Shown: one piece after another, positions 1 through 64,000 of the stretch
Position numbering within the stretch: the stretch's first letter is position 1
How the letters are laid out: each line of letters begins with the position of its first letter
Assembly: GCF_022843985.1 (NCBI RefSeq)
Contig: NZ_JALHMP010000010.1
Location: 1-64,000, forward strand
Direction of reading: 5' to 3'
Length of the DNA: 64,000 nucleotides
DNA from: Phreatobacter sp.
Lineage (GTDB): Bacteria; Pseudomonadota; Alphaproteobacteria; Rhizobiales; Phreatobacteraceae
The notes under the pieces: model-generated
Told to the model about the DNA's origin: nothing
What the model saw: the letters and a program-made list of their open reading frames with translations, nothing else
The model's database searches: none
Program-made: the position numbers and the translations under genes

Positions 1-207
1 CGGCCCCTCGGTGCTCGATTTAAGCGTAAGCTCTGACATCGACATATGCCCAAGCCCTCCCGGCTCGAACATCGTCGGTCACGCCCCCGCGCGGAAGGTG
101 GGCTCAGGACACCGCTTACGCGGTTTTGCCAGTGGCAGACTGAAGAAATCTGTACGGTCCCCGTCAGCGCCCATGCGACAGATCGGGTGATCTCGTTCAA
201 GAAGAGT

Positions 208-247
208 TCTGTTCCATCGTCACCATGCAGACTGACGATGGAACAGA
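208..247. repeat. Perfect 15-bp inverted repeat (hairpin)
   Basis: Arms 208-222 and 233-247 are exact reverse complements around a 10-nt loop. The hairpin lies 37 to 76 nt past the stop of the minus-strand transglutaminase-like gene, so it could end or stabilise that transcript. Neither strand has a proper T-run after it, so it is not a classical intrinsic terminator. Apart from this hairpin I see no gene in positions 1-283. Confidence 0.6.
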
Positions 248-283
248 GGCAGCGGACGCCCGCCAGTTCGGCGCAAGAAGCGA

Positions 284-1123
284 TCAAGGGCATCCGGCGC
301 GCGACGCGGCGGCATCGACATGCGTGACGTCATAGGCCCAGACGCGGAACGACTTCAGCACGTGCGGCCCGAAGGAATTGATCAGCGGGACGTCGGCCGC
401 GTCGCGGCCGCGCGCCACCACGATCCGGCCGATGCGCGGTTGGTTGTTGCGCGGGTCAAAGGTCATCCAGCCGCCATCGAGATAGACCTCGATCCAGGCG
501 CTGAAATCCATCGGGTCGACGATGGGCACGCCAATGTCGCCGAGATAGCCGTTCACATAGCGGGCCGGGATGTTCATGCAGCGGCAGAGCGTGACGGCCA
601 GATGGGCATAGTCGCGGCAGACGCCGATGTGCTCGTCATAGGCCTCGGCCGCGCTGCGCGTCGAGCGCGCGTCGAGATAGCCGAAGCGGATATGGCCATG
701 GACGAAGTCGCAGATGGCCTGGACCCGGCCCCATCCGGGCGCGATCTGCCCGAAGCGATCCCAGGCCAACTGGCTCAGCCTGTCGGTCTCGCAGTAGCGG
801 CTGCCGAGGAGATAGACGAGACAGTTGTCGGGCAGCGCCTCCACCGGAACCTCGCCGGCCTGCGGACAGGCGATGTCATGGGCGCCGCTGTCGGCGATGG
901 TGCCGTCGGCCCAGAGCGTCAGGTCTCCCGCCGGGGCGGTGAAGCGCCGGCACAGATTGCCGTAGAGATCGACATAGGTGCGGCTGTCGACCGCCGGCGT
1001 CGTCACCAGCTCCTCCACCTTGCGGATGTCCTGCGCCCGGTCGCCATGGGCGGTCAGCAGGCAGACCATCGGTGTCGGTGCGGTGCAGGTGACGGTGATC
1101 TCGTAGCCGTAGCGGATCACCAT
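284..1123 (-). CDS. Transglutaminase-like (TGc) family protein
   Basis: 279 aa. The start is set at the ATG at 1123; the upstream in-frame extension is low-complexity Arg-rich and looks non-coding. An N-terminal beta-rich region (about 1-110) precedes a transglutaminase core. The nucleophile region GVCRDYAHLAV gives Cys169, and the later strands read DFSAWIEVYLDGGWMTFDP. The position that usually carries the catalytic His (HAWxE) is Ser208, while the Asp is kept (D223). Such proteins are papain-fold hydrolases or amidases of mostly unknown substrate. There is no signal peptide, so it is probably cytoplasmic. The family call is firm; activity is uncertain. Confidence 0.88.
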   Translation of the reverse strand: MVIRYGYEITVTCTAPTPMVCLLTAHGDRAQDIRKVEELVTTPAVDSRTYVDLYGNLCRRFTAPAGDLTLWADGTIADSGAHDIACPQAGEVPVEALPDNCLVYLLGSRYCETDRLSQLAWDRFGQIAPGWGRVQAICDFVHGHIRFGYLDARSTRSAAEAYDEHIGVCRDYAHLAVTLCRCMNIPARYVNGYLGDIGVPIVDPMDFSAWIEVYLDGGWMTFDPRNNQPRIGRIVVARGRDAADVPLINSFGPHVLKSFRVWAYDVTHVDAAASRAGCP

Positions 1124-1163
1124 GGTAGCGCCATCCGCAGGGAGCGGGATGGGCCGGCCGCGC

Positions 1164-1466
1164 TCACGAGGCCGCCGCTTTCGCCGGAGTCTGGGCCGAT
1201 GGGGTGCGGGTGGCCGTCTTTGCCGCCGGCTTGCGCATCTTCTTGACCGGTGCGGGTGTTTCCAGCGCGATCCGCGCCGCTTCCGCCGCCTCGGCCGCTT
1301 CCTTCTCCAGGCGCAGTGCCCGAAGCCTCGCCATATTGGCCATGCGGGCGATGCGCAGCTTCTCTTCAGCCGCGACGGCCTCTCTCCGGCGCCGTTCGGC
1401 GCTGTCGATCCCGGCATGGTTTGTGGCGCGCGCGCCTTCGAGGGGCGGTTTGCGATAGGCCATCAA
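1164..1466 (-). CDS. Small Ala/Lys-rich hypothetical protein, paralogue of the gene at 8708
   Basis: 100 aa with no recognised domain. The middle is predicted helical and charged (RRREAVAAEEKLRIARMANM); the tail is Ala/Pro/Lys-rich (KPAAKTATRTPSAQTPAKAA). It shares the core AR-x-ANM-xx-LR-x-LRL with the 78-aa protein encoded at 8708-8944, so the two look like members of one small-protein family. The basic low-complexity tail could bind nucleic acid, but that is a guess. It lies upstream of the transglutaminase gene on the same strand, 40 bp away. Confidence 0.6.
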   Translation of the reverse strand: MMAYRKPPLEGARATNHAGIDSAERRRREAVAAEEKLRIARMANMARLRALRLEKEAAEAAEAARIALETPAPVKKMRKPAAKTATRTPSAQTPAKAAAS

Positions 1467-1627
1467 AGCGTACTCCCGTGCAATCTACGGGGCTTTGGAC
1501 CCCGCGCGTGATCAATGGGCCCACCGCGCCCGCCGGACACCGAAGGGAGCGGCAAAGGCGAATGCGGCGAGCCGGTCAGCGTTGGACGGTCCCGACCCGC
1601 GACGACGGCGGCCGGACCGGGTGGCCG

Positions 1628-1771
1628 TTACTTCTTGCGGCTGGCCGCCGCATCCAGGATCTTCTTCTGCACCGATGCGAAGCTCGTCACGGCGGTGGGG
1701 GCCACCTCGGCGACCTTTGGCTTCTTCGGCTTCTTCGCCTCGCGGCTGCCGCGATTGTCGCTTCTGGCCAT
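1628..1771 (-). CDS. 47-aa basic hypothetical protein
   Basis: A short reading frame, ATG at 1771 to TAA at 1628-1630. The protein starts MARSDNRGSREAKKPKKPK and ends ILDAAASRKK. A good Shine-Dalgarno (GGGAGG) sits a few bases before the ATG. It is rich in Lys and Ala and has no known domain. It shares its strand and short, basic character with the next gene (1164-1466). The call rests on the ribosome binding site and codon pattern; function is unknown. Confidence 0.5.
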   Translation of the reverse strand: MARSDNRGSREAKKPKKPKVAEVAPTAVTSFASVQKKILDAAASRKK

Positions 1772-1792
1772 GGTGGCCTCCCTTTTGAACGT

Positions 1793-2056
1793 TCAGAATG
1801 CTGCTGCGGACAGGTGATAGATGGTCTGCCGGCCGCGGGAATGGGCGAGGCGCGCCGCCGCCTCGATGCGAGGCCGATTGGCATCGAAGACGCGCAGCAG
1901 CGAGACCTCGTCGTCGGCGCTTTGGGGGCTCAGTCGTCGGAGCGCGTCGGCATCCACGTCGAAGGTGAACTCGAACTGCGATTCATGACCCCAGAAGCGG
2001 ATCGTGCACTTGGCGGCGTCGAAACTGCGGGCGGCATTGGGAAAGGCGATGGTCAC
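1793..2056 (-). CDS. DUF1488 domain-containing protein
   Basis: 87 aa using a GTG start at 2056, preceded by GGAG at 6-nt spacing. A longer in-frame ORF reaches 2245, but its extra N-terminus looks non-coding. The protein opens MTIAFPNAARSFDAAKCTIR and continues with RFWGH; the FPN...RSFD...RFWGH pattern is typical of DUF1488, a small proteobacterial family of unknown role. Its length matches the family. It lies 21 bp upstream of the 47-aa gene on the same strand. Confidence 0.78.
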   Translation of the reverse strand: MTIAFPNAARSFDAAKCTIRFWGHESQFEFTFDVDADALRRLSPQSADDEVSLLRVFDANRPRIEAAARLAHSRGRQTIYHLSAAAF

Positions 2057-2421
2057 GCACGACTCCGGTCCAGAAGGGCGATGCGTCCTGGAGGTTGCGC
2101 TCCATCGGTGCATCGACACCGAGCCGGCCGGCATGGATGCCGGAAGAGGATGCAGGTCGACGGGTCGATCCGCTTGCGGCCCGGACCACACCTTCATCAT
2201 GGTTCTGCGCCCCGGCCCGTTCAGGAGCAGGGAGAACCTCGACATAAGATAGTCGTTAAAGTTGAAAACGCGAAGGGGCGCGCTGGCTTTATTTCAAGGG
2301 CCCCCCGTGAGAATGAAGAACAGCTGTCGGCGCAGGATTCTCAACGGTCCGGCGATCCGATCGGGCTGCCGGGCTGTATGCGGGAGGGTGCCGGCAACAG
2401 CGCCGCCGAAGGAGAAAGCCC
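2057..2421. other. Gap without a convincing gene
   Basis: Between the divergent DUF1488 gene and the membrane protein at 2422. An AT-richer stretch lies at about 2240-2275 and could hold promoters, but no clear -35/-10 pair stands out. The open frames here show no family resemblance. Confidence 0.4.
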
Positions 2422-3012
2422 ATGCTCGCAGGAGCCAAGCGGATGACCGCCACCGTCTGGGCCTATTTCGACGGGACGACGCCGCGCAGCGCCATCGCCG
2501 GATCGGTCGCCTTCATCGTCGTCTCCAACCAGCCCTTCTACCCCTTCTATCTCTACCTGCTGCTCGGTGGACGGGCCTGGCCGGCGCTCCTCACCTGGTT
2601 CTCTGCCCCGCTCTTCGCCGCTGTTCCGCATGTCGCGCGCAGCAGCGAGGCGCGCGGCGGCGCCTTGCTGGTGACGGCCGGCATGGCCAACACGACCCTG
2701 TGCACCCTGGCAATGGGGCCGGCCTCGGGTGTCGAGCTCTTCTACCTGCCCTGCATCGCTCTGGCGCTGCTGCTGTTCACCGATCGCACGCGCAATCTGG
2801 CGGTGGCGGCCACCCTCATCGCCATGGTCTGTGCGATGGGCGCCGTCCGCCTCGCAGGCGCCGAAGGGCTCGTGCTGATAACGGCTGATGAACTGACATC
2901 TCTGCGCCGCATTAATGCCTTCAGTGTCTGCGGCCTTCTCGCCGTGATGGCCTATCTGTCGCGCCGCCTCTGGTGGCGCGCCGCGTCGGTCACGCCGACG
3001 GACGGGCGCTGA
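2422..3012 (+). CDS. Six-helix integral membrane protein, unknown function
   Basis: 196 aa. The ATG at 2422 has AAGGAG 8 nt upstream. About six hydrophobic segments are visible, the last (NAFSVCGLLAVMAYLSRRL) near the C-terminus, followed by a basic tail. No catalytic domain follows, although such multi-TM blocks often serve as sensory modules in signalling proteins. Its 3' end overlaps the convergent DUF2177 gene by 23 bp. The prediction is inner-membrane; function is unknown. Confidence 0.7.
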   Translation: MLAGAKRMTATVWAYFDGTTPRSAIAGSVAFIVVSNQPFYPFYLYLLLGGRAWPALLTWFSAPLFAAVPHVARSSEARGGALLVTAGMANTTLCTLAMGPASGVELFYLPCIALALLLFTDRTRNLAVAATLIAMVCAMGAVRLAGAEGLVLITADELTSLRRINAFSVCGLLAVMAYLSRRLWWRAASVTPTDGR

Positions 3013-3409
3013 TGCGGCGGGCCACCGCCACGCCGATGACCGCGCAGGCGGCGGTCAGGACCGTGCCCCACAGCGTGTCGACGACGACGAGGTTCCAGGC
3101 CCACAGCCGCATGGTCGCATGGTTGGTCAACTCATAGGTCATGTAGGCGAAGAACCCGAAGGCCCCGCCGTTGATCGCCGCCGTGGCGAGAGAGCCATCC
3201 GCAAGAGCCTGCCGGCTGGCGAAGAACACGATGCCTGCCGGGAACAGCAGGTAGAAGAGGATGGCGGGGGCGAGCCGCGGCTCTTGGAGCAGGACATCAC
3301 CGAGCACGGCCCGGAACATCGGCACGCCCAGCGTCATCAGATAGGGGACGTCGATCAGCACGAAGGCGAGGAAGGTGACGCCGTAGGCGGTGGCGAGGCG
3401 GGCGGTCAT
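2990..3409 (-). CDS. DUF2177 family membrane protein
   Basis: 139 aa from the ATG at 3409; the frame is open further upstream but without family resemblance. It has four hydrophobic segments with the DUF2177 pattern: AFVLIDVPYL near the N-terminus, then FYLLFPAGIVFF, AAINGGAFGFFAYMTYELTN and a C-terminal segment containing WNLVVVDTLWGTVLTA. Members are small inner-membrane proteins of unknown role. It converges on and overlaps the membrane gene at 2422-3012. Confidence 0.85.
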   Translation of the reverse strand: MTARLATAYGVTFLAFVLIDVPYLMTLGVPMFRAVLGDVLLQEPRLAPAILFYLLFPAGIVFFASRQALADGSLATAAINGGAFGFFAYMTYELTNHATMRLWAWNLVVVDTLWGTVLTAACAVIGVAVARRISARPSA

Positions 3410-3663
3410 GAGGCGGGCATCTCCTGATGATGACGGGCTTGAGGGTGGCATCGGCGCGGTCGGCGAGGGAGAGACCGGCAGCTTCGTCCGCCGTCCCCTG
3501 GAAGTCGAGGCAGGTTACGAAACGCGCGCCGCGGCGGACCACCAGCGGGAGGCGCGGCGGGCTGGCACGGCTCCTGCCACAAGCGGATGACAGAACTGCC
3601 TGGCCTTATCCGGCGTACAGGTCAGGACAGCCAACGAGGCTGCCGCCCGCTGGACGCCGCCCG

Positions 3664-4068
3664 ATGCCCCCCGCCACCGACAAGCCGACCGTTTTTTTCG
3701 ACGGATCCTGCCCGCTCTGCCGCGCCGAGATCGACCTCTATCGCCGCCAGGACGGCGATGCACGACTCTGCTTCGTGGATGTCTCGGCGACCGACACGGC
3801 ACCCGCTCCCGACCTGTCGGCGCGCCAGGCGATGGCCCGTTTCCATGTGCGGGAAGCTGATGGGACCCTGCGCTCGGGTGCGGCCGCCTTCGTCGCGCTC
3901 TGGGCGGAAATCCCCGGCTGGCGCTGGCTCGCGAGGTTTGCTCGCCTGCCGGGCGTCACGCCGGTCCTGGAAGGCGCCTATCGCCTGTTCCTGCCGGTCC
4001 GCCCCTATCTGTCGCGTGCCTACGGCCGCTGGACGTCCCGCCGTTCGCCGCCCGACGTCAGGGCCTGA
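3664..4068 (+). CDS. DCC family thiol-disulfide oxidoreductase-like protein (DUF393)
   Basis: 134 aa. The ATG at 3664 was chosen because the family begins just before the redox motif; the frame is open upstream without resemblance. The signature FFDGSCPLCRAEI places Cys16 and Cys19 in a CxxC arrangement after DG, as in DUF393/DCC proteins, predicted to have a thioredoxin-like fold. Downstream motifs (PGVTPVLEGAYRLFLPVRPYL) also fit. It is probably cytoplasmic or membrane-associated. Its end overlaps the convergent histidine phosphatase gene by 11 bp. Confidence 0.87.
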   Translation: MPPATDKPTVFFDGSCPLCRAEIDLYRRQDGDARLCFVDVSATDTAPAPDLSARQAMARFHVREADGTLRSGAAAFVALWAEIPGWRWLARFARLPGVTPVLEGAYRLFLPVRPYLSRAYGRWTSRRSPPDVRA

Positions 4069-4657
4069 TCCGGCCGGCCACCTGCCAGCCGTCCCCGTCC
4101 CCGTCCCTTGTCAGCACGATGCCCTCGCCCGATGCGGGGACAATGCCCGTCAAGGCGGTGATGTTGACCTGGTGGGTGACGACGACCAGGGCCTGCGGCC
4201 CGGCCCAGCCGGCGAGGATCGCCCGGGCCGCCGCTGTCTGTGCCGGCCCGGCGGCGCGGTTGCTGAAGAACGAGTTGAAGGCCATCGCGTCCTCGGACCG
4301 CCCCGGAAAGGCGAGGGCGGCGGTTTCGCGCGTGCGACACCATTGCGAGGTCAGGACTGCGCCCACGGCGATGCGGCGCATCGCGAAGGCTGCGCCGATC
4401 CGTCGCGCCTGATCACGGCCGGCCGCGTCGAGATTGCGCTGGGTCGCGCAATCGCCGATCCGCATGCCCTGGGGATCGCCGCCGCCGGGCGCATTGGCAT
4501 GCCGGAAGAGGACGACGCCACCGCTGGCAAGCCCCTCCCAGGCCCGGGCCTCGCTCCCCTGTGCGCGGGCGCCGGAGGACAGGGCTGGCAGGACCGCCAG
4601 CAGCAGCGCCCAGCAGAGGAAGGTCGATAGAATCCTGCGCCGATATCCGATGGTCAT
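4058..4657 (-). CDS. Secreted histidine phosphatase family protein
   Basis: 199 aa with an N-terminal signal peptide (LSTFLCWALLLAVLPALSSG, cleavage likely near ARA-QG). The catalytic motif of the phosphoglycerate-mutase-like superfamily is present as LFRHANAPG (RHA instead of the usual RHG), with a second His in VVVTHQVNITAL and the RTRETA segment between. It is predicted to be a periplasmic phosphomonoesterase of unknown substrate. It lies downstream of sbtB on the same strand after an 80-bp gap, so co-transcription is possible but not required. Confidence 0.85.
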   Translation of the reverse strand: MTIGYRRRILSTFLCWALLLAVLPALSSGARAQGSEARAWEGLASGGVVLFRHANAPGGGDPQGMRIGDCATQRNLDAAGRDQARRIGAAFAMRRIAVGAVLTSQWCRTRETAALAFPGRSEDAMAFNSFFSNRAAGPAQTAAARAILAGWAGPQALVVVTHQVNITALTGIVPASGEGIVLTRDGDGDGWQVAGRIRP

Positions 4658-4737
4658 GGGTCACGTTCCGCCGAGTCCGAGCCGATACGTCGGCCATCGG
4701 TGCGGGGATCGACCGGACACGCGGAGGTGATGCGGCG

Positions 4738-5049
4738 TCAGAACCGCTCGGGCCGCACCACCTCGACATCGGTGACCCAGACCAAGAGGCCGTACGAATT
4801 GAGCAGCGGCGTCAAGGCTTCGACGAGTTCGCCCGCATGGGCCTCCGTCGTGATGGTGAAGACCAGCGCCTTGGCCGAGGCGCCGGCGATCTGGTCGTCC
4901 GACCAGGCATTCAGCCGGCCACCGCCCGCCGCGACCGGCAGGACCGTGTAGCCGGTGACGCCGCAGCGTTTCACCACCTCGACGATCCGCCGCACCAGCG
5001 GCTGGTCGGCGAGGATCTCAACCTTCTTGCGTCGGGCCGTGCTGTTCAT
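4738..5049 (-). CDS. PII-like protein paired with SbtA (SbtB-like)
   Basis: 103 aa. The start ATG at 5049 overlaps the stop of sbtA (ATGA), implying translational coupling. A ferredoxin-like PII fold is suggested by VRRIVEVVKRCGVTGYTVLPV, a short T-loop region with Gly-rich AAGGGRLNAWSDDQ, and the closing strand LLVWVTDVEVVRPERF. In cyanobacteria SbtB binds adenine nucleotides and controls the bicarbonate transporter SbtA; the adjacency argues for the same pairing here. The C-terminal redox extension of some cyanobacterial SbtB proteins is absent. Ligand and regulation are inferred. Confidence 0.8.
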   Translation of the reverse strand: MNSTARRKKVEILADQPLVRRIVEVVKRCGVTGYTVLPVAAGGGRLNAWSDDQIAGASAKALVFTITTEAHAGELVEALTPLLNSYGLLVWVTDVEVVRPERF

Positions 5050-5996
5050 GACGCCAACCATCGTGCGAAGAGCGACACGGCGGGAATGCCGAGCGCGATG
5101 TTGAAGGGAAAGGTCACCGCCAGCGACATGGCCAGCGACAGGCCGGCATCCGCCTGCGGCAGGGCGAGGCGCATGGCCGCGGGGACGGCGATGTAGGAGG
5201 CACTGGCGCAGAGGATGCCGAGGGCTGCCGCCGAACCGGTATCGAGACCGATCCCATGCCCGACCAGCGTACCGACCGTGCCGTTGACCACCGGCATGAG
5301 CACGCCGAGCCCGGCAAGGCGCAGCGTGAGTGACCGCGTCTCGCGCAGCCGGCGGATGGCGATCAGGCCCATGTCCAGAAGGAAAAGGCAAAGGATGCCG
5401 CGGAAACCGGACTCGAAGACGGGCGCGATCGTCGCGAAGCCGTTCTTGCCCACAATCAGTCCGATGACGAAGCTGCCGAGCAGCAGCACGACTGTGCCGT
5501 TCAGCAGCGTCTCGCGCAGGAGTTCGCCACGCTCGTGGCTGTCGGAGGCCCCGGTGCCCTTCGCCAGGATCAGGCCGGCGATGATCGCCGGGGTCTCCAT
5601 CAGGGCGAGCACCGCCACCATGAAACCGGCCGGCGGCATGCCGGCCGCCGAGAGCATCTCGCTGCCGGCCACGAAGGTCACCACGCTCACCGAGCCATAA
5701 TGGGCGGCGACCGCTGCCGCATCGATCCGCCCGAGCCGCCCGACGCTGCGCAGCAGGCCGAAGGCCGCTACCGGGATAATGCAGCTGAGCAGGAGACCGG
5801 CGACGGCGGCCGTGGCCATCAGGGGTGAGAAGCCGCCCTCCGCCACCTGCACGCCACCCTTCAGGCCGATGGCGGCCATTAGGTAAAGCGCCATCCCCTT
5901 GGCAATAGGCTCGGGGATGGCGAGATCGGAGCGGGCGGCGGCGGCCAGCGCGCCGAGCACGAAGAAGAGGATGACTGGCGAGAGAAGGACTTCCAT
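5046..5996 (-). CDS. sbtA: Sodium-dependent bicarbonate transport family permease (SbtA)
   Basis: 316 aa, about ten hydrophobic segments arranged as two repeats. SbtA-type features are MAAIGLKGGVQVAEGG in the first half, AAHYGSVSVVTFVAGSEML, and LDMGLIAIRRLRE plus HYGS-like LCASASYIAVPAAMRLALP in the second. The family catalyses Na+/HCO3- symport across the inner membrane in cyanobacteria; proteobacterial members are mostly uncharacterised. It starts 9 bp after terC ends and overlaps sbtB, so terC-sbtA-sbtB is one operon. The Gly-rich Shine-Dalgarno is unusually close to the ATG, so the start may be slightly off. Confidence 0.87.
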   Translation of the reverse strand: MEVLLSPVILFFVLGALAAAARSDLAIPEPIAKGMALYLMAAIGLKGGVQVAEGGFSPLMATAAVAGLLLSCIIPVAAFGLLRSVGRLGRIDAAAVAAHYGSVSVVTFVAGSEMLSAAGMPPAGFMVAVLALMETPAIIAGLILAKGTGASDSHERGELLRETLLNGTVVLLLGSFVIGLIVGKNGFATIAPVFESGFRGILCLFLLDMGLIAIRRLRETRSLTLRLAGLGVLMPVVNGTVGTLVGHGIGLDTGSAAALGILCASASYIAVPAAMRLALPQADAGLSLAMSLAVTFPFNIALGIPAVSLFARWLAS

Positions 5997-6005
5997 CCCC
6001 CTGTC

Positions 6006-7019
6006 TTACATGGCCCGGCCCGCCATGTGACCCGCCTGGCCGCGCGTCTTCCACAGGCTGTAGAGGACGCCGCCGGCGAGCAGCCCGAAAGTGACCGCCA
6101 GCGAGAGGGCCGGCGGCACCTTGTCGATGCCCAGGAGGTCGGCCGCGAACACTTTCGAGCCGATGAAGATCAGCACCAGGGCCAGCGCCGTCTTCAGGTA
6201 GTGGAAGCGATGGACCATGGCGGCGAGGGCGAAATAGAGGGCGCGCAGGCCGAGAATGGCGAAGATGTTCGACGTGTAGACGATGAACGGGTCGGTGGTT
6301 ATGGCGAAGATGGCCGGCACCGAATCGACCGCGAAGATAACGTCGGCGATCTCAATCAGCACCAGCGCCATGAACAGCGGCGTCATGAACCAGACCGTCC
6401 GGCCACTCGCCGGCGCCCTCGGGTCCGGCAGCTTCACGAAGAACTTCTCGCCGTGATGGCTGTCGGTGACGTTGAACCGCCGCCGCATGAAGGCCAGCAC
6501 CGGATTGGTCGCGATGTCCGTCTCGCCTTCCTTGAAGACCAGCATCTTCACGCCGGTAGCGATGAGGAACACCGCAAAGACCGAGAGAACCCAGGAAAAC
6601 TGGCTGACCACGGCGGCGCCGACGCCGATCATGATGGCGCGCAGGACGATGACGCCGATGATCCCCCAGAACAGCACCCGGTGCTGATATTTCCGCGGCA
6701 CCGCGAAAAACGAGAAGATCATGGCGATGACGAAGACATTGTCCATCGCCAGCGCCTTCTCGACGGCGAAGCCGGTGAGGTAGTTCATGCCGGCTTCCGC
6801 GCCGAGCGCCCACCAGACCCAGGCGCCGAAGGCGACGCCGAGCGTGATGTAGAAGGCCGAGAGCAGCAGGCTCTCCTTGGTCTCGATCTCGCGGTGCCCC
6901 TTGTGGAGCACACCGAGGTCGAGGACGAGCAGAACGATGACGATGGTGATGAAGGCGAGCCACATCCAGACCGGCTTGGTCAGCCAGACGGACAACAGAA
7001 AATCAGAGAGGAGTTCCAT
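6006..7019 (-). CDS. TerC family integral membrane protein (TerC/Alx-like)
   Basis: 337 aa, about nine TM segments. The TerC signatures are present: EKALAMDNVFVIAMIFSFF around residue 90 and the second acidic motif EIADVIFAVDSVPAIFAIT around 230, joined by a hydrophilic loop (about 180-210). TerC/Alx/MeeF-type proteins are linked to manganese or other metal export, often serving proteins matured in the exoplasm, and to alkaline stress. It is the first gene of the terC-sbtA-sbtB operon, which suggests a shared role in pH, bicarbonate or metal homeostasis. The family call is firm; the transported ion is inferred. Confidence 0.9.
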   Translation of the reverse strand: MELLSDFLLSVWLTKPVWMWLAFITIVIVLLVLDLGVLHKGHREIETKESLLLSAFYITLGVAFGAWVWWALGAEAGMNYLTGFAVEKALAMDNVFVIAMIFSFFAVPRKYQHRVLFWGIIGVIVLRAIMIGVGAAVVSQFSWVLSVFAVFLIATGVKMLVFKEGETDIATNPVLAFMRRRFNVTDSHHGEKFFVKLPDPRAPASGRTVWFMTPLFMALVLIEIADVIFAVDSVPAIFAITTDPFIVYTSNIFAILGLRALYFALAAMVHRFHYLKTALALVLIFIGSKVFAADLLGIDKVPPALSLAVTFGLLAGGVLYSLWKTRGQAGHMAGRAM

Positions 7020-7191
7020 GATCGGACCCGTATCTCGAGGTTGCGAGATGATCCGACATCATGGCGTGAGCCATCAGAGGGGCCCGGATCGGGCGGAGAA
7101 AAGCCCGCCGATCTTGGCGATAATGCGGCCGATTCAGGCCACATGCGGTGGCTGGCGGCCGATGCGACCAACCGCCTCAGCCTGCTCCCGG

Positions 7192-7941
7192 TCAGCGGTC
7201 GCGATGCTCGAAGCGCTGCCGCAGGGACTCGGAAATGCCGGTGCAGGTCTTCGCCGCCGGCCGGCGGAACGTGCCGGTCGTCGCCTTGGCGGGCCTGAGG
7301 GCGGCCAGCGCCTCGGCCTGCTTCACCGCCGCCTGGATGCCGTCGACCAGCGGCACAGGCACCCGCGCGCGTACGGTCTGGGCGAGGCCCGACAGGGGCG
7401 CACCGGCGAGGATGACGACATCGGCCATGTGGTCGGTAACGACCCGGTTGGCGAGATCGACGAGGGCGGCTTCCTTCTCCTCCTGCACGTCGGCGAGCGA
7501 GGTGAAGGCGCCCTGCAGCGCGAAGATGCCGGCACAGCGGCCGCGCAGCCCGTTCCAGTCGAGGCACTCGTGATACCAGGGCACCAGGCCGCCGGAAAAG
7601 GTGACGATGGCGAAGGAGCGCCCCAGCATGCAGGCGGTGAGCATCGCGGCCTCGGCCATGCCGACGACAGGGATGTCGAAGAGTTCGCGCGCTCCGCCGA
7701 GGCCGGGATCGCCAAAGGCGGCGACAACCGCGGCATCGACGTCCTGATGGGCTTCCGCCAGCATCTCCAGCGCGACCGCTGCGCCGACCACGGCATCGGC
7801 GCGGGTGGCGATATAGGGCACGCCGCGCGGTGCGGTCATGGCGACCAGCGCGGTGTCCGGCGCCTTCACCGCCGCGGCGGCGGTCATCAGGCGATCGGTG
7901 ACCGCCGCGGTCGTATTGGGATTGGCAATCAGCAGGCGCAT
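7192..7941 (-). CDS. Asp/Glu/hydantoin racemase family protein, catalytic Cys absent
   Basis: 249 aa. The N-terminus MRLLIANPNTTAAVTDRL and the FDIPVVGMAEAAMLTACMLG stretch identify the hydantoin/Asp-Glu racemase superfamily. In active cofactor-independent racemases one Cys lies in an ACFGDPGL-type motif and another in LGCAGM. Here these read AAFGDPGL (Ala75) and LAGAPL (178-183), so both thiols are missing. The protein is therefore unlikely to be a two-Cys racemase and may be a lyase, an isomerase or a binding protein. The C-terminal basic segment FRRPAAKTCTG is an add-on. There is no operon partner. Confidence 0.82.
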   Translation of the reverse strand: MRLLIANPNTTAAVTDRLMTAAAAVKAPDTALVAMTAPRGVPYIATRADAVVGAAVALEMLAEAHQDVDAAVVAAFGDPGLGGARELFDIPVVGMAEAAMLTACMLGRSFAIVTFSGGLVPWYHECLDWNGLRGRCAGIFALQGAFTSLADVQEEKEAALVDLANRVVTDHMADVVILAGAPLSGLAQTVRARVPVPLVDGIQAAVKQAEALAALRPAKATTGTFRRPAAKTCTGISESLRQRFEHRDR

Positions 7942-8181
7942 GGATAACGGCTCGACGGAGAGAGAGCGGCGCCGGGCATCACCCGCGCGGAAGTCGTAGT
8001 CCTAGCCGCTCGTCTCGCCGGGGTCACGCTTCGCGTGGTGCTTGCCGTCGGTGCCGTTGACCCGGCAGGCGACAACGAACGTAATCATGACAGACCGCGC
8101 TGACGGCCGGTCGCGACGCAGCAACGGGCAGGCGGATCAGGAGCGATGACGGTGGATGTGAGAGACGACCAGGAAGCGGCC

Positions 8182-8616
8182 ATGCCCCCCATTACCCTCT
8201 GGCTGGGTATCGGGGGCCTGGCGCCATTCCTGGTGCTGGCCGTTGCCCTCGCCGCTGGAACATCCCTGCCGCTGATCGGCGGCGATGTGGCGATTCGCGC
8301 GGCCCTGATGGCCTATGCCGTCGCCATCCTGTCGTTTCTCGGCGGGGTGCGCTGGGGAATCGCCATGGGCTACAGCGACGACAAGCTGGCGGTGCGGGAC
8401 TTCATCATCGCCGTCATCCCGGCTGTCGTCGGCTGGGCAGCCACCCTGCTGCCGGCCACCGCGGGCCTGTGGGCGATGACGCTCGCCTTCGTGCTGCTCG
8501 GGCTGATGGATTATGGGCTCGCCTGCCGCACGGTGGCGCCGGAATGGTACGGACGCCTGCGCCTGGGCCTGACCGCGGCAGTGGCGGCGGCGCTCGGCGT
8601 GGCGGCCATGACCTGA
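8182..8616 (+). CDS. DUF3429 domain-containing membrane protein
   Basis: 144 aa from the ATG at 8182, which has AGGAAG at 5-nt spacing. An upstream ATG (8146) has its Shine-Dalgarno only 2 nt away and is less likely. The start PPITLWLGIGGLAPFLVLAV, the segment SFLGGVRWGIAMGY and four to five TM helices match DUF3429, an alphaproteobacterial/eukaryotic inner-membrane family of unknown function. Its stop codon lies inside the first unit of the 14-bp tandem repeat at 8607-8662. Confidence 0.85.
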   Translation: MPPITLWLGIGGLAPFLVLAVALAAGTSLPLIGGDVAIRAALMAYAVAILSFLGGVRWGIAMGYSDDKLAVRDFIIAVIPAVVGWAATLLPATAGLWAMTLAFVLLGLMDYGLACRTVAPEWYGRLRLGLTAAVAAALGVAAMT

Positions 8617-8662
8617 CGTCCATGACCTGACGTCGATGACCTGAAGGCCACGACCTGACGGC
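8607..8662. repeat. Four tandem 14-bp repeats over a stop codon
   Basis: Units at 8607-8620, 8621-8634, 8635-8648 and 8649-8662. The first two are identical (CATGACCTGACGTC); the third and fourth differ at three positions each. Each of the first three units contains ATGACCTGA, and the first supplies the final Met-Thr-stop of the DUF3429 gene. Slipped-strand duplication of the gene end is the simplest explanation. Confidence 0.9.
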
Positions 8663-8707
8663 CTGTCGACCGCCAGGGGCGCAGGGAGCGCCAAGCCTGT
8701 TGAAGGC

Positions 8708-8944
8708 TCAGGCGGCCTTCGGGCGGCGGGCGCGGGTCTTGGGAAGGGCGGCGGCGGCGGCGCGCTCGATCGCGTCCGTCTGCTCCCGTGCCAGCCGCAA
8801 TTCGCGCAGCTTTTTCATGTTGGCGGTACGGGCCTCGTTCGAATCGGCGATGTCCGAAAAGACGCGGTCACGCGTAATCGACTGCTTCTGCACCTTGAGA
8901 AAAGCGGCATTGGCCTTCTGGTGCGACGGGGACAGGTCACTCAT
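8708..8944 (-). CDS. Small charged hypothetical protein, paralogue of the gene at 1164
   Basis: 78 aa, ATG at 8944, no known domain. The central ARTANMKKLRELRLAREQ parallels ARMANMARLRALRLEKEA of the 100-aa protein at 1164-1466; both end in an Ala-rich basic tail (here LPKTRARRPKAA). A helical, possibly coiled-coil or nucleic-acid-binding small protein is plausible, but function is unknown. It lies downstream of the cold-shock gene on the same strand; a terminator separates them. Confidence 0.62.
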   Translation of the reverse strand: MSDLSPSHQKANAAFLKVQKQSITRDRVFSDIADSNEARTANMKKLRELRLAREQTDAIERAAAAALPKTRARRPKAA

Positions 8945-8992
8945 GGCAAAGGACTCCGATCGGGTCTTGGCCGCCGTGGCGACCGCAGGAAC

Positions 8993-9021
8993 AAAAAAGG
9001 CCAGGCGTGAGCCCGGCCTTT
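8993..9021 (-). terminator. Rho-independent terminator of the cold-shock gene
   Basis: An 11-bp stem (arms 8996-9006 and 9011-9021) with a 4-nt loop, followed on the minus strand by six T. The one non-Watson-Crick position is G-U in minus-strand RNA but A-C in plus-strand RNA, so the element works for the minus strand. It lies 67 nt past the csp stop codon. Confidence 0.85.
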
Positions 9022-9087
9022 CCTATCAACTCGCCTTGTCGCAGGTCCCAGTACATCCGTGGCAACCGGACTGAAGGCGAAGTGCAA

Positions 9088-9297
9088 TCAAGCAGCCTGA
9101 AGCTGTTCGGCCGCCATCTTGCCCGACTTGTTGTCGCGCATGACTTCGTAACCGAGCTTCTGGCCCTCGACGATGTCGCGCATTCCGGCGCGCTCGACGG
9201 CAGAGATGTGGACGAAAACGTCGGCGCCGCCGTCATCCGGCTGAATGAAGCCGAAACCCTTGGTGGCGTTGAACCATTTCACTGTGCCGGTGGTCAT
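9088..9297 (-). CDS. cspA: Cold-shock protein (CspA family)
   Basis: 69 aa, one cold-shock OB-fold domain. The RNA-binding motifs are present: [19 protein letters not shown] (RNP1, KGFGFI) and [13 protein letters not shown] (RNP2, VFVHIS). It acts as a single-stranded nucleic-acid chaperone in the cytoplasm. The ATG at 9297 follows AAGGGAGGG at 7-8 nt. A promoter at 9439-9467 gives a leader of about 135 nt, as is usual for csp genes. A terminator at 8993-9021 makes it a single-gene transcript. Confidence 0.95.
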
Positions 9298-9438
9298 GAA
9301 GAACCCTCCCTTTTGGCAATAGAAGACCTTCGCGCGGCTGCGCGTCGGGGTAGAACGATTTTCGAAAGGGGGAAGTTCGTCAGAAGCGCGCCGAAGCGGC
9401 AATAAAACAAAGTTCAGCCGAGCAAACATCGATGCCGT

Positions 9439-9467
9439 CTTGTAGGACGATTCCGCAGAGACTGCAA
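9439..9467 (-). promoter_or_regulatory. Candidate sigma-70 promoter of the csp gene, long 5' leader
   Basis: On the minus strand TTGCAG (-35, 9462-9467) and TACAAG (-10, 9439-9444) are separated by 17 bp. Transcription would begin near 9432, about 135 nt before the csp start codon. The leader includes a GC hairpin (arms 9331-9335 and 9340-9344) and a strong Shine-Dalgarno. The rest of the gap up to the GNAT gene at 9614 shows no gene. Confidence 0.5.
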
Positions 9468-9613
9468 GGAAAATCTTCTCGCTGTGTTTTTGTGTCGTTG
9501 CAGGGCGATCCGGATACGGGCGAAGACAGACCGCGAGCTTCAGTCGACCAGCAGCTTTTTCCAGCGCCCCCGCCCTCGCTGGGGGAGAACCGGCACCCCC
9601 CGCCAGGCTGTGA

Positions 9614-10156
9614 TCAGCCGGCGTCGGGCGGCCCCTGGTCGCCGGCCCCGAGTGACCTCTGCATCAGGACGCAGTCGACCCAGCGGTCGCGCTTCCAGCC
9701 GATGGAGGGCAGCACGCCGACCACGGTGAAGCCGCAGGCGCGGTGCAGCGCGATCGAGCCATGGTTGCCGAGATGGCCGATGACCGCGATCATCTGCCGG
9801 TAGCCGCGCAGCGTGCATTCCGCGATCAGGCGGGTCAGCAACGCCTTGCCGACGCCGAGCCCCTTCGCGGCCGGCGCCACATAAACGGAATTCTCGCAGG
9901 CGAAGCGATAGCCGGGACGGCTGCGATAGGCGCTGGCATAGGCATAGCCGATCACCGTGCCGTCGGTCTCGGCCACGAGATAGGGATAGCCGGCCTCCAG
10001 CACAGCCGCCTGGCGCCGCGCCATCTCGGCCGCGTCAGGCACCTCATATTCGAAGGAGGCGATCCCCTCGGCAACATTCGGCCCGTAGATCGCGGTAATG
10101 GCGGGGATATCGGCTGCGGTGGCGGGACGGAGGATCGGGCTTGACGCGGGGGACAC
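9614..10156 (-). CDS. GNAT N-acetyltransferase, phosphinothricin acetyltransferase-like
   Basis: 180 aa. The pattern [20 protein letters not shown], then [36 protein letters not shown] and the acetyl-CoA loop [13 protein letters not shown], ending with [13 protein letters not shown], follows the Pat/Bar-like branch of GNAT enzymes. These transfer acetyl from acetyl-CoA to small amines, commonly methionine sulfone/sulfoximine or phosphinothricin-like compounds. It is cytoplasmic and stands alone. The exact substrate is inferred from family resemblance only. Confidence 0.88.
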
Positions 10157-10266
10157 GATGAACCTGATGGGATGGGCGACCGTTCATTGTCCGCGCCTGC
10201 GCCGGCGATGCAAGATCGCGCAGCCGACGCCGGCCATCGAAAACCGCAGGTCCGGAACGTGCCGCC

Positions 10267-10464
10267 TCAGCTCACGCGCACGAAGCGGCGGATGCGCGAG
10301 CGGGGCTTGGCCACGCGGCGGGTGACGGTGACGCCGCGGGTCGAGATCTCGATGCGGCGGTCCTGCGCCGGCACGAAAAACCGGGCGGTCTCGGATGCGC
10401 CGTCCACTTTCAGGAAGTCGGCATCGGCAGCACGCATGATCGATTTCACCGAACCGAAGGTCAT
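10267..10464 (-). CDS. 65-aa basic hypothetical protein
   Basis: The ATG at 10464 has GGGGAG at about 6-nt spacing. The protein is strongly basic toward its end (RRVAKPRSRIRRFVRVS) and contains a short beta-like segment (RRIEISTRGVTVTRRVA). No known domain was recognised. It lies just after tRNA-Gly on the same strand. The ribosome binding site and coding-like composition support it as real; function is unknown. Confidence 0.5.
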   Translation of the reverse strand: MTFGSVKSIMRAADADFLKVDGASETARFFVPAQDRRIEISTRGVTVTRRVAKPRSRIRRFVRVS

Positions 10465-10507
10465 GCGAAACTCCCCGCCACGAACGGACGACCGACTTGA
10501 AGAAAAA

Positions 10508-10582
10508 TGGAGCGGGAGAAGGGATTCGAACCCTCGACCCCAACCTTGGCAAGGTTGTGCTCTACCCCTGAGCTACTCCCGC
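10508..10582 (-). tRNA. tRNA-Gly (anticodon GCC), CCA encoded
   Basis: The acceptor arms are 10576-10582 (GCGGGAG) and 10512-10518 (CTCCCGC), with the 3' CCA encoded at 10508-10510. The D-arm region TAGCTCAGGGGTAGAGC, the anticodon loop CTTGCCAAG with GCC at 10548-10550, and the T-arm GGTTCGAATCC are all present. This is the only tRNA seen in the window. Confidence 0.97.
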
Positions 10583-10775
10583 ATCCGGGTACCCGCCAGC
10601 GCCTGGGCGCCGGGGGAGGGCGGTTCTATGCCAAAGGACGCGGGCGATTGCAATGGCCAGGTTCGACTTTTTTCAGGGCCCGTGCGCGGCCTTTGGCGCC
10701 TCCATGCTTTGACGCACTGCAGGAGGACCGCTATCCCCAAACGGTGCCGCAGGGGCGGCGATGCGGGAGTGGCCA

Positions 10776-12107
10776 ATGGGTTCGGGATTTCTCGCTCTGC
10801 CGGCGGCGGCGCAGTTCCGGCTGATGGACGCCACAGTGCCGGCAGCGCTGGTGGATCGCCGGGCGGATGGGCTCTTGCGGGACGATTGCCTCCGCGCCGA
10901 CATCCTGGTGGTGGACGGCCTCGTCGCCGCCGTCGATCCGGCGGGCACGGTGCCGACCGCGCCGGGCGTGGCGCCGGTCCTGCTCGACGGGTCCATGGTC
11001 TTTCCCTGCTTCGTCGATGCCCACACCCATCTCGACAAGGGGCATATCTGGCCGCGCACGCCCAATCCCGATGGCACCTTTCCGGGCGCGCTCGCGGCCG
11101 TCGGCGAGGACCGCGCCCGCTACTGGTCGGCAACCGATGTCGAGGCGCGCATGACCTTCGCGCTGCAGGCCGCCTTCGCCCACGGCACCGCCGCCATCCG
11201 CACCCATATCGATTCCCTGCCCGCCCAGATGGACATCTCCTGGCCGGTCCTCGCGGCGCTGCGCGAGACCTGGCGCGGCCGCATCGACCTGCAGGCCTCC
11301 TCGCTGTGCGGCATCGACGTGGCGGTCGAGGACGGCTACCTGCCGCGCGCCGCGGCGACGGTCGCCCGGTTCGGCGGCGGCCTCGGCTGCGTCACCTACA
11401 TGTCGCCCAACCTGCCGGCCGGGCTGGAGGCGATCTTCGCGGTGGCCCGCGATGCGGGGTTGCCGCTCGATTTCCACGTCGACGAGACCATGGACCCCGG
11501 CGCCCATTCCCTGCGCCTCATCGCCGAGGCGGCGATCCGCCACCGCTGGAGCGAGGCGGGCCTCGGCCGCATCGTGGTCGGCCATTGCTGCTCGCTGTCG
11601 GTTCAGCCGGAGGACGAGGTCGCACGGACGCTCGATCGCGTCGCCGCGGCCGGCATCGCCGTGGTGTCGCTGCCCATGTGCAACATGTACCTGCAGGATC
11701 GCCATCCCGGCCGCACGCCGCGCCGCCGCGGCGTCACCCTGTTGCACGAGATGAAGGCGCGCGGCATTCCGGTCATGGTGGCGAGCGACAACACCCGCGA
11801 TCCCTTCTATGCCTATGGCGACCTCGACATGCTGGAGACCTATCGCGAGGCCACCCGCATCCTGCATTTCGACCATCCCGTCGGCGACTGGCCGCGCGCC
11901 GCCACCGCGACTCCCGCCGAAGCCTGCGGCTTCGCCGGCCGCGGCCGGATCGCCCCCGGCACGGCGGCCGACCTCATCGTCTTCCGCGGCCGGTCCTGGA
12001 CCGAGCTTCTCAGCCGGCCCCAGTCCGACCGCACCGTTATCCGCGCCGGACGCGCCATCGACACGACCCTGCCCGACTATCGCGACCTCGACAGGCTTTG
12101 GAGCTGA
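10776..12107 (+). CDS. Amidohydrolase family protein, cytosine deaminase-like
   Basis: 443 aa from the ATG at 10776, which has GGGAG at 6-nt spacing; another ATG lies at 10761. Metal-dependent amidohydrolase motifs are clear: CFVDAHTHLDKGHIWPR near residue 85, TAAIRTHIDS, PLDFHVDETMDPG, VVGHCCSLS and VMVASDNTRDPFYAYGD. This set, with HxHLDKGH, is typical of the CodA/cytosine deaminase branch. It would hydrolyse a cyclic amide or deaminate a nitrogen heterocycle in the cytoplasm. It is followed after 4 bp by the FAD-linked oxidoreductase, so the two probably act in one catabolic route. Confidence 0.88.
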   Translation: MGSGFLALPAAAQFRLMDATVPAALVDRRADGLLRDDCLRADILVVDGLVAAVDPAGTVPTAPGVAPVLLDGSMVFPCFVDAHTHLDKGHIWPRTPNPDGTFPGALAAVGEDRARYWSATDVEARMTFALQAAFAHGTAAIRTHIDSLPAQMDISWPVLAALRETWRGRIDLQASSLCGIDVAVEDGYLPRAAATVARFGGGLGCVTYMSPNLPAGLEAIFAVARDAGLPLDFHVDETMDPGAHSLRLIAEAAIRHRWSEAGLGRIVVGHCCSLSVQPEDEVARTLDRVAAAGIAVVSLPMCNMYLQDRHPGRTPRRRGVTLLHEMKARGIPVMVASDNTRDPFYAYGDLDMLETYREATRILHFDHPVGDWPRAATATPAEACGFAGRGRIAPGTAADLIVFRGRSWTELLSRPQSDRTVIRAGRAIDTTLPDYRDLDRLWS

Positions 12108-12111
12108 CCCC

Positions 12112-13575
12112 ATGACGACAGGCGAGACGCCATCCGGTGCTGCCGCGGGCGAGGCCCGTGCGCGCTACGATATCGACGGGCTGAAGGCCAGGCTCGCCGG
12201 CATCAAGACCGAGGACAATGCCAATCTGGTCCGCCAGAAGAGCCGCGACTTCTACTGGTACTCGCCGACCCTGAAACGCCAGCTTGACCACGTGGTCGGC
12301 GACATCATCGTGGCGCCGACGAGCGAGCAGGAGGTGGTGCGCGTGCTCGCCGCCGCCCATGAACTCGGCATTCCCGTGACGCCGCGCGGCACCGGCACCG
12401 GCAATTACGGTCAGGCCATGCCGCTGGCCGGCGGCATCGTCCTCGACCTCTCCGGCCTCAACAAGGTGCTCACCGTCCAGCCCGGGCGCTTCGTCGCCGA
12501 GGCGGGCGCCATCATCGCCGATATCGACAAGGTGGCTCGTCCGCAGGCCCAGGAAATCCGCATGCACCCCTCGACCTATGCCACGGCCTCCGTCGGCGGC
12601 TTCATCGCCGGCGGGTCGGGCGGCGTCGGTTCGATCACCTGGGGGGGACTGCGCGACGCCGGCAACGTGATCCGGCTCAAGGTCGTCACCATGGAGGCGA
12701 AGCCCCGTGTCCTCGATCTCACCGGCGACGATCTGGCCAAGGTCGCCCATGCCTACGGCACCAACGGCATCATCACCGAGGTGGAGATGCCGCTTGGGCC
12801 GGCCTATCCCTGGACAGACCTCTTCTTCGGCTTCGACACGTTCGAGCGTGCCAGTGCCTTCGCCAATCTGCTGGGTGAGGCCGACGGCATCGCCAAGAAG
12901 AACATCGCGGTCATCGCCGCGCCGGCGCCGCAGACCTATTTTTTGCGCCACCAGGACTACATGCGCCCCGGCCAGCACGTGGTCATCGCCGTCATTGCCG
13001 ATTTCGCGGTGGATGCGGCGCTCAACTTGGCGACCAAGGCGGGAGCCGAAATGCTGCTGCGTTCCGACAAGCTGAGCGACGACGAGCGCCGCAAGCTGCC
13101 GCCCGGCTTCGAACTGACCTGGAACCACACGACCCTCCGGGCCCTGCGTGTCGATCCCGCCATCACCTATCTGCAGGTGCTCTATCCCTTCCCCGACCAG
13201 GTGAAACTTGCCGCCGCGCTGGAGGAACGCTTCGGCGACGAACTGATCAGCCATCTGGAATATGTCCGCTTCGACGGCAAGGTGACCTGTTTCGGCCTGC
13301 CCATGGTGCGCTTCACCACGGAGGAGCGGCTCGAGGAGATCATGAAGATCCACGAGGACATGGGCGCGCCGATCTTCAATCCGCACCGCTACACGCTGGA
13401 GGAGGGCGGCATGAAGCAGACCGACGCGGTGCAACTCGCCTTCAAGAAGGAGGCCGATCCGCAGGGGCTGCTCAATCCGGGAAAGATGATCGCCTGGGAG
13501 GATCCTGCCTACGACTATGCCGCAGGGGGCACCTTCCTGTTCAAGGGACTGGCAGCCGATGGGGGCAAGGCGTGA
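12112..13575 (+). CDS. FAD-binding oxidoreductase (PCMH type, glycolate-oxidase-like)
   Basis: 487 aa, ATG at 12112 just after the amidohydrolase stop. The FAD domain shows VAPTSEQEVVRVLAAAHE, PVTPRGTGTGNYGQAMPLAG, SGLNKVLTVQP and PSTYATASVGGFIAGGSGGV in the usual order (about residues 60-190). The C-terminal half ends with KKEADPQGLLNPGKMI, as in glycolate oxidase/D-lactate dehydrogenase relatives. It would oxidise a 2-hydroxy acid or similar substrate. Operon position links it to the amidohydrolase upstream and the NAD(P)H oxidoreductase downstream. The substrate is unknown. Confidence 0.9.
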   Translation: MTTGETPSGAAAGEARARYDIDGLKARLAGIKTEDNANLVRQKSRDFYWYSPTLKRQLDHVVGDIIVAPTSEQEVVRVLAAAHELGIPVTPRGTGTGNYGQAMPLAGGIVLDLSGLNKVLTVQPGRFVAEAGAIIADIDKVARPQAQEIRMHPSTYATASVGGFIAGGSGGVGSITWGGLRDAGNVIRLKVVTMEAKPRVLDLTGDDLAKVAHAYGTNGIITEVEMPLGPAYPWTDLFFGFDTFERASAFANLLGEADGIAKKNIAVIAAPAPQTYFLRHQDYMRPGQHVVIAVIADFAVDAALNLATKAGAEMLLRSDKLSDDERRKLPPGFELTWNHTTLRALRVDPAITYLQVLYPFPDQVKLAAALEERFGDELISHLEYVRFDGKVTCFGLPMVRFTTEERLEEIMKIHEDMGAPIFNPHRYTLEEGGMKQTDAVQLAFKKEADPQGLLNPGKMIAWEDPAYDYAAGGTFLFKGLAADGGKA

Positions 13576-13621
13576 TGGTGCGGCGAAGGAGCGGGGCCTC
13601 TCCCGCCACGCGCCGGTCCTG

Positions 13622-14203
13622 ATGCGTATCCTCGTCCTCTACTGCCACCCGAACCCGGAGAGCTACGGGGCGGCCCTGCATCTGGCCGTGATCAAAAGCC
13701 TGACCGCTGCCGGTCATGTCGTCGACGATTGCGACCTCTATGGCGAGGGCTTCGACCCCGTACTCTCCCGCGCCGACCGGCTAGGCTATCACGACCTCGC
13801 CGCGAACACCCGTCCCGTCCAGGCCCATGTCGACCGCCTGAAGGCGGCCGAGGCGATCGTCCTTGTCTTTCCCGTCTGGAATTTCGGCTTTCCGGCCATG
13901 CTCAAGGGCTATTTCGACCGGGTCTTCCTGCCGGGAATCTCCTTCGGTCTGGTCGACGGACGGACCCAGGGCATGCTCTCCAACATCCGCCGGATCGGCG
14001 TCGTGACCACCTATGGCGCCAGCTGGACCAAGGCGACGCTGCTGGGCAATCCGCCGCGCAAGTTCTGCACCCGGTCGCTCAGGGCCGTCACCGCCTTCAA
14101 GGCCTCCGTCACGTATCTGGCTCACTACGACATGAACCGCTCGACGCCGGCGACGCGGCAGGCCTTCCTGAAACGGGTTCAGATTGTCTTTTCCCGTTGG
14201 TGA
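13622..14203 (+). CDS. NAD(P)H oxidoreductase, flavodoxin-like fold
   Basis: 193 aa from the ATG at 13622. The flavodoxin-like fold is shown by RILVLYCHPNPESYGAALH at the N-terminus, the active-site segment LVFPVWNFGFPAMLKGYFDRV and GISFGL. It belongs to the NQO1/KefF/MdaB family of FMN- or FAD-dependent quinone or nitro reductases, cytoplasmic. It begins 46 bp after the FAD-binding oxidoreductase gene on the same strand, probably in one transcript, and may recycle electrons or reduce a quinone-like intermediate. Confidence 0.9.
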   Translation: MRILVLYCHPNPESYGAALHLAVIKSLTAAGHVVDDCDLYGEGFDPVLSRADRLGYHDLAANTRPVQAHVDRLKAAEAIVLVFPVWNFGFPAMLKGYFDRVFLPGISFGLVDGRTQGMLSNIRRIGVVTTYGASWTKATLLGNPPRKFCTRSLRAVTAFKASVTYLAHYDMNRSTPATRQAFLKRVQIVFSRW

Positions 14204-14309
14204 GCCGGCTCGCGTGTGTCACGCTCTCGTCACCATTGAGCGCGAAACATGCGCCGGCTGCACATGCGCGGTCGCCGGGGCGCCCGCGTCCCGCTGAGGG
14301 GGGAATGGC

Positions 14310-14816
14310 ATGACCAGGCTGAAGGACTCCGACAAGGGTTCGCGCGAGCCCTACCGCAAGACGATCGGCGCCCATATCCAGCACGCCGCGCGGCTCCACC
14401 GTACCCTGGTGGCGCGCAAGCTGACGATCCTCGGCCTCTATCCGGGCCAGGAGCAGGTGCTCAAGATCCTCGCCGATGGTGGCGACATGACCATGGGCGA
14501 ACTCGCGGCCGCCCTGCGGGTCCGCCCTCCCACGGCGTCGAAGACGGTCGGGCGTCTGGCTGCCCAGGGACTGGTCGAGCGTCGCAACGGCGGGTCGGCG
14601 GATGGCCGTCTGGTCCAGGTCGGCCTGACCGCCGCGGGGGTGGAGAAATCCGCCGCCATCGACGACCTCTGGTTCGCTGCCGAGGACGAGATGCTCGCCG
14701 ACATGGACGGCAAGGACGTCAAGCGCCTGCGCAAGCTGCTGCGCCGCATGGAAAAGACCCTGCGTCCCCATGCCGAGGAGCAGCCGGACGACGATGACGA
14801 CGGCGAGGACTCCTGA
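14310..14816 (+). CDS. MarR family transcriptional regulator
   Basis: 168 aa, ATG at 14310 after a GAGGGGGGA Shine-Dalgarno. The winged-helix core is clear: LYPGQEQVLKILADGG, MTMGELAAALRVRPPTASK (recognition helix) and the wing ERRNGGSADGRLVQVGLT. The tail is a run of acidic residues (QPDDDDDGEDS). MarR proteins are dimeric repressors often released by aromatic or oxidising ligands. Its position after three catabolic-type oxidoreductase/hydrolase genes suggests it controls them, but no operator was identified. Confidence 0.9.
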   Translation: MTRLKDSDKGSREPYRKTIGAHIQHAARLHRTLVARKLTILGLYPGQEQVLKILADGGDMTMGELAAALRVRPPTASKTVGRLAAQGLVERRNGGSADGRLVQVGLTAAGVEKSAAIDDLWFAAEDEMLADMDGKDVKRLRKLLRRMEKTLRPHAEEQPDDDDDGEDS

Positions 14817-14822
14817 CCTGCG

Positions 14823-15701
14823 TCAGGCCTTGGGGCCCAGGGCGCGATAGGCCTCGATGACCAGCGCGTCATCGGCCTTGCCGAGCCCCATGCCGGAGGC
14901 GGCGAGGAAGAGTTGATGCGCGGCGGCGGCGAGGAAGAGCGGCGCCTTCGTCTGGTGGCCCGCATCCAGCACGATGCCGAGATCCTTGACGAAGATGTCG
15001 ACGGCCGAGGTTACCGGCGGGTCGTCCATCAGCATGCGCGGGCCGCGGTTGTTGAGCATCCAGCTTCCCGCGGCGCTGGAGCCATAGATCTCGAGAAGCA
15101 CCTTCGTGTCGAGCCCGGCGCGCTCGCCGAGGGCGAGCGCCTCCGCCGCGGCGGCGATATGCACGCCGCACAGCAACTGGTTGATGGTCTTCACCATGGC
15201 GCCGTCGCCAGCCTTCTCGCCGACACGGAACAGGCGCGAGCCCATCACCTTGAGGACCGGCTCGGCGGCATCCAGCACAGCGGCCGGACCCGAAGCCATG
15301 ATGGTCAATGCGCCGGCTTCCGCACCCACCACACCGCCGGAGACCGGGGCATCGACGAAGCGGCGCTGGCTCGCCGCGACCTTGTCGCCGATGGCGGCGG
15401 CGCGCGCGGGCGCGCAGGTGGCGCAGAGCACCACGATGGCATTGGGCGCCAGCGCCTCGAGGGCGCCGGCCTCGAACAACACGGCCTCGGCCTGGTCGGC
15501 GTTCACCACCATCAGCACCAGCATCTCGGCGCCGGTGGCTGCTTCCCTCGCCGAGGGGAAGGGCGTGCCGCCATTCTCCTTCAGCCACACCAGTGCCGCG
15601 GGGTTCACGTCGGTCCCGTGGACGGCGTGGCCGGCCTTGACGAGATTGGCCGCCATGGGGCGGCCCATGGCTCCGAGGCCGGCAAAGCAGATGGTGGTCA
15701 T
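14823..15701 (-). CDS. NAD(P)-dependent oxidoreductase, 3-hydroxyisobutyrate dehydrogenase family
   Basis: 292 aa, start ATG at 15701. The Rossmann motif GLGAMGRPMAANLVKAGH lies at the N-terminus. The substrate-binding motif DAPVSGGVVGAEAGAL is in the middle, and the catalytic-Lys segment GDGAMVKTINQLL follows. Beta-hydroxyacid dehydrogenases of this class oxidise 3-hydroxy acids such as 3-hydroxyisobutyrate, tartronate semialdehyde or L-threonate derivatives. It is the last gene of the ABC importer operon (93 bp after the second permease), so it probably acts on the imported compound or a derivative. Confidence 0.9.
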   Translation of the reverse strand: MTTICFAGLGAMGRPMAANLVKAGHAVHGTDVNPAALVWLKENGGTPFPSAREAATGAEMLVLMVVNADQAEAVLFEAGALEALAPNAIVVLCATCAPARAAAIGDKVAASQRRFVDAPVSGGVVGAEAGALTIMASGPAAVLDAAEPVLKVMGSRLFRVGEKAGDGAMVKTINQLLCGVHIAAAAEALALGERAGLDTKVLLEIYGSSAAGSWMLNNRGPRMLMDDPPVTSAVDIFVKDLGIVLDAGHQTKAPLFLAAAAHQLFLAASGMGLGKADDALVIEAYRALGPKA

Positions 15702-15794
15702 GGGCAAGGTTCCAGGATGCACGGTGGTTGGGTTCGCCCTTATCCTCATGCCCGGTCGCGCGCCGGGCATCCACGTTTTTCTCGCCTGCGGAGC

Positions 15795-16730
15795 CTATTC
15801 CTTCACCGCGCCGGTCATGGCCGAGACGTAATGCTCGACGAAGAAGGCGTAGAGGATGACCAGCGGCAGCGAGCCGACCAGCGCGCCGGCCATCAGCGAG
15901 CCCCAGCGGAACACGTCGCCGTCGACGAATTCCGAGACGATGGCGGTCGGCACCGTCTTGTTGGGGTTCGAGGAGATGAAGGTCAGCGCATAGATGAACT
16001 CGTTCCAGCACAGGGTGAAAGCGAAGATGAAGGCCGAGATCAGGCCTGGAACCGCCAGGGGGATGATGATCTTGACCAGAATCTGCCAGCGACTGGCGCC
16101 GTCGATCAGGGCGCATTCCTCCAACTCGTAGGGAATGGTCTTGAAATAGCCCATCAGCAGCCAGGTGCAGAATGGAATGAGGATGGTCGGATAGGTCAGG
16201 ATCAGCGCGAAGGGCGTGTCGAACAGGCCGTAGACATGGATGATGGTCGACAGCGGGATGAACAGGATCGACGGCGGCACCAGATAGGCGAGGAAGATCA
16301 GGCCGCCGACCGTCTGCGCGCCCTTGTAGCGGATCCGGGTGATCGCATAGGCGGCGAGTACCGAAGCGACAATGGACAGGAACGTGGCGCAGACGGCCAC
16401 GAACATCGTGTTCCAGAGCCAGGTCGGATAGTTCGATTCGAACAGCAGCTTGTAGAAGTGGCGGAAGGTCGGCTCGCTCACCCAGAGCGGGTTGCCGCCA
16501 TGGAGGTCGAGCAGGTCCTGGTCCGGTTTGATGGAGGTGATGAACATCCAATAGAACGGGAACAACAGTACGACCACGATGATGAACAGCGGGATATAGA
16601 CCGTCACCGTCTTGCGCGGCAGGCTTTCCAGATAGCTCATGCCCTCGGAATGGTCGTCCTTGGCGGCCGAGCGGCTGAAGGCGCCACTGGCCGCCGGGTT
16701 CTTCAGGTCGGTTCCGGCGCTGGTCGTCAT
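15795..16730 (-). CDS. Carbohydrate ABC transporter permease (MalG/UgpE-like)
   Basis: 311 aa, six predicted TM segments after a hydrophilic N-terminal extension of about 40 residues. The permease EAA loop is ELEECALIDGASRWQILVKI followed by IPLAVPGL. Together with the gene upstream it would form the heterodimeric channel of a CUT1-type sugar or polyol importer. It is preceded by the first permease (48-bp gap) and followed by the dehydrogenase. The long N-terminal extension (start MTTSAGTDLKN) is unusual; an internal Met (MSYLESLPRK) is a possible alternative start. Confidence 0.92.
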   Translation of the reverse strand: MTTSAGTDLKNPAASGAFSRSAAKDDHSEGMSYLESLPRKTVTVYIPLFIIVVVLLFPFYWMFITSIKPDQDLLDLHGGNPLWVSEPTFRHFYKLLFESNYPTWLWNTMFVAVCATFLSIVASVLAAYAITRIRYKGAQTVGGLIFLAYLVPPSILFIPLSTIIHVYGLFDTPFALILTYPTILIPFCTWLLMGYFKTIPYELEECALIDGASRWQILVKIIIPLAVPGLISAFIFAFTLCWNEFIYALTFISSNPNKTVPTAIVSEFVDGDVFRWGSLMAGALVGSLPLVILYAFFVEHYVSAMTGAVKE

Positions 16731-16778
16731 GTCAGGGCTCCGTCGGCGGGGGTCAGGCGGGCGGAATGGGGGTGTATG

Positions 16779-17744
16779 TCAGTCATTGCTCTCGCCCTGC
16801 TGCCACTTCCGGCGCTGCAGCCCGAACCACGAGAACATGATGGCGGCGAGAAGGAAGGGCACCATGGAGATGGCGATGGCCGCGCCCTCTCCGAGATTGC
16901 CGCCGAGAATGCCGCGCTGGTAGGACAGGGTCGCCATCAGATGGGTGGCGTTGACCGGCCCGCCGCGGGTCATCGCCCAGATCAGCTGGAAGTCGGTGAA
17001 GGTGAAGAGCACCGAGAAGGTCATCACCACCGCGATGATCGGCGTCAGAAGCGGATAGGTCACATAGCGGAAATTCTGCCAGCGGGTGGCCCCGTCCAGC
17101 GTCGCCGCCTCGTAGAGCGAGGGCGAGACGGTCTGCAGGCCGGCCAGCAGCGTGATCGCGATGAAGGGGATGCCGCGCCAGATATTCGCGAAAATGACCA
17201 CGCACTGGGCCATGAAGGGATCGCCCATCCAGTTGATGGGGGATCCGCGATCAATGATGCCCATTTTTACCAGCCCCCAGGTGATGACCGAGAACTGGGT
17301 GTCGAAAATCCACCAGAAGGCGACCGCCGAGAGCACTGTCGGCACGATGAAAGGGATGAGCACCACGGAGCGGATGAAGGCCTTGAACGGCAGGTTGTTG
17401 TTGAGCAGCAGCGCCAGATAGAGGCCGATCGCGAATTTCACGGCCGAGGCGACGAAGGTGAAGACGATGGTGAAGATGAGCGCCCCGATGAAGTCGCTGT
17501 CCTCGCTGAGCCACTCGAAGTTCTCGAGGCCCACGAACCGCCCCTCACGCCCGATGCGGGCGTCGGTGAAGCTCATCCACAGGCCCTTGCCGAGCGGATA
17601 GACCAGGAAGAGAACCAGGAAGGCCATGGCGGGCACCATGAACCAGAAGCCCAACCAGTTGCGGTTGACCTTGAGCTGTTGCCAGGCCGAGGGCTCGCCC
17701 GGCATGGGGCGGGCTTCGGTGCGTGCGACGGCGGCATCGGCCAT
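16779..17744 (-). CDS. Sugar ABC transporter permease (MalF/UgpA-like)
   Basis: 321 aa, six predicted TM segments, with the EAA loop SLYEAATLDGATRWQNFRYV followed by TYPLLTPII. The N-terminal FMVPAMAFLVLFLVYPLGKG is typical of CUT1 permeases. It lies between the binding-protein gene (84 bp upstream) and its partner permease (48 bp downstream). The substrate is not predictable from sequence; the neighbouring hydroxyacid dehydrogenases suggest a polyol, sugar acid or related compound. Confidence 0.92.
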   Translation of the reverse strand: MADAAVARTEARPMPGEPSAWQQLKVNRNWLGFWFMVPAMAFLVLFLVYPLGKGLWMSFTDARIGREGRFVGLENFEWLSEDSDFIGALIFTIVFTFVASAVKFAIGLYLALLLNNNLPFKAFIRSVVLIPFIVPTVLSAVAFWWIFDTQFSVITWGLVKMGIIDRGSPINWMGDPFMAQCVVIFANIWRGIPFIAITLLAGLQTVSPSLYEAATLDGATRWQNFRYVTYPLLTPIIAVVMTFSVLFTFTDFQLIWAMTRGGPVNATHLMATLSYQRGILGGNLGEGAAIAISMVPFLLAAIMFSWFGLQRRKWQQGESND

Positions 17745-17828
17745 GGTGTTCTCCGGAAAACTGTCGAGAACGGGGGCGGCACGCCGCCCCCGTCCGGAAT
17801 GCGTCGGGCAGCCGCGCCGCCCGGCCGA

Positions 17829-19145
17829 TCAGCGATAGATGCGGCGAAGCTGACGCTCGGCGACGCGGATCGCGCCCTCGACGTCTTCCTTGCCGGTGCA
17901 GTGGTTGGCAAAGAGGTCGACCACGATGAAGTCGGCGATGGCGGTCGCCGCCTTCTCGTTGATCGGCCCCCTGTAGCCGGCGGGGAAGGAACGCTTCGCC
18001 GACTCACCGAACACCCGTGCCTTGGGGTCGCGCGTCCAGACCGGATTGCTGTCATAGGCATTGAGGACGTGCGTCAGGTAACCCTCGGCCGCTTCCAGCC
18101 ACGGATTGAAGTTCTCGGCCTCCAGGATGAAGGCCATGAAGGCCTTGCAGGCGTTCGGGAACCGCGAATAGGTCATGCCGAACATCGGGAAGGCGAGCTG
18201 GATCTCCGCCGGCTTGCCGATCGGGCCGATGGGCCAGAAGGCATGGTCCATGTCGGCGGCGATTTCGCGCTGCTTGGCATCCTGCGAGACGCGGGCGGCG
18301 GCATAGATCGAGATCCCGTTGGCCGTCAGCGAGATTTCACCCGAGAGGAAGGCGCGGTTGTTGTTTGAGTCGTTCCACGCCGCCGTGCCGGGAATGAAGG
18401 TGTCCCAGAGTTCCTTGGCATAGCGCAGGGCCGCACGGGTCTCGGCCGAGTTGATGGTGATCTTCTCGTTCTCGTCGACCTGGGCGGCGCCGTGCGACCA
18501 GAGGAGCCAGTGGGCGAAGGCATTGCCGTCACCGGTGGCGCGTCCCAGCGGGAAGCCGGAGGGCGTACCCTTGGCCTTCAGGGCCTTGCAGAGCTCGAGG
18601 AAGCCCTTCGTGTCCTGCGGCACCTCGTTGAAGCCGGCGGCCTTGAGCATCGAGATGCGGTAGTTGATATAGCCGCCGTTGACGGCGACCGGGATCGAGA
18701 TCCACTTGCCGCCGGACTTACCGTAGGCTTCGGCCAGCGGCACCCAGCCGCCATATTTCTTGCCGAGATAGTCGGCGACGTCGGTCACCTCCAGGCACCT
18801 TTGTGGGAAGAGGTGCGGCACGGAATAGAGCGACCAGATGAGATCGGGGCCGGTGCCGGTATTGGCGGCGACCGAGGCCTTGGGCTGCACGTCGTCGAAG
18901 CTCTCGCTCGACACGTTGACGCGACAGCCGGTCGCCTGGGTGAAGGCCGCCACCATGCGGTTGAACTGGGCGTCTTCCGCCTCGACGAAGCGGCGCCAGC
19001 GCAGGAGGTTGAGGGTCGCGCCGGTTTCCGGCCTGAAGGGCGAGGTCTGCGCCCAGGCCTTGGCCCAGTCAGTGAGGCCGGAGCCGGTGAGAACGCCCGC
19101 GGCGGCGGCGCCCTTGACGAGGGTACGACGAGTGAAGGCAGTCAT
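17829..19145 (-). CDS. ABC transporter substrate-binding protein (extracellular family 1 type)
   Basis: 438 aa from the ATG at 19145; the frame continues 33 nt upstream without benefit. The N-terminus FTRRTLVKGAAAAGVLTGSG is a twin-arginine signal, so export is probably by Tat. The mature protein has the periplasmic-binding-protein layout, with TGTGPDLIWSLYSVPHLFPQ and a C-terminal region rich in aromatic residues. It delivers an unknown solute, probably carbohydrate-like, to the adjacent permeases. Confidence 0.9.
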   Translation of the reverse strand: MTAFTRRTLVKGAAAAGVLTGSGLTDWAKAWAQTSPFRPETGATLNLLRWRRFVEAEDAQFNRMVAAFTQATGCRVNVSSESFDDVQPKASVAANTGTGPDLIWSLYSVPHLFPQRCLEVTDVADYLGKKYGGWVPLAEAYGKSGGKWISIPVAVNGGYINYRISMLKAAGFNEVPQDTKGFLELCKALKAKGTPSGFPLGRATGDGNAFAHWLLWSHGAAQVDENEKITINSAETRAALRYAKELWDTFIPGTAAWNDSNNNRAFLSGEISLTANGISIYAAARVSQDAKQREIAADMDHAFWPIGPIGKPAEIQLAFPMFGMTYSRFPNACKAFMAFILEAENFNPWLEAAEGYLTHVLNAYDSNPVWTRDPKARVFGESAKRSFPAGYRGPINEKAATAIADFIVVDLFANHCTGKEDVEGAIRVAERQLRRIYR

Positions 19146-19250
19146 CAGGTTATCCTCCCATAAGGATCCGGAGCCCATCTTCGCCGTGGACCTTGCCGGT
19201 TTTTGTCGACACGGGTTTGCCCCGCCTGTTGGTTCGGACGCGCCGGTGCT

Positions 19251-20315
19251 CTACTGGCGCGCCAGGGTCTTTCCCGACTGTGCATCGAACAGATGCGTCA
19301 CCCGGCGATCGGTGCCCAGGCGGATCTTGTCGCCGGGTTTGAAGTCGTGGCGCTCGCGGAACACGGCGATGACCTCCTGGCCGTCGAGCCGGGCAACCAC
19401 CTGGATTTCCGAACCCGTCGGCTCGACGACGACGACCTCCGCCGCGGCGCCGGCCTCGTTGTCGATGAGGAAATGTTCGGGCCGGATGCCGTAGATGGCC
19501 GGCTGGCTGGCCGAGGCCGACGGCGGCGTGCCGAGCGGTAGGCGGGCGCCGCCCTCCAGCACAAAGCTCTGGCCGTCGATCTTGCCGCGGAGAAAGTTCA
19601 TCGCCGGCGAACCGATGAAGCCGGCGACGAAGAGATTGACCGGGTTGTCATAGAGATCGAGCGGCGCGCCCATCTGCTCGACGATCCCGTCATGCATGAC
19701 GACGATCTTGTCGGCCATGGTCATCGCCTCGATCTGGTCGTGGGTGACATAGACGGTGGTCGTTTTCAGCCGCTGGTGCAGTTCCTTGATCTCGGTGCGC
19801 ATGGCGACACGCAGCTTGGCGTCGAGGTTCGACAGCGGCTCGTCGAAGAGGAAGACCTGGGGGTCGCGGACGATGGCGCGCCCCATGGCGACGCGCTGCC
19901 GCTGGCCGCCGGAAAGCTGGCGCGGGAACCGGTCGAGCAGGGCACCGAGATTGAGGATCTCCGCGGCGCGCTTCACCTTGGAGTCGATCTCGCTTTGCGG
20001 CGCGTTCCTGAGCTTCAGCGAGAAGCCCATATTGTCCGCCACCGTCATGTGCGGATAGAGCGCGTAGTTCTGGAACACCATGGCGATGTCGCGCTCTTTC
20101 GGCGGAACATTGTTCACGACGCGGTCGCCGATGGCGATCTCGCCGCCGGTAATGTTCTCAAGGCCCGCGATCATGCGCAGCAGGGTGGACTTGCCACAGC
20201 CCGACGGGCCCACCAGCACGACGAATTCGCCATCCGCGATCGGAACGGAGACGCCATGGATGATCGCGGTCGAGCCAAAAGACTTTCGCACGTCGCGAAT
20301 GTCGACGGATGCCAT
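19251..20315 (-). CDS. ugpC: ABC transporter ATP-binding protein (UgpC/MalK family)
   Basis: 354 aa. The nucleotide-binding domain has Walker A GPSGCGKSTLLRMIAG, signature LSGGQRQRVAMGRAI, Walker B VFLFDEPLSNLDAKL and the switch His in VYVTHDQIEAM. The C-terminal third is a TOBE domain. It energises import through the two permeases in the cytoplasm. It is the first gene of the operon, with the binding protein 105 bp downstream. The symbol reflects the family name, not proven glycerol-phosphate transport. Confidence 0.92.
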   Translation of the reverse strand: MASVDIRDVRKSFGSTAIIHGVSVPIADGEFVVLVGPSGCGKSTLLRMIAGLENITGGEIAIGDRVVNNVPPKERDIAMVFQNYALYPHMTVADNMGFSLKLRNAPQSEIDSKVKRAAEILNLGALLDRFPRQLSGGQRQRVAMGRAIVRDPQVFLFDEPLSNLDAKLRVAMRTEIKELHQRLKTTTVYVTHDQIEAMTMADKIVVMHDGIVEQMGAPLDLYDNPVNLFVAGFIGSPAMNFLRGKIDGQSFVLEGGARLPLGTPPSASASQPAIYGIRPEHFLIDNEAGAAAEVVVVEPTGSEIQVVARLDGQEVIAVFRERHDFKPGDKIRLGTDRRVTHLFDAQSGKTLARQ

Positions 20316-20482
20316 TCACATTCCTCCCGTGGGTCCCTCGACCCTGCCTTCTGCCGCCGGCCCTTGACCTGGGCTCTGTGATCCGGTCCCGTGGGACCAG
20401 TGCGGCCATATGGCTTCTTTCGAGAGACAGTGTGGCATGCCGAAAATGGAAATCAAGTGTGATCACGGTCCGGCAGGGCTGA

Positions 20483-20500
20483 CATTTAATCGGTTGAATG
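20483..20500. promoter_or_regulatory. LacI-like palindromic operator candidate
   Basis: CATTTAATCGGTTGAATG is an 18-bp imperfect palindrome with a central CG and the AAxCGxTT core typical of LacI/GalR operators. It lies in the 246-bp gap between the divergent ABC operon and the 2-hydroxyacid dehydrogenase gene, where it could control both. Other short palindromes (20405-20414, 20434-20441, 20459-20466) also occur there. No LacI regulator is seen nearby. Confidence 0.35.
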
Positions 20501-20561
20501 CGGGAAAATTTCTGCCGTACTGACCGATATTCATCGCGCCGGCGCCTGAGGGAGACGACCC

Positions 20562-21527
20562 ATGACGAAGCCCGACCTGCTCATGACCGGCCCCATGATG
20601 CAGACCATCCAGGACCAGTTGGCGCAGCGGTTCACGCTGCACAAGCTCTGGGAGGCGGCCGACAAGGAGGCCCTTCTGCGCCAGCTCGCGCCGAGTGTCG
20701 TCGCTTTCGCCTCGGGCAGCCATGTTTCCTGCGATCCCGCCCTGATGGGGCGGTTTCCCGGCCTCAAGATCGTCTCGTCCTTCGGCGTGGGCTATGACCA
20801 TGTCGACGCCGCCTGGGCCGGCCAGAACGGCATCGTCGTCACCAACACGCCCGATGTCCTCAACGAGGAGGTCGCCGACACCGCCCTCGGCCTGCTCCTG
20901 TGCACGATGCGCCAGTTTCCCCAGACCGACCGTTATCTGCGCGCCGGCAAATGGCTGGAGAAGCCCTATCCGCTGACCGGCACGCTGCGCGACCGCAAGG
21001 TCGGCATTCTCGGCCTCGGCCGCATCGGCAAGGCCATCGCGCGGCGCCTTGAGGCCTTCGGGCTGCCGGTCGTCTATCATGGCCGCTCGGCCCAGCCGGA
21101 TGTCGCCTACCGCTATTACCCCTCGCTGGTCGAGATGGCCCGCGACGTCAACGTTCTGATGATCGTCGCTCCGGGCGGTGCCGCCACCAGCAAGATCGTC
21201 AACCGCGAGGTGCTCGAGGCGCTGGGTCCCGACGGCGTCGTCATCAATGTCGGTCGCGGCACGGTCATCGACGAGGCGGCGCTGGTTGAGGCACTCCGCA
21301 AGAAGACCATCCTGTCCGCCGGCCTCGATGTTTTCGAGGACGAGCCGCGCGTCCCGGCGGAACTGATCGCGATGGACCACATCGTCCTGTTCCCCCATGT
21401 CGGATCGGCCTCGGTCCACACGCGCAACGCCATGGCGCAGCTCGTCGTCGACAACCTCGTCTCCTGGGCCGACGGGAAGGGGCCTCTCACCCCGGTGTCC
21501 GAGACACCCTGGCCGCCGACGATGTGA
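20562..21527 (+). CDS. D-isomer-specific 2-hydroxyacid dehydrogenase (NAD-binding)
   Basis: 321 aa, ATG at 20562 behind GGGAGA. The NAD motif is GILGLGRIGKAIARRLEAFG; the downstream family motifs are VVINVGRGTVIDEAALVEAL and DVFEDEPRVP, with the catalytic His in FPHVGSASVHTR. These enzymes reduce 2-keto acids such as glyoxylate or hydroxypyruvate, or the reverse. Its divergent position next to the ABC importer operon suggests a shared substrate pathway. It is cytoplasmic, and its length is normal for the family. Confidence 0.93.
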   Translation: MTKPDLLMTGPMMQTIQDQLAQRFTLHKLWEAADKEALLRQLAPSVVAFASGSHVSCDPALMGRFPGLKIVSSFGVGYDHVDAAWAGQNGIVVTNTPDVLNEEVADTALGLLLCTMRQFPQTDRYLRAGKWLEKPYPLTGTLRDRKVGILGLGRIGKAIARRLEAFGLPVVYHGRSAQPDVAYRYYPSLVEMARDVNVLMIVAPGGAATSKIVNREVLEALGPDGVVINVGRGTVIDEAALVEALRKKTILSAGLDVFEDEPRVPAELIAMDHIVLFPHVGSASVHTRNAMAQLVVDNLVSWADGKGPLTPVSETPWPPTM

Positions 21528-21543
21528 GGCGGACGGGAGGCGG

Positions 21544-21993
21544 TCAGACCGCCTCCACCACCAGCACGGCGCCCTGGAAGGCGGTGACGCGGACCCGGGC
21601 GCCTGTGGCCAGGTCCGGTCCCGTCACCAGCCAGACGGAATCGGCGATGCGGACGCGTCCGCGTCCGGCCTGGATCGGCTCCTCAAGCACGAATTCGTTG
21701 CCGATCAGCGCCTCGAGGCGACGGTTGAGGTCGGGCTTGTCGCTCGTGGTCCCGTTGGTGGCTTTCATCACCTTCACCCAGCCGAAGAGGCAGAGCAGCG
21801 ACAGCACCGCGAAGACCAGGAGCTGAATCTGCCAGGGGCCTGGCATGACCAGGAAGGTCATGCCGGTGAGGGCCGCGGCGGCCCCGAGCCAGATCAGGAA
21901 ATAGCCGGGGACGAGAATCTCCGCTGCCATCAGGACTGCCGCGAAGGCGATCCAGCTCCAGGCCCCCCAGCTGGCCAGCGTTGCAAGAATCAT
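21544..21993 (-). CDS. NfeD family protein
   Basis: 149 aa from the ATG at 21993, which lies 1 bp after the stop of the SPFH gene. There are about three TM segments, including WSWIAFAAVLMAAEILVPGYFLIWLGA, and a C-terminal OB-fold-like domain with GRVRIADSVWLVTG and GARVRVTAFQGAVLVVE. NfeD proteins partner with SPFH membrane proteins such as QmcA/stomatin at inner-membrane microdomains. The tight gene order supports a functional complex. Confidence 0.92.
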   Translation of the reverse strand: MILATLASWGAWSWIAFAAVLMAAEILVPGYFLIWLGAAAALTGMTFLVMPGPWQIQLLVFAVLSLLCLFGWVKVMKATNGTTSDKPDLNRRLEALIGNEFVLEEPIQAGRGRVRIADSVWLVTGPDLATGARVRVTAFQGAVLVVEAV

Positions 21994-21994
21994 C

Positions 21995-22975
21995 TCAGCC
22001 TCCCGCGCTGGGCACGCTGCCGCTGCGTCCTGGCGGCCGCGGGGCAGGGCCGTCGGGACCAAAGGCGGCCTTGGCGATCTCGCCGATTCCGGCAAGCGAG
22101 CCGAGGATCTGCGTTGTCTCGATCGGCAGGATCAGCGTCTTCTGGTTGGGTGACATGGCAAGCCCCTCCAGTGCCTTCAGATATTTCTCCGCGATGAAAT
22201 AGTTCACCGACAGCGCATTGCCGCCGGCAATGGCGGCCGACAGCATCTCGGTGGCCTTGGCCTCCGCCTCCGCCTGGCGCTCGCGGGCCTCGGCATCGCG
22301 AAAGGCGGCCTCCTTGCGGCCCTCGGCCTCGAGGATCTGCGACTGCTTCTCGCCCTCGGCCCGCAGGATCTCCGACTGGCGCTGTCCCTCCGCCTCAAGG
22401 ATGACGGCGCGCTTCTCGCGCTCGGCCTTCATCTGCCGGCCCATGGCGGCGACAAGGTCGGCTGGCGGCGCAATGTCCTTGATCTCGATGCGGTTCACCT
22501 TGATGCCCCAGGGTGCCGCCGCCTGATCGACGACGCGCAGCAGGCTCTCGTTGATCGTGTCGCGGTTGGACAGCAGGGCATCAAGATCCATGGAGCCCAT
22601 CACCGTGCGGATATTGGTCATGGCGAGGTTCATCAGCGACAGTTCCAGCCGCGTGATCTCGTAGGACGAGCGCGCCGCGTCCAGCACCTGGAAAAACAGC
22701 ACGCCGTCCACGGTCACCTTGGCATTGTCCTTGGTGATGACCTCCTGGCTCGGCACATCGAGCATCTGCTCCATGACGTTCACCTTGTGGCCGATCCGGT
22801 CAATGAACGGCACGATCAGCTTCAGGCCGGGATGCAAGGTCCGGATGTACCGGCCGAACCGCTCCACCGTCCATTGATAGCCCTGCGGCACCGTCTTGAT
22901 GGCCGCAAAGAGAAACAGGATCACAACGAGGGCGATGGCGATGAGCGCGATGTCGCTACCGGCGAATGGGATCAT
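21995..22975 (-). CDS. SPFH/band 7 (stomatin-like) membrane protein
   Basis: 326 aa. A short N-terminal TM segment (IALIAIALVVILFLFAAIK) precedes the band-7 core: VPQGYQWTVERFGRYIRTL, PGLKLIVPFIDRIGHKVNVM and PWGIKVNRIEIKDI. A long charged coiled-coil region rich in Glu/Ala (about 190-250) is typical for oligomerisation. It is predicted to form membrane scaffolds and to influence protease or membrane-protein quality control, with NfeD downstream as partner. A Pro/Gly-rich tail ends the protein. Confidence 0.94.
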   Translation of the reverse strand: MIPFAGSDIALIAIALVVILFLFAAIKTVPQGYQWTVERFGRYIRTLHPGLKLIVPFIDRIGHKVNVMEQMLDVPSQEVITKDNAKVTVDGVLFFQVLDAARSSYEITRLELSLMNLAMTNIRTVMGSMDLDALLSNRDTINESLLRVVDQAAAPWGIKVNRIEIKDIAPPADLVAAMGRQMKAEREKRAVILEAEGQRQSEILRAEGEKQSQILEAEGRKEAAFRDAEARERQAEAEAKATEMLSAAIAGGNALSVNYFIAEKYLKALEGLAMSPNQKTLILPIETTQILGSLAGIGEIAKAAFGPDGPAPRPPGRSGSVPSAGG

Positions 22976-23195
22976 GATGTCTCTCCGTTGCGAATGGGGG
23001 AAGCGAGGCGCCCGGCATGGCGGCGACAGTGTCCCGGCCCGACGCTCCGAACGGCAATCAAGATGGGCCGGCCAGCAGCACGCCTATCCTGATCCCGAGC
23101 CCGGACTAGGCGTAACACGACGGCTGCAGGGAACCATCTATATATTGCGCTGCCATGGCGCGAGGCCCACCCGGACATTTCGCCGGCGCTACATT

Positions 23196-23214
23196 GTTGC
23201 GAATGCCTCGCAAC
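23196..23214. promoter_or_regulatory. Palindromic operator 1 of the Mn/Zn importer
   Basis: GTTGCGA-ATGCC-TCGCAAC is a perfect 7-5-7 palindrome just upstream of a -35 box (TTGACA, 23219-23224). Its core fits TGCRA-ATGNN-TYGCA, the same pattern as operator 2. It is likely bound by a Fur-family metal regulator (Mur- or Zur-like). Confidence 0.6.
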
Positions 23215-23218
23215 TGGC

Positions 23219-23247
23219 TTGACAGGGGCCGGCCTCACCCTCATGTT
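23219..23247 (+). promoter_or_regulatory. Candidate promoter of the metal importer operon
   Basis: A perfect TTGACA -35 box (23219-23224) is followed after 17 bp by CATGTT (23242-23247) as a weak -10. It sits between the two operators; operator 2 would cover the region around the start site. The 333-bp gap 22976-23308 otherwise holds no gene. Confidence 0.45.
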
Positions 23248-23249
23248 AA

Positions 23250-23264
23250 TGCAAATGAGTTGCA
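23250..23264. promoter_or_regulatory. Palindromic operator 2 of the Mn/Zn importer
   Basis: TGCAA-ATGAG-TTGCA is a perfect 5-5-5 palindrome, centred 52 bp (about five helical turns) from operator 1 and just downstream of the candidate -10. From memory it resembles TGCAA/TTGCA-type sites bound by the manganese regulator Mur upstream of rhizobial sitABCD operons. Confidence 0.6.
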
Positions 23265-23308
23265 ACAGCGATGTTGCGGGGACCCCTTGGCTCTGAGCAG
23301 GTGATGCA

Positions 23309-24277
23309 ATGATTTCCGATGTCAGCCGCCGTACCCTTCTTGCCCTTGCCGCAGCAACGGCGGCAACCGCACCGTGGCCAGCGCTCGCCCAAGGCGCCCG
23401 CAAGCCGTCCGTCGTCACCACCACGGCCATGCTGGCCGATGCCGTCAGGATGCTGGCTGGCGAGCAGGTCGCCGTCGAGGCGCTGATGGGCGAGGGGGTT
23501 GATCCCCACCTGTACCGGCCGACCCGCGCCGACATCGTCAAGCTGACCCAGGCCGACCTCGTCATCGCCCATGGCCTCGGCCTTGAAGCCCAGTTCCGCG
23601 AGACCTTCCAGCAATTGGCGCGCCAGCGGGCACCGCTTCTCGCCGCCGAGGCGATTGGCCGCGATCAGTTGCTCAAGGACGAGGAGGTCGCCGACAAGCC
23701 CGATCCCCACGTCTGGATGGACCCGGCTCTTTGGACCGTCGTCGTCCGCGCCGTTGCCGAGCGCCTCGCAGGGCTCGATCTGCCCGGTCGCACCAAGCTG
23801 ACGCCGGATCTGGCGCCTGTGCTCACCCGGTTGGAGGCGCTGGGCGCCTATGCCGGACAGGTCTTGGGTTCGATCGCGCCGGAGCGCCGCGTCCTCGTTA
23901 CCGCTCACGACGCCTTCGGCTATCTGGCCCGCGCCTATCGCTTCGAGGTTCACGGCATCCAGGGCCTGTCGACGGAAAGCGAGGCTGGGCTTCGGGCCAT
24001 CGAGGCGACGGTGGACCTCGTGGTTCAGCGCCGCCTCCCCGCGATCTTCGTCGAGAGTTCGGTTTCCGACCGCAATGTTCGCGCCGTCATTGAAGGCGCT
24101 GCGCGTCGGGGCCATACTCTCGTCGTTGGCGGCGAACTCTTCTCCGACGCCATGGGCAAACCCGGCACCTATGAAGGAACCTATGTCGGTATGATCGACC
24201 ACAACGTCACCACCATTGCGCGCGCGCTCGGCGGGGCGGCTCCTGAAAAGGGCATGTCCGGACGGCTCACAGGCTGA
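23309..24277 (+). CDS. Metal ABC transporter substrate-binding protein (TroA-like, Mn/Zn)
   Basis: 322 aa. A twin-arginine-like signal (SRRTLLALAAATAAT) ends near ALAQG. The candidate metal ligands are His67 (GVDPHLYRP), His134 (PDPHVWMD), His200 (VTAHDAFGYLARAY) and Asp280 (GELFSDAMG). This matches the three-His/one-Asp site of TroA rather than the Glu-containing PsaA/MntC type, so Zn and Mn are both possible. The Shine-Dalgarno before the ATG is modest. It is the first gene of a four-gene operon (binding protein, ATPase, two permeases) behind two palindromic operators, implying metal-dependent repression. Confidence 0.93.
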   Translation: MISDVSRRTLLALAAATAATAPWPALAQGARKPSVVTTTAMLADAVRMLAGEQVAVEALMGEGVDPHLYRPTRADIVKLTQADLVIAHGLGLEAQFRETFQQLARQRAPLLAAEAIGRDQLLKDEEVADKPDPHVWMDPALWTVVVRAVAERLAGLDLPGRTKLTPDLAPVLTRLEALGAYAGQVLGSIAPERRVLVTAHDAFGYLARAYRFEVHGIQGLSTESEAGLRAIEATVDLVVQRRLPAIFVESSVSDRNVRAVIEGAARRGHTLVVGGELFSDAMGKPGTYEGTYVGMIDHNVTTIARALGGAAPEKGMSGRLTG

Positions 24278-24286
24278 GGAGTGGAC

Positions 24287-25039
24287 ATGCTTGCCGTCAC
24301 GCCACCCGAGGCCCTCGCCCCGGCCATCGGCCGTCTGGCCGTGGAGGGGCTGTCGGTCGCCTATCGCGGCGTGCCCGTTCTCAATGACGTCAGTTGGGAG
24401 GCCCCCGTCACCGGGCTCACCGCCATCGTCGGGCCGAACGGTGCGGGCAAGTCCACGCTCATCAAGGCGATCCTCGGCCTGGTGCCCTCGACCGGCCGCG
24501 TCACCATTGGCGGCCGGAGCGTCGATGCGATGCGCGACGCCACCGCCTATGTCCCGCAGCGGGCGACGGTGGACTGGGACTTTCCGGCGACGGCCCTCGA
24601 CGTCGTCCTGCAGGGCATGGTGCGCGAGCCCGGCTGGTTCCGCGGCTATGGCCGGGCCCGCCGGGAACGGGCGCTCGCCCTCCTCGACCGGGTCGGCCTC
24701 GCCGATCTCGCCGGCCGCCAGATCGGCCAGATGTCCGGTGGCCAGCAGCAGCGCGTCTTCCTCGCCCGCGGCCTCGCGCGCGACGCCGCCATCCTCTTTC
24801 TTGATGAGCCGCTGGCCGGCGTCGATGCCGCATCCGAGCGCATCATCCTCGACGTCTTCGATGACCTCGACCGCGATGGGCGGCTCGTCGTCTGTGTCCA
24901 CCACGATCTCGGGACGGTTTCCGAGCGCTTTGCCGACGTGCTGGTGCTGAACAAGACGGTCATTGCCGCAGGGCCGGTCCAGGTGGCCTTCACCCCGCAA
25001 AACCTCGCGCGCGCCTATGGCGTCCCGTTGACTGTCTGA
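24287..25039 (+). CDS. Metal ABC transporter ATP-binding protein
   Basis: 250 aa from the ATG at 24287 with GGAG at 5-nt spacing; an in-frame GTG 6 nt earlier is too near the Shine-Dalgarno. Walker A is GPNGAGKSTLIKAILGL, the signature MSGGQQQRVFLARGLA, Walker B ILFLDEPLAGVDAASE, and the switch His is in VVCVHHDLG. The YVPQRATVDWDFPATALDVV segment is characteristic of Mn/Zn (TroB/MntB/SitB-type) ATPases. It starts 9 bp after the binding-protein gene and energises the two permeases that follow. Confidence 0.94.
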   Translation: MLAVTPPEALAPAIGRLAVEGLSVAYRGVPVLNDVSWEAPVTGLTAIVGPNGAGKSTLIKAILGLVPSTGRVTIGGRSVDAMRDATAYVPQRATVDWDFPATALDVVLQGMVREPGWFRGYGRARRERALALLDRVGLADLAGRQIGQMSGGQQQRVFLARGLARDAAILFLDEPLAGVDAASERIILDVFDDLDRDGRLVVCVHHDLGTVSERFADVLVLNKTVIAAGPVQVAFTPQNLARAYGVPLTV

Positions 25040-25044
25040 GAGGC

Positions 25045-25941
25045 ATGGACGCGGTCCTCGCTCAGCTTTTCGCCGTCGTCACCTTCCAGGCCGGCTTCAA
25101 CACGACCGTCGTCATGCTCGGCGCCGCCGCGCTCGGCTGCGCGGCCGGGGCGGCGGGAACCTTCGCCATGTTGCGGCGGCGGGCCCTCGTCTCCGACGCC
25201 GTTGCCCATGGAACCCTGCCCGGCATCGCCGCGGCCTTCCTCGTCGCCGCCCTGCTCGGCCGCTCGCCGCGCGAGGCCGGCTGGCTGATGGCTGGGGCGG
25301 GCATCGCGGCGCTTGTCTCGCTCCTCGCCATCGAATGGCTCGGCCGCCGGCCGCGTGTCGGCCATGACACCGCCACCGCGGTGGTGCTCGCCGCGGGCTT
25401 CGGGCTCGGCCTCGCCCTCATGTCGGTCGTCCAGACCCTCGCCATCGGCCGCCAGGCGGGACTCGAATCCCTTCTGTTCGGCTCTGCGGCGGGCATGCTC
25501 CCCGGCGAGGCGCAGATGATGGCGGGCCTCGCCCTCCTTGTGCTCGTTGTCATCGCGCTGCTGCTCAAGGAATTCTCGGCCGTCGCCTTCGATCCGGATT
25601 TCGCCGCGACGGTGGGCCTGCCGGTGGCCCGTCTCGACGCGCTGGTCGCCCTCGTCTGTGCCGTCGTCGTCGTGGCCGCTCTGCCCATTGCCGGCTTCGT
25701 CCTCGCGATTGCCCTCGTGGTCATCCCGCCCGCCGCAGCCCGCTTCTGGTCCGACCGCGCCGGGACCGTCGTCGCCGTCGCCGCCGCCGTCGGCGCCGTC
25801 TCGGCCTTCACCGGCGCGGCGCTCTCGGCCGTCTTGAAGGACACGCCGACCGGCCCCGCCATCGTGCTGGTTGCGGCGCTGCTGTTCACCCTCAGCCTCA
25901 CCTTCGGGCGCGCCCGCGGCCTTCTCAGGAAGAGCACGTGA
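25045..25941 (+). CDS. Metal ABC transporter permease (TroC-like)
   Basis: 298 aa with about eight hydrophobic segments. The ABC-3 family markers are FAMLRRRALVSDAVAHGTLPG near the N-terminus, LLFGSAAGMLPGE, and SAVAFDPDFAATVGLPVARL followed by LPIAGFVLAIALVVIPPAAA. It forms half of the inner-membrane channel for Mn2+/Zn2+ import. It begins 5 bp after the ATPase gene and overlaps the next permease by 4 bp (ATGA). Confidence 0.94.
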   Translation: MDAVLAQLFAVVTFQAGFNTTVVMLGAAALGCAAGAAGTFAMLRRRALVSDAVAHGTLPGIAAAFLVAALLGRSPREAGWLMAGAGIAALVSLLAIEWLGRRPRVGHDTATAVVLAAGFGLGLALMSVVQTLAIGRQAGLESLLFGSAAGMLPGEAQMMAGLALLVLVVIALLLKEFSAVAFDPDFAATVGLPVARLDALVALVCAVVVVAALPIAGFVLAIALVVIPPAAARFWSDRAGTVVAVAAAVGAVSAFTGAALSAVLKDTPTGPAIVLVAALLFTLSLTFGRARGLLRKST

Positions 25942-26837
25942 TGGCCGAGTTCTGGACCGTCGATTTCGTGCCGCTGCTCGCCGCCAGCCTGTCGGCGCTT
26001 GCCTGCGCCCTTGTCGGCAACCTCCTGGTCCTCACCCGGCGCGCCATGGCCGCCGATGCCCTGAGCCATGCCGTCGTCCCTGGCGTCGTGGTGGCCGTCG
26101 CCATCACCGGCCTTTCCGGCAGCATCGTTGCGCTCGCCGGGGGGCTCGCCGCCGCCTTTGCGGCTTCCGGCCTGGTTGCCTTCCTCATCGCCGCCGGCCG
26201 GGTCGAGCCAGGCACGGCGCTCGGCGTCGTCTTCACCAGCTTCTTCGCCTTCGGCATCCTGGTGCTCGAATGGACCGGCCTGTCGCGCACCGGCTTCGAC
26301 ATCCACCATGTGGTGACTGGCCATCTGGAAGGCCTCATCTGGGTGAGCCGTGATCCCGGGGGCTCAGCCGGGCTCGTCCAGGCGTTCATGGACCTGCCGC
26401 AGGTCGTCTTTGAACTCGGCCTGGTTCTGGTCCTCGTCGTTGCCATCCTCGCCGCCTTCCGCAAGGAATTCGCCCTTCTCGCCTTCGATCCGGTCTTCGC
26501 GCGCGCGAGCGGCCTGCCGGTTGGGCTGCTGGAGGCCGCTCTCCTCACCGCCACGGCGCTCGCCTGCACCGCCGCCTTCAAGTCGGTCGGCGTCGTTCTG
26601 GCCGTCGCCATGATCGTCTGCCCGGCCGCAACCGCCCGTCTGCTGACGACGCGGCTCTCGCACCAGATGGCGCTGTCGGCCGCCATTGCATTCGCAACGG
26701 TCCTCGTCGGCTATGCCGCCGCCGTCTTCGGACCGCGGTTGTTCGGCTCCGCACTGGCGCTGAACGCGGCGGGAACCATTGGCGCCGTGGCAGGTCTGGC
26801 GCTCGCCGCGACCGCCGCATGGCGGGCCCGCGCCTGA
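25938..26837 (+). CDS. Metal ABC transporter permease (TroD-like)
   Basis: 299 aa, paralogous to the preceding permease. Markers are LLVLTRRAMAADALSHAVVPG, VTGHLEGLIWVSRD, FALLAFDPVFARASGLPVG and KSVGVVLAVAMIVCPAATAR. Two different permeases in one operon are typical of the tro/sit/mnt systems, unlike znuABC with one. This supports manganese (or mixed Mn/Zn/Fe) transport. It is the last gene of the operon; hemH follows on the same strand after 102 bp and is probably separate. Confidence 0.94.
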   Translation: MMAEFWTVDFVPLLAASLSALACALVGNLLVLTRRAMAADALSHAVVPGVVVAVAITGLSGSIVALAGGLAAAFAASGLVAFLIAAGRVEPGTALGVVFTSFFAFGILVLEWTGLSRTGFDIHHVVTGHLEGLIWVSRDPGGSAGLVQAFMDLPQVVFELGLVLVLVVAILAAFRKEFALLAFDPVFARASGLPVGLLEAALLTATALACTAAFKSVGVVLAVAMIVCPAATARLLTTRLSHQMALSAAIAFATVLVGYAAAVFGPRLFGSALALNAAGTIGAVAGLALAATAAWRARA

Positions 26838-26939
26838 CCTGGCGCAAATCCATCGGCCCTGTGGCCGCGTAACAGCTTTCAACCTTGACCATTCAGGCGT
26901 ATCACCCGCGCCCATGAGCCAGATCCACCGCGAGTCCCC

Positions 26940-27971
26940 ATGCGCGAGATGAAACTTCCTGCCGGCCACGTTCCCGTGAAAACGGGCAAGATCGGCGTGC
27001 TGCTGATGAACCTCGGGACCCCCGATGGCACCGACTATTGGTCCATGCGCCGCTATCTGAAGGAATTCCTGTCCGACCGGCGCGTCATCGAGACGTCGCG
27101 CGCCATCTGGTGGCCAATCCTGAACCTCATCATCCTTCAGACCCGGCCGCAGAAGAAGGGCAAGGACTACGCGACGATCTGGAACACCGAGAAGGACGAG
27201 AGCTTTCTCAAGACCATCACCCGCAACCAGGCGGACAAGCTCGCCGCCCATCTCCAGGGTGTCAGCCCCGACATCCATGTCGAATGGGCTATGCGCTACG
27301 GCAACCCCGCCATCAAGCCGGCCATCGAGCGGCTCATGGCCGAGGGCTGCGACCGCATCCTCGCCTTCTCGCTCTATCCGCAATATGCGGCCGCAACCAC
27401 GGCGACCGCCAATGACCATGTCTTCCGCGCCCTGATGCAGATGCGCTGGCAGCCGACCCTCCGCATCGCGCCGCCCTATCACGACGAGCCCGCCTACATC
27501 GCCGCCCTTGCCCAGTCGGTACGCGACCACCTCGCCACGCTGGATTTCGAGCCGGAGGTCATCCTCACCTCGTTCCACGGCATGCCGAAGAGCTATCTCC
27601 TGCGCGGCGACCCCTATCATTGCCAGTGCGCCAAGACCTGGCGCCTGCTGCGCGAGGAACTCGGCTACACGACCGACCAGATGATGATGAGCTTCCAGTC
27701 GCGCTTCGGGCCCGACGAATGGCTGAAGCCCTATACCGACGAGACGGTCGAGACCCTGGCGAAGAAGGGCGTCAAGAAGCTCGCCATCATCGCCCCGGCC
27801 TTCTCCGCCGATTGCCTGGAGACGCTGGAGGAACTCGATGGCGAGAACCGCCATATCTTCGAGGAGCATGGCGGCGAGAAGTTCACCTACATCCCCTGTC
27901 TGAACGAGTCGGATCTCGGCATGAAGGTGATCACCACCGTGGTCGAACGCGAACTCCAGGGCTGGATCTGA
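26940..27971 (+). CDS. hemH: Ferrochelatase
   Basis: 343 aa. It inserts Fe2+ into protoporphyrin IX, the last step of heme synthesis. Family motifs are GVLLMNLGTPDGTDYWSMRRY near the N-terminus, LAFSLYPQYAAATTATAN, the catalytic-His region LTSFHGMPKSYLLRGDPYH, SFQSRFGPDEWLKPYT and APAFSADCLETLEEL. The length is normal for alphaproteobacterial HemH. A CQC pair follows the active-site region. The start ATG at 26940 fits the usual N-terminus; an internal Met three codons later is also possible. It stands alone, and no Irr- or RirA-type box was recognised. Confidence 0.97.
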   Translation: MREMKLPAGHVPVKTGKIGVLLMNLGTPDGTDYWSMRRYLKEFLSDRRVIETSRAIWWPILNLIILQTRPQKKGKDYATIWNTEKDESFLKTITRNQADKLAAHLQGVSPDIHVEWAMRYGNPAIKPAIERLMAEGCDRILAFSLYPQYAAATTATANDHVFRALMQMRWQPTLRIAPPYHDEPAYIAALAQSVRDHLATLDFEPEVILTSFHGMPKSYLLRGDPYHCQCAKTWRLLREELGYTTDQMMMSFQSRFGPDEWLKPYTDETVETLAKKGVKKLAIIAPAFSADCLETLEELDGENRHIFEEHGGEKFTYIPCLNESDLGMKVITTVVERELQGWI

Positions 27972-28013
27972 CACCCGGACTTCGCCGGCTTTCTCTGCCG
28001 CCGTGGGGCGCCG

Positions 28014-29246
28014 TCACCCCACTGGCCGCGTGTCCTCAATGACCTTGCCGTCATTGGGCAGGGAGCCGGGCTTCACCGGCTCCACGGTGCCTTTCAGCTT
28101 CAGGATCGCCTGCAGGCTCTCGCCGACGGCGTGGACGAATTCCGGCGAGCGTGCGCGCGATTCCACCTTCAGCGTCATGGCGTCGGTCTCGCCGTTGCGC
28201 GCCACCACCAGCCGCGCCCGGGCGATCTCGGGATGGCGGCGGATGACCTCCGCCACCTGTTCGGGGCGGACGAACATGCCCTTCACCTTGGCGGTCTGGT
28301 CGGCGCGGCCCATCCAGCCCTTGATGCGGGTATTGGTCCGCCCGCAGGGCGAGGCACCGGGGAGGATGGCGGTGAGGTCGCCGACGGCGAAGCGGATCAG
28401 CGGGTGATGGGGGTCGAGCACCGTGATCACAACCTCGCCGACCTCGCCGGGCGTCACGGGGTCGCCGGTCCCCGGCCGGACGATCTCCAGGATGATGTCC
28501 TCGTTGAGCACCAGGCCCTCGCGCGCCGCGGTCTCATAGGCGATGACGCCACATTCGGCGATGGCATAGGTCTGATAGGCGTCGACCCCGCGGGAGGCGA
28601 TCTCCTTCTGCAGCGACGCCGGGAAGGCCGCCCCGCCGACCAGCGCACGCTTGATCGATGAGGCGTCGCGGCCCTTCTCCCTCGCGGCGTCGAGCAGGAT
28701 CTTCAGAAAGTCCGGAACGCCGGCATAGGCGCTCGGCCGATAGGCCTCGATCAGGTCGAGCTGGGCCTCTGTATTGCCGGGTCCGGCGGGGATGACGGCG
28801 CAGCCGACCGCCCGCGCGCCGGAATCGAAACACCAGGCCCCGGGCGTCAGGTGGTAGGACAGCGTGTTCAGCACGATGTCGCCGCGCTTGAAGCCCGCCG
28901 CCGCCATGGCGCGCCCGACCCGCCAGACGTCGTGGCCGATGGCCTCGGGTTCGAAGATCGGTCCCGGCGACATGAACAGCCGCCCGAAGGCGCTGGGCTT
29001 GCCCGGCACGAAGCCGCCGAAGGGCAGCGCCGCCTTCTGCAGGGCCGGCAGGTCCGCCTTCCGCTGGATGGGCAATTCCGCGAGCGCCGCCCGCGAGGTG
29101 ATCCCCCGCGGATCGATCTTGCCAAGGTGGCGCCGCCAGGCCGGGACCTTCATGGCGGCGGTGAGCACCTGCGGCAACCGCTTCATCAGGTCCTTCTCGC
29201 GCGCGGCGTCGTCGCGCGTTTCGCGCTTGTCGTAATGGCCAGCCAT
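28014..29246 (-). CDS. Phenylacetate-CoA ligase family protein (AMP-binding)
   Basis: 410 aa, start ATG at 29246 (MAGHYDKRETRD). It resembles PaaK-like adenylate-forming enzymes: GFKRGDIVLNTLSYHLTPG, the P-loop-like substrate region GVPDFLKILL, TYAIAECGVIAYE, PHHPLIRFAVGDLTAI and the C-terminal domain GRADQTAKVKGMFVRPEQV. Such proteins activate aryl or branched-chain acids with ATP and CoA. No phenylacetate catabolism genes are nearby, so the substrate is open. It is cytoplasmic and monocistronic. Confidence 0.9.
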   Translation of the reverse strand: MAGHYDKRETRDDAAREKDLMKRLPQVLTAAMKVPAWRRHLGKIDPRGITSRAALAELPIQRKADLPALQKAALPFGGFVPGKPSAFGRLFMSPGPIFEPEAIGHDVWRVGRAMAAAGFKRGDIVLNTLSYHLTPGAWCFDSGARAVGCAVIPAGPGNTEAQLDLIEAYRPSAYAGVPDFLKILLDAAREKGRDASSIKRALVGGAAFPASLQKEIASRGVDAYQTYAIAECGVIAYETAAREGLVLNEDIILEIVRPGTGDPVTPGEVGEVVITVLDPHHPLIRFAVGDLTAILPGASPCGRTNTRIKGWMGRADQTAKVKGMFVRPEQVAEVIRRHPEIARARLVVARNGETDAMTLKVESRARSPEFVHAVGESLQAILKLKGTVEPVKPGSLPNDGKVIEDTRPVG

Positions 29247-29376
29247 GATGATCTCCCTCGCCGATGAGTATCGGCGCTGGCCGGGGCCGCGCCAAGTCCA
29301 ACCTTGGTCCGAATGAACCCGGAGGTTGTAGAAAGTATGTTTCGCCAAAGAGCGGCGCGAGAGAACTTACGTAGCG

Positions 29377-30087
29377 TCAGCTGATCCAGCCGCAGCCTTT
29401 CAGCGCGGCCTCCATTGCCGGCGGCGGCGGCGCCTCCGCCACCACGGCCGGGCGCTTCGGATCGAAGGGCAGCACAAGGGACCGGGCGAGGAGATGCAGT
29501 CCCGGTCCGCCGACCCGCGGCGCCTTGCCGTAGATCGTGTCGCCGAGAATGGGAAAGCCACTCTCCGCGCAATGGAGCCTCAGCTGGTGGGTGCGTCCGG
29601 TGACCGGTTCCAAAGCGAGCCAGCTCCGCCCCTCGCCCCGCCCGAGCACCCGGTAGCGCGTCAGCGCCGGCTGGCCCTTCGGGTCCGCCTTCATCCACCA
29701 GCCGCGCTTCGGATCGCGCGGGCTCATGGCGATGGTGATCTCGCCGGCAGCGTCGGCCGGGCCACCCTCCACCACAGCCCAGTAGGTCTTGGTCACCTCG
29801 CCGCGCTTGAACATCAGGCCGAGCCGTTCCAGCGCCCGCCGATGGCGGCCGAGCACCAGGCATCCCGCCGTGTCCTTGTCGAGCCGGTGGGCGAGTTCCG
29901 GCGCCCGCGGCAGCCCGAACCGCAGCAAGTCGAGATGGTCGGTGAGCGTCTCGCCGCCGCCGGGCCCCTTGTGGACCGGCAGGCCGGCCGGCTTGTTCAG
30001 GATCAGCACATTGGCGTCGCGATGGAGCAGGCGCGGGATCAGTCCGAGCGGATCGTCGGGAACGGGGTGCGGGGCAGCTGACGTCAT
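29377..30087 (-). CDS. RluA family pseudouridine synthase
   Basis: 236 aa from the ATG at 30087. The catalytic motif is APELAHRLDKDTAGCLVLGR (HRLDxxTxG with the catalytic Asp). Further motifs are VLILNKPAGLPVHKG, PVTGRTHQLRLHC and PILGDTIYG. There is no N-terminal S4 domain, so it is a short RluA/RluC/TruC-type enzyme. It isomerises uridine in rRNA or tRNA; the exact site is unknown. It diverges from ftsY with a 138-bp gap. Confidence 0.93.
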   Translation of the reverse strand: MTSAAPHPVPDDPLGLIPRLLHRDANVLILNKPAGLPVHKGPGGGETLTDHLDLLRFGLPRAPELAHRLDKDTAGCLVLGRHRRALERLGLMFKRGEVTKTYWAVVEGGPADAAGEITIAMSPRDPKRGWWMKADPKGQPALTRYRVLGRGEGRSWLALEPVTGRTHQLRLHCAESGFPILGDTIYGKAPRVGGPGLHLLARSLVLPFDPKRPAVVAEAPPPPAMEAALKGCGWIS

Positions 30088-30225
30088 GGATCCTTGATAG
30101 GATGCCGCCGCCGCGCCCGCCAGCCTTCCCCGCGCTGCCGGCCTAGCCATGGCGGGCCATCCGGCCTAAATGCCGGTGACGCCGCCTGCACTTTTCTGCC
30201 CCGTTGCCAGCGAGATCCCTTGCCG

Positions 30226-31293
30226 ATGTCCGATCAGCCGAAGCCCGACGAGCCGAAGCGGCCCGGTTTCTTCAAGCGGCTGTTCGGCCAGGACGAGCCT
30301 GCCCCGCACCCGCCGGCACGGCCGGCCGCGGCCGCCCCGGCCGATGCTGAATCCGCGGCACCGGCCGAGCCGCGGAGCTGGTGGCGCCGGCTCACCGAAG
30401 GGCTGTCGCGCACGTCCTCCAAGCTCGGCACGGGGGTCACCGACCTCTTTACCAAGCGCAAGCTCGATCATGCGACGCTCGAGGAGCTCGAGGACCTCCT
30501 GATCCAGGCCGATCTCGGCGTCGAGACTGCCGGGCGCATTGCCGGCGCCCTTTCCAAGGGCCGCTTCGGCAAGGACATCGCGCCGGAGGAAGTGCGCGCT
30601 GTCCTCGCCGGCGAGATCGAGGCCGTTCTCGGTCCCGTTGCCCGGCCCCTGGTCATCGACCCCGCCGCCCGGCCCTTCGTCATCATGGTGGTCGGCGTCA
30701 ACGGTGCCGGCAAGACCACCACCATCGGCAAGCTCGCCGCCAAGTTCCGCGCCGAGGGGCGCTCGGTCATGCTGGGCGCCGGCGACACGTTCCGCGCTGC
30801 CGCCATCGAGCAGCTGAAGATCTGGGGTGAGCGCACCGGCGCGCCGGTTGTCACCCGGCCGCAGGGGTCGGATGCGGCGGGCCTCGCCTTCGACACGGTG
30901 TCACAGGCGCAGGAGGCGGGCACCGACGTCGTCATCCTCGACACGGCTGGGCGGCTGCAGAACAAGTCGGAGCTGATGGCCGAGCTCGAGAAGGTTGTGC
31001 GCGTCATCCGCAAGGTCGATGCCGCCGCGCCTCACGCCGTGCTCCTCGTCCTCGACGCCACGACCGGCCAGAACGCCCTGACCCAGGTCGACGCCTTCGC
31101 CCGCACCGCCGGCGTGACCGGCCTGGTCATGACCAAGCTTGACGGAACGGCCCGCGGCGGCATCCTCGTCGCCGTCGCGGCGAAGACCGGGCTTCCCGTT
31201 CATTTCATCGGCGTCGGCGAAGGCATCGACGATCTCGAACCCTTCGCGGCGCAGGATTTCGCCCGCGCCATCGTCGGCCTCGACGAGGGCTGA
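30226..31293 (+). CDS. ftsY: Signal recognition particle receptor FtsY
   Basis: 355 aa from the ATG at 30226. A hydrophilic acidic/Pro-Ala-rich A domain (about 1-65) precedes the N domain and the SRP-GTPase G domain. G motifs are [58 protein letters not shown] and [13 protein letters not shown]. It docks ribosome-SRP complexes at the inner membrane for co-translational insertion. The short A domain is normal for alphaproteobacteria. It converges on the His-rich small gene at 31300. Confidence 0.96.
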
Positions 31294-31299
31294 CGGGCC

Positions 31300-31548
31300 T
31301 CAGTGCGGCATGCGATGGTGGCGCCCGTGCCGATGGTGCCGATGGTGCGGCCGGGGAAGCATCTCCGCCGTGGCAGCCGGGGCGAAATAGTAGGTGCGCG
31401 GCGTCACGATCGGCCGATAGACCACCGGCCTCTCGGTGGCGAACCAGCCGGTCCAGAACGGGCTCGCCGCGGCCGGGGCCACCGGTGCGAGGAAGGTCAC
31501 CAGGGCACAGATGGTGAGCGCGAGCATGAACGACGGGCGGCGTGACAT
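31300..31548 (-). CDS. Small secreted His-rich protein
   Basis: 82 aa. An N-terminal signal peptide (MLALTICALVTFLAPVAPAA, cleavage near AAA-SP) is followed by a short Tyr/Pro region and a His/Arg-rich tail (PRPHHRHHRHGRHHRMPH). Nine histidines in the last 18 residues suggest binding of metal or polyanions in the periplasm. No family was recognised. It lies tail to tail with ftsY. Confidence 0.65.
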   Translation of the reverse strand: MSRRPSFMLALTICALVTFLAPVAPAAASPFWTGWFATERPVVYRPIVTPRTYYFAPAATAEMLPRPHHRHHRHGRHHRMPH

Positions 31549-31662
31549 GGCGATACTCCGGAGACGGACGGCGAGAATGCCGCAACAGAGTCACCAATCC
31601 GTTTCCACCTGCGACGCCCGGACCGGGTGGCGCCGCGCTCCTGATCGGTTAGAACCTTGTTG

Positions 31663-31914
31663 ATGAGTACCAACAGCCCGAGATCCGACGACGACGCGAA
31701 GCGGCAGGAGGAGGCGCGGCGCATCCTGGAGCGCGCCCACCGCGATTCCGCGCCCATCCTCGAATCCGCCCTGCGGCGCAGCGGCGATTTCCTCACCGCC
31801 CGCGGCGAATCCGAGGATCCCGCGGAGATCTGGGGCAAGCGCATCGGCCGGGGCCTCGCCATCGCCATCGGCATCGGCTGCCTCATCTATCTGGGCTTGA
31901 CCTATGGCCGCTGA
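31663..31914 (+). CDS. Small membrane-anchored hypothetical protein
   Basis: 83 aa from the ATG at 31663 (an in-frame TTG lies at 31657). The first 60 residues are charged and helical (KRQEEARRILERAHRDS), followed by one C-terminal TM helix (GLAIAIGIGCLIYLGLTYG), a tail-anchored topology. It overlaps the following metallopeptidase gene by 11 bp, suggesting translational coupling. Function is unknown. Confidence 0.7.
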   Translation: MSTNSPRSDDDAKRQEEARRILERAHRDSAPILESALRRSGDFLTARGESEDPAEIWGKRIGRGLAIAIGIGCLIYLGLTYGR

Positions 31915-32323
31915 GAGCGCCGCAGCCCTCGCCGGCCTGAAGGCACCGGATCTCGAAGCCTTCGAGGCCATCGCCGCCACCGCCTATGCCGGCCTGCCCG
32001 AGGACTTCCGTGCCCTCTGCAAGGGTCTCGTCATCCGCGTCGAGGATTTTCCCACCGAGGAGGTCCTGAAGGAGATGGAGGCCGAGACCGATTTCGATCT
32101 TCTCGGCCTTTTCCAGGGCACGGGCATGCCGTTTCAGTCCGTCCAGCATTCCGGCGCCATGCCCAATATGATCTGGCTCTACCGGCGGCCGATCCTCGAC
32201 TACTGGGCCGAACATGACGAGACGCTCGGCGCCGTCATCGCCCATGTGCTGATCCATGAGATCGGCCACCATTTCGGCCTGTCGGATGAGGACATGGAGG
32301 CGATCGAGCGGCGCGGGGAGTGA
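31904..32323 (+). CDS. Metallopeptidase family protein (zincin-like, DUF1025 type)
   Basis: 139 aa. The zinc site is clear: VLIHEIGHHFGLSDEDM, an HExxHxxGxxD arrangement in which two His and the Asp would bind Zn2+ and Glu catalyses. The rest matches the short DUF1025-type MatP-like zincins of Actinobacteria and Proteobacteria. There is no signal peptide, so it is cytoplasmic. It overlaps the 83-aa membrane protein gene, which may be its partner. The substrate is unknown. Confidence 0.9.
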   Translation: MAAESAAALAGLKAPDLEAFEAIAATAYAGLPEDFRALCKGLVIRVEDFPTEEVLKEMEAETDFDLLGLFQGTGMPFQSVQHSGAMPNMIWLYRRPILDYWAEHDETLGAVIAHVLIHEIGHHFGLSDEDMEAIERRGE

Positions 32324-32345
32324 GCGGCAGGGCTTCGACGGTGCG

Positions 32346-32849
32346 TCAGCCCTTGCCGAACTTCCACCACTTCTTCTTTTCCTCCGGCATCTCCTCGCCG
32401 GGGGCGGGCGGGGCGACCACCTTCGAGAAGCTGTCGAAGAATTCGCCCGCCAGCTTCTTGGCGGTGGCATCGATCAGCCGCGAGCCGAGCTGGGCGATCT
32501 TGCCGGAAATCTGGCTCTTCACGTCATAGGTGAGGAGCGTCACCCCTTCGCTCTCCTCCGTCAGTTTCACCGTGGCGCCGCCCTTGGCCATGCCGGCGAC
32601 GCCGCCATTGCCTTCGCCGGAAATGGTGTAGCCGTTGGGCGGATCGATGTCGGAGAGGGTGACGCTACCGGAGAAACTCGCCTTGACCGGCCCGATCTTC
32701 AGCACCGCCTTGGCGGCAAAGCCATTGTCGCCGGTGCGCTCCATGCTCTGGCAGCCGGGAATGCACTGGCGCAGCACATCGGGATCGTTGAGCGCCGCCC
32801 ACACCACTTCCCGCGGGGCCTCGATACGCTGGGTGCCAGTCATGTCCAT
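32346..32849 (-). CDS. CoxG-like SRPBCC domain protein
   Basis: 167 aa, SRPBCC/START-like fold of the carbon monoxide dehydrogenase subunit G family. It shows MTGTQRIEAPREVVWAALND, VLRQCIPGCQSMER and FSGSVTLSDIDPPNGYTISG; the C-terminal EEKKKWWKFGKG tail is amphipathic/basic and may attach to the membrane. CoxG is linked to CO dehydrogenase at the membrane, but no cox genes are present here, so it probably has another partner. It is convergent with the metallopeptidase gene. Confidence 0.88.
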   Translation of the reverse strand: MDMTGTQRIEAPREVVWAALNDPDVLRQCIPGCQSMERTGDNGFAAKAVLKIGPVKASFSGSVTLSDIDPPNGYTISGEGNGGVAGMAKGGATVKLTEESEGVTLLTYDVKSQISGKIAQLGSRLIDATAKKLAGEFFDSFSKVVAPPAPGEEMPEEKKKWWKFGKG

Positions 32850-32939
32850 GGGATGGGGCCTTCGATTGGGGCGATTTCGGAGCGGAGACTAGGACCGGCG
32901 GCGGGCGGCTGTCGAGCCCGTCTTCGGCAGGGCGCCCGG

Positions 32940-33833
32940 TCAGCCGCCCGGCTTCTCGCCGGCGGGCCATTCGACCGCCTTCAGCGCGTCAGCCAGCCGG
33001 GCCTTGGCCGAGCCCGGCCGCAGCGGCTTCTGCTGGCTGTCATGCGGCGCCCAGCCCGACAGGGTGACGACCTGGAAGGTGGCGCGGATGCGGCCGTCCG
33101 GATCGGCAAAACGCGCGTGGTAGATGGCGGCCATGCGCAGCAGCGTCGCGCGTTTCAGGGGAACGCGTCGGCGGGCGACGAGCGGGTTGGTGGCACCCAT
33201 GGCGCGCAGGTCCCGCATCAGCGCGAAGACATCGCGGTAGCGCACCGTCAGCCGGTCGGAATCCGTGACCGGCAGTGCGAAGCCCGCCCGTTGCAGCAGG
33301 CCGCCGATGTCGCGGACGTCGGCGAAGGGGGCGACCCGCGGTGACAGCCCGCCATCCAGCTCGCTCTCCGCGGCGGCGAAGGCCTGGCGCAGTTCGATCA
33401 GGGTATCGCCGCCGAGGAGCGCCGCGAGAAAAAGGCCATCTGGCTTCAGCGCCCGGCGCACCTGCACGAAGAGACCCGGCAGGTCGTCGACGAATTGCAG
33501 GCCCAGTGCCGAGACGGCGAGGTCGAGGCTCTGCTCGGCGAAGGGCAGCATGTCCGGGGCGGCGACGACGACCGGCGCGGCACGCCGCCGGGCCAGTTCC
33601 TCCACCGCCTCGGTCGCGAGCACGACGGGCCATCGGCGCGCCGCAAGGGCTGTCCGCAGCGCATCGGTCGGTGTTGCGATGTCGGCGATGTCGGTGAATG
33701 TCCGCTGCACCAGCAGCAGCCGGTCGGCAATGTCCTCGGCGACGTCGGTCAGCAGAAAGTCTGCCACCTCTCCCCGCGCGGCGCGAAGCCGGCGCCGTCC
33801 GGCGAGGTGGTTGTCGAAATGCTGCATTGTCAT
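32940..33833 (-). CDS. SAM-dependent methyltransferase, BioC/NDUFAF5-like
   Basis: 297 aa with the ATG at 33833; Met codons at 33851, 33842 and 33827 are alternatives and no Shine-Dalgarno decides between them. The family start (short segment then RRRLRAARGEVADFLLTDVAEDIADRL) fits this region. Class I methyltransferase features are PVVVAAPDMLPFAEQSLDLAV and VSALGLQFVDDLPGLFVQVR. The classical Gly-rich SAM motif near the front is weak. Relatives assist complex I assembly or biotin synthesis; the role here is unproven. Confidence 0.82.
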   Translation of the reverse strand: MTMQHFDNHLAGRRRLRAARGEVADFLLTDVAEDIADRLLLVQRTFTDIADIATPTDALRTALAARRWPVVLATEAVEELARRRAAPVVVAAPDMLPFAEQSLDLAVSALGLQFVDDLPGLFVQVRRALKPDGLFLAALLGGDTLIELRQAFAAAESELDGGLSPRVAPFADVRDIGGLLQRAGFALPVTDSDRLTVRYRDVFALMRDLRAMGATNPLVARRRVPLKRATLLRMAAIYHARFADPDGRIRATFQVVTLSGWAPHDSQQKPLRPGSAKARLADALKAVEWPAGEKPGG

Positions 33834-33934
33834 CGGCGGCATATGGTGCATGGCCCATCCTGCGTCAAATTCGCGGCGAGCCTTGCCCTTCAGCGTCTTT
33901 GCCGCGAAAGATCGCCCGAGAAGAAGGATCACCG

Positions 33935-34768
33935 ATGCTCAAGGCATGGCGCGTCACCTGGGACGCAGTTGACCGGTTCCTGGCGAATGACGGCTGGGCA
34001 ACCGCCAGCCACATCGCCCTCAACGGGCTGATGTCGCTGTTTCCGTTCCTCATCCTGGTCACGGCGCTGGCGAGCTTCGCCGGTGTGCGGCCCTATGGCG
34101 ACGAGGTCACGCGCATCCTGCTCGAGGCCTGGCCGGAAGTGGTGGCCCGGCCCATCGCCCGGGAGATCGAGACCGTGTTGACGACGACGCGCACCGACCT
34201 CCTCACCATCGGCGCCCTGCTCGCGGTCTACTTCGCCTCCAACGGCGTCGAGGCCCTGCGAACATCCCTCAACCGCGCCTACGAGGTGCGCGAAGGCCGC
34301 TGGTGGTACATGTGCCGCCTGGAATCCATCGCCTATGTGCTCGTCGGGGCCCTGGCCTTGCTGGTTGTGGCGGTTCTCGTGGTCCTCGGCCCGCTGATCT
34401 GGGCGACGGCAGTGCGTTTCGTGCCGGGCCTCGCACCGCTCGGCTGGGTGGTGCTGTTCCTGCGCGTGGCAGCGGCGTCCCTCGTCATCGTCATCGCCCT
34501 GACCCTGGTGCACCTGTTCCTGCCGGCCGGACGCCGCCGGTTCATCGACGTGCTGCCGGGCATCGTCATCACCCTGGTCCTGTGGCTGGCCGCCGGCAGC
34601 CTGTTCGGCACCTATCTCGCCAGCTTCGCCCAGAATTACGTCAACACCTATGCCGGCCTCGCTTCGGTCATGGTCGCGCTGGTGTTCCTCTACTATTCCG
34701 CCGCCATCTTCGTCCTCGGCGGCGAGTTCAACGCGGCGATCGGGCGCGCCAGCGGCCGCATCGTCTGA
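33935..34768 (+). CDS. YihY/virulence factor BrkB family protein
   Basis: 277 aa from the ATG at 33935. There are six hydrophobic segments. Family motifs are FLANDGWATASHIALNGLMSLFPFLILV at the N-terminus (read in parts), ASNGVEALRTSLNRAYEVRE and the end FGTYLASFAQNYVNTYAGLA with LYYSAAIFVLGGEFN. These are inner-membrane proteins of unclear function, often annotated BrkB or, wrongly, RNase BN. It is divergent from the methyltransferase gene and convergent with the ABC permease gene. Confidence 0.92.
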   Translation: MLKAWRVTWDAVDRFLANDGWATASHIALNGLMSLFPFLILVTALASFAGVRPYGDEVTRILLEAWPEVVARPIAREIETVLTTTRTDLLTIGALLAVYFASNGVEALRTSLNRAYEVREGRWWYMCRLESIAYVLVGALALLVVAVLVVLGPLIWATAVRFVPGLAPLGWVVLFLRVAAASLVIVIALTLVHLFLPAGRRRFIDVLPGIVITLVLWLAAGSLFGTYLASFAQNYVNTYAGLASVMVALVFLYYSAAIFVLGGEFNAAIGRASGRIV

Positions 34769-34775
34769 CGCGACT

Positions 34776-36011
34776 TCACACCGTCCGCAAGGCCGTGATC
34801 GGGTCGAGAAGGCTCGCCCGCTTGGCCGGGTACCAGCCGAAGAAAACTCCGACGAGCCCGGAGAACAGGACAGCGCCCAGGATCGACTGCGGCTCGACGA
34901 GCAGCGGCCAGCCGAACCGGGCGGAGACCGCAAAGGCGGCGCCGAGCCCCACCATGATGCCGATGACGCCGCCGATGGCTGCCAGGGACGTCGCCTCGAT
35001 GAGAAACTGGCGCATGACGTCGCGCCGCCTGGCGCCGACCGCCAGCCTCAGCCCGATCTCCCGCGTGCGTTCCGTGACGCTGACCAGCATGATGTTCATG
35101 ATGCCGATGCCGCCGACGGCGAGGGATATCGCGGCCACCGCCGCCAGCAGCAGCGACAGGGTGGTGGCGGCGCCCGCTGCCGTATTGGCGATTTCCGTGA
35201 GGTTGCGGATCTGGAAATCGTCCTCCTGGCCGGGCTGCAGCCGGTGCCGCTGGCGCAGCAGCTGACGGATGTCGTCTTCCGCCTGGGCCATGCTCTCGCC
35301 CTCGCGGATCTTGACGTGGATCACCCCGACCGAGCGGGCATTGGCGCGGTTCACCCCGACCAGCCTCTGCCGCAGGGTCGGCAGCGGCACGAAGGTCGTG
35401 TCGTCCTGGTCCTGCCCCATCATCGACTGGCCCTTGGAGGCCATGACACCGATCACCGTGAAGGGGACGGCCCGGATGCGGACGGTCTCGCCAATGGGGT
35501 CGACGCCTTCGCCGAACAGGTTGCGCGCCACCGTCTGGCCGAGGATCACCACCTGGCCGCCGCGCGAGGTTTCCTCCGGCTCGAAGAGCCGACCGGTCGC
35601 AATCGACCATTCCCGTGCCTCGAACCAGCCGAGATCGACGCCCACCACCTCGGTGAACCAGTTATTGCCGCCGGCGACCACCTGCGTCCGGGTGCGGCTG
35701 TTGGGGGCCGTCACCTGGACGCTTGGCACCTCCGCCTCGATGGCGCGGGCATCGTCCTCCGTCAGCGAGGAGGAGGCGCCGAGCCCGAGGCGCACGCCGC
35801 CCTGGGTCACGTTGCCGGGCAGGACGATGAACAGATTGGCGCCGAGCGACTGGACCTGCGCCAGCACGCGGTCGCGGGCCCCGCCGCCGATCGCCACCAT
35901 GGCAATGACCGCGGCGACGCCGATCACCATGCCGAGCATGGTCAAGGCCGAGCGCAGCTTGTGTGCCCGCAGGGCCGAAAGGGCTTCTCGGATCGCTTCC
36001 ATCATGGTCAT
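34776..36011 (-). CDS. MacB/FtsX-type ABC transporter permease
   Basis: 411 aa, start MTMMEAIREALSALRAHKLR at 36011. One N-terminal TM segment (MLGMVIGVAAVIAMVAIG), a MacB periplasmic core domain of about 220 residues, and three C-terminal TM segments, with the FtsX motif ISLAVGGIGIMNIMLVSVTE then RTREIGLRLAVGARR. Such permeases are mechanotransmission exporters that need an ATPase (MacB-like NBD) and usually an adaptor (MacA). Neither is adjacent here: the gene is flanked by YihY and a GGDEF-EAL gene, so its partners must lie elsewhere. Confidence 0.9.
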   Translation of the reverse strand: MTMMEAIREALSALRAHKLRSALTMLGMVIGVAAVIAMVAIGGGARDRVLAQVQSLGANLFIVLPGNVTQGGVRLGLGASSSLTEDDARAIEAEVPSVQVTAPNSRTRTQVVAGGNNWFTEVVGVDLGWFEAREWSIATGRLFEPEETSRGGQVVILGQTVARNLFGEGVDPIGETVRIRAVPFTVIGVMASKGQSMMGQDQDDTTFVPLPTLRQRLVGVNRANARSVGVIHVKIREGESMAQAEDDIRQLLRQRHRLQPGQEDDFQIRNLTEIANTAAGAATTLSLLLAAVAAISLAVGGIGIMNIMLVSVTERTREIGLRLAVGARRRDVMRQFLIEATSLAAIGGVIGIMVGLGAAFAVSARFGWPLLVEPQSILGAVLFSGLVGVFFGWYPAKRASLLDPITALRTV

Positions 36012-36124
36012 GGCGCGATGATAGCAGACCATCGCCGCCCCACACATGAATTGCCCGTAAGGGAGATGTTCCGTTGAGGGCCATTAATGCACGAAAGCAC
36101 TGTGTCTTTCCCCTATGGTAAGAT

Positions 36125-38998
36125 ATGTCTGCTTTTCGTGAGGCAATGACACACTTGAGCGATTCGGCCCGACATGGCGGAGAGCATGCGGCGCAGGTGA
36201 GCAGCGGGTCTGTCCGTTTTGGCCTGAATTGGTATCTCGGCGGCCTGGTGATCGTGGCGCTGGTGCCGATGATTGTGGCCGCCGCCCTCGCCCTGTTGCA
36301 GGCCGGTCGGGCCTATGAGACCGCCGCCGCCGCCCGCCTTCTCGATACGGCCCGCACGCTGGCGCGGGCAGCCGAGGGCGAAATCGCGGCCGGGGCGACG
36401 CTGCTCGACGTGCTCGTCCGGGTGCCCCATGCGGTTCCGTCGACGGAAGGTGTCGATCCCTGGGCCGCCGCCGCGGAGCAGAAGATTGGTGGCCGGTTGG
36501 TGGAAGAGGTTTTCGCCACCCTGACCGGCATCCCGGATCGGCAGGGCCTGTCGCCGCAGGGCATTCCGCTGGACGTCCTGCGTCGGGCCATGCAGACGGG
36601 CAAGGCCGCCGTCTCCGATCTCTTCACCGATCCCGGCACGAATTCGCAGCGGATCGCCATCGCCGCCCTCGTGGCTTTCGACGAGGCCACCATCCGCTTC
36701 GCTGCCCTCGTGATCCCGCCCGGGCGCCTGGTCCACGTCCTCCAGCAGTCGGATACGGCCGAGACGGACCGTGTCCTGGCCGTCGTCGATGGTCAGGGTC
36801 ATTTCATCGCGCGCTCACGCGACAGCCCCGCTTTTGTCGGCCAGCCGGTACCGGAATTGGCCCGGATCAAGGCGATCGGCTCCGAAGCCGGCATTTTCGA
36901 AGGCCATACGGCGGACGGTCGCTCGGTCGTCTTCGCCTTCCAGACGCTCAAGGGTACGCCGGGCTGGGTTCTGGGGGTGGGGGAACCGCTCAGCATCTTC
37001 CGCGCCCGCAACCAGGCTCCCCTGATCGACCTGGGTGTCGGCGCCATCGGCGCCCTTCTGCTCGCCCTGCTCGCTGCCGCCTGGATCGGCAAGACGGTCC
37101 TGCGCCCGGTCCAGACCCTCGTCGCGCGGGCGAGGCAGGTCGCCGCCGGGAATGACGGAGCCACTCCCGCCGTGGCCGCGCCCTCGGGTATCGCTGAGTT
37201 CGAGGATCTGCGCCGCAGTCTGGAAGTGTCGGAACGCGTGCTGCGAGACCGTGCCGAGGCGCAGGGACAGGTTGCCAGAAGCCTCGCCCAGAGCGAGAAG
37301 CGCTACCGTTTGCTCGCCAGCACGGGTGCACTGGTCTTCTGGCGTCGTGACACGGCCGGCGTCGTCAGCGCCACCGGCTGGGAGCGGCTCGCGGGCTCGT
37401 CCACCGACATCGAAGCCCCCTGGGGCGCCCTGGACCTCTCCTGGTACGACAATCTCCACCCCGACGACGCGCCGCTCGTCCGCGCCGCCTGGATCGAGGC
37501 CCAGCAGAGCCGCGACCAGTTCGACATCGAATACCGCATCCGTCGCACCGACGGCACTTGGCGCTGGGTCCGCTCGCGCGGCACGAAGGTCGACAGCGAG
37601 GACGGCACCGGCGAGGAATGGATCGGCGTCATCGAGGATGTCGATGCCCGCCGCGACGCCCAGGCCCGCATCGCCCATCTTGCCCAGCATGACCCGATGA
37701 CCGGGCTCCGCAACCGGCTGTTCTTCCAGGACCGCCTCGCGGCTGTCTGCGACAGCGGCCCGGGGGCAGTCCAGACGGCGGTGCTGTGCATCGACCTTGA
37801 TCGGTTCAAATGGGTCAACGACTCCCTTGGCCATGCCATCGGTGATGCCGTCCTGGTGATGGTCGCGGAGCGCCTGAAGGCATGCATCCAGACGGGCGAT
37901 ATCGTGGCCCGGATCGGCGGCGACGAATTCGCGGTCATCCAGATGAACGGCGCCCAGCCCGAAGCGGCCTCGTCCCTTGCCCATGCGATCGTCGAGGCCA
38001 TCGCTGCCCCCATGCTGATCGGCGACCATTCCGTGGCGATTACGGCCAGTATCGGCATCGCCCTGCCGGATGAGGAAGGTCCCGTTGCCGTCCTGCGCAA
38101 TGCCGACATCGCCCTGGATCGCGCCAAGATGGACGGGCGCGCCCGGTTCGCCTTTTTCGAACAGGCGATGGACGCTTCCATGCAGGTGCGCCTCCGCCTG
38201 GAACGCGACCTCAGGGCGGCCGTCGCGCAGGGCCAGTTCGCCCTGCACTACCAGCCCATCGTGGCGGTCGGCTCCTGCGCCCTCGTCGGGTTCGAGGCGC
38301 TCGTCCGCTGGCACCATCCCGAGCGCGGCACGGTGCCGCCGGGCGACTTCATCGGCCTCGCAGAAGATATCGGGCTGATCGGCGCGCTGGGCCGCTGGGT
38401 GCTGGACAAGGCCTGCGCCGACGCCGCGCTCTGGCCGCGCCCGGTCAAGGTTGCCGTCAACGTCTCGCCCAAGCAGCTTGCCGACAGCAACTTCCCCGAT
38501 ATCGTCGACGCGGCATTGAAGCGTTCGGGCCTCGCGCCGGCGCGGCTGGAACTGGAGATCACCGAAAACGCGCTGATGGACGATGTCGAGGGCGCGATGA
38601 ACGCGCTTCTCCGCCTCAAGCAGACCGGCTGCGCCCTCGCCATGGATGATTTCGGCACGGGCTATTCCTCGCTCGGCTACCTGCGCACGTTCCCCTTCGA
38701 CAAGGTCAAGATCGACCGGTCTTTCGTCAAGGATCTGTCGGGGACCAGAGAGAGCAGCGCCATCATCCGGGCCGTGACGGGCATGTGCGACAGCCTTGGC
38801 ATCATCAGCACGGCTGAAGGCGTCGAAACCGAAGAACAGCTCGCTTTCCTGCGCGAGGAGCGCTGCACGGAAGCCCAAGGGTTTCTGTTCGGGCGGCCTG
38901 AACCCGCCAAAGACCTCCCCGCCGTCTTCGACAGGTTCCCGGGCGGCCATGTGCTGACGCTGGATCCCTTCGCCAGGACCGGCGGCGTGCGCGCATGA
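36125..38998 (+). CDS. Membrane-bound GGDEF-EAL protein with PAS domain (c-di-GMP turnover)
   Basis: 957 aa. Order: TM helix (VIVALVPMIVAAALALLQAG), periplasmic Cache-like sensor (about 60-290), second TM (about 305-325), HAMP, PAS/PAC (about 385-515), GGDEF (about 525-680) and EAL (about 695-940). The GGDEF motif (RIGGDEFAVIQ, near residue 598) and EAL motif (GFEALVRWHHPE, near 724) are both intact, as is MDDFGTGYSSLGYLRTFPFD. It could make or break c-di-GMP in response to a periplasmic signal. The ATG at 36125 has a weak Shine-Dalgarno. Confidence 0.94.
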   Translation: MSAFREAMTHLSDSARHGGEHAAQVSSGSVRFGLNWYLGGLVIVALVPMIVAAALALLQAGRAYETAAAARLLDTARTLARAAEGEIAAGATLLDVLVRVPHAVPSTEGVDPWAAAAEQKIGGRLVEEVFATLTGIPDRQGLSPQGIPLDVLRRAMQTGKAAVSDLFTDPGTNSQRIAIAALVAFDEATIRFAALVIPPGRLVHVLQQSDTAETDRVLAVVDGQGHFIARSRDSPAFVGQPVPELARIKAIGSEAGIFEGHTADGRSVVFAFQTLKGTPGWVLGVGEPLSIFRARNQAPLIDLGVGAIGALLLALLAAAWIGKTVLRPVQTLVARARQVAAGNDGATPAVAAPSGIAEFEDLRRSLEVSERVLRDRAEAQGQVARSLAQSEKRYRLLASTGALVFWRRDTAGVVSATGWERLAGSSTDIEAPWGALDLSWYDNLHPDDAPLVRAAWIEAQQSRDQFDIEYRIRRTDGTWRWVRSRGTKVDSEDGTGEEWIGVIEDVDARRDAQARIAHLAQHDPMTGLRNRLFFQDRLAAVCDSGPGAVQTAVLCIDLDRFKWVNDSLGHAIGDAVLVMVAERLKACIQTGDIVARIGGDEFAVIQMNGAQPEAASSLAHAIVEAIAAPMLIGDHSVAITASIGIALPDEEGPVAVLRNADIALDRAKMDGRARFAFFEQAMDASMQVRLRLERDLRAAVAQGQFALHYQPIVAVGSCALVGFEALVRWHHPERGTVPPGDFIGLAEDIGLIGALGRWVLDKACADAALWPRPVKVAVNVSPKQLADSNFPDIVDAALKRSGLAPARLELEITENALMDDVEGAMNALLRLKQTGCALAMDDFGTGYSSLGYLRTFPFDKVKIDRSFVKDLSGTRESSAIIRAVTGMCDSLGIISTAEGVETEEQLAFLREERCTEAQGFLFGRPEPAKDLPAVFDRFPGGHVLTLDPFARTGGVRA

Positions 38999-39096
38999 CG
39001 CGGCGATAATCCATGCGTAGCCCACCTTCCCGTCTCGCCGGCCTTGGGTTAAGGGCAGGGCCGTCCTGAACCTCATTGCGGCAGCCGAGGATCGCC

Positions 39097-40347
39097 ATGG
39101 CCAAGTTCGTGCCCCCCGTTTCCCCTCTCGCACCGAAGACGGTGCCCTCCATGCCGCCGATCGACGGCGTGACCCTGGCTACCGCCGAGGCCGGCATCCG
39201 CTACAAGAACCGTACCGATGTCCTGGCTGTGGGCTTGGCGGCCGGCACGACGGTCGCCGGCGTCTTCACCCGCTCGAAATGCCCATCGGCGCCGGTCGAC
39301 TGGTGCCGCGCCAATCTGGCTGGCGGACGGGCGCGTGCCCTCGTCGTCAATTCCGGCAATGCCAACGCCTTCACCGGCCGCAAGGGCCGCGACGCCGTGG
39401 CCCTGACCGCGAAGATCGCGGCCAAGGCGGCCGGCTGCAAGCAGTCCGAGGTCTTCCTCGCCTCGACCGGTGTCATCGGCGAGCCGCTGGATGCGACGAA
39501 ATATGATGCCGTGCTCGACAGGACCTTCGCCGCCGGCCGTGCCGACGGCTGGCTCGACGCCGCCAGGGCCATCATGACCACCGACACCTTCCCGAAGGTC
39601 GCCACGGCGACGGCCCGTCTCGGCGGCGTCACGGTCACCATCAACGGCATGGCCAAGGGCGCCGGCATGATCGCCCCGGACATGGCCACGATGCTCTCCT
39701 TTGTCTTCACCGACGCGCCGATCGAAGCCCCCGTCCTGCAGGCGCTCCTGTCGAAGGGCGTCAGGACGACGTTCAACGCCGTCACGGTGGACAGCGACAC
39801 CTCCACCTCCGACACCTTGATGCTGTTCGCCACCGGCGCCGCCGAGAAACGCGGTGCGCCGCGCATCGCCGAAACCGGCGACCGCCGGCTCGCCGGGTTC
39901 CGCAAGGCCCTCCAGGCCGTCCTTGCCGATCTCGCCGAACAGGTTGCCCGCGACGGCGAGGGCGCGCGGAAGCTGGTCCACGTTGTGGTCAAGGGCGCCG
40001 TCTCCGCCGCCTCGGCCTTCCGTGTCGCCAAGTCGATCGCCGACTCGCCGCTGGTCAAGACCGCGATCGCCGGCGAGGACGCCAACTGGGGGCGCGTCGT
40101 GATGGCCGTCGGCAAGGCGGGGGAACCTGCCGAACGCGACCTTCTGTCGATTTCCTTCGGCGATGTCCGGGTCGCCCATCGCGGCGAGCGGGACCCCGCC
40201 TATGACGAGGCGGCCGCCAGCGCCGTGATGAAGGCGGATGTGATCACCGTCACCGCCGACCTCGGGCTCGGGCGCGGCACCGCGCGGGTCATGACCTGCG
40301 ACCTGACCAAGGACTATGTCGCGATCAACGGTGACTACCGGTCCTGA
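39097..40347 (+). CDS. argJ: Bifunctional glutamate N-acetyltransferase/amino-acid acetyltransferase
   Basis: 416 aa from the ATG at 39097 with GAGG 6 nt upstream. It transfers acetyl from N-acetylornithine to glutamate in arginine synthesis. The autocleavage and nucleophile site is [20 protein letters not shown] with the catalytic Thr in the ATML element, separating alpha and beta chains. Other motifs are [12 protein letters not shown] and [17 protein letters not shown]. It is followed after 80 bp by mutT. The ORF could start earlier with TTG, but the ATG fits the family. Confidence 0.96.
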
Positions 40348-40427
40348 CGATCTGTCGCGCATTGGGCCAGGTTTCGCCTATACCTCAGCGCAAACGTTAA
40401 CTTCTCTGGGCTAGAACAGGCATCGCC

Positions 40428-40847
40428 ATGACCTTGAGGCTGGTTTTTGTTGCCGCCTGCGCCCTGGTTGATCCGGACAACCGGATCCTCCTGGCGGAGC
40501 GGCCGGCAGGCAAGCCTCTCGCGGGTCTTTGGGAGTTCCCCGGCGGGAAGGTCGAGCCGGGCGAGAGGCCGGAAGAGACGCTGATCCGCGAGCTGCGCGA
40601 GGAGCTCGGGATCCGTGTCGAGGAACCCTGCCTCGCGCCGCTGACCTTTGCCAGCCACGCCTACGAGACTTTTCAGCTGTTCATGCCGCTGTGGGTCTGC
40701 CGGAGGTGGGAGGGAAGCGTCCAGGGTCGCGAAGGGCAGCGGCTTCTATGGGTCAAGCCGGGCCGGCTGAGGGATTATCCGATGCCGGCGGCCGACGAGC
40801 CCTTGATCCCCTTCCTCACCGAATTGCTCGGCGAGGCGCGCGACTGA
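40428..40847 (+). CDS. mutT: 8-oxo-dGTP diphosphatase (Nudix, MutT)
   Basis: 139 aa. The Nudix box GGKVEPGERPEETLIRELRE followed by ELGI fits GX5EX7REUXEEXGU. The preceding LAERPAGKPLAGLWEFPGGK is typical of MutT, which removes 8-oxo-dGTP to prevent A:T to C:G transversions. It is cytoplasmic. It follows argJ closely and precedes the pilin gene by 14 bp. Confidence 0.95.
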   Translation: MTLRLVFVAACALVDPDNRILLAERPAGKPLAGLWEFPGGKVEPGERPEETLIRELREELGIRVEEPCLAPLTFASHAYETFQLFMPLWVCRRWEGSVQGREGQRLLWVKPGRLRDYPMPAADEPLIPFLTELLGEARD

Positions 40848-40861
40848 GAGGAGACGCCAGG

Positions 40862-41053
40862 ATGGCCCGCAGCTTTCGGCACATGACACGCCTGATCAGG
40901 CGCTTCACTTCGGACAGCTCCGGCGCCACCGCGATCGAATATTCGCTCATTGCCAGCGGCATCGCCGGCGTCGTGATCCTGGCCGTCTATACGCTCGGTG
41001 ACACTGTCAACGAGACCTTTTTCACCAAGCTGGTCAACGCCTGGAACAAGTGA
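40862..41053 (+). CDS. Flp family type IVb pilin
   Basis: 63 aa. A basic leader (MARSFRHMTRLIRRFTSDSS) is followed by GATAIEYSLIASGIAGVVIL, the Flp/TadA pilin signature with Glu at +5 after the cleaved Gly and a hydrophobic helix. The mature pilin would assemble into tight-adherence pili. No tad/cpa secretion genes or prepilin peptidase lie nearby. It follows mutT after 14 bp, probably with its own Shine-Dalgarno (GAGGAGA). Confidence 0.9.
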   Translation: MARSFRHMTRLIRRFTSDSSGATAIEYSLIASGIAGVVILAVYTLGDTVNETFFTKLVNAWNK

Positions 41054-41107
41054 CGGTGGCCGGCATCATCGCGCCTGCGCGCGACGATGCCTTGTGGTTT
41101 GTCCGCG

Positions 41108-41833
<726 letters not shown>

Positions 41834-41937
41834 GAATGATCTCCCTCGCTGGCGTTCCCTTGGATCAACGATTCGGTGTTCCCGCCCTCTTGTGAGACGG
41901 GTTGTATCATCACTTCATCGGGGGAGATGAAGACCCT

Positions 41938-41962
41938 GCCAGAGGCGGCGACCGCCTCCGGC
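41938..41962. repeat. 11-bp hairpin between phbA and phbB
   Basis: Read on the minus strand, an 11-bp GC-rich stem with one G-U pair encloses a 3-nt loop. It lies about 30 nt past the phbA stop and about 105 nt before phbB. No T-run follows, so it may protect the phbA mRNA 3' end or attenuate read-through rather than end transcription. Confidence 0.5.
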
Positions 41963-41992
41963 GAAGATTGTCGGCCGCAGCCGGTGGCGGGC

Positions 41993-43168
41993 TCAGCGCT
42001 CGACGCACATGGCGACGCCCATGCCGCCGCCGATGCAGAGAGTCGCGAGGCCCTTCTTGGCGTCGCGCCGCGCCATTTCGTGGAGGAGGGTGACGAGCAC
42101 GCGGGCGCCGGATGCGCCGATCGGATGACCGATGGCGATGGCGCCGCCATTGACGTTCACCTTGTCCGTATCCCAGCCCATATCCTTGTTCACCGCGATC
42201 GCCTGGGCGGCGAAAGCCTCGTTCGCCTCGATGAGGTCGAGGTCCTTCACGGTCCAGCCGGCCTTCTCCAGGGCCTTGCGCGACGCCGGAATCGGGCCCG
42301 TACCCATAATGGCGGGATCGACGCCGGCCGTCGCCCAGGACCGGATCGTGGCGAGCGGCTTCAGGCCGCGCCTCTCCGCCTCCGACCGCGTCATCAGCAC
42401 GATGGCGGCGGCACCGTCATTGATGCCCGAGGCATTGCCGGCGGTCACGGTGCCGTCCTTCTTGAAGGCGGGCCGCAGCTTGCCGAGCGCGTCGATGGTC
42501 GCGCCGTCGCGGATATACTCGTCTGTGTCGACGACAATGTCGCCCTTGCGGGTCGAGATGGTCACGGGGACGATCTCGTCCTTGAACCGGCCGGCCTTCT
42601 TCGCCGCTTCCGCCTTGTTCTGCGAGGCGACGGCGAACTGGTCCTGCTCGTCCTTGGTGATCTGCCACTTCTCCGCGACGTTCTCCGCGGTGATCCCCAT
42701 GTGGTAGCCGTGGAAGGCGTCGATGAGGCCGTCCTTGAGCATGGTGTCGACCATCTCCATGGAGCCCATCTTGGTGCCGTTGCGCAGATGCGCAACGTGC
42801 GGGGCCATCGACATGCTCTCCTGGCCGCCGGCGACGATGATGTTGGCGTCGCCATTGGCGATCTGCTGCATGCCGACTGCCACGGTGCGCAGGCCCGAGC
42901 CGCAAAGCTGGTTCAGCGCCCAGGCGGTCTTCTCCGCGGGAATGCCGGCCTTCATCGCCGCCTGGCGGGCGGCGTTCTGGCCCTCGCCGGCCGTCAGAAT
43001 CTGGCCGAAGACGACCTCGTCGACCTCTTCCGGCTTCACGTTGGCGCGCTCCAGTGCGGCCTTGATGGCGACGGCGCCCAGTTCATGGGCGGCAAGCGAC
43101 GCGAGCGCTCCGTTGAACGAGCCGACGGCCGTGCGGGCCGCGCCGACGATGACGACGTCCTCGGACAT
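41993..43168 (-). CDS. phbA: Acetyl-CoA C-acetyltransferase (thiolase)
   Basis: 391 aa biosynthetic thiolase. The acyl-enzyme Cys is in [20 protein letters not shown] (Cys89), the base His in [19 protein letters not shown], and the second Cys in [16 protein letters not shown]. It condenses two acetyl-CoA into acetoacetyl-CoA, the first PHB step. It forms an operon with phbB downstream and is divergent from phaR, the predicted PHB regulator. Confidence 0.96.
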
Positions 43169-43402
43169 GAAAACCTCCTGAATGAGCCCGGCGCCTGCCG
43201 CAACCGGCGGCGACCTTCCCCTGACCTTGTCTATGGCGGCGTGTCACTGTCAACCGCGCCAAACTGCCAATGCCGCGAGCGTTCCGGGCCCGGCCGGAGC
43301 CGCGCTGCACAAAACCGTGGCAGCACCGGAGAAAACACCCTATCGTGACGCTCTCATGGCGTTGTCGGGGGAAGAGCGCCGCGAGCAGGTCCAGGGGGAA
43401 CG

Positions 43403-44020
43403 ATGGCTAAGAATGATCCGGTCACGATCAAGAAGTACGCGAACCGGCGTCTCTACAACACGGGTACCTCGACCTATGTGACGCTCGAGGATCTGGCCTC
43501 CATGGTCAAGGCGGGCGAGGATTTCCTCGTCTACGATGCCAAGTCGGGCGACGACATCACCCGCTCGGTGCTGACCCAGATCATCTTCGAACAGGAGAAC
43601 AAGGACGGGCAGAACCTGCTGCCGGTCTCCTTCCTGCGCCAGCTCATCCGCTTCTACGGCGACAGCATGCAGTTGCTGGTGCCGCGCTATCTGGAACTGT
43701 CGATCGACACGCTCTCCAAGGAGCAGGACCGGCTGCGCCAGCAGCTGTCGACGGCCGTCGGCGTCAACCCGCTGGTCGCACCCTTCGAGCAGCATATCCG
43801 CCGCAATATGGACCTGTTCGAGAAGGCCTTCACCATGTTCACGCCCTTCGCGCGGCGCGAAGACAACGAGGCGGCTGCCGCCGAGGCCAAGGCGGGCGCC
43901 GAGACCGCGGCTTCGGCCGCGCCTGTCGCGGCGACGGCCCCGGCCGCCGGCGAGCTCGACGAGTTGAAGAACCAGCTCTCGGCCATGCAGAAGAAGATCG
44001 AGAGCCTGTCGCGGAAGTAA
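43403..44020 (+). CDS. phaR: Polyhydroxyalkanoate synthesis repressor PhaR
   Basis: 205 aa. The N-terminal PHB/PHA accumulation regulator DNA-binding domain is clear: TIKKYANRRLYNTGTSTYVT, LEDLASMVKAGEDFLVYD and LTQIIFEQENKDGQNLLPVS. The C-terminal half is Ala/Glu-rich with a coiled-coil end (ELDELKNQLSAMQKKIESL). PhaR senses PHB and controls phasin and PHB genes. A GGGGGAA Shine-Dalgarno precedes the ATG. It diverges from phbA across 234 bp. Confidence 0.96.
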   Translation: MAKNDPVTIKKYANRRLYNTGTSTYVTLEDLASMVKAGEDFLVYDAKSGDDITRSVLTQIIFEQENKDGQNLLPVSFLRQLIRFYGDSMQLLVPRYLELSIDTLSKEQDRLRQQLSTAVGVNPLVAPFEQHIRRNMDLFEKAFTMFTPFARREDNEAAAAEAKAGAETAASAAPVAATAPAAGELDELKNQLSAMQKKIESLSRK

Positions 44021-44047
44021 GGCGGGGGGTCCCGAAATCGGCCTGCG

Positions 44048-45790
44048 TCAGGCGCTCTGCGCAAGTGGTGAGGCACTGGCCGTCAGCCACGGCCGCTCGT
44101 CGCTGGCGGGGCCTGTATGGTCGCCCTGCAGGTAGTTGCAGCCGAGCTCGGCGAGGGTGACGGCGACCTCTTCGCTCGGAACCCATTCCGCAATGGTGGT
44201 GAGGTTCATGTGCCGTGCCAGGTCGAGCAGGGCCTGGACGAAATGGCGGTCGTCGGGATTGGCATGGAAACTCGCGACGAAGGCGCCGTCGATCTTGACG
44301 CAATTGATCCCGAGCTTCCGCAGGTTGCGGAACGAGGTATGGCCGGCGCCGAAATCGTCGATGGCCACCCGACAGCCCAGCCCCTGCACGCGCGCGACGA
44401 AGCGACGTGTGTCCTCGACATCGGCGATCGCCGAGGTCTCGGTGATTTCCACCATCAGCCGCTCGACGGCCGATGGATGCGTCCGCTGATAGGCCTCAAG
44501 CGACCTGAGCCAGCTCATGTCCATGGTGGTCGCCGGTGACACGTTGACCGACAGTCGCAGATCGGGCGCGGCGATCAGCTCGCTCATGGTGAGTTCGAGG
44601 ACGCGTGCATCGACCAGGCGCACGAGGCCGAGTTTCTCGGCCAGCGGCACGATGGCGCTCGCCGGCAGCAGCGTTCCGTCGGCGCGGCGGATGCGCAGCA
44701 GGCACTCGTAATAGGCCGTGCGCCGGTCCGGTGTCGCGGTGACGATCGGCTGGAAGGCCAGACCGATGCGCCGGTCATTCAGGGCGGAGACGATCTCGTC
44801 GGTGGTCTTCAGGTTCTCCTGCCGGGCGCGTTCGCGCTCCAGGCTCGGCGCATAGATCTGGAAGGCACCGCGCCGCCGCGCCTTGATGCCGTCAAGGGCT
44901 TCCTGCGCGCGCCCCAGCATGGCCGCGAGGCTGTCGGCGTGCCGCGGCGCGATGATCCCGCCGATCGTCACCGTGATGGCGACCGGGCCGGCCCGGCTGA
45001 GGAAGATGTCGTCGCGCACCGCGTTGAGGATGCGTTCGGCGGCGATCTCCATATCCTCCAGCTGGCAGTTGCGGATCAGCATGCCGAACTTGTTGCCGGA
45101 GAGCCGGCCGAGCAGGTCGCCGCCGCGCAGCCGGGTGCGGATGCGCTTGCCGACCGAGGCGATGATCTCGTCGGCGATGTCGAAGCCATAGGCCTCGTTG
45201 ACATGGGCGAGATTGTCGACGGCCGCGACGAGGAGGCCGATCGAGCAACGCACCTTGGCGGCGTCGGCAAGCGCGGTTTCCAGCACCTCGCAGAAACGAT
45301 GGCGGGAGAGCTGTCCGGTCATCGGATCGATCTCGCTCGCCTCGATCAGGCGGCGCCGTGTCTCGTAGCTCTCGGTGATGATGCGGACGGCACCATGGGC
45401 CCGTAGCGGCCGTCCATCGGACGAGGCGAACCAGCGCCCCGAATCCTCCACCCAGTGGGTGGCGCCCCCTTCGGCCTGGATCGCATATTCGATCGCATAG
45501 GCGACGCCTTCGCCACGGTCGACATGCGGTGAATTGACAATGGCCTCGTAGCGGCCGGCCGGCGATTCCTTCGCCAGCATCTGGGCATAGGCCCGGCCCG
45601 AAGCCAGATGGCGGGGAGCGATCCCCAACACCCCGGAAGCGTTGTCGCTCCAGGTCATCCGGTCGGAGGGGATGGCCCAGTCATAGGTGGCAGTTCCGAC
45701 CGAAGACAGGATGTCGGCAGCTGCCGAGGCCTCTGGAGGGCCGGAATGCGTCCCGCCGTGGCCTGCGCTGATGATGTCGGCCCGATCCAC
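44048..45790 (-). CDS. PAS-GGDEF-EAL protein with degenerate motifs
   Basis: 580 aa using the GTG start at 45790 (GGAAG upstream); the frame is open to 46234, but that part overlaps the 112-aa gene on the other strand. Order: PAS (about 30-150), GGDEF (about 165-315), EAL (about 335-565). The GGDEF site reads RLSGNKFGMLIR (GGDEF to SGNKF, near 230), so cyclase activity is unlikely. The EAL motif reads YECLLRIRR; IDDFGAGHTSF and the KIDG element remain, but AEGVE is AEWVP. It may be a weak phosphodiesterase or a c-di-GMP binder. No TM segments. Confidence 0.88.
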   Translation of the reverse strand: MDRADIISAGHGGTHSGPPEASAAADILSSVGTATYDWAIPSDRMTWSDNASGVLGIAPRHLASGRAYAQMLAKESPAGRYEAIVNSPHVDRGEGVAYAIEYAIQAEGGATHWVEDSGRWFASSDGRPLRAHGAVRIITESYETRRRLIEASEIDPMTGQLSRHRFCEVLETALADAAKVRCSIGLLVAAVDNLAHVNEAYGFDIADEIIASVGKRIRTRLRGGDLLGRLSGNKFGMLIRNCQLEDMEIAAERILNAVRDDIFLSRAGPVAITVTIGGIIAPRHADSLAAMLGRAQEALDGIKARRRGAFQIYAPSLERERARQENLKTTDEIVSALNDRRIGLAFQPIVTATPDRRTAYYECLLRIRRADGTLLPASAIVPLAEKLGLVRLVDARVLELTMSELIAAPDLRLSVNVSPATTMDMSWLRSLEAYQRTHPSAVERLMVEITETSAIADVEDTRRFVARVQGLGCRVAIDDFGAGHTSFRNLRKLGINCVKIDGAFVASFHANPDDRHFVQALLDLARHMNLTTIAEWVPSEEVAVTLAELGCNYLQGDHTGPASDERPWLTASASPLAQSA

Positions 45791-46016
45791 TACGCTTCCG
45801 CCTGTCGCTGTTTGAATGCCTCCAATAGGCCGCAAAACAATGAAGGAAATCTTGTGAATCCTCCGCGATAGCGAGGAAAATGACCTAGCGTCATGTCGGG
45901 AATGGTTTTTCCCGATCCGTCGCATTGTCCCGATCTGGAACGCGACGCCCGGCACGCGCGTTGCACTCATCATCCCGTCGATCGGCGCGGTCCGGTCAGC
46001 CACACAGGAGCGGGAC

Positions 46017-46355
46017 ATGTCCATGGTCCATCCAGCAGGAACCTCCCAGCCCCTGCGCTGGCGCCGCCGCGACGACGACCGCTTCGGCGCCGCACGTCGC
46101 CCGGCGGGCACCTTCGGCGAAGCGCTTGCGACGCTGCCCTTGGCGCCGCGCGCCGACCGCTTCGACCAGGCCCGGGCGCCCAGCACCCGTCCTGCCGCCG
46201 CCTTCATCACCCAGCTGCTCGCCGCCCGCCTCAATGTGACGCCGGCCCCCCGTCGCCGGCGTGCCGATCGGGAAGAGGTGGATGCGCGCTACCAGGCTGC
46301 CGATCCCGCCGCGCAGCCGACCGCCAGCGGCTCGCTGGTCCGCCGCGACGTCTGA
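46017..46355 (+). CDS. 112-aa Arg/Ala-rich hypothetical protein
   Basis: The ATG at 46017 has GGAG at 6-nt spacing. The protein is basic, with no TM segment and no known domain; a central stretch (AAAFITQLLAARLNVTPAPR) is predicted helical and could be a short interaction motif. It is flanked by the convergent gamma-glutamyltransferase-like gene (15-bp gap) and the divergent GGDEF-EAL gene. The Shine-Dalgarno and reading-frame composition support it; function is unknown. Confidence 0.5.
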   Translation: MSMVHPAGTSQPLRWRRRDDDRFGAARRPAGTFGEALATLPLAPRADRFDQARAPSTRPAAAFITQLLAARLNVTPAPRRRRADREEVDARYQAADPAAQPTASGSLVRRDV

Positions 46356-46370
46356 GCGGCGCGTCCGTTC

Positions 46371-47960
46371 TCAATAGCCGAGGGCGAGACCGTCCTTGCG
46401 GGCGTCCGATCCGCCGACCAGGAATCCCGTTGGGTCGATGCGGATCATCTGGCCGCCGCCGATCGGCTTCACCGTCACGTCGACGTCATGGCCCATGGCC
46501 CGCACCTTCTCGATGGTGGCAGCCGGCCAGGTCGGCTCGACCGTGGTCTTCTCGCCCTCGAAGAAGGCCCGCGGGGAATCGATCGCCGCCTGCGGGTCCA
46601 TGCCGTAGTCGACCATGTTGCAGATCACATGGGCATGACCCGACGACTGGTAGCTGCCGCCCATCACCCCGAAGGTGCTGGTCACCTCGCCCTTCTCCAG
46701 CGTCATCGCGGGAATGATCGTATGCATCGGCCGCTTGCCCGGGCCGATGCAGTTCGGGTGACCGTCCTCCAGATTGAAGCTCGAACCACGGTTCTGCAGC
46801 AGGACGCCGGTCTCAGGCGTGCAGATCTTCGAGCCGAAATGGTGGAAGAGCGAGTTGATGAACGACACGGCCATCCGGTCCCGGTCGACGATCGAGCAGT
46901 AGATCGTGTTGGTGCCCGGCGGCGGGGGGATGAGGCGGGCGGTCCGCTTGCCCGGATCGATCATGCCGGCGAGGGTCCTGGCGAAATCCTTGGAGACGAG
47001 CTGCGCGACGGTCACCTTCATCGCAGCGGGGTCGCCGACATGGCTGTCGCGCAGCGAATAGGCGAGACGTGCCGCCTCGATGCCGAGATGCAGGCGCTCC
47101 GGCGAGGTCGGGTCCATGCTCCGGACGTCGAACTGTTCGAGGATGTTGAGGATGATCAGCGCCGTGATGCCCTGGCCGTTGGGCGGCAGTTCAGCGACGC
47201 CCGTCCCCTTGTAGTCACCGATGACCGGCGTCTCGACCGTGCCGCGGTGGGAGGCGAGGTCCTCCAGCGTCAAGAGGCCGCCCTTGGCCTTCAGCGTGGC
47301 GACGATGTCGGCGGCGACCCGGCCTTCGTAGAAGCCCTTGGCACCCTTGGCGGCGATCTCCTCCAGAGTGGCACCCAGTGCCGCGCTGGTCATCCGCTCG
47401 CCGGCGGTGGGCGCGCGTCCGTTGAGGAGATAATGGCGCGAGGCACCGGCATCCTTCGCCAGCGCCGCGGCATCCGTCGGCCAGTCGAAGGCGACACGCG
47501 GCGTCACCGGCCAGCCGCCCTTGGCATAGCGGATGGCATGCTGCAGCACCCGGCCGAGGTCGAACCGGCCATGGGCTTTCAGGATCGTTTCCCAGGCCTC
47601 GATGGCGCCCGGCACGGTGACGGCGTGAACCGAATCGGTGGGAACGGACTTCAAGCCTTCCGACCGGAGCCTGTCGGCCGTCGCCGCCCTGGCCGCACGG
47701 CCCGAGCCGTTATAGCCCCAGATCGGCTGGCCGGGCTTGGAGATCAGCGTGAAGCAGTCGCCGCCGATCCCGGTCATGTGCGGCTCGACGACCGCCATCA
47801 CACCGACCGCCGCGATCGCCGCATCCGCTGCCGTGCCGCCATCCCGGAGGATGTCGATGGCCGCCGCCGTCGCCAGCGGATGGGAGGTTGCCGCCATCGC
47901 CTCAGTGGCATAGGCGGGGGAGCGTCCGGGCTTGTGGAAGTCGCGCGTCTGATGGGTCAC
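46371..47960 (-). CDS. Gamma-glutamyltransferase family protein
   Basis: 529 aa from a GTG at 47960 preceded by GGGAGGA; an ATG upstream (48011) is possible. Ntn-hydrolase features: MAATSHPLATAAAIDILRDG, VVEPHMTGIGGDCFTLI, PGAIEAWETILKAHG and the autoprocessing/nucleophile region PGTNTIYCSIVDRDRMAVSF, with Thr near residue 350. No signal peptide, so it is a cytoplasmic branch of the family rather than the periplasmic Ggt. Relatives include oxamate amidohydrolase and acylase-like enzymes; the substrate is unknown. It may cleave a gamma-glutamyl or amide bond. Confidence 0.9.
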   Translation of the reverse strand: MTHQTRDFHKPGRSPAYATEAMAATSHPLATAAAIDILRDGGTAADAAIAAVGVMAVVEPHMTGIGGDCFTLISKPGQPIWGYNGSGRAARAATADRLRSEGLKSVPTDSVHAVTVPGAIEAWETILKAHGRFDLGRVLQHAIRYAKGGWPVTPRVAFDWPTDAAALAKDAGASRHYLLNGRAPTAGERMTSAALGATLEEIAAKGAKGFYEGRVAADIVATLKAKGGLLTLEDLASHRGTVETPVIGDYKGTGVAELPPNGQGITALIILNILEQFDVRSMDPTSPERLHLGIEAARLAYSLRDSHVGDPAAMKVTVAQLVSKDFARTLAGMIDPGKRTARLIPPPPGTNTIYCSIVDRDRMAVSFINSLFHHFGSKICTPETGVLLQNRGSSFNLEDGHPNCIGPGKRPMHTIIPAMTLEKGEVTSTFGVMGGSYQSSGHAHVICNMVDYGMDPQAAIDSPRAFFEGEKTTVEPTWPAATIEKVRAMGHDVDVTVKPIGGGQMIRIDPTGFLVGGSDARKDGLALGY

Positions 47961-48177
47961 CGGGGCATCCTCCCTTGCCCGGGACTTTCGCCGGGACTGA
48001 AAAACTGTCATCACCGGCTTGCGACGGCATTCTTGTCCTAAGGATAACACAAGAGCGCGGTCGCCCGCCACGATCCGGGTGGGTCCGGCTTGTGCACGGG
48101 GCGCAGGGCTTCACGCAAGCGCGCCCCGGCCGGGCCGCCCATGCGCGATTGCCGACACCCTTCTGCTGGAGCCGACG

Positions 48178-48609
48178 ATGAACCTGACCCTCGACATCTG
48201 CCGAACCCTTGCCGACGCGGCCCTCGCCACCGGCCGCGAAAAGGGCATGAAGCCCCTCGGCGTGGTCATCGTCGACGCCCGCGGCGCCGTCCGCCTGACG
48301 CTCGTCGAGGATGGCAATGCGCCGCTGCGCGCCGACATCGCCCATGGCAAGGCCTTCGGCTGCGTCATGGTCGGCGTCGGCGGCCGTGCCCTGGAGCGCA
48401 TGGCCAAGGACCGCCCGCATTTCGTCACAGCCCTCGGCGGCCTGACCAAGGACCGCATCACCCCGGTCCCCGGCGGCGTGCTCATCCGCGACGCGGCTGG
48501 CGCGGTGCTCGGGGCCGTCGGCATTTCCGGTGACAGCTCGGACAACGACGAGGTCTGCGCCCTTGCCGGCATCGCCGCCGTGGGTCTCAAGGCCGATACC
48601 GGCGCCTGA
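48178..48609 (+). CDS. GlcG/HbpS family heme-binding-like protein
   Basis: 143 aa with the compact GlcG/HbpS fold: RTLADAALATGREKGMKPLG, VVIVDARGAVRLTLVEDGNA, AHGKAFGCVMVGVGGRAL, VPGGVLIRDAAGAVLGAVGI and SGDSSDNDEVCALAGIAAV. Relatives bind heme or assist oxidative-stress sensing and cofactor handling. No signal peptide, so cytoplasmic. It is followed by a bidirectional terminator shared with rpmF and is divergent from the gamma-glutamyltransferase-like gene. Confidence 0.88.
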   Translation: MNLTLDICRTLADAALATGREKGMKPLGVVIVDARGAVRLTLVEDGNAPLRADIAHGKAFGCVMVGVGGRALERMAKDRPHFVTALGGLTKDRITPVPGGVLIRDAAGAVLGAVGISGDSSDNDEVCALAGIAAVGLKADTGA

Positions 48610-48620
48610 TCCGCCAAAGC

Positions 48621-48650
48621 AAAAAGGCCGGTCGCGAGACCGGCCTTTTT
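48621..48650. terminator. Bidirectional terminator between GlcG/HbpS-like gene and rpmF
   Basis: A near-perfect palindrome (AAAAAGGCCGGTC-GCGA-GACCGGCCTTTTT) with A-runs and T-runs on both sides. It lies 11 bp after the GlcG/HbpS-like stop and 23 bp after the convergent rpmF stop, so it can end both transcripts. Confidence 0.95.
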
Positions 48651-48673
48651 CATATGCGATCAGACCCGCGCAA

Positions 48674-48865
48674 TCAGTCGTTGGTCGTCGTCTTCGGCTT
48701 CAGGATCTGCTTGCCGCGATACATGCCGGTCTTCAGGTCGACATGGTGCGGGCGGCGCAGATTGCCGGAATCCTTGTCCTCGACATAGGTCGGGGCCACG
48801 AGGGCATCATGCGAGCGGCGCATGCCGCGACGCGAGGGCGACGTCTTTCTTCTCGGAACGGCCAT
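48674..48865 (-). CDS. rpmF: 50S ribosomal protein L32
   Basis: 63 aa: [20 protein letters not shown] at the start, then [20 protein letters not shown] and a C-terminus [13 protein letters not shown]. Length and sequence fit alphaproteobacterial L32 (no zinc-binding Cys). It is part of the large ribosomal subunit. It is monocistronic here; the usual fatty-acid or mtgA neighbours are absent. Confidence 0.97.
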
Positions 48866-49012
48866 GGAACTCTCTTCTGGCGGGGCCGTAGGGGTCTGCC
48901 CCCCAGGCGATCGGCGAAACGTGAGACGCGGGCCTATACACGCTTTCGGCAGGGCGTGCCAGAGGCCGGCACCAGTTTTGTGAATCGGATCGGGATCGCC
49001 TGCAGTGGGGCG

Positions 49013-49169
49013 GTGCGTCCTTCGAGGCTCGCTATCGCTCGCTCCTCAGGATGAGGATGGCGGTGACTGGCGCTACGGTAGGTCAGGATTCTGTCCCTCG
49101 ACGCTGCCATGCTCGACCTCCTCATCCTTGAGGTGCGAGGCCGGGACAGCCGAGCCTCGAAGGACGCAC
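49013..49169. repeat. Palindromic dispersed-type repeat with 19-bp inverted ends
   Basis: GTGCGTCCTTCGAGGCTCG at 49013-49031 recurs as its exact reverse complement at 49151-49169. Inside, CCTCAGGATGAGG (about 49044-49056) is mirrored by CCTCATCCTTGAGG (about 49119-49132). The wording resembles the TTCGAG...CCTCATC-type REP-like elements common between genes in Rhizobiales; here two copies face each other. No transposase is present. It fills the 319-bp gap between rpmF and the esterase gene. Confidence 0.75.
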
Positions 49170-49184
49170 TCCCCCTGTGCGGCC

Positions 49185-50216
49185 CTACCCCCGATAGGCG
49201 AATTGCAGTAGCAGCGTGCGTTGCAGGAACGAGAAATTGTTGTCCGACACGAGGGTGACGATGGTCTCGCCCTCGCCGTTCCGGTGGACGGCGATGCCCT
49301 CCATATTGTCGATCTGCGCCGACATGTCCGCCGACAGCACGATGGGTCCGTCGAGCACGGCCCCGGCGCGGATCGTGTCACCGGCGATCCGCCGGATACG
49401 GAAGGCAACGCCCCGCCAGGCCGAGAACCAGCGCTCCAGCAGCAGCATGTCGCCTCCCGGCAGGAAGGCGAGGTCGGTGACGTCGAAATCATTGGTCCGC
49501 CGGACGAAGATGTCGCGCGCCGGCCCCGGGCCGATCAGGAAGCCGCGGATATCGCCCCCGGGATTCAGCGCCCGTTCCGAAATGGCAAGCAGCGTGCCGG
49601 CAAGCGGCGAGGGCCGCGGCAGAACGCCGAGGGCCTCGATGCCGCGGTTGGCCGGCATCCGGTTGGCGCCCATCGGCACCGGGGAGGGCACGCCGCGGGC
49701 AAGGACACCCTCGCGGCCGAACGTATCGAAGCGGAAGATGCGATGGGTGCGCTCTACGCCGACATAGGCGGTGCCGCCCTCGATCCACAGGCTCTCCGTG
49801 TCCCAGTTGCCGGTCTCGGCGAGCGGCCGGCCGCCGGGGCCGAGCACCGCTGCCATGCGGGCCTTCGACAGAGCGGAGAGGCGGCCGCCCTCGAGGGCGA
49901 TGCCGGCGGTGAGCCACTGGCCCTGGTCCGACAGGGCGGTGAGGCGCTGGCCCGTCGCATCGGTGCGCAGGGACGACAGCCCGCCGAAGCCGCCATAGTC
50001 CGATTGCAGTTCCAGCCCGCCGCGAAAGGCGAAGGCGCCGAACTCCTGCTTGTCCGGCTCGCGCGGGGTGAAGGCGTTGATCGGGAAGGAGCGGATGTCG
50101 ATGTCGACCGGCGTCCGCGGCACGGGATTGCGCGCCGCGGCAGGACGGGCGAGCGCGGGCAGGGCGGCGAGGCCTCCGGCGAGGGCGAGGATCCCGCGCC
50201 GTGTGGGCGGGAGCAT
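49185..50216 (-). CDS. Secreted esterase-like activity of phytase family protein
   Basis: 343 aa. A twin-arginine-type signal (TRRGILALAGGLAALPALAR) is followed by a beta-propeller-like domain of the phytase/esterase-like family: SDYGGFGGLSSLRTDATGQR, LTALSDQGQW, WDTESLWIEGGTAYVGVERT, MPANRGIEALGVL and NNFSFLQRTLLLQFAY. It is predicted periplasmic; the hydrolysed substrate is unknown. Its ATG overlaps the cobT stop (ATGA), so it is the last gene of the cobS-cobT transcript. Confidence 0.88.
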   Translation of the reverse strand: MLPPTRRGILALAGGLAALPALARPAAARNPVPRTPVDIDIRSFPINAFTPREPDKQEFGAFAFRGGLELQSDYGGFGGLSSLRTDATGQRLTALSDQGQWLTAGIALEGGRLSALSKARMAAVLGPGGRPLAETGNWDTESLWIEGGTAYVGVERTHRIFRFDTFGREGVLARGVPSPVPMGANRMPANRGIEALGVLPRPSPLAGTLLAISERALNPGGDIRGFLIGPGPARDIFVRRTNDFDVTDLAFLPGGDMLLLERWFSAWRGVAFRIRRIAGDTIRAGAVLDGPIVLSADMSAQIDNMEGIAVHRNGEGETIVTLVSDNNFSFLQRTLLLQFAYRG

Positions 50217-52114
50217 CAGGCGACCCGCCGGCGCTTGACGCCGCCCGAGGCGCCTTCGCTCGCATGTTCGTCGAAGAGCTCGGCGAGCTTCTCGGTCATG
50301 GCGCCACCCAGCTCCTCCGCATCGACGATGGTTACGGCGCGGCGGTAATAGCGCGTCACGTCATGGCCGATGCCGATGGCGATGAGCTCCACCGGAGAGC
50401 GGGTCTCGATCTCCTCGATGATCCAGCGCAGGTGCCGTTCGAGGTAATTGCCGGGATTCACCGACAGGGTCGAATCGTCCACCGGCGCGCCGTCGGAGAT
50501 CATCATCAGGATCTTGCGCTGCTCGGAGCGGGCGAGCAGGCGCTTGTGGGCCCAGTCCAGCGCCTCGCCGTCGATGTTCTCCTTCAGGAGCCCCTCGCGC
50601 ATCATCAGGCCGAGATTCTTGCGCGCGCGCCGCCAGGGCGCGTCCGCCGCCTTGTAGATGATGTGCCGGAGATCGTTGAGGCGGCCCGGATTGGCCGGCT
50701 TGCCGTTCTGCAGCCAGAACTCGCGCGCCTGTCCGCCCTTCCAGGCGCGGGTGGTGAAGCCGAGGATCTCGACCTTGACGCCGCAGCGCTCCAGCGTGCG
50801 CGCGAGGATGTCGGCACAGGTCGCCGCCACGGTGATGGGCCGGCCGCGCATCGAGCCGGAATTGTCGAGCAGCAGCGTCACCACCGTGTCGCGGAAATTG
50901 GTGTCGCTCTCCTGCTTGAAGGAGAGCGCCGCCATTGGATCCATGATGACCCGCGGCAGACGGGCCGGATCAAGGATGCCCTCCTCCAGGTCGAAGTGCC
51001 AGGAGCGGTTCTGCTGCGCCATCAGGCGGCGCTGCAGGCGGTTGGCGAGCCGGGAGACCACCGGGCCGAGATTGGACAATTGCTTGTCCAGATAGGCCCT
51101 GAGCCGGTCGAGCTCCTCGGCATCACACAGGTCCGGCGCGTCGATGATCTCGTCGAATTTCGGGGTGAAGGGCTTGTAGTCCGGTCCCTTGCGCTCGGCG
51201 GTCTGGCTCTTCGGCCGCCACGGCTCGCTGGCATCCTCGGAATCGCCGAGATCGTTCTCGTCGGGCAGTTCGGCGGTCTCGGCGTCGGAGGCCTCCTGTG
51301 CGCCCTCCGGCGACTCGTCGGCCATCTCCTGGGCATCCTCCATCTGCATGCCTTCGGAGGATTCCTCGTCCTGGCTGTCCGGGCTCTCGCCCGATTCCGG
51401 CGTCTCCTGCTCCTGGTTGTCGGCGCTGTCGTCGTCATTGTCCTCGTCGGAGCGGCCCTGCTCGTCGCCCATGTCGAGCGAGGTCAGGAGGTCGCGCACC
51501 GCCTTGCCGAAGGCGCGCTGGTTGTTCTCGAGGCCGACCAGCGCCTCGAGATTCTTGCCCGCCTTGGTCTCGATCGTCTCGCGCCAGAGATCGACGATCT
51601 TCGCCGCCTGGGCCGGCGCCGCCTGTCCCGTCAGCCTTTCGCGAACCATGAGGGCGAGGGCATCCTCCAGCGGCGCATCGGCCTTGTCGGTGATCTCCTC
51701 GTACTTGCCCATGCGGTGGTAGTGGTCCTCGAGCCGCGCCGTGAGGTTCTGCGCCACGCCCGCCATGCGGTTGGAGCCGATCGCCTCGATGCGGGCATTC
51801 TCCACCGCCTCGAACACGGCGCGGGCCTGCTGGCCGTCGGGCGTCATCTGCCGGTGGACCTTGGCATTGTGCACGGCGAGGCGCAGCGCCATGGCGTCGC
51901 CATGGCCGCGCACGATGGCGGCGTCCTTGGCCGAAAGCTTGCGTGGCGGCTCGGGCAGGCGCGCCTTGTCACCGGCCAGCCCCGGCTTGTCGGCGGCATA
52001 GGTGACCTCGAGGTCGCGGCGGGCGATGGCGCGCATGCAGGAGGCGACGGAGCGCTTGAACGGCTCGGTCGGGCTTTCCTTGGGTGTAGGCTTGGCCTTG
52101 GAATTGGAGCTCAC
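50216..52114 (-). CDS. cobT: Aerobic cobaltochelatase subunit CobT
   Basis: 632 aa from a GTG at 52114 with AAGGA 6 nt upstream. The upstream in-frame extension overlaps the GNAT gene and is not real. A helical N-terminus, a long acidic Glu/Asp/Ser/Gln region (about 220-320) and a C-terminal VWA domain with the MIDAS motif [13 protein letters not shown] are typical of CobT. With CobS and CobN it inserts Co2+ into hydrogenobyrinate a,c-diamide. The GTG overlaps the GNAT stop (GTGA). cobN is not in the window. Confidence 0.95.
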
Positions 52115-52539
52115 GAAAGGTCCTTTTTCAGCCAGATGCGGCGATGGCCGGGCGGAAAATCGCCGAGCTCGCCATAAACCTCGTATCCCAGCTTCTGGTA
52201 GAAGCCGTCGCCCTGGAACGAGAACGTGTCGAGATAGACATGGCGTGCGCCACGCTTCGCCGCCACCGCCTCGGCCCTCGCCATCAGGTCCGTGCCGAAG
52301 CCGGTGCCGCGCAGCGCCTCGTCGAGCCACAGGAGCTCGATGAAGCACCAGTCCCACAGCGTAGAGCCGACGACGCCGCCCTTGATGGTGCCGGCATCGT
52401 CGCGCACCGAGACGGCGAAGCGCTTCCACTTCGACGGCCCGGCCTGCGCCGCGTTATAGGCGACGAGGCCCTTGACCACGGCCCGCGCCGTCTCGGCGAC
52501 GCGGCTGTCCTCGGCGATGCGGAGCGTAGTGTAGCTCAC
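52111..52539 (-). CDS. GNAT family N-acetyltransferase
   Basis: 142 aa. Acetyl-CoA site: [20 protein letters not shown] (R-G-T-G-F-G), then [20 protein letters not shown] and the strand [19 protein letters not shown]. It overlaps the upstream 235-aa gene (ATGA) and the downstream cobT (GTGA) by 4 bp each, so its translation is coupled to both. The substrate is unknown; a cobalamin link is suggested only by position. Confidence 0.9.
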
Positions 52540-53243
52540 ATCGAAAGCCCTCCGCGCGCCGCCAGAGCCTCAGCGCGAAGCTCCTCTGATATCGAAGGAT
52601 GGGCTTTAAGCCATTCATCGATGACCTTCGACGCACGGGCGCTCTTGGAAGCCTTGTGGTTCAGTCCGTGCAACGCGCTTTGGGTGCAGGCGACATTCTC
52701 CATGGCCAGAATGGCGGCCAGCACATCTAGGAGATCCTCGCCGATATCCGACATCTGCTCATCGGTGAGATCGAAGCCGAATGCCGCCATGTCCCAGAGC
52801 ATATAGAGACAATCAGCCAATGGCCCGGGGCGATCGTCCAATTGCCCCGTCGGGAACCGCACTGCGAAAAAGTCGCGATAGAGGATTGGCAACGACCTAA
52901 TCGCCGCGACGCGCAAATCGCGCTCGACCGTCTGCTCTGTCAGAGCCTCGCTCATCCTCGAACAGGCATTGGAAAACGTAAAATACAGACCGTAACCGGC
53001 GGCTTGGTCTGAGTAGCGGGCGAGATCCTCGCCCGCGCGCTGGCACAACGCTCCGAGTAGGAAGCACCGCTCTTCGTCCGGCCACCCATTGTCCGGATAG
53101 TCATCCGGGTCGCTGTCGCCGTGCTGCCAGCCGGTTGAGATGCTGCCCTCAAATGTCAGTTTGAGCCACGCGCGATAGGCGTCGCTGCCCTCACGAAACC
53201 GCTGCATCCATGCATCTTGCCGGCCGGCCTGCGCGACAGTCAT
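52536..53243 (-). CDS. 235-aa hypothetical protein in the cob operon
   Basis: Start ATG at 53243. Mostly alpha-helical, no TM segment, no signal peptide and no known domain. The first part is aromatic and acidic (WQHGDSDPDDYPDNGWPDEE), then helices with FSNACSRMSEALTEQTVERD, and an Ala-rich C-terminus (HPSISEELRAEALAARG). By eye it is less GC-biased than cobT. It overlaps both neighbours by 4 bp (ATGA), DUF29 upstream and GNAT downstream. An immunity-like or regulatory role is possible but unsupported. Confidence 0.72.
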   Translation of the reverse strand: MTVAQAGRQDAWMQRFREGSDAYRAWLKLTFEGSISTGWQHGDSDPDDYPDNGWPDEERCFLLGALCQRAGEDLARYSDQAAGYGLYFTFSNACSRMSEALTEQTVERDLRVAAIRSLPILYRDFFAVRFPTGQLDDRPGPLADCLYMLWDMAAFGFDLTDEQMSDIGEDLLDVLAAILAMENVACTQSALHGLNHKASKSARASKVIDEWLKAHPSISEELRAEALAARGGLSM

Positions 53244-53731
53244 GACGCCGGATCGACCTCGAACGGTCGGGTCTGGATCTCGTCCCAGGAGTAGGGGCAC
53301 TCGGGCGGAAAATCAGCCTCCGGCAGCAATGTCTCGACCGCGGCCCAGGCCCGACCATCCTCGTACGCTTCGGCAAGGATGCCGCTCAACCGTGCTTTGA
53401 GCCCGGGGCTTTTCCCAAGGACCCGAGCAATCCGTCGCCTCTGCTCCCGGATGGTCGCCTCCCAGCTGCGCGATCGCCTCTCGGGTTGCTGGTCCCACTT
53501 CAGCATATGCATGAGGAGCACCTTGAGCGCGCTTTCCAGCCTGCTCTCCTCCGAACGCCCCACGTCGGCTAGCTCCTCGGCAATGTTGGCCACGTCGATT
53601 TCAGCTACGCGGCCAGCCTTCAGGAGCGCAACCTGTTCGAACACCCAGGTGTAGAGGTCCTCCTCATAGCGGGTATGGGCCTTCGTCGCGGGCCGGGCCT
53701 TCTCAGCCTTGTCCTTGACGATCTGGCCCAT
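53240..53731 (-). CDS. DUF29 domain-containing protein
   Basis: 163 aa. The DUF29 pattern TRYEEDLYTWVFEQVALLKA, then DVANIAEELADVGRSEESRL, VLLMHMLKWDQQPERRSRSW and ATIREQRRRI is clear. DUF29 is a helical family common in cyanobacteria and alphaproteobacteria, with unknown function. It starts 16 bp after cobS with a strong GGAGGGGAG Shine-Dalgarno and overlaps the next gene (ATGA). Codon and base use look less GC-rich than cobS/cobT, suggesting later acquisition. Confidence 0.9.
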   Translation of the reverse strand: MGQIVKDKAEKARPATKAHTRYEEDLYTWVFEQVALLKAGRVAEIDVANIAEELADVGRSEESRLESALKVLLMHMLKWDQQPERRSRSWEATIREQRRRIARVLGKSPGLKARLSGILAEAYEDGRAWAAVETLLPEADFPPECPYSWDEIQTRPFEVDPAS

Positions 53732-53747
53732 GCCCGCTCCCCTCCTG

Positions 53748-54737
53748 TTAGCTCAGCGCCACGTTGACGGCGCTTTCCGGCAATTCCTGGCCGAAGCAGC
53801 GCTGGTAGAACTCGGCGACCAGCGTCCGCTCCAGCTCGTCGCACTTGTTCAGGAAGGTGAGGCGGAAGGCGAAGCCGATATCCTTGAAGATGTCAGCATT
53901 CTCGGCCCAGGTCAGCACGGTGCGCGGGCTCATGACGGTGGAGAGGTCGCCGTTCATGAAGGCGTTGCGGGTGAGGTCCGCCACGCGCACCATCTTGTTC
54001 ACTTGGTCGCGGCCCTCGGCGGTCTTGGCGAAGTTCTTCGCCTTGGCGAGGATGATGCCGACCTCGTTGTCGTGCGGCAGGTAGTTCAGCGTGGTGACGA
54101 TGGACCAGCGGTCCATCTGCGCCTGGTTGATCTGCTGCGTGCCGTGATAGAGGCCCGTCGTGTCGCCGAGGCCGACCGTATTGGCGGTGGCGAAGAGGCG
54201 GAAGGCGGGATGCGGGCGGATGACGCGGCTCTGATCGAGCAGGGTGAGACGGCCCGAGCTTTCCAGCACGCGCTGGATGACGAACATCACGTCCGGGCGG
54301 CCGGCGTCGTATTCGTCGAAGCAGAGCGCGACATTGTGCTGATAGGCCCAGGGCAGGATGCCGTCGCGGAATTCGGTGATCTGCTTGCCGTCCTTCAGCA
54401 CGATCGCGTCCTTGCCGACGAGGTCGATGCGGCTGACATGGCTGTCGAGGTTGACGCGGATGCAGGGCCAGTTGAGGCGGGCGGCGACCTGCTCGATATG
54501 GGTCGACTTGCCCGTGCCGTGATAGCCCGAGACCATGACGCGGCGGTTGAAGGCGAAACCGGCGAGGATGGCCAGCGTCGTCGGCTTGTCGAACAGATAA
54601 TCCGTGTCGAGGTCCGGGACATGGTCGCCGCCCTGGGAATAGGCGGGCGCCACCATGTCGGAATCGATGCCGAACACCTGGCGCACGGAAACGGTCGTAT
54701 CCGGGAGCCCGGACACATTGTCAGTCTGCACTGTCAC
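53748..54737 (-). CDS. cobS: Aerobic cobaltochelatase subunit CobS
   Basis: 329 aa from a GTG at 54737 with GGAGG at 7 nt; the upstream in-frame ATG (54782) gives a non-family extension. AAA+ ATPase: Walker [21 protein letters not shown], Walker [17 protein letters not shown], and sensor region [20 protein letters not shown]. CobS drives the CobNST cobalt insertion in the aerobic B12 route. It is the first gene of a six-gene operon (cobS, DUF29, unknown, GNAT, cobT, esterase). Confidence 0.95.
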
Positions 54738-54891
54738 GAAAGAACCTCCGATGCCGCGTTCGGCGCAGCGAGCCATGTCCACATGATGGCGGCGACCTTA
54801 CCAGATCGCATCCAAAGCCCGGAAGGGTGCCCTTCGCGGGAATGCCATTCGAAATTCTGATGCGTCGCATCATGGTGCCGACCATCCGGGG

Positions 54892-55524
54892 TCAGCAGAA
54901 GCCGACGGATTTGAGATAATTATAGGCCTGGATGATCTCGCGCAGCTTGTCCTCGCGCGAGCGGTCGCCGCCATTGGCGTCCGGATGCAGGCGCTTGGCG
55001 AGCTCCTTGAACCGCGCCTTGATCTCGGTCGCAGTGGCATGGATGTCGAGGTTGAGCGTGTCGAGCGCCTTGCGCTCGGCATTGCGGATCATCCGCCCCT
55101 CGGGCTCGGCCGCCCGCTCGCCGGCCTGCCGCCAGTCGGCACCGTCGAACATGCCGAAGGGGTCGGCAGCCTTGCGCGGGTCGAAATGCGGCTTCGGCTC
55201 CTCGCGTCGCCCGGATTTCGTCCACGAATTGACGCCCATGCTCCAGGTCGGCCGGTGCCCGGTCAGCGCGTCCTTCTGATAGGCCGCCACCGCCGCGTCG
55301 TTCATACCGGCGAAATAATTGTAGCTGGCGTTGTATTCCTTGACGTGGTCGAGGCAGAACCAGACGAATTCACCCTCCCGGTCCCGCCCCAGGGGGGCCC
55401 GGTGGGTCGCCTCGCAGGGACAGCCGTTGAACCCGCACACGCGCATGCCCGGCCGGGCACGGGTGCGCCGGTCGTCGCCGGGCTTGACCCGGATGCTGTC
55501 GAAATAGGGCGAGTCGATCTTCAT
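54892..55524 (-). CDS. J-domain (DnaJ-like) protein
   Basis: 210 aa. The C-terminal J domain (about 150-210) carries the HPD motif (KRLHPDANGGDRSRED) after the helix TEIKARFKELA. The N-terminal half has conserved CGFNGCPCEATHRAP (Cys cluster) and EFVWFCLDHVKEYNASYNYF, typical of the rhizobial J-domain protein found next to cobS. A Cys4-type metal site is possible. It is presumably a co-chaperone for DnaK. It lies 154 bp upstream of cobS on the same strand, so possibly co-transcribed. Confidence 0.92.
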   Translation of the reverse strand: MKIDSPYFDSIRVKPGDDRRTRARPGMRVCGFNGCPCEATHRAPLGRDREGEFVWFCLDHVKEYNASYNYFAGMNDAAVAAYQKDALTGHRPTWSMGVNSWTKSGRREEPKPHFDPRKAADPFGMFDGADWRQAGERAAEPEGRMIRNAERKALDTLNLDIHATATEIKARFKELAKRLHPDANGGDRSREDKLREIIQAYNYLKSVGFC

Positions 55525-55682
55525 GATGTCCAGCGAAGCAGATCACGGATTATGGGGGTGGCGGGCTGCCGCGGCAAGGCAAGCCGCCGGGCAGCGCGCC
55601 TCCGCAGGCCGGCCTTGACCCGGGGTCACGGCGCTGCGAAGGGTCGGCGCTCCCGCCACCGAACGGTTCGGAAAACGCCGCC

Positions 55683-56288
55683 ATGACGATGACCCTGCAC
55701 TCCTCGCCCCTTTCCCCCTTCGGCCGCAAGGTGAAGCTGGCGCTGCACCATCTCGGGAGTCTGGCCGATGTCACCGTCGTCACCACCGATACGATGAATG
55801 CGGAGGATCCGATCCGTCGGACGAATCCGCTCGGCAAGATTCCGGCCCTCGTCCTCGCCGACGGCACGGTCGTCTACGACAGCCGCGTCATCATCGAACA
55901 TCTCGACCTCGTGGCCGGCGGCAAGCTCATCCCCGCGGAGCCGAAGGCCCGCATAACGGCTCTGACCCTGCAGGCGCTCGCCGATGGCATCATGGATGCG
56001 CTCATCCAGCAGCGCTACGAGGCCATGTTCCACGACGAGGCGGCACGCTCGGAAAAGTGGCTCGCCCACCAGCGCGGCAAGGTCGAGCGGGCCATGGCGG
56101 CGCTCGAGGCCGCGCCCCCGGCTCTCGCCGTCCATGCCGGCACCATCACGCTGGCCTGCGCCCTCGGCTATCAGGACATCCGCTTCGAGGGGACCTGGCG
56201 CCAGAGCCATCCGCGCCTCGTCGCCTGGCTCGATGGCTTCATCGCCCTGATGCCCGAGGCCTGGGCCGCGACCTCCGCGAAGGGCTGA
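55683..56288 (+). CDS. Glutathione S-transferase family protein
   Basis: 201 aa. The thioredoxin-like N-terminal domain has the catalytic region SPLSPFGRKVKLALHHLGSL, TNPLGKIPALVLADGTVVYD and SRVIIEHLDL (about 1-80). The alpha-helical C-terminal domain follows. It conjugates glutathione to electrophiles or acts in thiol chemistry. It is convergent with ccmB, separated by 2 bp. In related genomes another gene (often bolA) is divergent from the J-domain gene at this position. Confidence 0.92.
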   Translation: MTMTLHSSPLSPFGRKVKLALHHLGSLADVTVVTTDTMNAEDPIRRTNPLGKIPALVLADGTVVYDSRVIIEHLDLVAGGKLIPAEPKARITALTLQALADGIMDALIQQRYEAMFHDEAARSEKWLAHQRGKVERAMAALEAAPPALAVHAGTITLACALGYQDIRFEGTWRQSHPRLVAWLDGFIALMPEAWAATSAKG

Positions 56289-56290
56289 GC

Positions 56291-56962
56291 CTATTCCAGA
56301 CCGAAGCGCAGGGCTGCCGCCGCGGCGATCGGCCCCAGCACCAGGCTCATCAGCGACAGCGCCACCAGGATCATGAAGGGCTGGCCGAAGGGCAGCGGTC
56401 CGATAATGGCGGCGTTCGTCGCCGCCACGCCGAAGATCAGCACCGGGATGGTCAGCGGCAGCACGAGGATCGCCATCAAGAGGCCGCCGCGCCGGAGCGA
56501 CACCGCCAGCGCGGCACCGACCGCACCGATGAGGCTGAGGGCCGGCGTGCCCGCGCCAAGCGTCAGCGCGACGGCGCCCATGGCCTCCGGCGGCACGTTG
56601 AGGAAGAGCCCGAGCACCGGGGCCGCCGCCACCAGCGGCAGGCCGGTCGCCAGCCAGTGCGCTGCTGCTTTGGTGGCGATGACCAGCGGCAGGGGTGTCG
56701 GCGCCATCATCATCAGGTCGAGGGACCCGTCATCGGCATCGGCCTGGAACAGCCGGTCGAGGCCAAGCAGCGTCGCCAGCAGGGCGCCGATCCACAGGAT
56801 GGCGGGGCCGATCCGCGCCAGCAGGTTCATGTCGGGCCCGACCCCGAAGGGCACAATGGTGACCACCGCGAGGAAGAACACGACGCCGACCATCGCCCCA
56901 CCGCCGATGCGCATGGCGAGAAGGAGGTCGCGGCGGAAGATGGCGGCGAGCGGTCCGGTCAT
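56291..56962 (-). CDS. ccmB: Heme exporter protein CcmB
   Basis: 223 aa with six TM segments. The start AAIFRRDLLLAMRIGGGAMV and later DDGSLDLMMMAPTPLPLVIATK are CcmB-like. It is the permease of the CcmAB complex in cytochrome c maturation, which releases holo-CcmE using ATP. It overlaps ccmA by 4 bp (ATGA). ccmC/D, which commonly follow, are absent: the next gene is the convergent GST. Confidence 0.95.
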   Translation of the reverse strand: MTGPLAAIFRRDLLLAMRIGGGAMVGVVFFLAVVTIVPFGVGPDMNLLARIGPAILWIGALLATLLGLDRLFQADADDGSLDLMMMAPTPLPLVIATKAAAHWLATGLPLVAAAPVLGLFLNVPPEAMGAVALTLGAGTPALSLIGAVGAALAVSLRRGGLLMAILVLPLTIPVLIFGVAATNAAIIGPLPFGQPFMILVALSLMSLVLGPIAAAAALRFGLE

Positions 56963-57564
56963 GCTGCCCGTCCGATGGCCAGTTCCCGCGTCGGCAGGCC
57001 GAGGGGCCCGTGCGTGGCGGCGAGAATCAGTCCGCCGGACGCCACGTGGTCGGCCATGATCCCGGCCAACACCCTCTGGCTGGCGAGGTCGAGGGCCGCG
57101 GTCGGCTCATCGAGGAGCCAGATCGGCCGGGTGACCGTCAGCAGCCGGGCGAGCGCCAGCCGGCGCCGCTGGCCGGCGGAGAGATAGCCCGCCGGCAGGG
57201 CTGCGAGATGGCCGATGCCGAGCCGTTCCATGGCTGCCTCCGGACCCCGGCCGCCACCGCCGAGATAGCGGGTCCAGAAGGCGAGGTTCTCGGCCACGGT
57301 CAGCGATCCCTTGAAGGCGTCCTGATGGCCGCAATAGTGGCACTGTTCGCCGATGCTCGCCTCGGGGTCGCCGCCCTCCAGCGTGAGTTGGCCCTCCTCG
57401 ATGCGCACCAGTCCGGCGATCAGGCGCAACAGGCTCGACTTGCCAGCCCCGTTCGGCCCGGTCACCTGCACAGCCTCGCCGGCATCGACGGCAAAGCCCA
57501 GGTCGGCGAAGACGATTCGGCCGCCGCGCTGGCAGGTCAGGGCATGGGCGGTCAGGCGCATCAT
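56959..57564 (-). CDS. ccmA: Heme ABC exporter ATP-binding protein CcmA
   Basis: 201 aa. Walker A VTGPNGAGKSSLLRLIAGL, signature LSAGQRRRLALARLLTV and Walker B IWLLDEPTAALD match CcmA. CHYCGHQDAFKGSLTVAENL is the typical Q-loop region. It powers the release of heme-loaded CcmE in cytochrome c biogenesis. It is divergent from acnA, with the promoters in the 182-bp gap, and is translationally coupled to ccmB. Confidence 0.95.
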   Translation of the reverse strand: MMRLTAHALTCQRGGRIVFADLGFAVDAGEAVQVTGPNGAGKSSLLRLIAGLVRIEEGQLTLEGGDPEASIGEQCHYCGHQDAFKGSLTVAENLAFWTRYLGGGGRGPEAAMERLGIGHLAALPAGYLSAGQRRRLALARLLTVTRPIWLLDEPTAALDLASQRVLAGIMADHVASGGLILAATHGPLGLPTRELAIGRAA

Positions 57565-57746
57565 GCCGCATTCCTCCGCGACGAAAGGGTGACCTGCGAG
57601 AGGCGATAAGCGCTTCTAACCATATGGCGGGCTGATTGGAATCCCTCTATAACGCCGCCGATCGGCCGCCGCCTCTCATGCGTGTATCGAGGGCCCAGGG
57701 TTTCAGGGCGCGACGTCGGCCTCCAGAACGAGGGGATCATCGCCAT

Positions 57747-60467
<2,721 letters not shown>

Positions 60468-60473
60468 GACTGC

Positions 60474-60508
60474 GGCGTGACATAGTTATCCTGACGCTAT
60501 GTCACGCC
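60474..60508. repeat. Perfect 12-bp hairpin after acnA
   Basis: GGCGTGACATAG (60474-60485) and CTATGTCACGCC (60497-60508) flank an 11-nt loop, starting 6 bp after the acnA stop. No T-run follows, so it may be a Rho-aided or RNA-stability element. It also marks the left edge of the two-gene insertion. Confidence 0.7.
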
Positions 60509-60524
60509 ATTCAGGCTCCGAAGT

Positions 60525-61328
60525 ATGACAGGTGAAAGTCCGGCGGCAGATCCTTCGCGCACGGAAACAAAGTCCGAGCGCGTGACGAAGATTGCCAACG
60601 CGTCGACCGCTGTGGTCGGCAGCCTTATCGCTGTGGGAACGGCGGTGGGAGGGGCGGTCACGTGGTGGACAGTGTTTTTTGCCGCCCCGGCTCCGCCTAA
60701 GGAAAGTGCGCCGCCACCCTCAGCGATCATGCAGCCGCCTCAGGTGGTGATCTCGCCGACGGTGATCATTTCACCTACGGTCAATGCCGGCCATGCGACG
60801 GCACCTCCTTCCTCGCAAGATACAAGGTCTGAGACGGTCAGCGCAGCAAAGCCAGCAGTCACGTCGGGTTCGGCTGCGCCGCCACCGGCGTCACCGCCGG
60901 TCGCTGTTGCGCCGGTCGCCGCCGCTCCGATCGTCGCGGTGCCGGTGCCAGCCCCGGCGCCTGCCGTACCAATCGTGACGGCCACCCCGCCTCCTGTCGT
61001 CACGGCGGTGGCTGTGCCGGTCGCTCCACCGCCGGCGACGACCCGTGGCGACGGCCCTCGGACATTCGCGGGCTGCACCGTCCTGGGGGCGGCTCCGATC
61101 ATCCGGGTCAAGCCCAATGACGTGCTCTGCTCCTCCGACGGAGCCAGCCGGATCGTCATCGAAAGCATGTCCGGCACGCGCCTCTACTATCTCGATGGCC
61201 GGAACCGACAGTTCTGCCTGTTTGGCGAGCTTTGCGGACTGAGATGGTCGGATGCGCCGCGGTTCATCGTGCGGCCGCACCGCATGGCGTCGGACGAGCC
61301 GCCGACAGTTGATCTCGTGATGCAATAG
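60525..61328 (+). CDS. Membrane-anchored Pro/Val/Ala-rich hypothetical protein
   Basis: 267 aa. A charged N-terminus (SRTETKSERVTKIAN) precedes one TM segment (STAVVGSLIAVGTAVGGAVT). A long low-complexity Pro/Ala/Val linker (about 55-180) contains a short repeat, VISPTVIISPTV. A compact C-terminal domain carries four Cys (in FAGCTVLG, DVLCSSDG and FCLFGELCG), possibly disulfide-linked outside the membrane. No family was recognised. Its Shine-Dalgarno is weak. The next gene starts 16 bp downstream, so they form a pair. Function is unknown. Confidence 0.72.
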   Translation: MTGESPAADPSRTETKSERVTKIANASTAVVGSLIAVGTAVGGAVTWWTVFFAAPAPPKESAPPPSAIMQPPQVVISPTVIISPTVNAGHATAPPSSQDTRSETVSAAKPAVTSGSAAPPPASPPVAVAPVAAAPIVAVPVPAPAPAVPIVTATPPPVVTAVAVPVAPPPATTRGDGPRTFAGCTVLGAAPIIRVKPNDVLCSSDGASRIVIESMSGTRLYYLDGRNRQFCLFGELCGLRWSDAPRFIVRPHRMASDEPPTVDLVMQ

Positions 61329-61344
61329 GGACAAGGGGTGCTCA

Positions 61345-61773
61345 ATGAGACGGATTGGGATGGTCTTGCTGATGCTGCAGCTTGGAAGCGCATCGGCAGT
61401 TTGGGGACAGGGCGTTCAGCCTTCGGCGTCAGTGCCAGCTCATCCCGTACTGACCCAAAGCGACAACGCCCGTCTCATGCGCGTCGATGAAGGCATCTTT
61501 GAGCTGCAGGTCGGGCGCACAGTCGACCTGACCGACAAGAAGATCATGATCATGATCGATTCGATCCAGAATGCCGAAGACCCAACTCGGGCGCTGGTCA
61601 TTTTTCGATATCCCAATAGCTCGGCCGGCTTTCGGATCGGAAGCCGCTGGAATCTGAAAGATTTTTTCAGAGAAGAGCTTCGAGACTACAAGGCGTGTTT
61701 CATTGACATTGTTCGGGTTATCGCGCCCCGGGGAGCGCCCGCGTCGGCGACCTTACGCATGGAGTGTTCCTGA
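61345..61773 (+). CDS. Secreted 142-aa hypothetical protein
   Basis: A signal peptide (MRRIGMVLLMLQLGSASAVW, cleavage near WGQG) is followed by a small beta-rich domain with FELQVGRTVDLTDKKIMIMI, DSIQNAEDPTRALVIFRY and KDFFREELRDYKACFIDIVR. Two Cys (in YKACFID and RMECS) may form a disulfide. The coding sequence is visibly less GC-rich than the flanks. A good Shine-Dalgarno (AAGGGG) precedes the ATG. It pairs with the upstream membrane protein gene; the terminator at 61805-61842 ends the pair. Function is unknown. Confidence 0.72.
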   Translation: MRRIGMVLLMLQLGSASAVWGQGVQPSASVPAHPVLTQSDNARLMRVDEGIFELQVGRTVDLTDKKIMIMIDSIQNAEDPTRALVIFRYPNSSAGFRIGSRWNLKDFFREELRDYKACFIDIVRVIAPRGAPASATLRMECS

Positions 61774-61804
61774 GCGCCTTGTTCGCAGCCGGTTAGCCCG
61801 GTCG

Positions 61805-61842
61805 CGGCGGCTTGGTATGTGCCAAGCCGCCGTTGTCTTTTT
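61805..61842 (+). terminator. Rho-independent terminator of the two-gene insertion
   Basis: An 11-bp stem (61805-61815 with 61822-61832) and a 6-nt loop are followed by TTGTCTTTTT. It lies 32 nt after the stop of the 142-aa gene. It insulates the insertion from the DUF1223 gene. Confidence 0.9.
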
Positions 61843-61933
61843 GGGGATGCAGCAGGCATTCACGGCCGTTTGCGCTATTTTCACCCAACCGTGAGTAGCC
61901 TCCGGGAGGGTCGTGGGCGTAGACAACCCTCGC

Positions 61934-61970
61934 GGAACCGAACGGGTTCCCGAAATCGGGGCGGATTTCG
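61934..61970 (+). promoter_or_regulatory. Two abutting hairpins before the DUF1223 start
   Basis: GGAACC-gaacg-GGTTCC (61934-61950) is followed directly by CGAAATC-ggggcg-GATTTCG (61951-61970), and the ATG of the DUF1223 gene begins at the next base. The only Shine-Dalgarno-like GGGG lies in the loop of the second hairpin. This suggests structure-dependent translation. Confidence 0.6.
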
Positions 61971-62738
61971 ATGTTGCTTGGCAGAATCTGCGGCGTGTTC
62001 GCGTGCGCCTTCATCGCTTTGGGAGGAGCGCAGGCATCGCCGCTTCAGCGTCCCACTGCCGTGGTCGAACTCTTTACCAGCCAGGGCTGCTCGTCCTGCC
62101 CGCCCGCCGACCGCTTCGTCGCCGATCTGGCCGATCGTCCTGATGTGATCGCCCTGACCCTGGCGGTCGACTACTGGGACTATCTCGGCTGGCGCGACAC
62201 CCTCGCCCGGCCGATCCATGCCAAGCGCCAGAAGGCCTATGCCTATCTGCGCGGCGACCGGCAGATCTACACGCCACAGATGATCGTCAACGGCATCGGC
62301 CATGTGATCGGTTCCGATCGCCCCGCCGTCGAGCGCGTGATGGAACAGACCCGCGGCCAGGCCGGGGTGCTTGCCGTGCCGGTGACGCTGCGCATCAGCG
62401 GTGACACGATCACCATCATCCTGCCGCCGGCCAATCTCGGCCTCGGGACTGACAATCCCGCCACCGTCTTCCTGTTCGGCGTCTCGTCGCGCCAGCCGGT
62501 GGACATCACCCGCGGCGAGAACCGCGGCCAGACGATGATCTATCGCAATGTGGTGCGCTCCCACGCCATTCTCGGCGAATGGACCGGCGGCGCGCAGACC
62601 TTCACGGTCTCCCGCCGCGAACAGGTCGCGCCGGAATGCGAGCGGCTGGCGGTCCTCGTCCAGGCCGGGACGCCGCGGCGCCCGGGGGCCGTGGTCGGTG
62701 CCGCCATGATCGAGATGCCAGCCCTCGCCATTCACTGA
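61971..62738 (+). CDS. DUF1223 domain-containing protein (thioredoxin-like)
   Basis: 255 aa. A signal peptide (LLGRICGVFACAFIALGGAQ) precedes a thioredoxin-like domain starting VVELFTSQGCSSCPPADRFV, with a CxxC pair. Further motifs are LTLAVDYWDYLGWRDTLARP, YTPQMIVNGIGHVIGSD and LFGVSSRQPVDITRGENRGQ, typical of DUF1223. It is predicted periplasmic; function unknown, perhaps redox. It is commonly next to acnA in rhizobia; here a two-gene insertion separates them. Confidence 0.92.
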   Translation: MLLGRICGVFACAFIALGGAQASPLQRPTAVVELFTSQGCSSCPPADRFVADLADRPDVIALTLAVDYWDYLGWRDTLARPIHAKRQKAYAYLRGDRQIYTPQMIVNGIGHVIGSDRPAVERVMEQTRGQAGVLAVPVTLRISGDTITIILPPANLGLGTDNPATVFLFGVSSRQPVDITRGENRGQTMIYRNVVRSHAILGEWTGGAQTFTVSRREQVAPECERLAVLVQAGTPRRPGAVVGAAMIEMPALAIH

Positions 62739-62750
62739 CGGCAGGCGAAC

Positions 62751-63014
62751 TCAGGCCCGCGCCATCCACACCATGTCAGGCGCGACGATACCGGGCACGT
62801 CGTCCTCGTCGATGCGGCTGACGGCATCCACCGAGACCATCTTCTCGGCGTTGAGCGGGCAGACGCCCTGCCGCACGAGTTCGCGGCCGAGGCTCTTGCG
62901 CACATGCGCCGCCGCCGTTTCGGCGATATCGGCCTCGATGAAACGGGTCGCCGCAAAGCGCGAGCCGTTGGCGCTGTCGGTTTCTCCACGGGCGTCGCAA
63001 CGATACCAGGGCAT
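62751..63014 (-). CDS. 87-aa hypothetical protein
   Basis: Start ATG at 63014 (MPWYRCDARGETDSANGS); the frame is open upstream without support. The sequence is hydrophilic with an acidic end (VSRIDEDDVPGIVAPDMVW) and two Cys. No domain was recognised. It lies between the convergent DUF1223 gene and the divergent CAP-domain gene. Codon pattern supports coding; function is unknown. Confidence 0.6.
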   Translation of the reverse strand: MPWYRCDARGETDSANGSRFAATRFIEADIAETAAAHVRKSLGRELVRQGVCPLNAEKMVSVDAVSRIDEDDVPGIVAPDMVWMARA

Positions 63015-63152
63015 GTTTCCGTCCAATTTCCTGTTCAAGCCTCTCCCAACCACATCGACGTTGAGAGAGCGTTGAGAAGTTTGCTTAACCATTCATGGCC
63101 CATCCATGGAGCCGTGATGGGCATGGGTGGTTCGGGTGAAGGAAAAGGTTCA

Positions 63153-63704
63153 ATGGCTGAATATGACCTGAAGGGCCGCGGCGACCTGCTGCCGCGCCGG
63201 ATGCTCCTCGCCGGCGGCGGCGCGTCGCTTCTTCTCGGCGCCTGCTCGGCGCCTCCGGTGGCGGCGCCGTCCCAGCCGAGCTTCTATCGCAACCTCGCGC
63301 AGGCGGGGGCGCGCGTCGATTCCGCCATGGCCGCCGCGATGATCTCCGGCTTCCGCCGCAACAACGGCCGCAGCGCCCTGACCGTCGATCCCGTCCTGAT
63401 GGCGGTGGCCGAAGCCCAGGCCACGGCCATGACCCAGGCGGACCAGGTCGGCGTGCGCACCGGCGCCGTCGGCGCCAGGCTGACCACGGCCGGCTATCGC
63501 CACCGGGCCGCTGTCGAGAACACGTCCGCCGGCTATCTCACCCTCGCCGAGGCCTTTTCCGGCTGGCGCGATTCCCCGCCCCACCGCGCCAACATGCTGA
63601 ACCCCGCCGTCACCCGTCTCGGCATCGCGACGGGCTTCCGCCCGGGCTCGCGCTACCGCGTCTTCTGGGCGCTCGTTCTGGCCGAGCCTACGGCCGTCGC
63701 CTGA
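63153..63704 (+). CDS. CAP (SCP/PR1) domain lipoprotein
   Basis: 183 aa from the ATG at 63153. A basic, twin-Arg-containing leader (LPRRMLLAGGGASLLLGACS) ends in a lipobox LLGAC, so it is a membrane-anchored lipoprotein. The CAP domain shows FRRNNGRSALTVDPVLMAVA, AGYRHRAAVENTSAGY, FSGWRDSPPHRANMLNPAVT and LGIATGFRPGSRYRVFWALV. CAP proteins are extracytoplasmic, often sterol- or lipid-binding or hydrolase-like; the role is unknown. It converges on the SDR gene. Confidence 0.9.
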   Translation: MAEYDLKGRGDLLPRRMLLAGGGASLLLGACSAPPVAAPSQPSFYRNLAQAGARVDSAMAAAMISGFRRNNGRSALTVDPVLMAVAEAQATAMTQADQVGVRTGAVGARLTTAGYRHRAAVENTSAGYLTLAEAFSGWRDSPPHRANMLNPAVTRLGIATGFRPGSRYRVFWALVLAEPTAVA

Positions 63705-63714
63705 TCGGGCAGGG

Positions 63715-64000
63715 TCAGACGGCGCACATGCCGCCGTCGACGCTGTACACCCCGCCGTGACAGTAACCGGCGGCATCGGAGGCGAGGAAGGCGACGAGCT
63801 CGGCCACCTCGTCGACATGGCCATAGCGTCCCTGAGGCACGGCGGCCGAGACGGCGGCACGGGCAGCCTGCACATCCGGGCTCTGGCCGGCATTGATCGA
63901 GTCCATCATGCGGCTCTCGATCGGCCCGGGATTGACCGAGACCACCCGGACGCCCCGCGGCCCGGCCTCGGCTGCAACGGACCGGGTGATGCCGATCACC
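63715..64000 (-). CDS. SDR family oxidoreductase (5' part outside window)
   Basis: Only the C-terminal part (about 95 codons) is seen; the frame runs off the right edge. It shows VNPGPIESRMMDSINAG, GRYGHVDEVAELVAFLASDA and the typical end GYCHGGVYSVDGGM. The Rossmann Gly motif and the Ser-Tyr-Lys site lie outside the window. It is an NAD(P)-dependent dehydrogenase of unknown substrate. Confidence 0.88.
   Translation of the reverse strand, partial: VIGITRSVAAEAGPRGVRVVSVNPGPIESRMMDSINAGQSPDVQAARAAVSAAVPQGRYGHVDEVAELVAFLASDAAGYCHGGVYSVDGGMCAV

Follow-up and report, generated by a model that had tools for sequence, protein, structure and literature searches.

Does a TerC-type membrane protein that sits directly ahead of a transporter-regulator pair of the SbtA-SbtB kind, in a Phreatobacter genome, belong to one functional unit with its neighbours, and if so, what would such a unit do? 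The original prediction had read the three genes as a bicarbonate, pH or metal homeostasis module. We followed it up in the window (the whole 64,000-nucleotide stretch of DNA that was analysed) and in genomes of the same genus, order and class. The reading that we favour, with a probability of about 0.4, is that terC and sbtAB form one stress operon behind an orphan terC RNA.

Organization of the locus

The coordinates bear out the arrangement first described, with three genes on one strand, a 9-nucleotide gap and then an ATGA overlap. On the reverse strand, terC (7019..6006, 337 aa) is followed after 9 nt (6005..5997) by sbtA (5996..5046, 316 aa), which shares an ATGA (5049..5046) with the sbtB-like gene (5049..4738, 103 aa). 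By profile search the TerC protein reached 173 bits against PF03741 (cut-off 27.8) and 403 bits against TIGR03718 (TerC/Alx, cut-off 246.4), which places it among the TerC/Alx-type integral membrane proteins, as had been proposed. The second protein is a homologue of the Sbt_1 Na+/anion symporters (PF05982, 360 bits, cut-off 27) from a subfamily without Tyr140 and Ser327, and the third is a PII-family regulator (PF00543, 44.9 bits, cut-off 25) without the C-terminal R-loop. Among the best 80 of at least 583 named loci, the closest SbtA (96% identity) was that of a Phreatobacter MAG (L084).

Ahead of terC lies a candidate cis-regulatory leader (7095..7044, reverse strand) that scored 50.1 bits against the terC RNA family (Rfam RF03067, gathering score 39.9) and whose 3' end is 24 nt away from the terC start codon. 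In the 64-kb window only this RNA and one tRNA matched Rfam at the gathering score. The leader had no place in the original prediction. A racemase gene precedes the terC RNA at the locus, and a hairpin resembling a terminator (7120-7105) is found between the two; the number of such hairpins in that region (2 observed, 1.5 expected) is not above chance. A sequence scan upstream of the terC RNA and terC found no promoter.

Structure of the terC RNA leader

The terC RNA family was reportedly first described by Weinberg and colleagues in 2017. By covariance model the window's RNA is of this family and it shares the placement ahead of terC, while the locus differs from the known terC RNA loci by having sbtA and sbtB downstream as well. 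Neither the Rfam entry nor the literature searched (most subscription journals were outside our reach) names a ligand or a signal for it.

The RNA is built of an outer stem, a conserved internal loop (9+4 nt) and a variable inner hairpin. This two-stem structure with its conserved loop is backed by covariation in 47 sequences (the window's and 46 others out of 108 terC RNAs, chosen for variety), all of which were collected by means of the Rfam model and so are biased towards the structure it encodes. Pairing holds in 87.9% of the stem cells of this set, against 69.3% after shuffling and no more than 37.5% in slid controls; doubly changed cells number 164, against 64 after shuffling and no more than 41 when slid. 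Both partners are altered in 12 of the 16 pairs, a count matched by 27 of 500 shuffles. Around the loop the core hardly varies, in part by selection, as the RNAs were collected by the Rfam model together with a near-exact core pattern.

The most stable fold of the window's leader pairs the 3' half of the aptamer with the terC start codon (z = -1.30), and 25 of 200 shuffles fold equally well. As a family-wide translational switch, hiding of the start codon by the aptamer's 3' half failed two family-wide controls and was rejected: across the family the mean z was -0.19, with 7 of 108 RNAs under -2 (window, -1.42), and the cross-rank control gave a mean of 0.53 over 36 RNAs (window, 0.14).

Genes led by terC RNAs

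Of 297 genomes of the order, 97 had a match to the terC RNA, as had 40 of 289 genomes of the class. The order sample yielded at least 150 matches; among those taken further, matches identical in the RNA and the first 60 nt were merged. From 113 fuzzy RNA places, five were removed by eye as chance matches, which left 108 distinct places with downstream sequence to inspect, 107 of them in the order sample and one in a named MAG (L104). At least two of the 108 RNAs fall slightly short of the gathering score (39.4 and 38.3 bits). In the 1.4-2.6 kb inspected behind the RNA, a TerC-superfamily gene was present at 82 of these 108 places (51 Alx-type, 26 short TerC and 5 DUF475, as assigned by purpose-built profiles with a few members verified in Pfam), and at 15 of 19 places (18 loci) in the class; places from the same genus or family cannot be taken as independent, and all these counts are of places, not of events.

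The 26 TerC-less places were headed by DUF4112 (five, two of them scanned), zinc-ribbon proteins (three, one scanned), YegS/DAGK (two), a Tim44-like protein and TerB (one each), while seven carried genes without a family assignment. Also among the 26 are five places, each in a genome of the genus to which the window belongs, where the RNA stands ahead of a gene for the F1-ATPase inhibitor zeta (two scanned with Pfam, the others assigned by clustering); one of the five is the second terC RNA of the window's own genome. The last two, in G003 and G009, have a CusB-like gene behind the RNA (adjoined by an RND pump gene in G009), and the locus L082 reads terC RNA, CusB-like gene, RND gene. YegS/DAGK comes directly after the RNA at five places overall, with a TerC gene next in at least two of them, and another locus (L066) has the order terC RNA, TerB, TerC.

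This set of partners recalls the yybP-ykoY family (RF00080), a different RNA family that likewise leads TerC-family genes (alx, mntP, ykoY) and is tied to manganese and alkaline pH: the switches of Escherichia coli alx and mntP are described as responding to both (PMC9603457). In the order, yybP-ykoY was matched in 6 of 150 genomes (three of them over the cut-off), and in the window's own genome it gave no match. Since yybP-ykoY is rare in the order and the terC RNA common, the latter seems, by guilt by association, to occupy the niche of a Mn/pH switch for TerC genes. Judged by the partner genes of the terC RNA, the operon most plausibly belongs to a metal/alkaline-stress regulon into which sbtAB was drawn as well, and the metal or pH link of the original prediction gains backing from the RNA and from the other genes behind it. 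The partners (TerC, short TerC, DUF475, TerB, CusB/RND, F1-ATPase inhibitor zeta and SbtAB) would narrow the trigger to metal/pH stress. The alkaline half of this reading has one point against it, as the TerC of Vibrio parahaemolyticus, which stands behind a yybP-ykoY-type switch and reduces cell Mn, is reported to be beneficial in weakly acidic, not in alkaline, medium (PMC13274385).

Distribution of the terC-sbtA neighbourhood

Genes for SbtA above the cut-off were found at 54 places in 46 of the 297 genomes of the order. An Alx-type terC was near at seven of these places (three families, three layouts), where 0.36 would be expected by chance; its presence in three families against this expectation corresponds to P of about 0.006, a post hoc value that assumes the families to be independent. 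The neighbourhood thus recurs above chance but rarely. Among the named loci, terC was in the sbtA flank at 3 of 80 (the best 80 of at least 583). Conservation of a terC-sbtA-sbtB unit across genera, named in the original prediction as what would speak for a functional unit, is not supported by these counts, and the scarcity of terC beside sbtA is what it had named as a refutation.

Collinear RNA-terC-sbtA-sbtB loci with an 8-9 nt gap between terC and sbtA were recovered from four genomes of the window's genus, and among the 54 places of the order the collinear triple is restricted to this genus. A genome of another family (G055) shows RNA, terC and sbtA, then a gene that by eye is TetR-like, with no PII gene, and in two genomes of family f6 (G016 and G226:C10) terC and sbtA are divergent. 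On the strand opposite to sbtA, G016 carries a LysR gene, a terC RNA, terB and terC; similar ORFs in matching order are present in G226:C10 and in Devosia geojensis (L105), with TerB identified by a scan in L105 and the LysR-like ORF judged by its size in both. The RNAs of L105 and G226 are identical (RNA and first 60 nt) and so do not count as independent.

Such a distribution brings up the possibility that a cassette of RNA and terC landed upstream of an independent sbtAB, which kept its own control and has no functional link to it. An sbtA gene without terC is indeed the rule, at 47 of the 54 places in the flank that was read (terC was possibly missed at G141, G092, G164, G081 and G050, where at most 1.5 kb was read, and at G264, G111 and G296:C123, where contigs end near sbtA; the genomes G141, G164 and G264 gave no TerC match at all). 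At the named locus L109, whose contig is as long as that of G050, the 6-kb flanks of sbtA contained no terC. Moreover, in a related species with the same SbtA type (G002) both flanks align and sbtAB is intact, with no counterpart of window positions 5997-7162 (terC and its RNA); this genome offers a natural comparison. Against a chance landing speak the spacing of 8-9 nt, retained in four of the five genomes with this SbtA type despite sbtA DNA that differs by up to 14% among them (G002 and G004 being mutually nearest, at 92.2% identity), the occurrence of the neighbourhood in three families, and the terC RNA, which lies upstream in all seven cases (in G226:C10 at 39.4 bits, under the gathering score). 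We regard the neutral arrangement as a real possibility, though a doubtful one.

The putative anion transporter and its PII-like partner

The AlphaFold2 model of SbtA (pLDDT 88.9) has the 5+5 fold that goes with its Sbt_1 domain and superimposes on the HCO3--bound Synechocystis complex (7egl, TMq 0.89), with a sequence identity of 23-25% to the Synechocystis protein. In the latter, Liu and colleagues describe HCO3- docked at Ser114, Tyr140, Ser324 and Ser327, and about 10-40% of transport remaining in alanine mutants of these four residues (PMC8352866). The window's protein keeps the equivalents of Ser114 and Ser324, and has leucine in place of Tyr140 and alanine in place of Ser327 (slr1512 numbering), hence it lacks the complete four-residue site. 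The change is widespread among the 135 aligned SbtA rows (relatives of the window's protein, near-duplicates included, and so not population figures): in 124 of them, drawn from alphaproteobacteria and other proteobacteria as well as cyanobacteria, another residue (mostly Ala, Leu or Met) stands in place of Tyr140 and Ala or Val in place of Ser327, while the classic set is seen in nine, including Synechocystis, and two rows are incomplete. With two of the four residues replaced, the proposed label of a bicarbonate permease is weakened; its SbtA-type half stands by virtue of the fold, and it is the bicarbonate half that loses ground. By sequence, the protein is a member of the Sbt_1 superfamily, rather than a proven SbtA1, with HCO3- as a predicted substrate, and the altered site calls for caution in labelling proteobacterial Sbt_1 proteins as bicarbonate importers by family name alone.

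The subfamily may correspond to the SbtA2 type of cyanobacteria. Marine Synechococcus has an SbtA2-SbtB2 pair, in which an SbtA of a second subfamily is accompanied by a PII-like protein of its own; this SbtA2 is reported to import HCO3- in E. coli (PMC13249358). The binding residues are said to be retained in a Leptolyngbya 'SbtA2' (PMC10536570), which speaks against equating the window's subfamily with SbtA2.

As predicted, the 103-aa protein is PII-like. Its model (pLDDT 86.4, weak in the T-loop) has the ferredoxin-like fold of PII proteins and finds its best match in the CPII of Thiomonas (5d4l/5d4n, Foldseek E 3.7e-9), followed by a Thermus PII-like protein and cyanobacterial SbtB chains (Cyanobium SbtB, Foldseek E 3.3e-8). 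By sequence alone Cyanobium SbtB is the top match (E 3.5e-6), with an unlike T-loop sequence, and the ATGA overlap with sbtA agrees with the gene being an sbtB. The protein terminates in ...RPERF and is devoid of the redox R-loop (CGPxGC), which is present in some SbtB only. The missing extension had been taken as a sign of a different ligand, a suggestion that we do not uphold: the solved Cyanobium SbtB (104 aa), which aligns with the window's protein to its last residue, is also without the R-loop, so that its absence is no special hint on the ligand. Seventeen proteobacterial SbtB rows stop at the same point, one with a single extra residue. For the CPII of Thiomonas intermedia (23-26% identity to the window's protein), described as carboxysome-associated, the PDB titles of some entries name ADP, AMP and bicarbonate as ligands.

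The SbtA subfamily might instead move another small anion (e.g., formate) or work as an exporter, which would turn the operon into an anion/metal efflux module. Both the replacement of Tyr140 and Ser327 in most of the aligned relatives and the transport loss in the Synechocystis mutants fit this idea, and so does a Shewanella SbtA homologue linked to formate tolerance and modelled as an efflux protein (PMC12093963). It is at odds with the retention of the two serines and of the overall fold, with the PII-like ORF near sbtA at 40 of the 54 places (L032 included), with the bicarbonate in some entries of CPII (the closest solved fold) and with the HCO3- uptake by the Synechococcus SbtA2, which is perhaps of the same subfamily. 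On balance, we consider a different anion or an outward direction unlikely.

Metabolic context

The one RuBisCO-family match in the genome (PF00016) is OiaX-like and falls outside true RuBisCO, with 455 bits against the OiaX model NF042437 (below its cut-off of 700) and 220 bits against rubisco_III; an ORF nearby resembles, by eye, a four-carbon acid sugar kinase. Seven of 12 genomes of the genus had no RuBisCO-family match. The genome encodes a single beta-carbonic anhydrase. We ruled out autotrophy on the grounds that the sole RuBisCO homologue found is OiaX-like, in line with the non-autotrophic context first suspected, and carbon concentration becomes unlikely for the same reason. The cyanobacterial pair SbtA1-SbtB (slr1512-slr1513) is also an adjacent transporter and PII-like regulator with matching folds, and the role of SbtA/SbtB in carbon concentration there (PMC13249358) is what would favour seeing in the operon a remnant that serves Rubisco-based CO2 fixation. 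The window's pair differs from it by an SbtA of about 25% identity with Tyr140 and Ser327 replaced, an SbtB without R-loop, terC and a terC RNA upstream, and a genome in which no Rubisco-based concentrating mechanism was seen. Given the OiaX-like gene next to an apparent sugar-acid kinase ORF and the RuBisCO-less relatives, we hold a carbon-concentrating remnant to be highly improbable. A more plausible role would be to provide ordinary carboxylases with HCO3- or to balance pH.

A proposed stress operon

Under the favoured reading of an RNA-led stress operon, the terC RNA at the start of the transcript would sense a metal or alkaline-stress signal (most likely Mn2+ and/or high pH) and control the terC gene directly downstream. 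With 9 nt between terC and sbtA, and with sbtB overlapping the latter, co-transcription would put SbtA and SbtB under the same switch. TerC would export or allocate Mn2+, SbtA would carry a small anion (probably HCO3-) together with Na+, and SbtB would plug SbtA as adenine nucleotides, and perhaps bicarbonate, dictate. A heterotroph under this stress would probably benefit by keeping its cytosolic HCO3-/pH in range.

A more far-reaching proposal is that the terC RNA is a riboswitch sensing metal and/or pH which replaced yybP-ykoY in its niche in Alphaproteobacteria, and that this genus brought two further functions into its regulon, a PII-gated transporter for an anion (bicarbonate) and, elsewhere in the genome, an F1-ATPase inhibitor. 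We consider it improbable in its entirety; if true, a single RNA would coordinate the export of metal, the flux of bicarbonate and the activity of the proton ATPase.

All parts of the locus are known families, and their combination is new as far as the literature searched goes, in which (most subscription journals aside) no relevant paper treated terC together with sbtA. The locus offers an experimental way into an orphan RNA and into the SbtAB of a non-autotroph. In control searches, Caulobacter vibrioides had matches for both the terC RNA and an Sbt_1 gene, which makes it a possible host for work on the RNA; it also matched yybP-ykoY, strongly or weakly, and this would have to be allowed for.

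A second terC RNA (Rfam RF03067) of the window's own genome lies on the minus strand at positions 2774-2819 of locus L064 (G000:C3:25264-25326), and approximately 40 nt after it comes a gene whose product carries an F1-ATPase inhibitor zeta domain, the combination of RNA and gene being common to five Phreatobacter genomes (Pfam scan on two). Within the same genus, a variant of the RNA, in which the outer base pair is swapped while pairing is retained, precedes a CusB-like membrane-fusion gene at two loci (L082 of genome G009 and L081 of G003), followed in L082 by an RND pump gene.

In the window itself, the plus strand encodes at 2422-3012 a protein in which a MASE7-type membrane sensor domain (35.7 bits) was the only Pfam domain found. 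Classic-site sbtA genes of Alphaproteobacteria (those with the site residues of Synechocystis SbtA) had a PII-like gene nearby at six loci (L234-L239; opposite strand in 5/6) and none nearby at two others (L240, L241).

At five loci (L034, L036, L038, L040, L045) a YegS/diacylglycerol-kinase-like gene stands directly behind the terC RNA, with a TerC gene next in at least two. Divergent back-to-back terC RNA pairs, spaced by roughly 100-130 nt, were registered in three genomes (G340:C2:1489503/1489661, G427:C157:2785/2971 and G428:C9:125403/125560).
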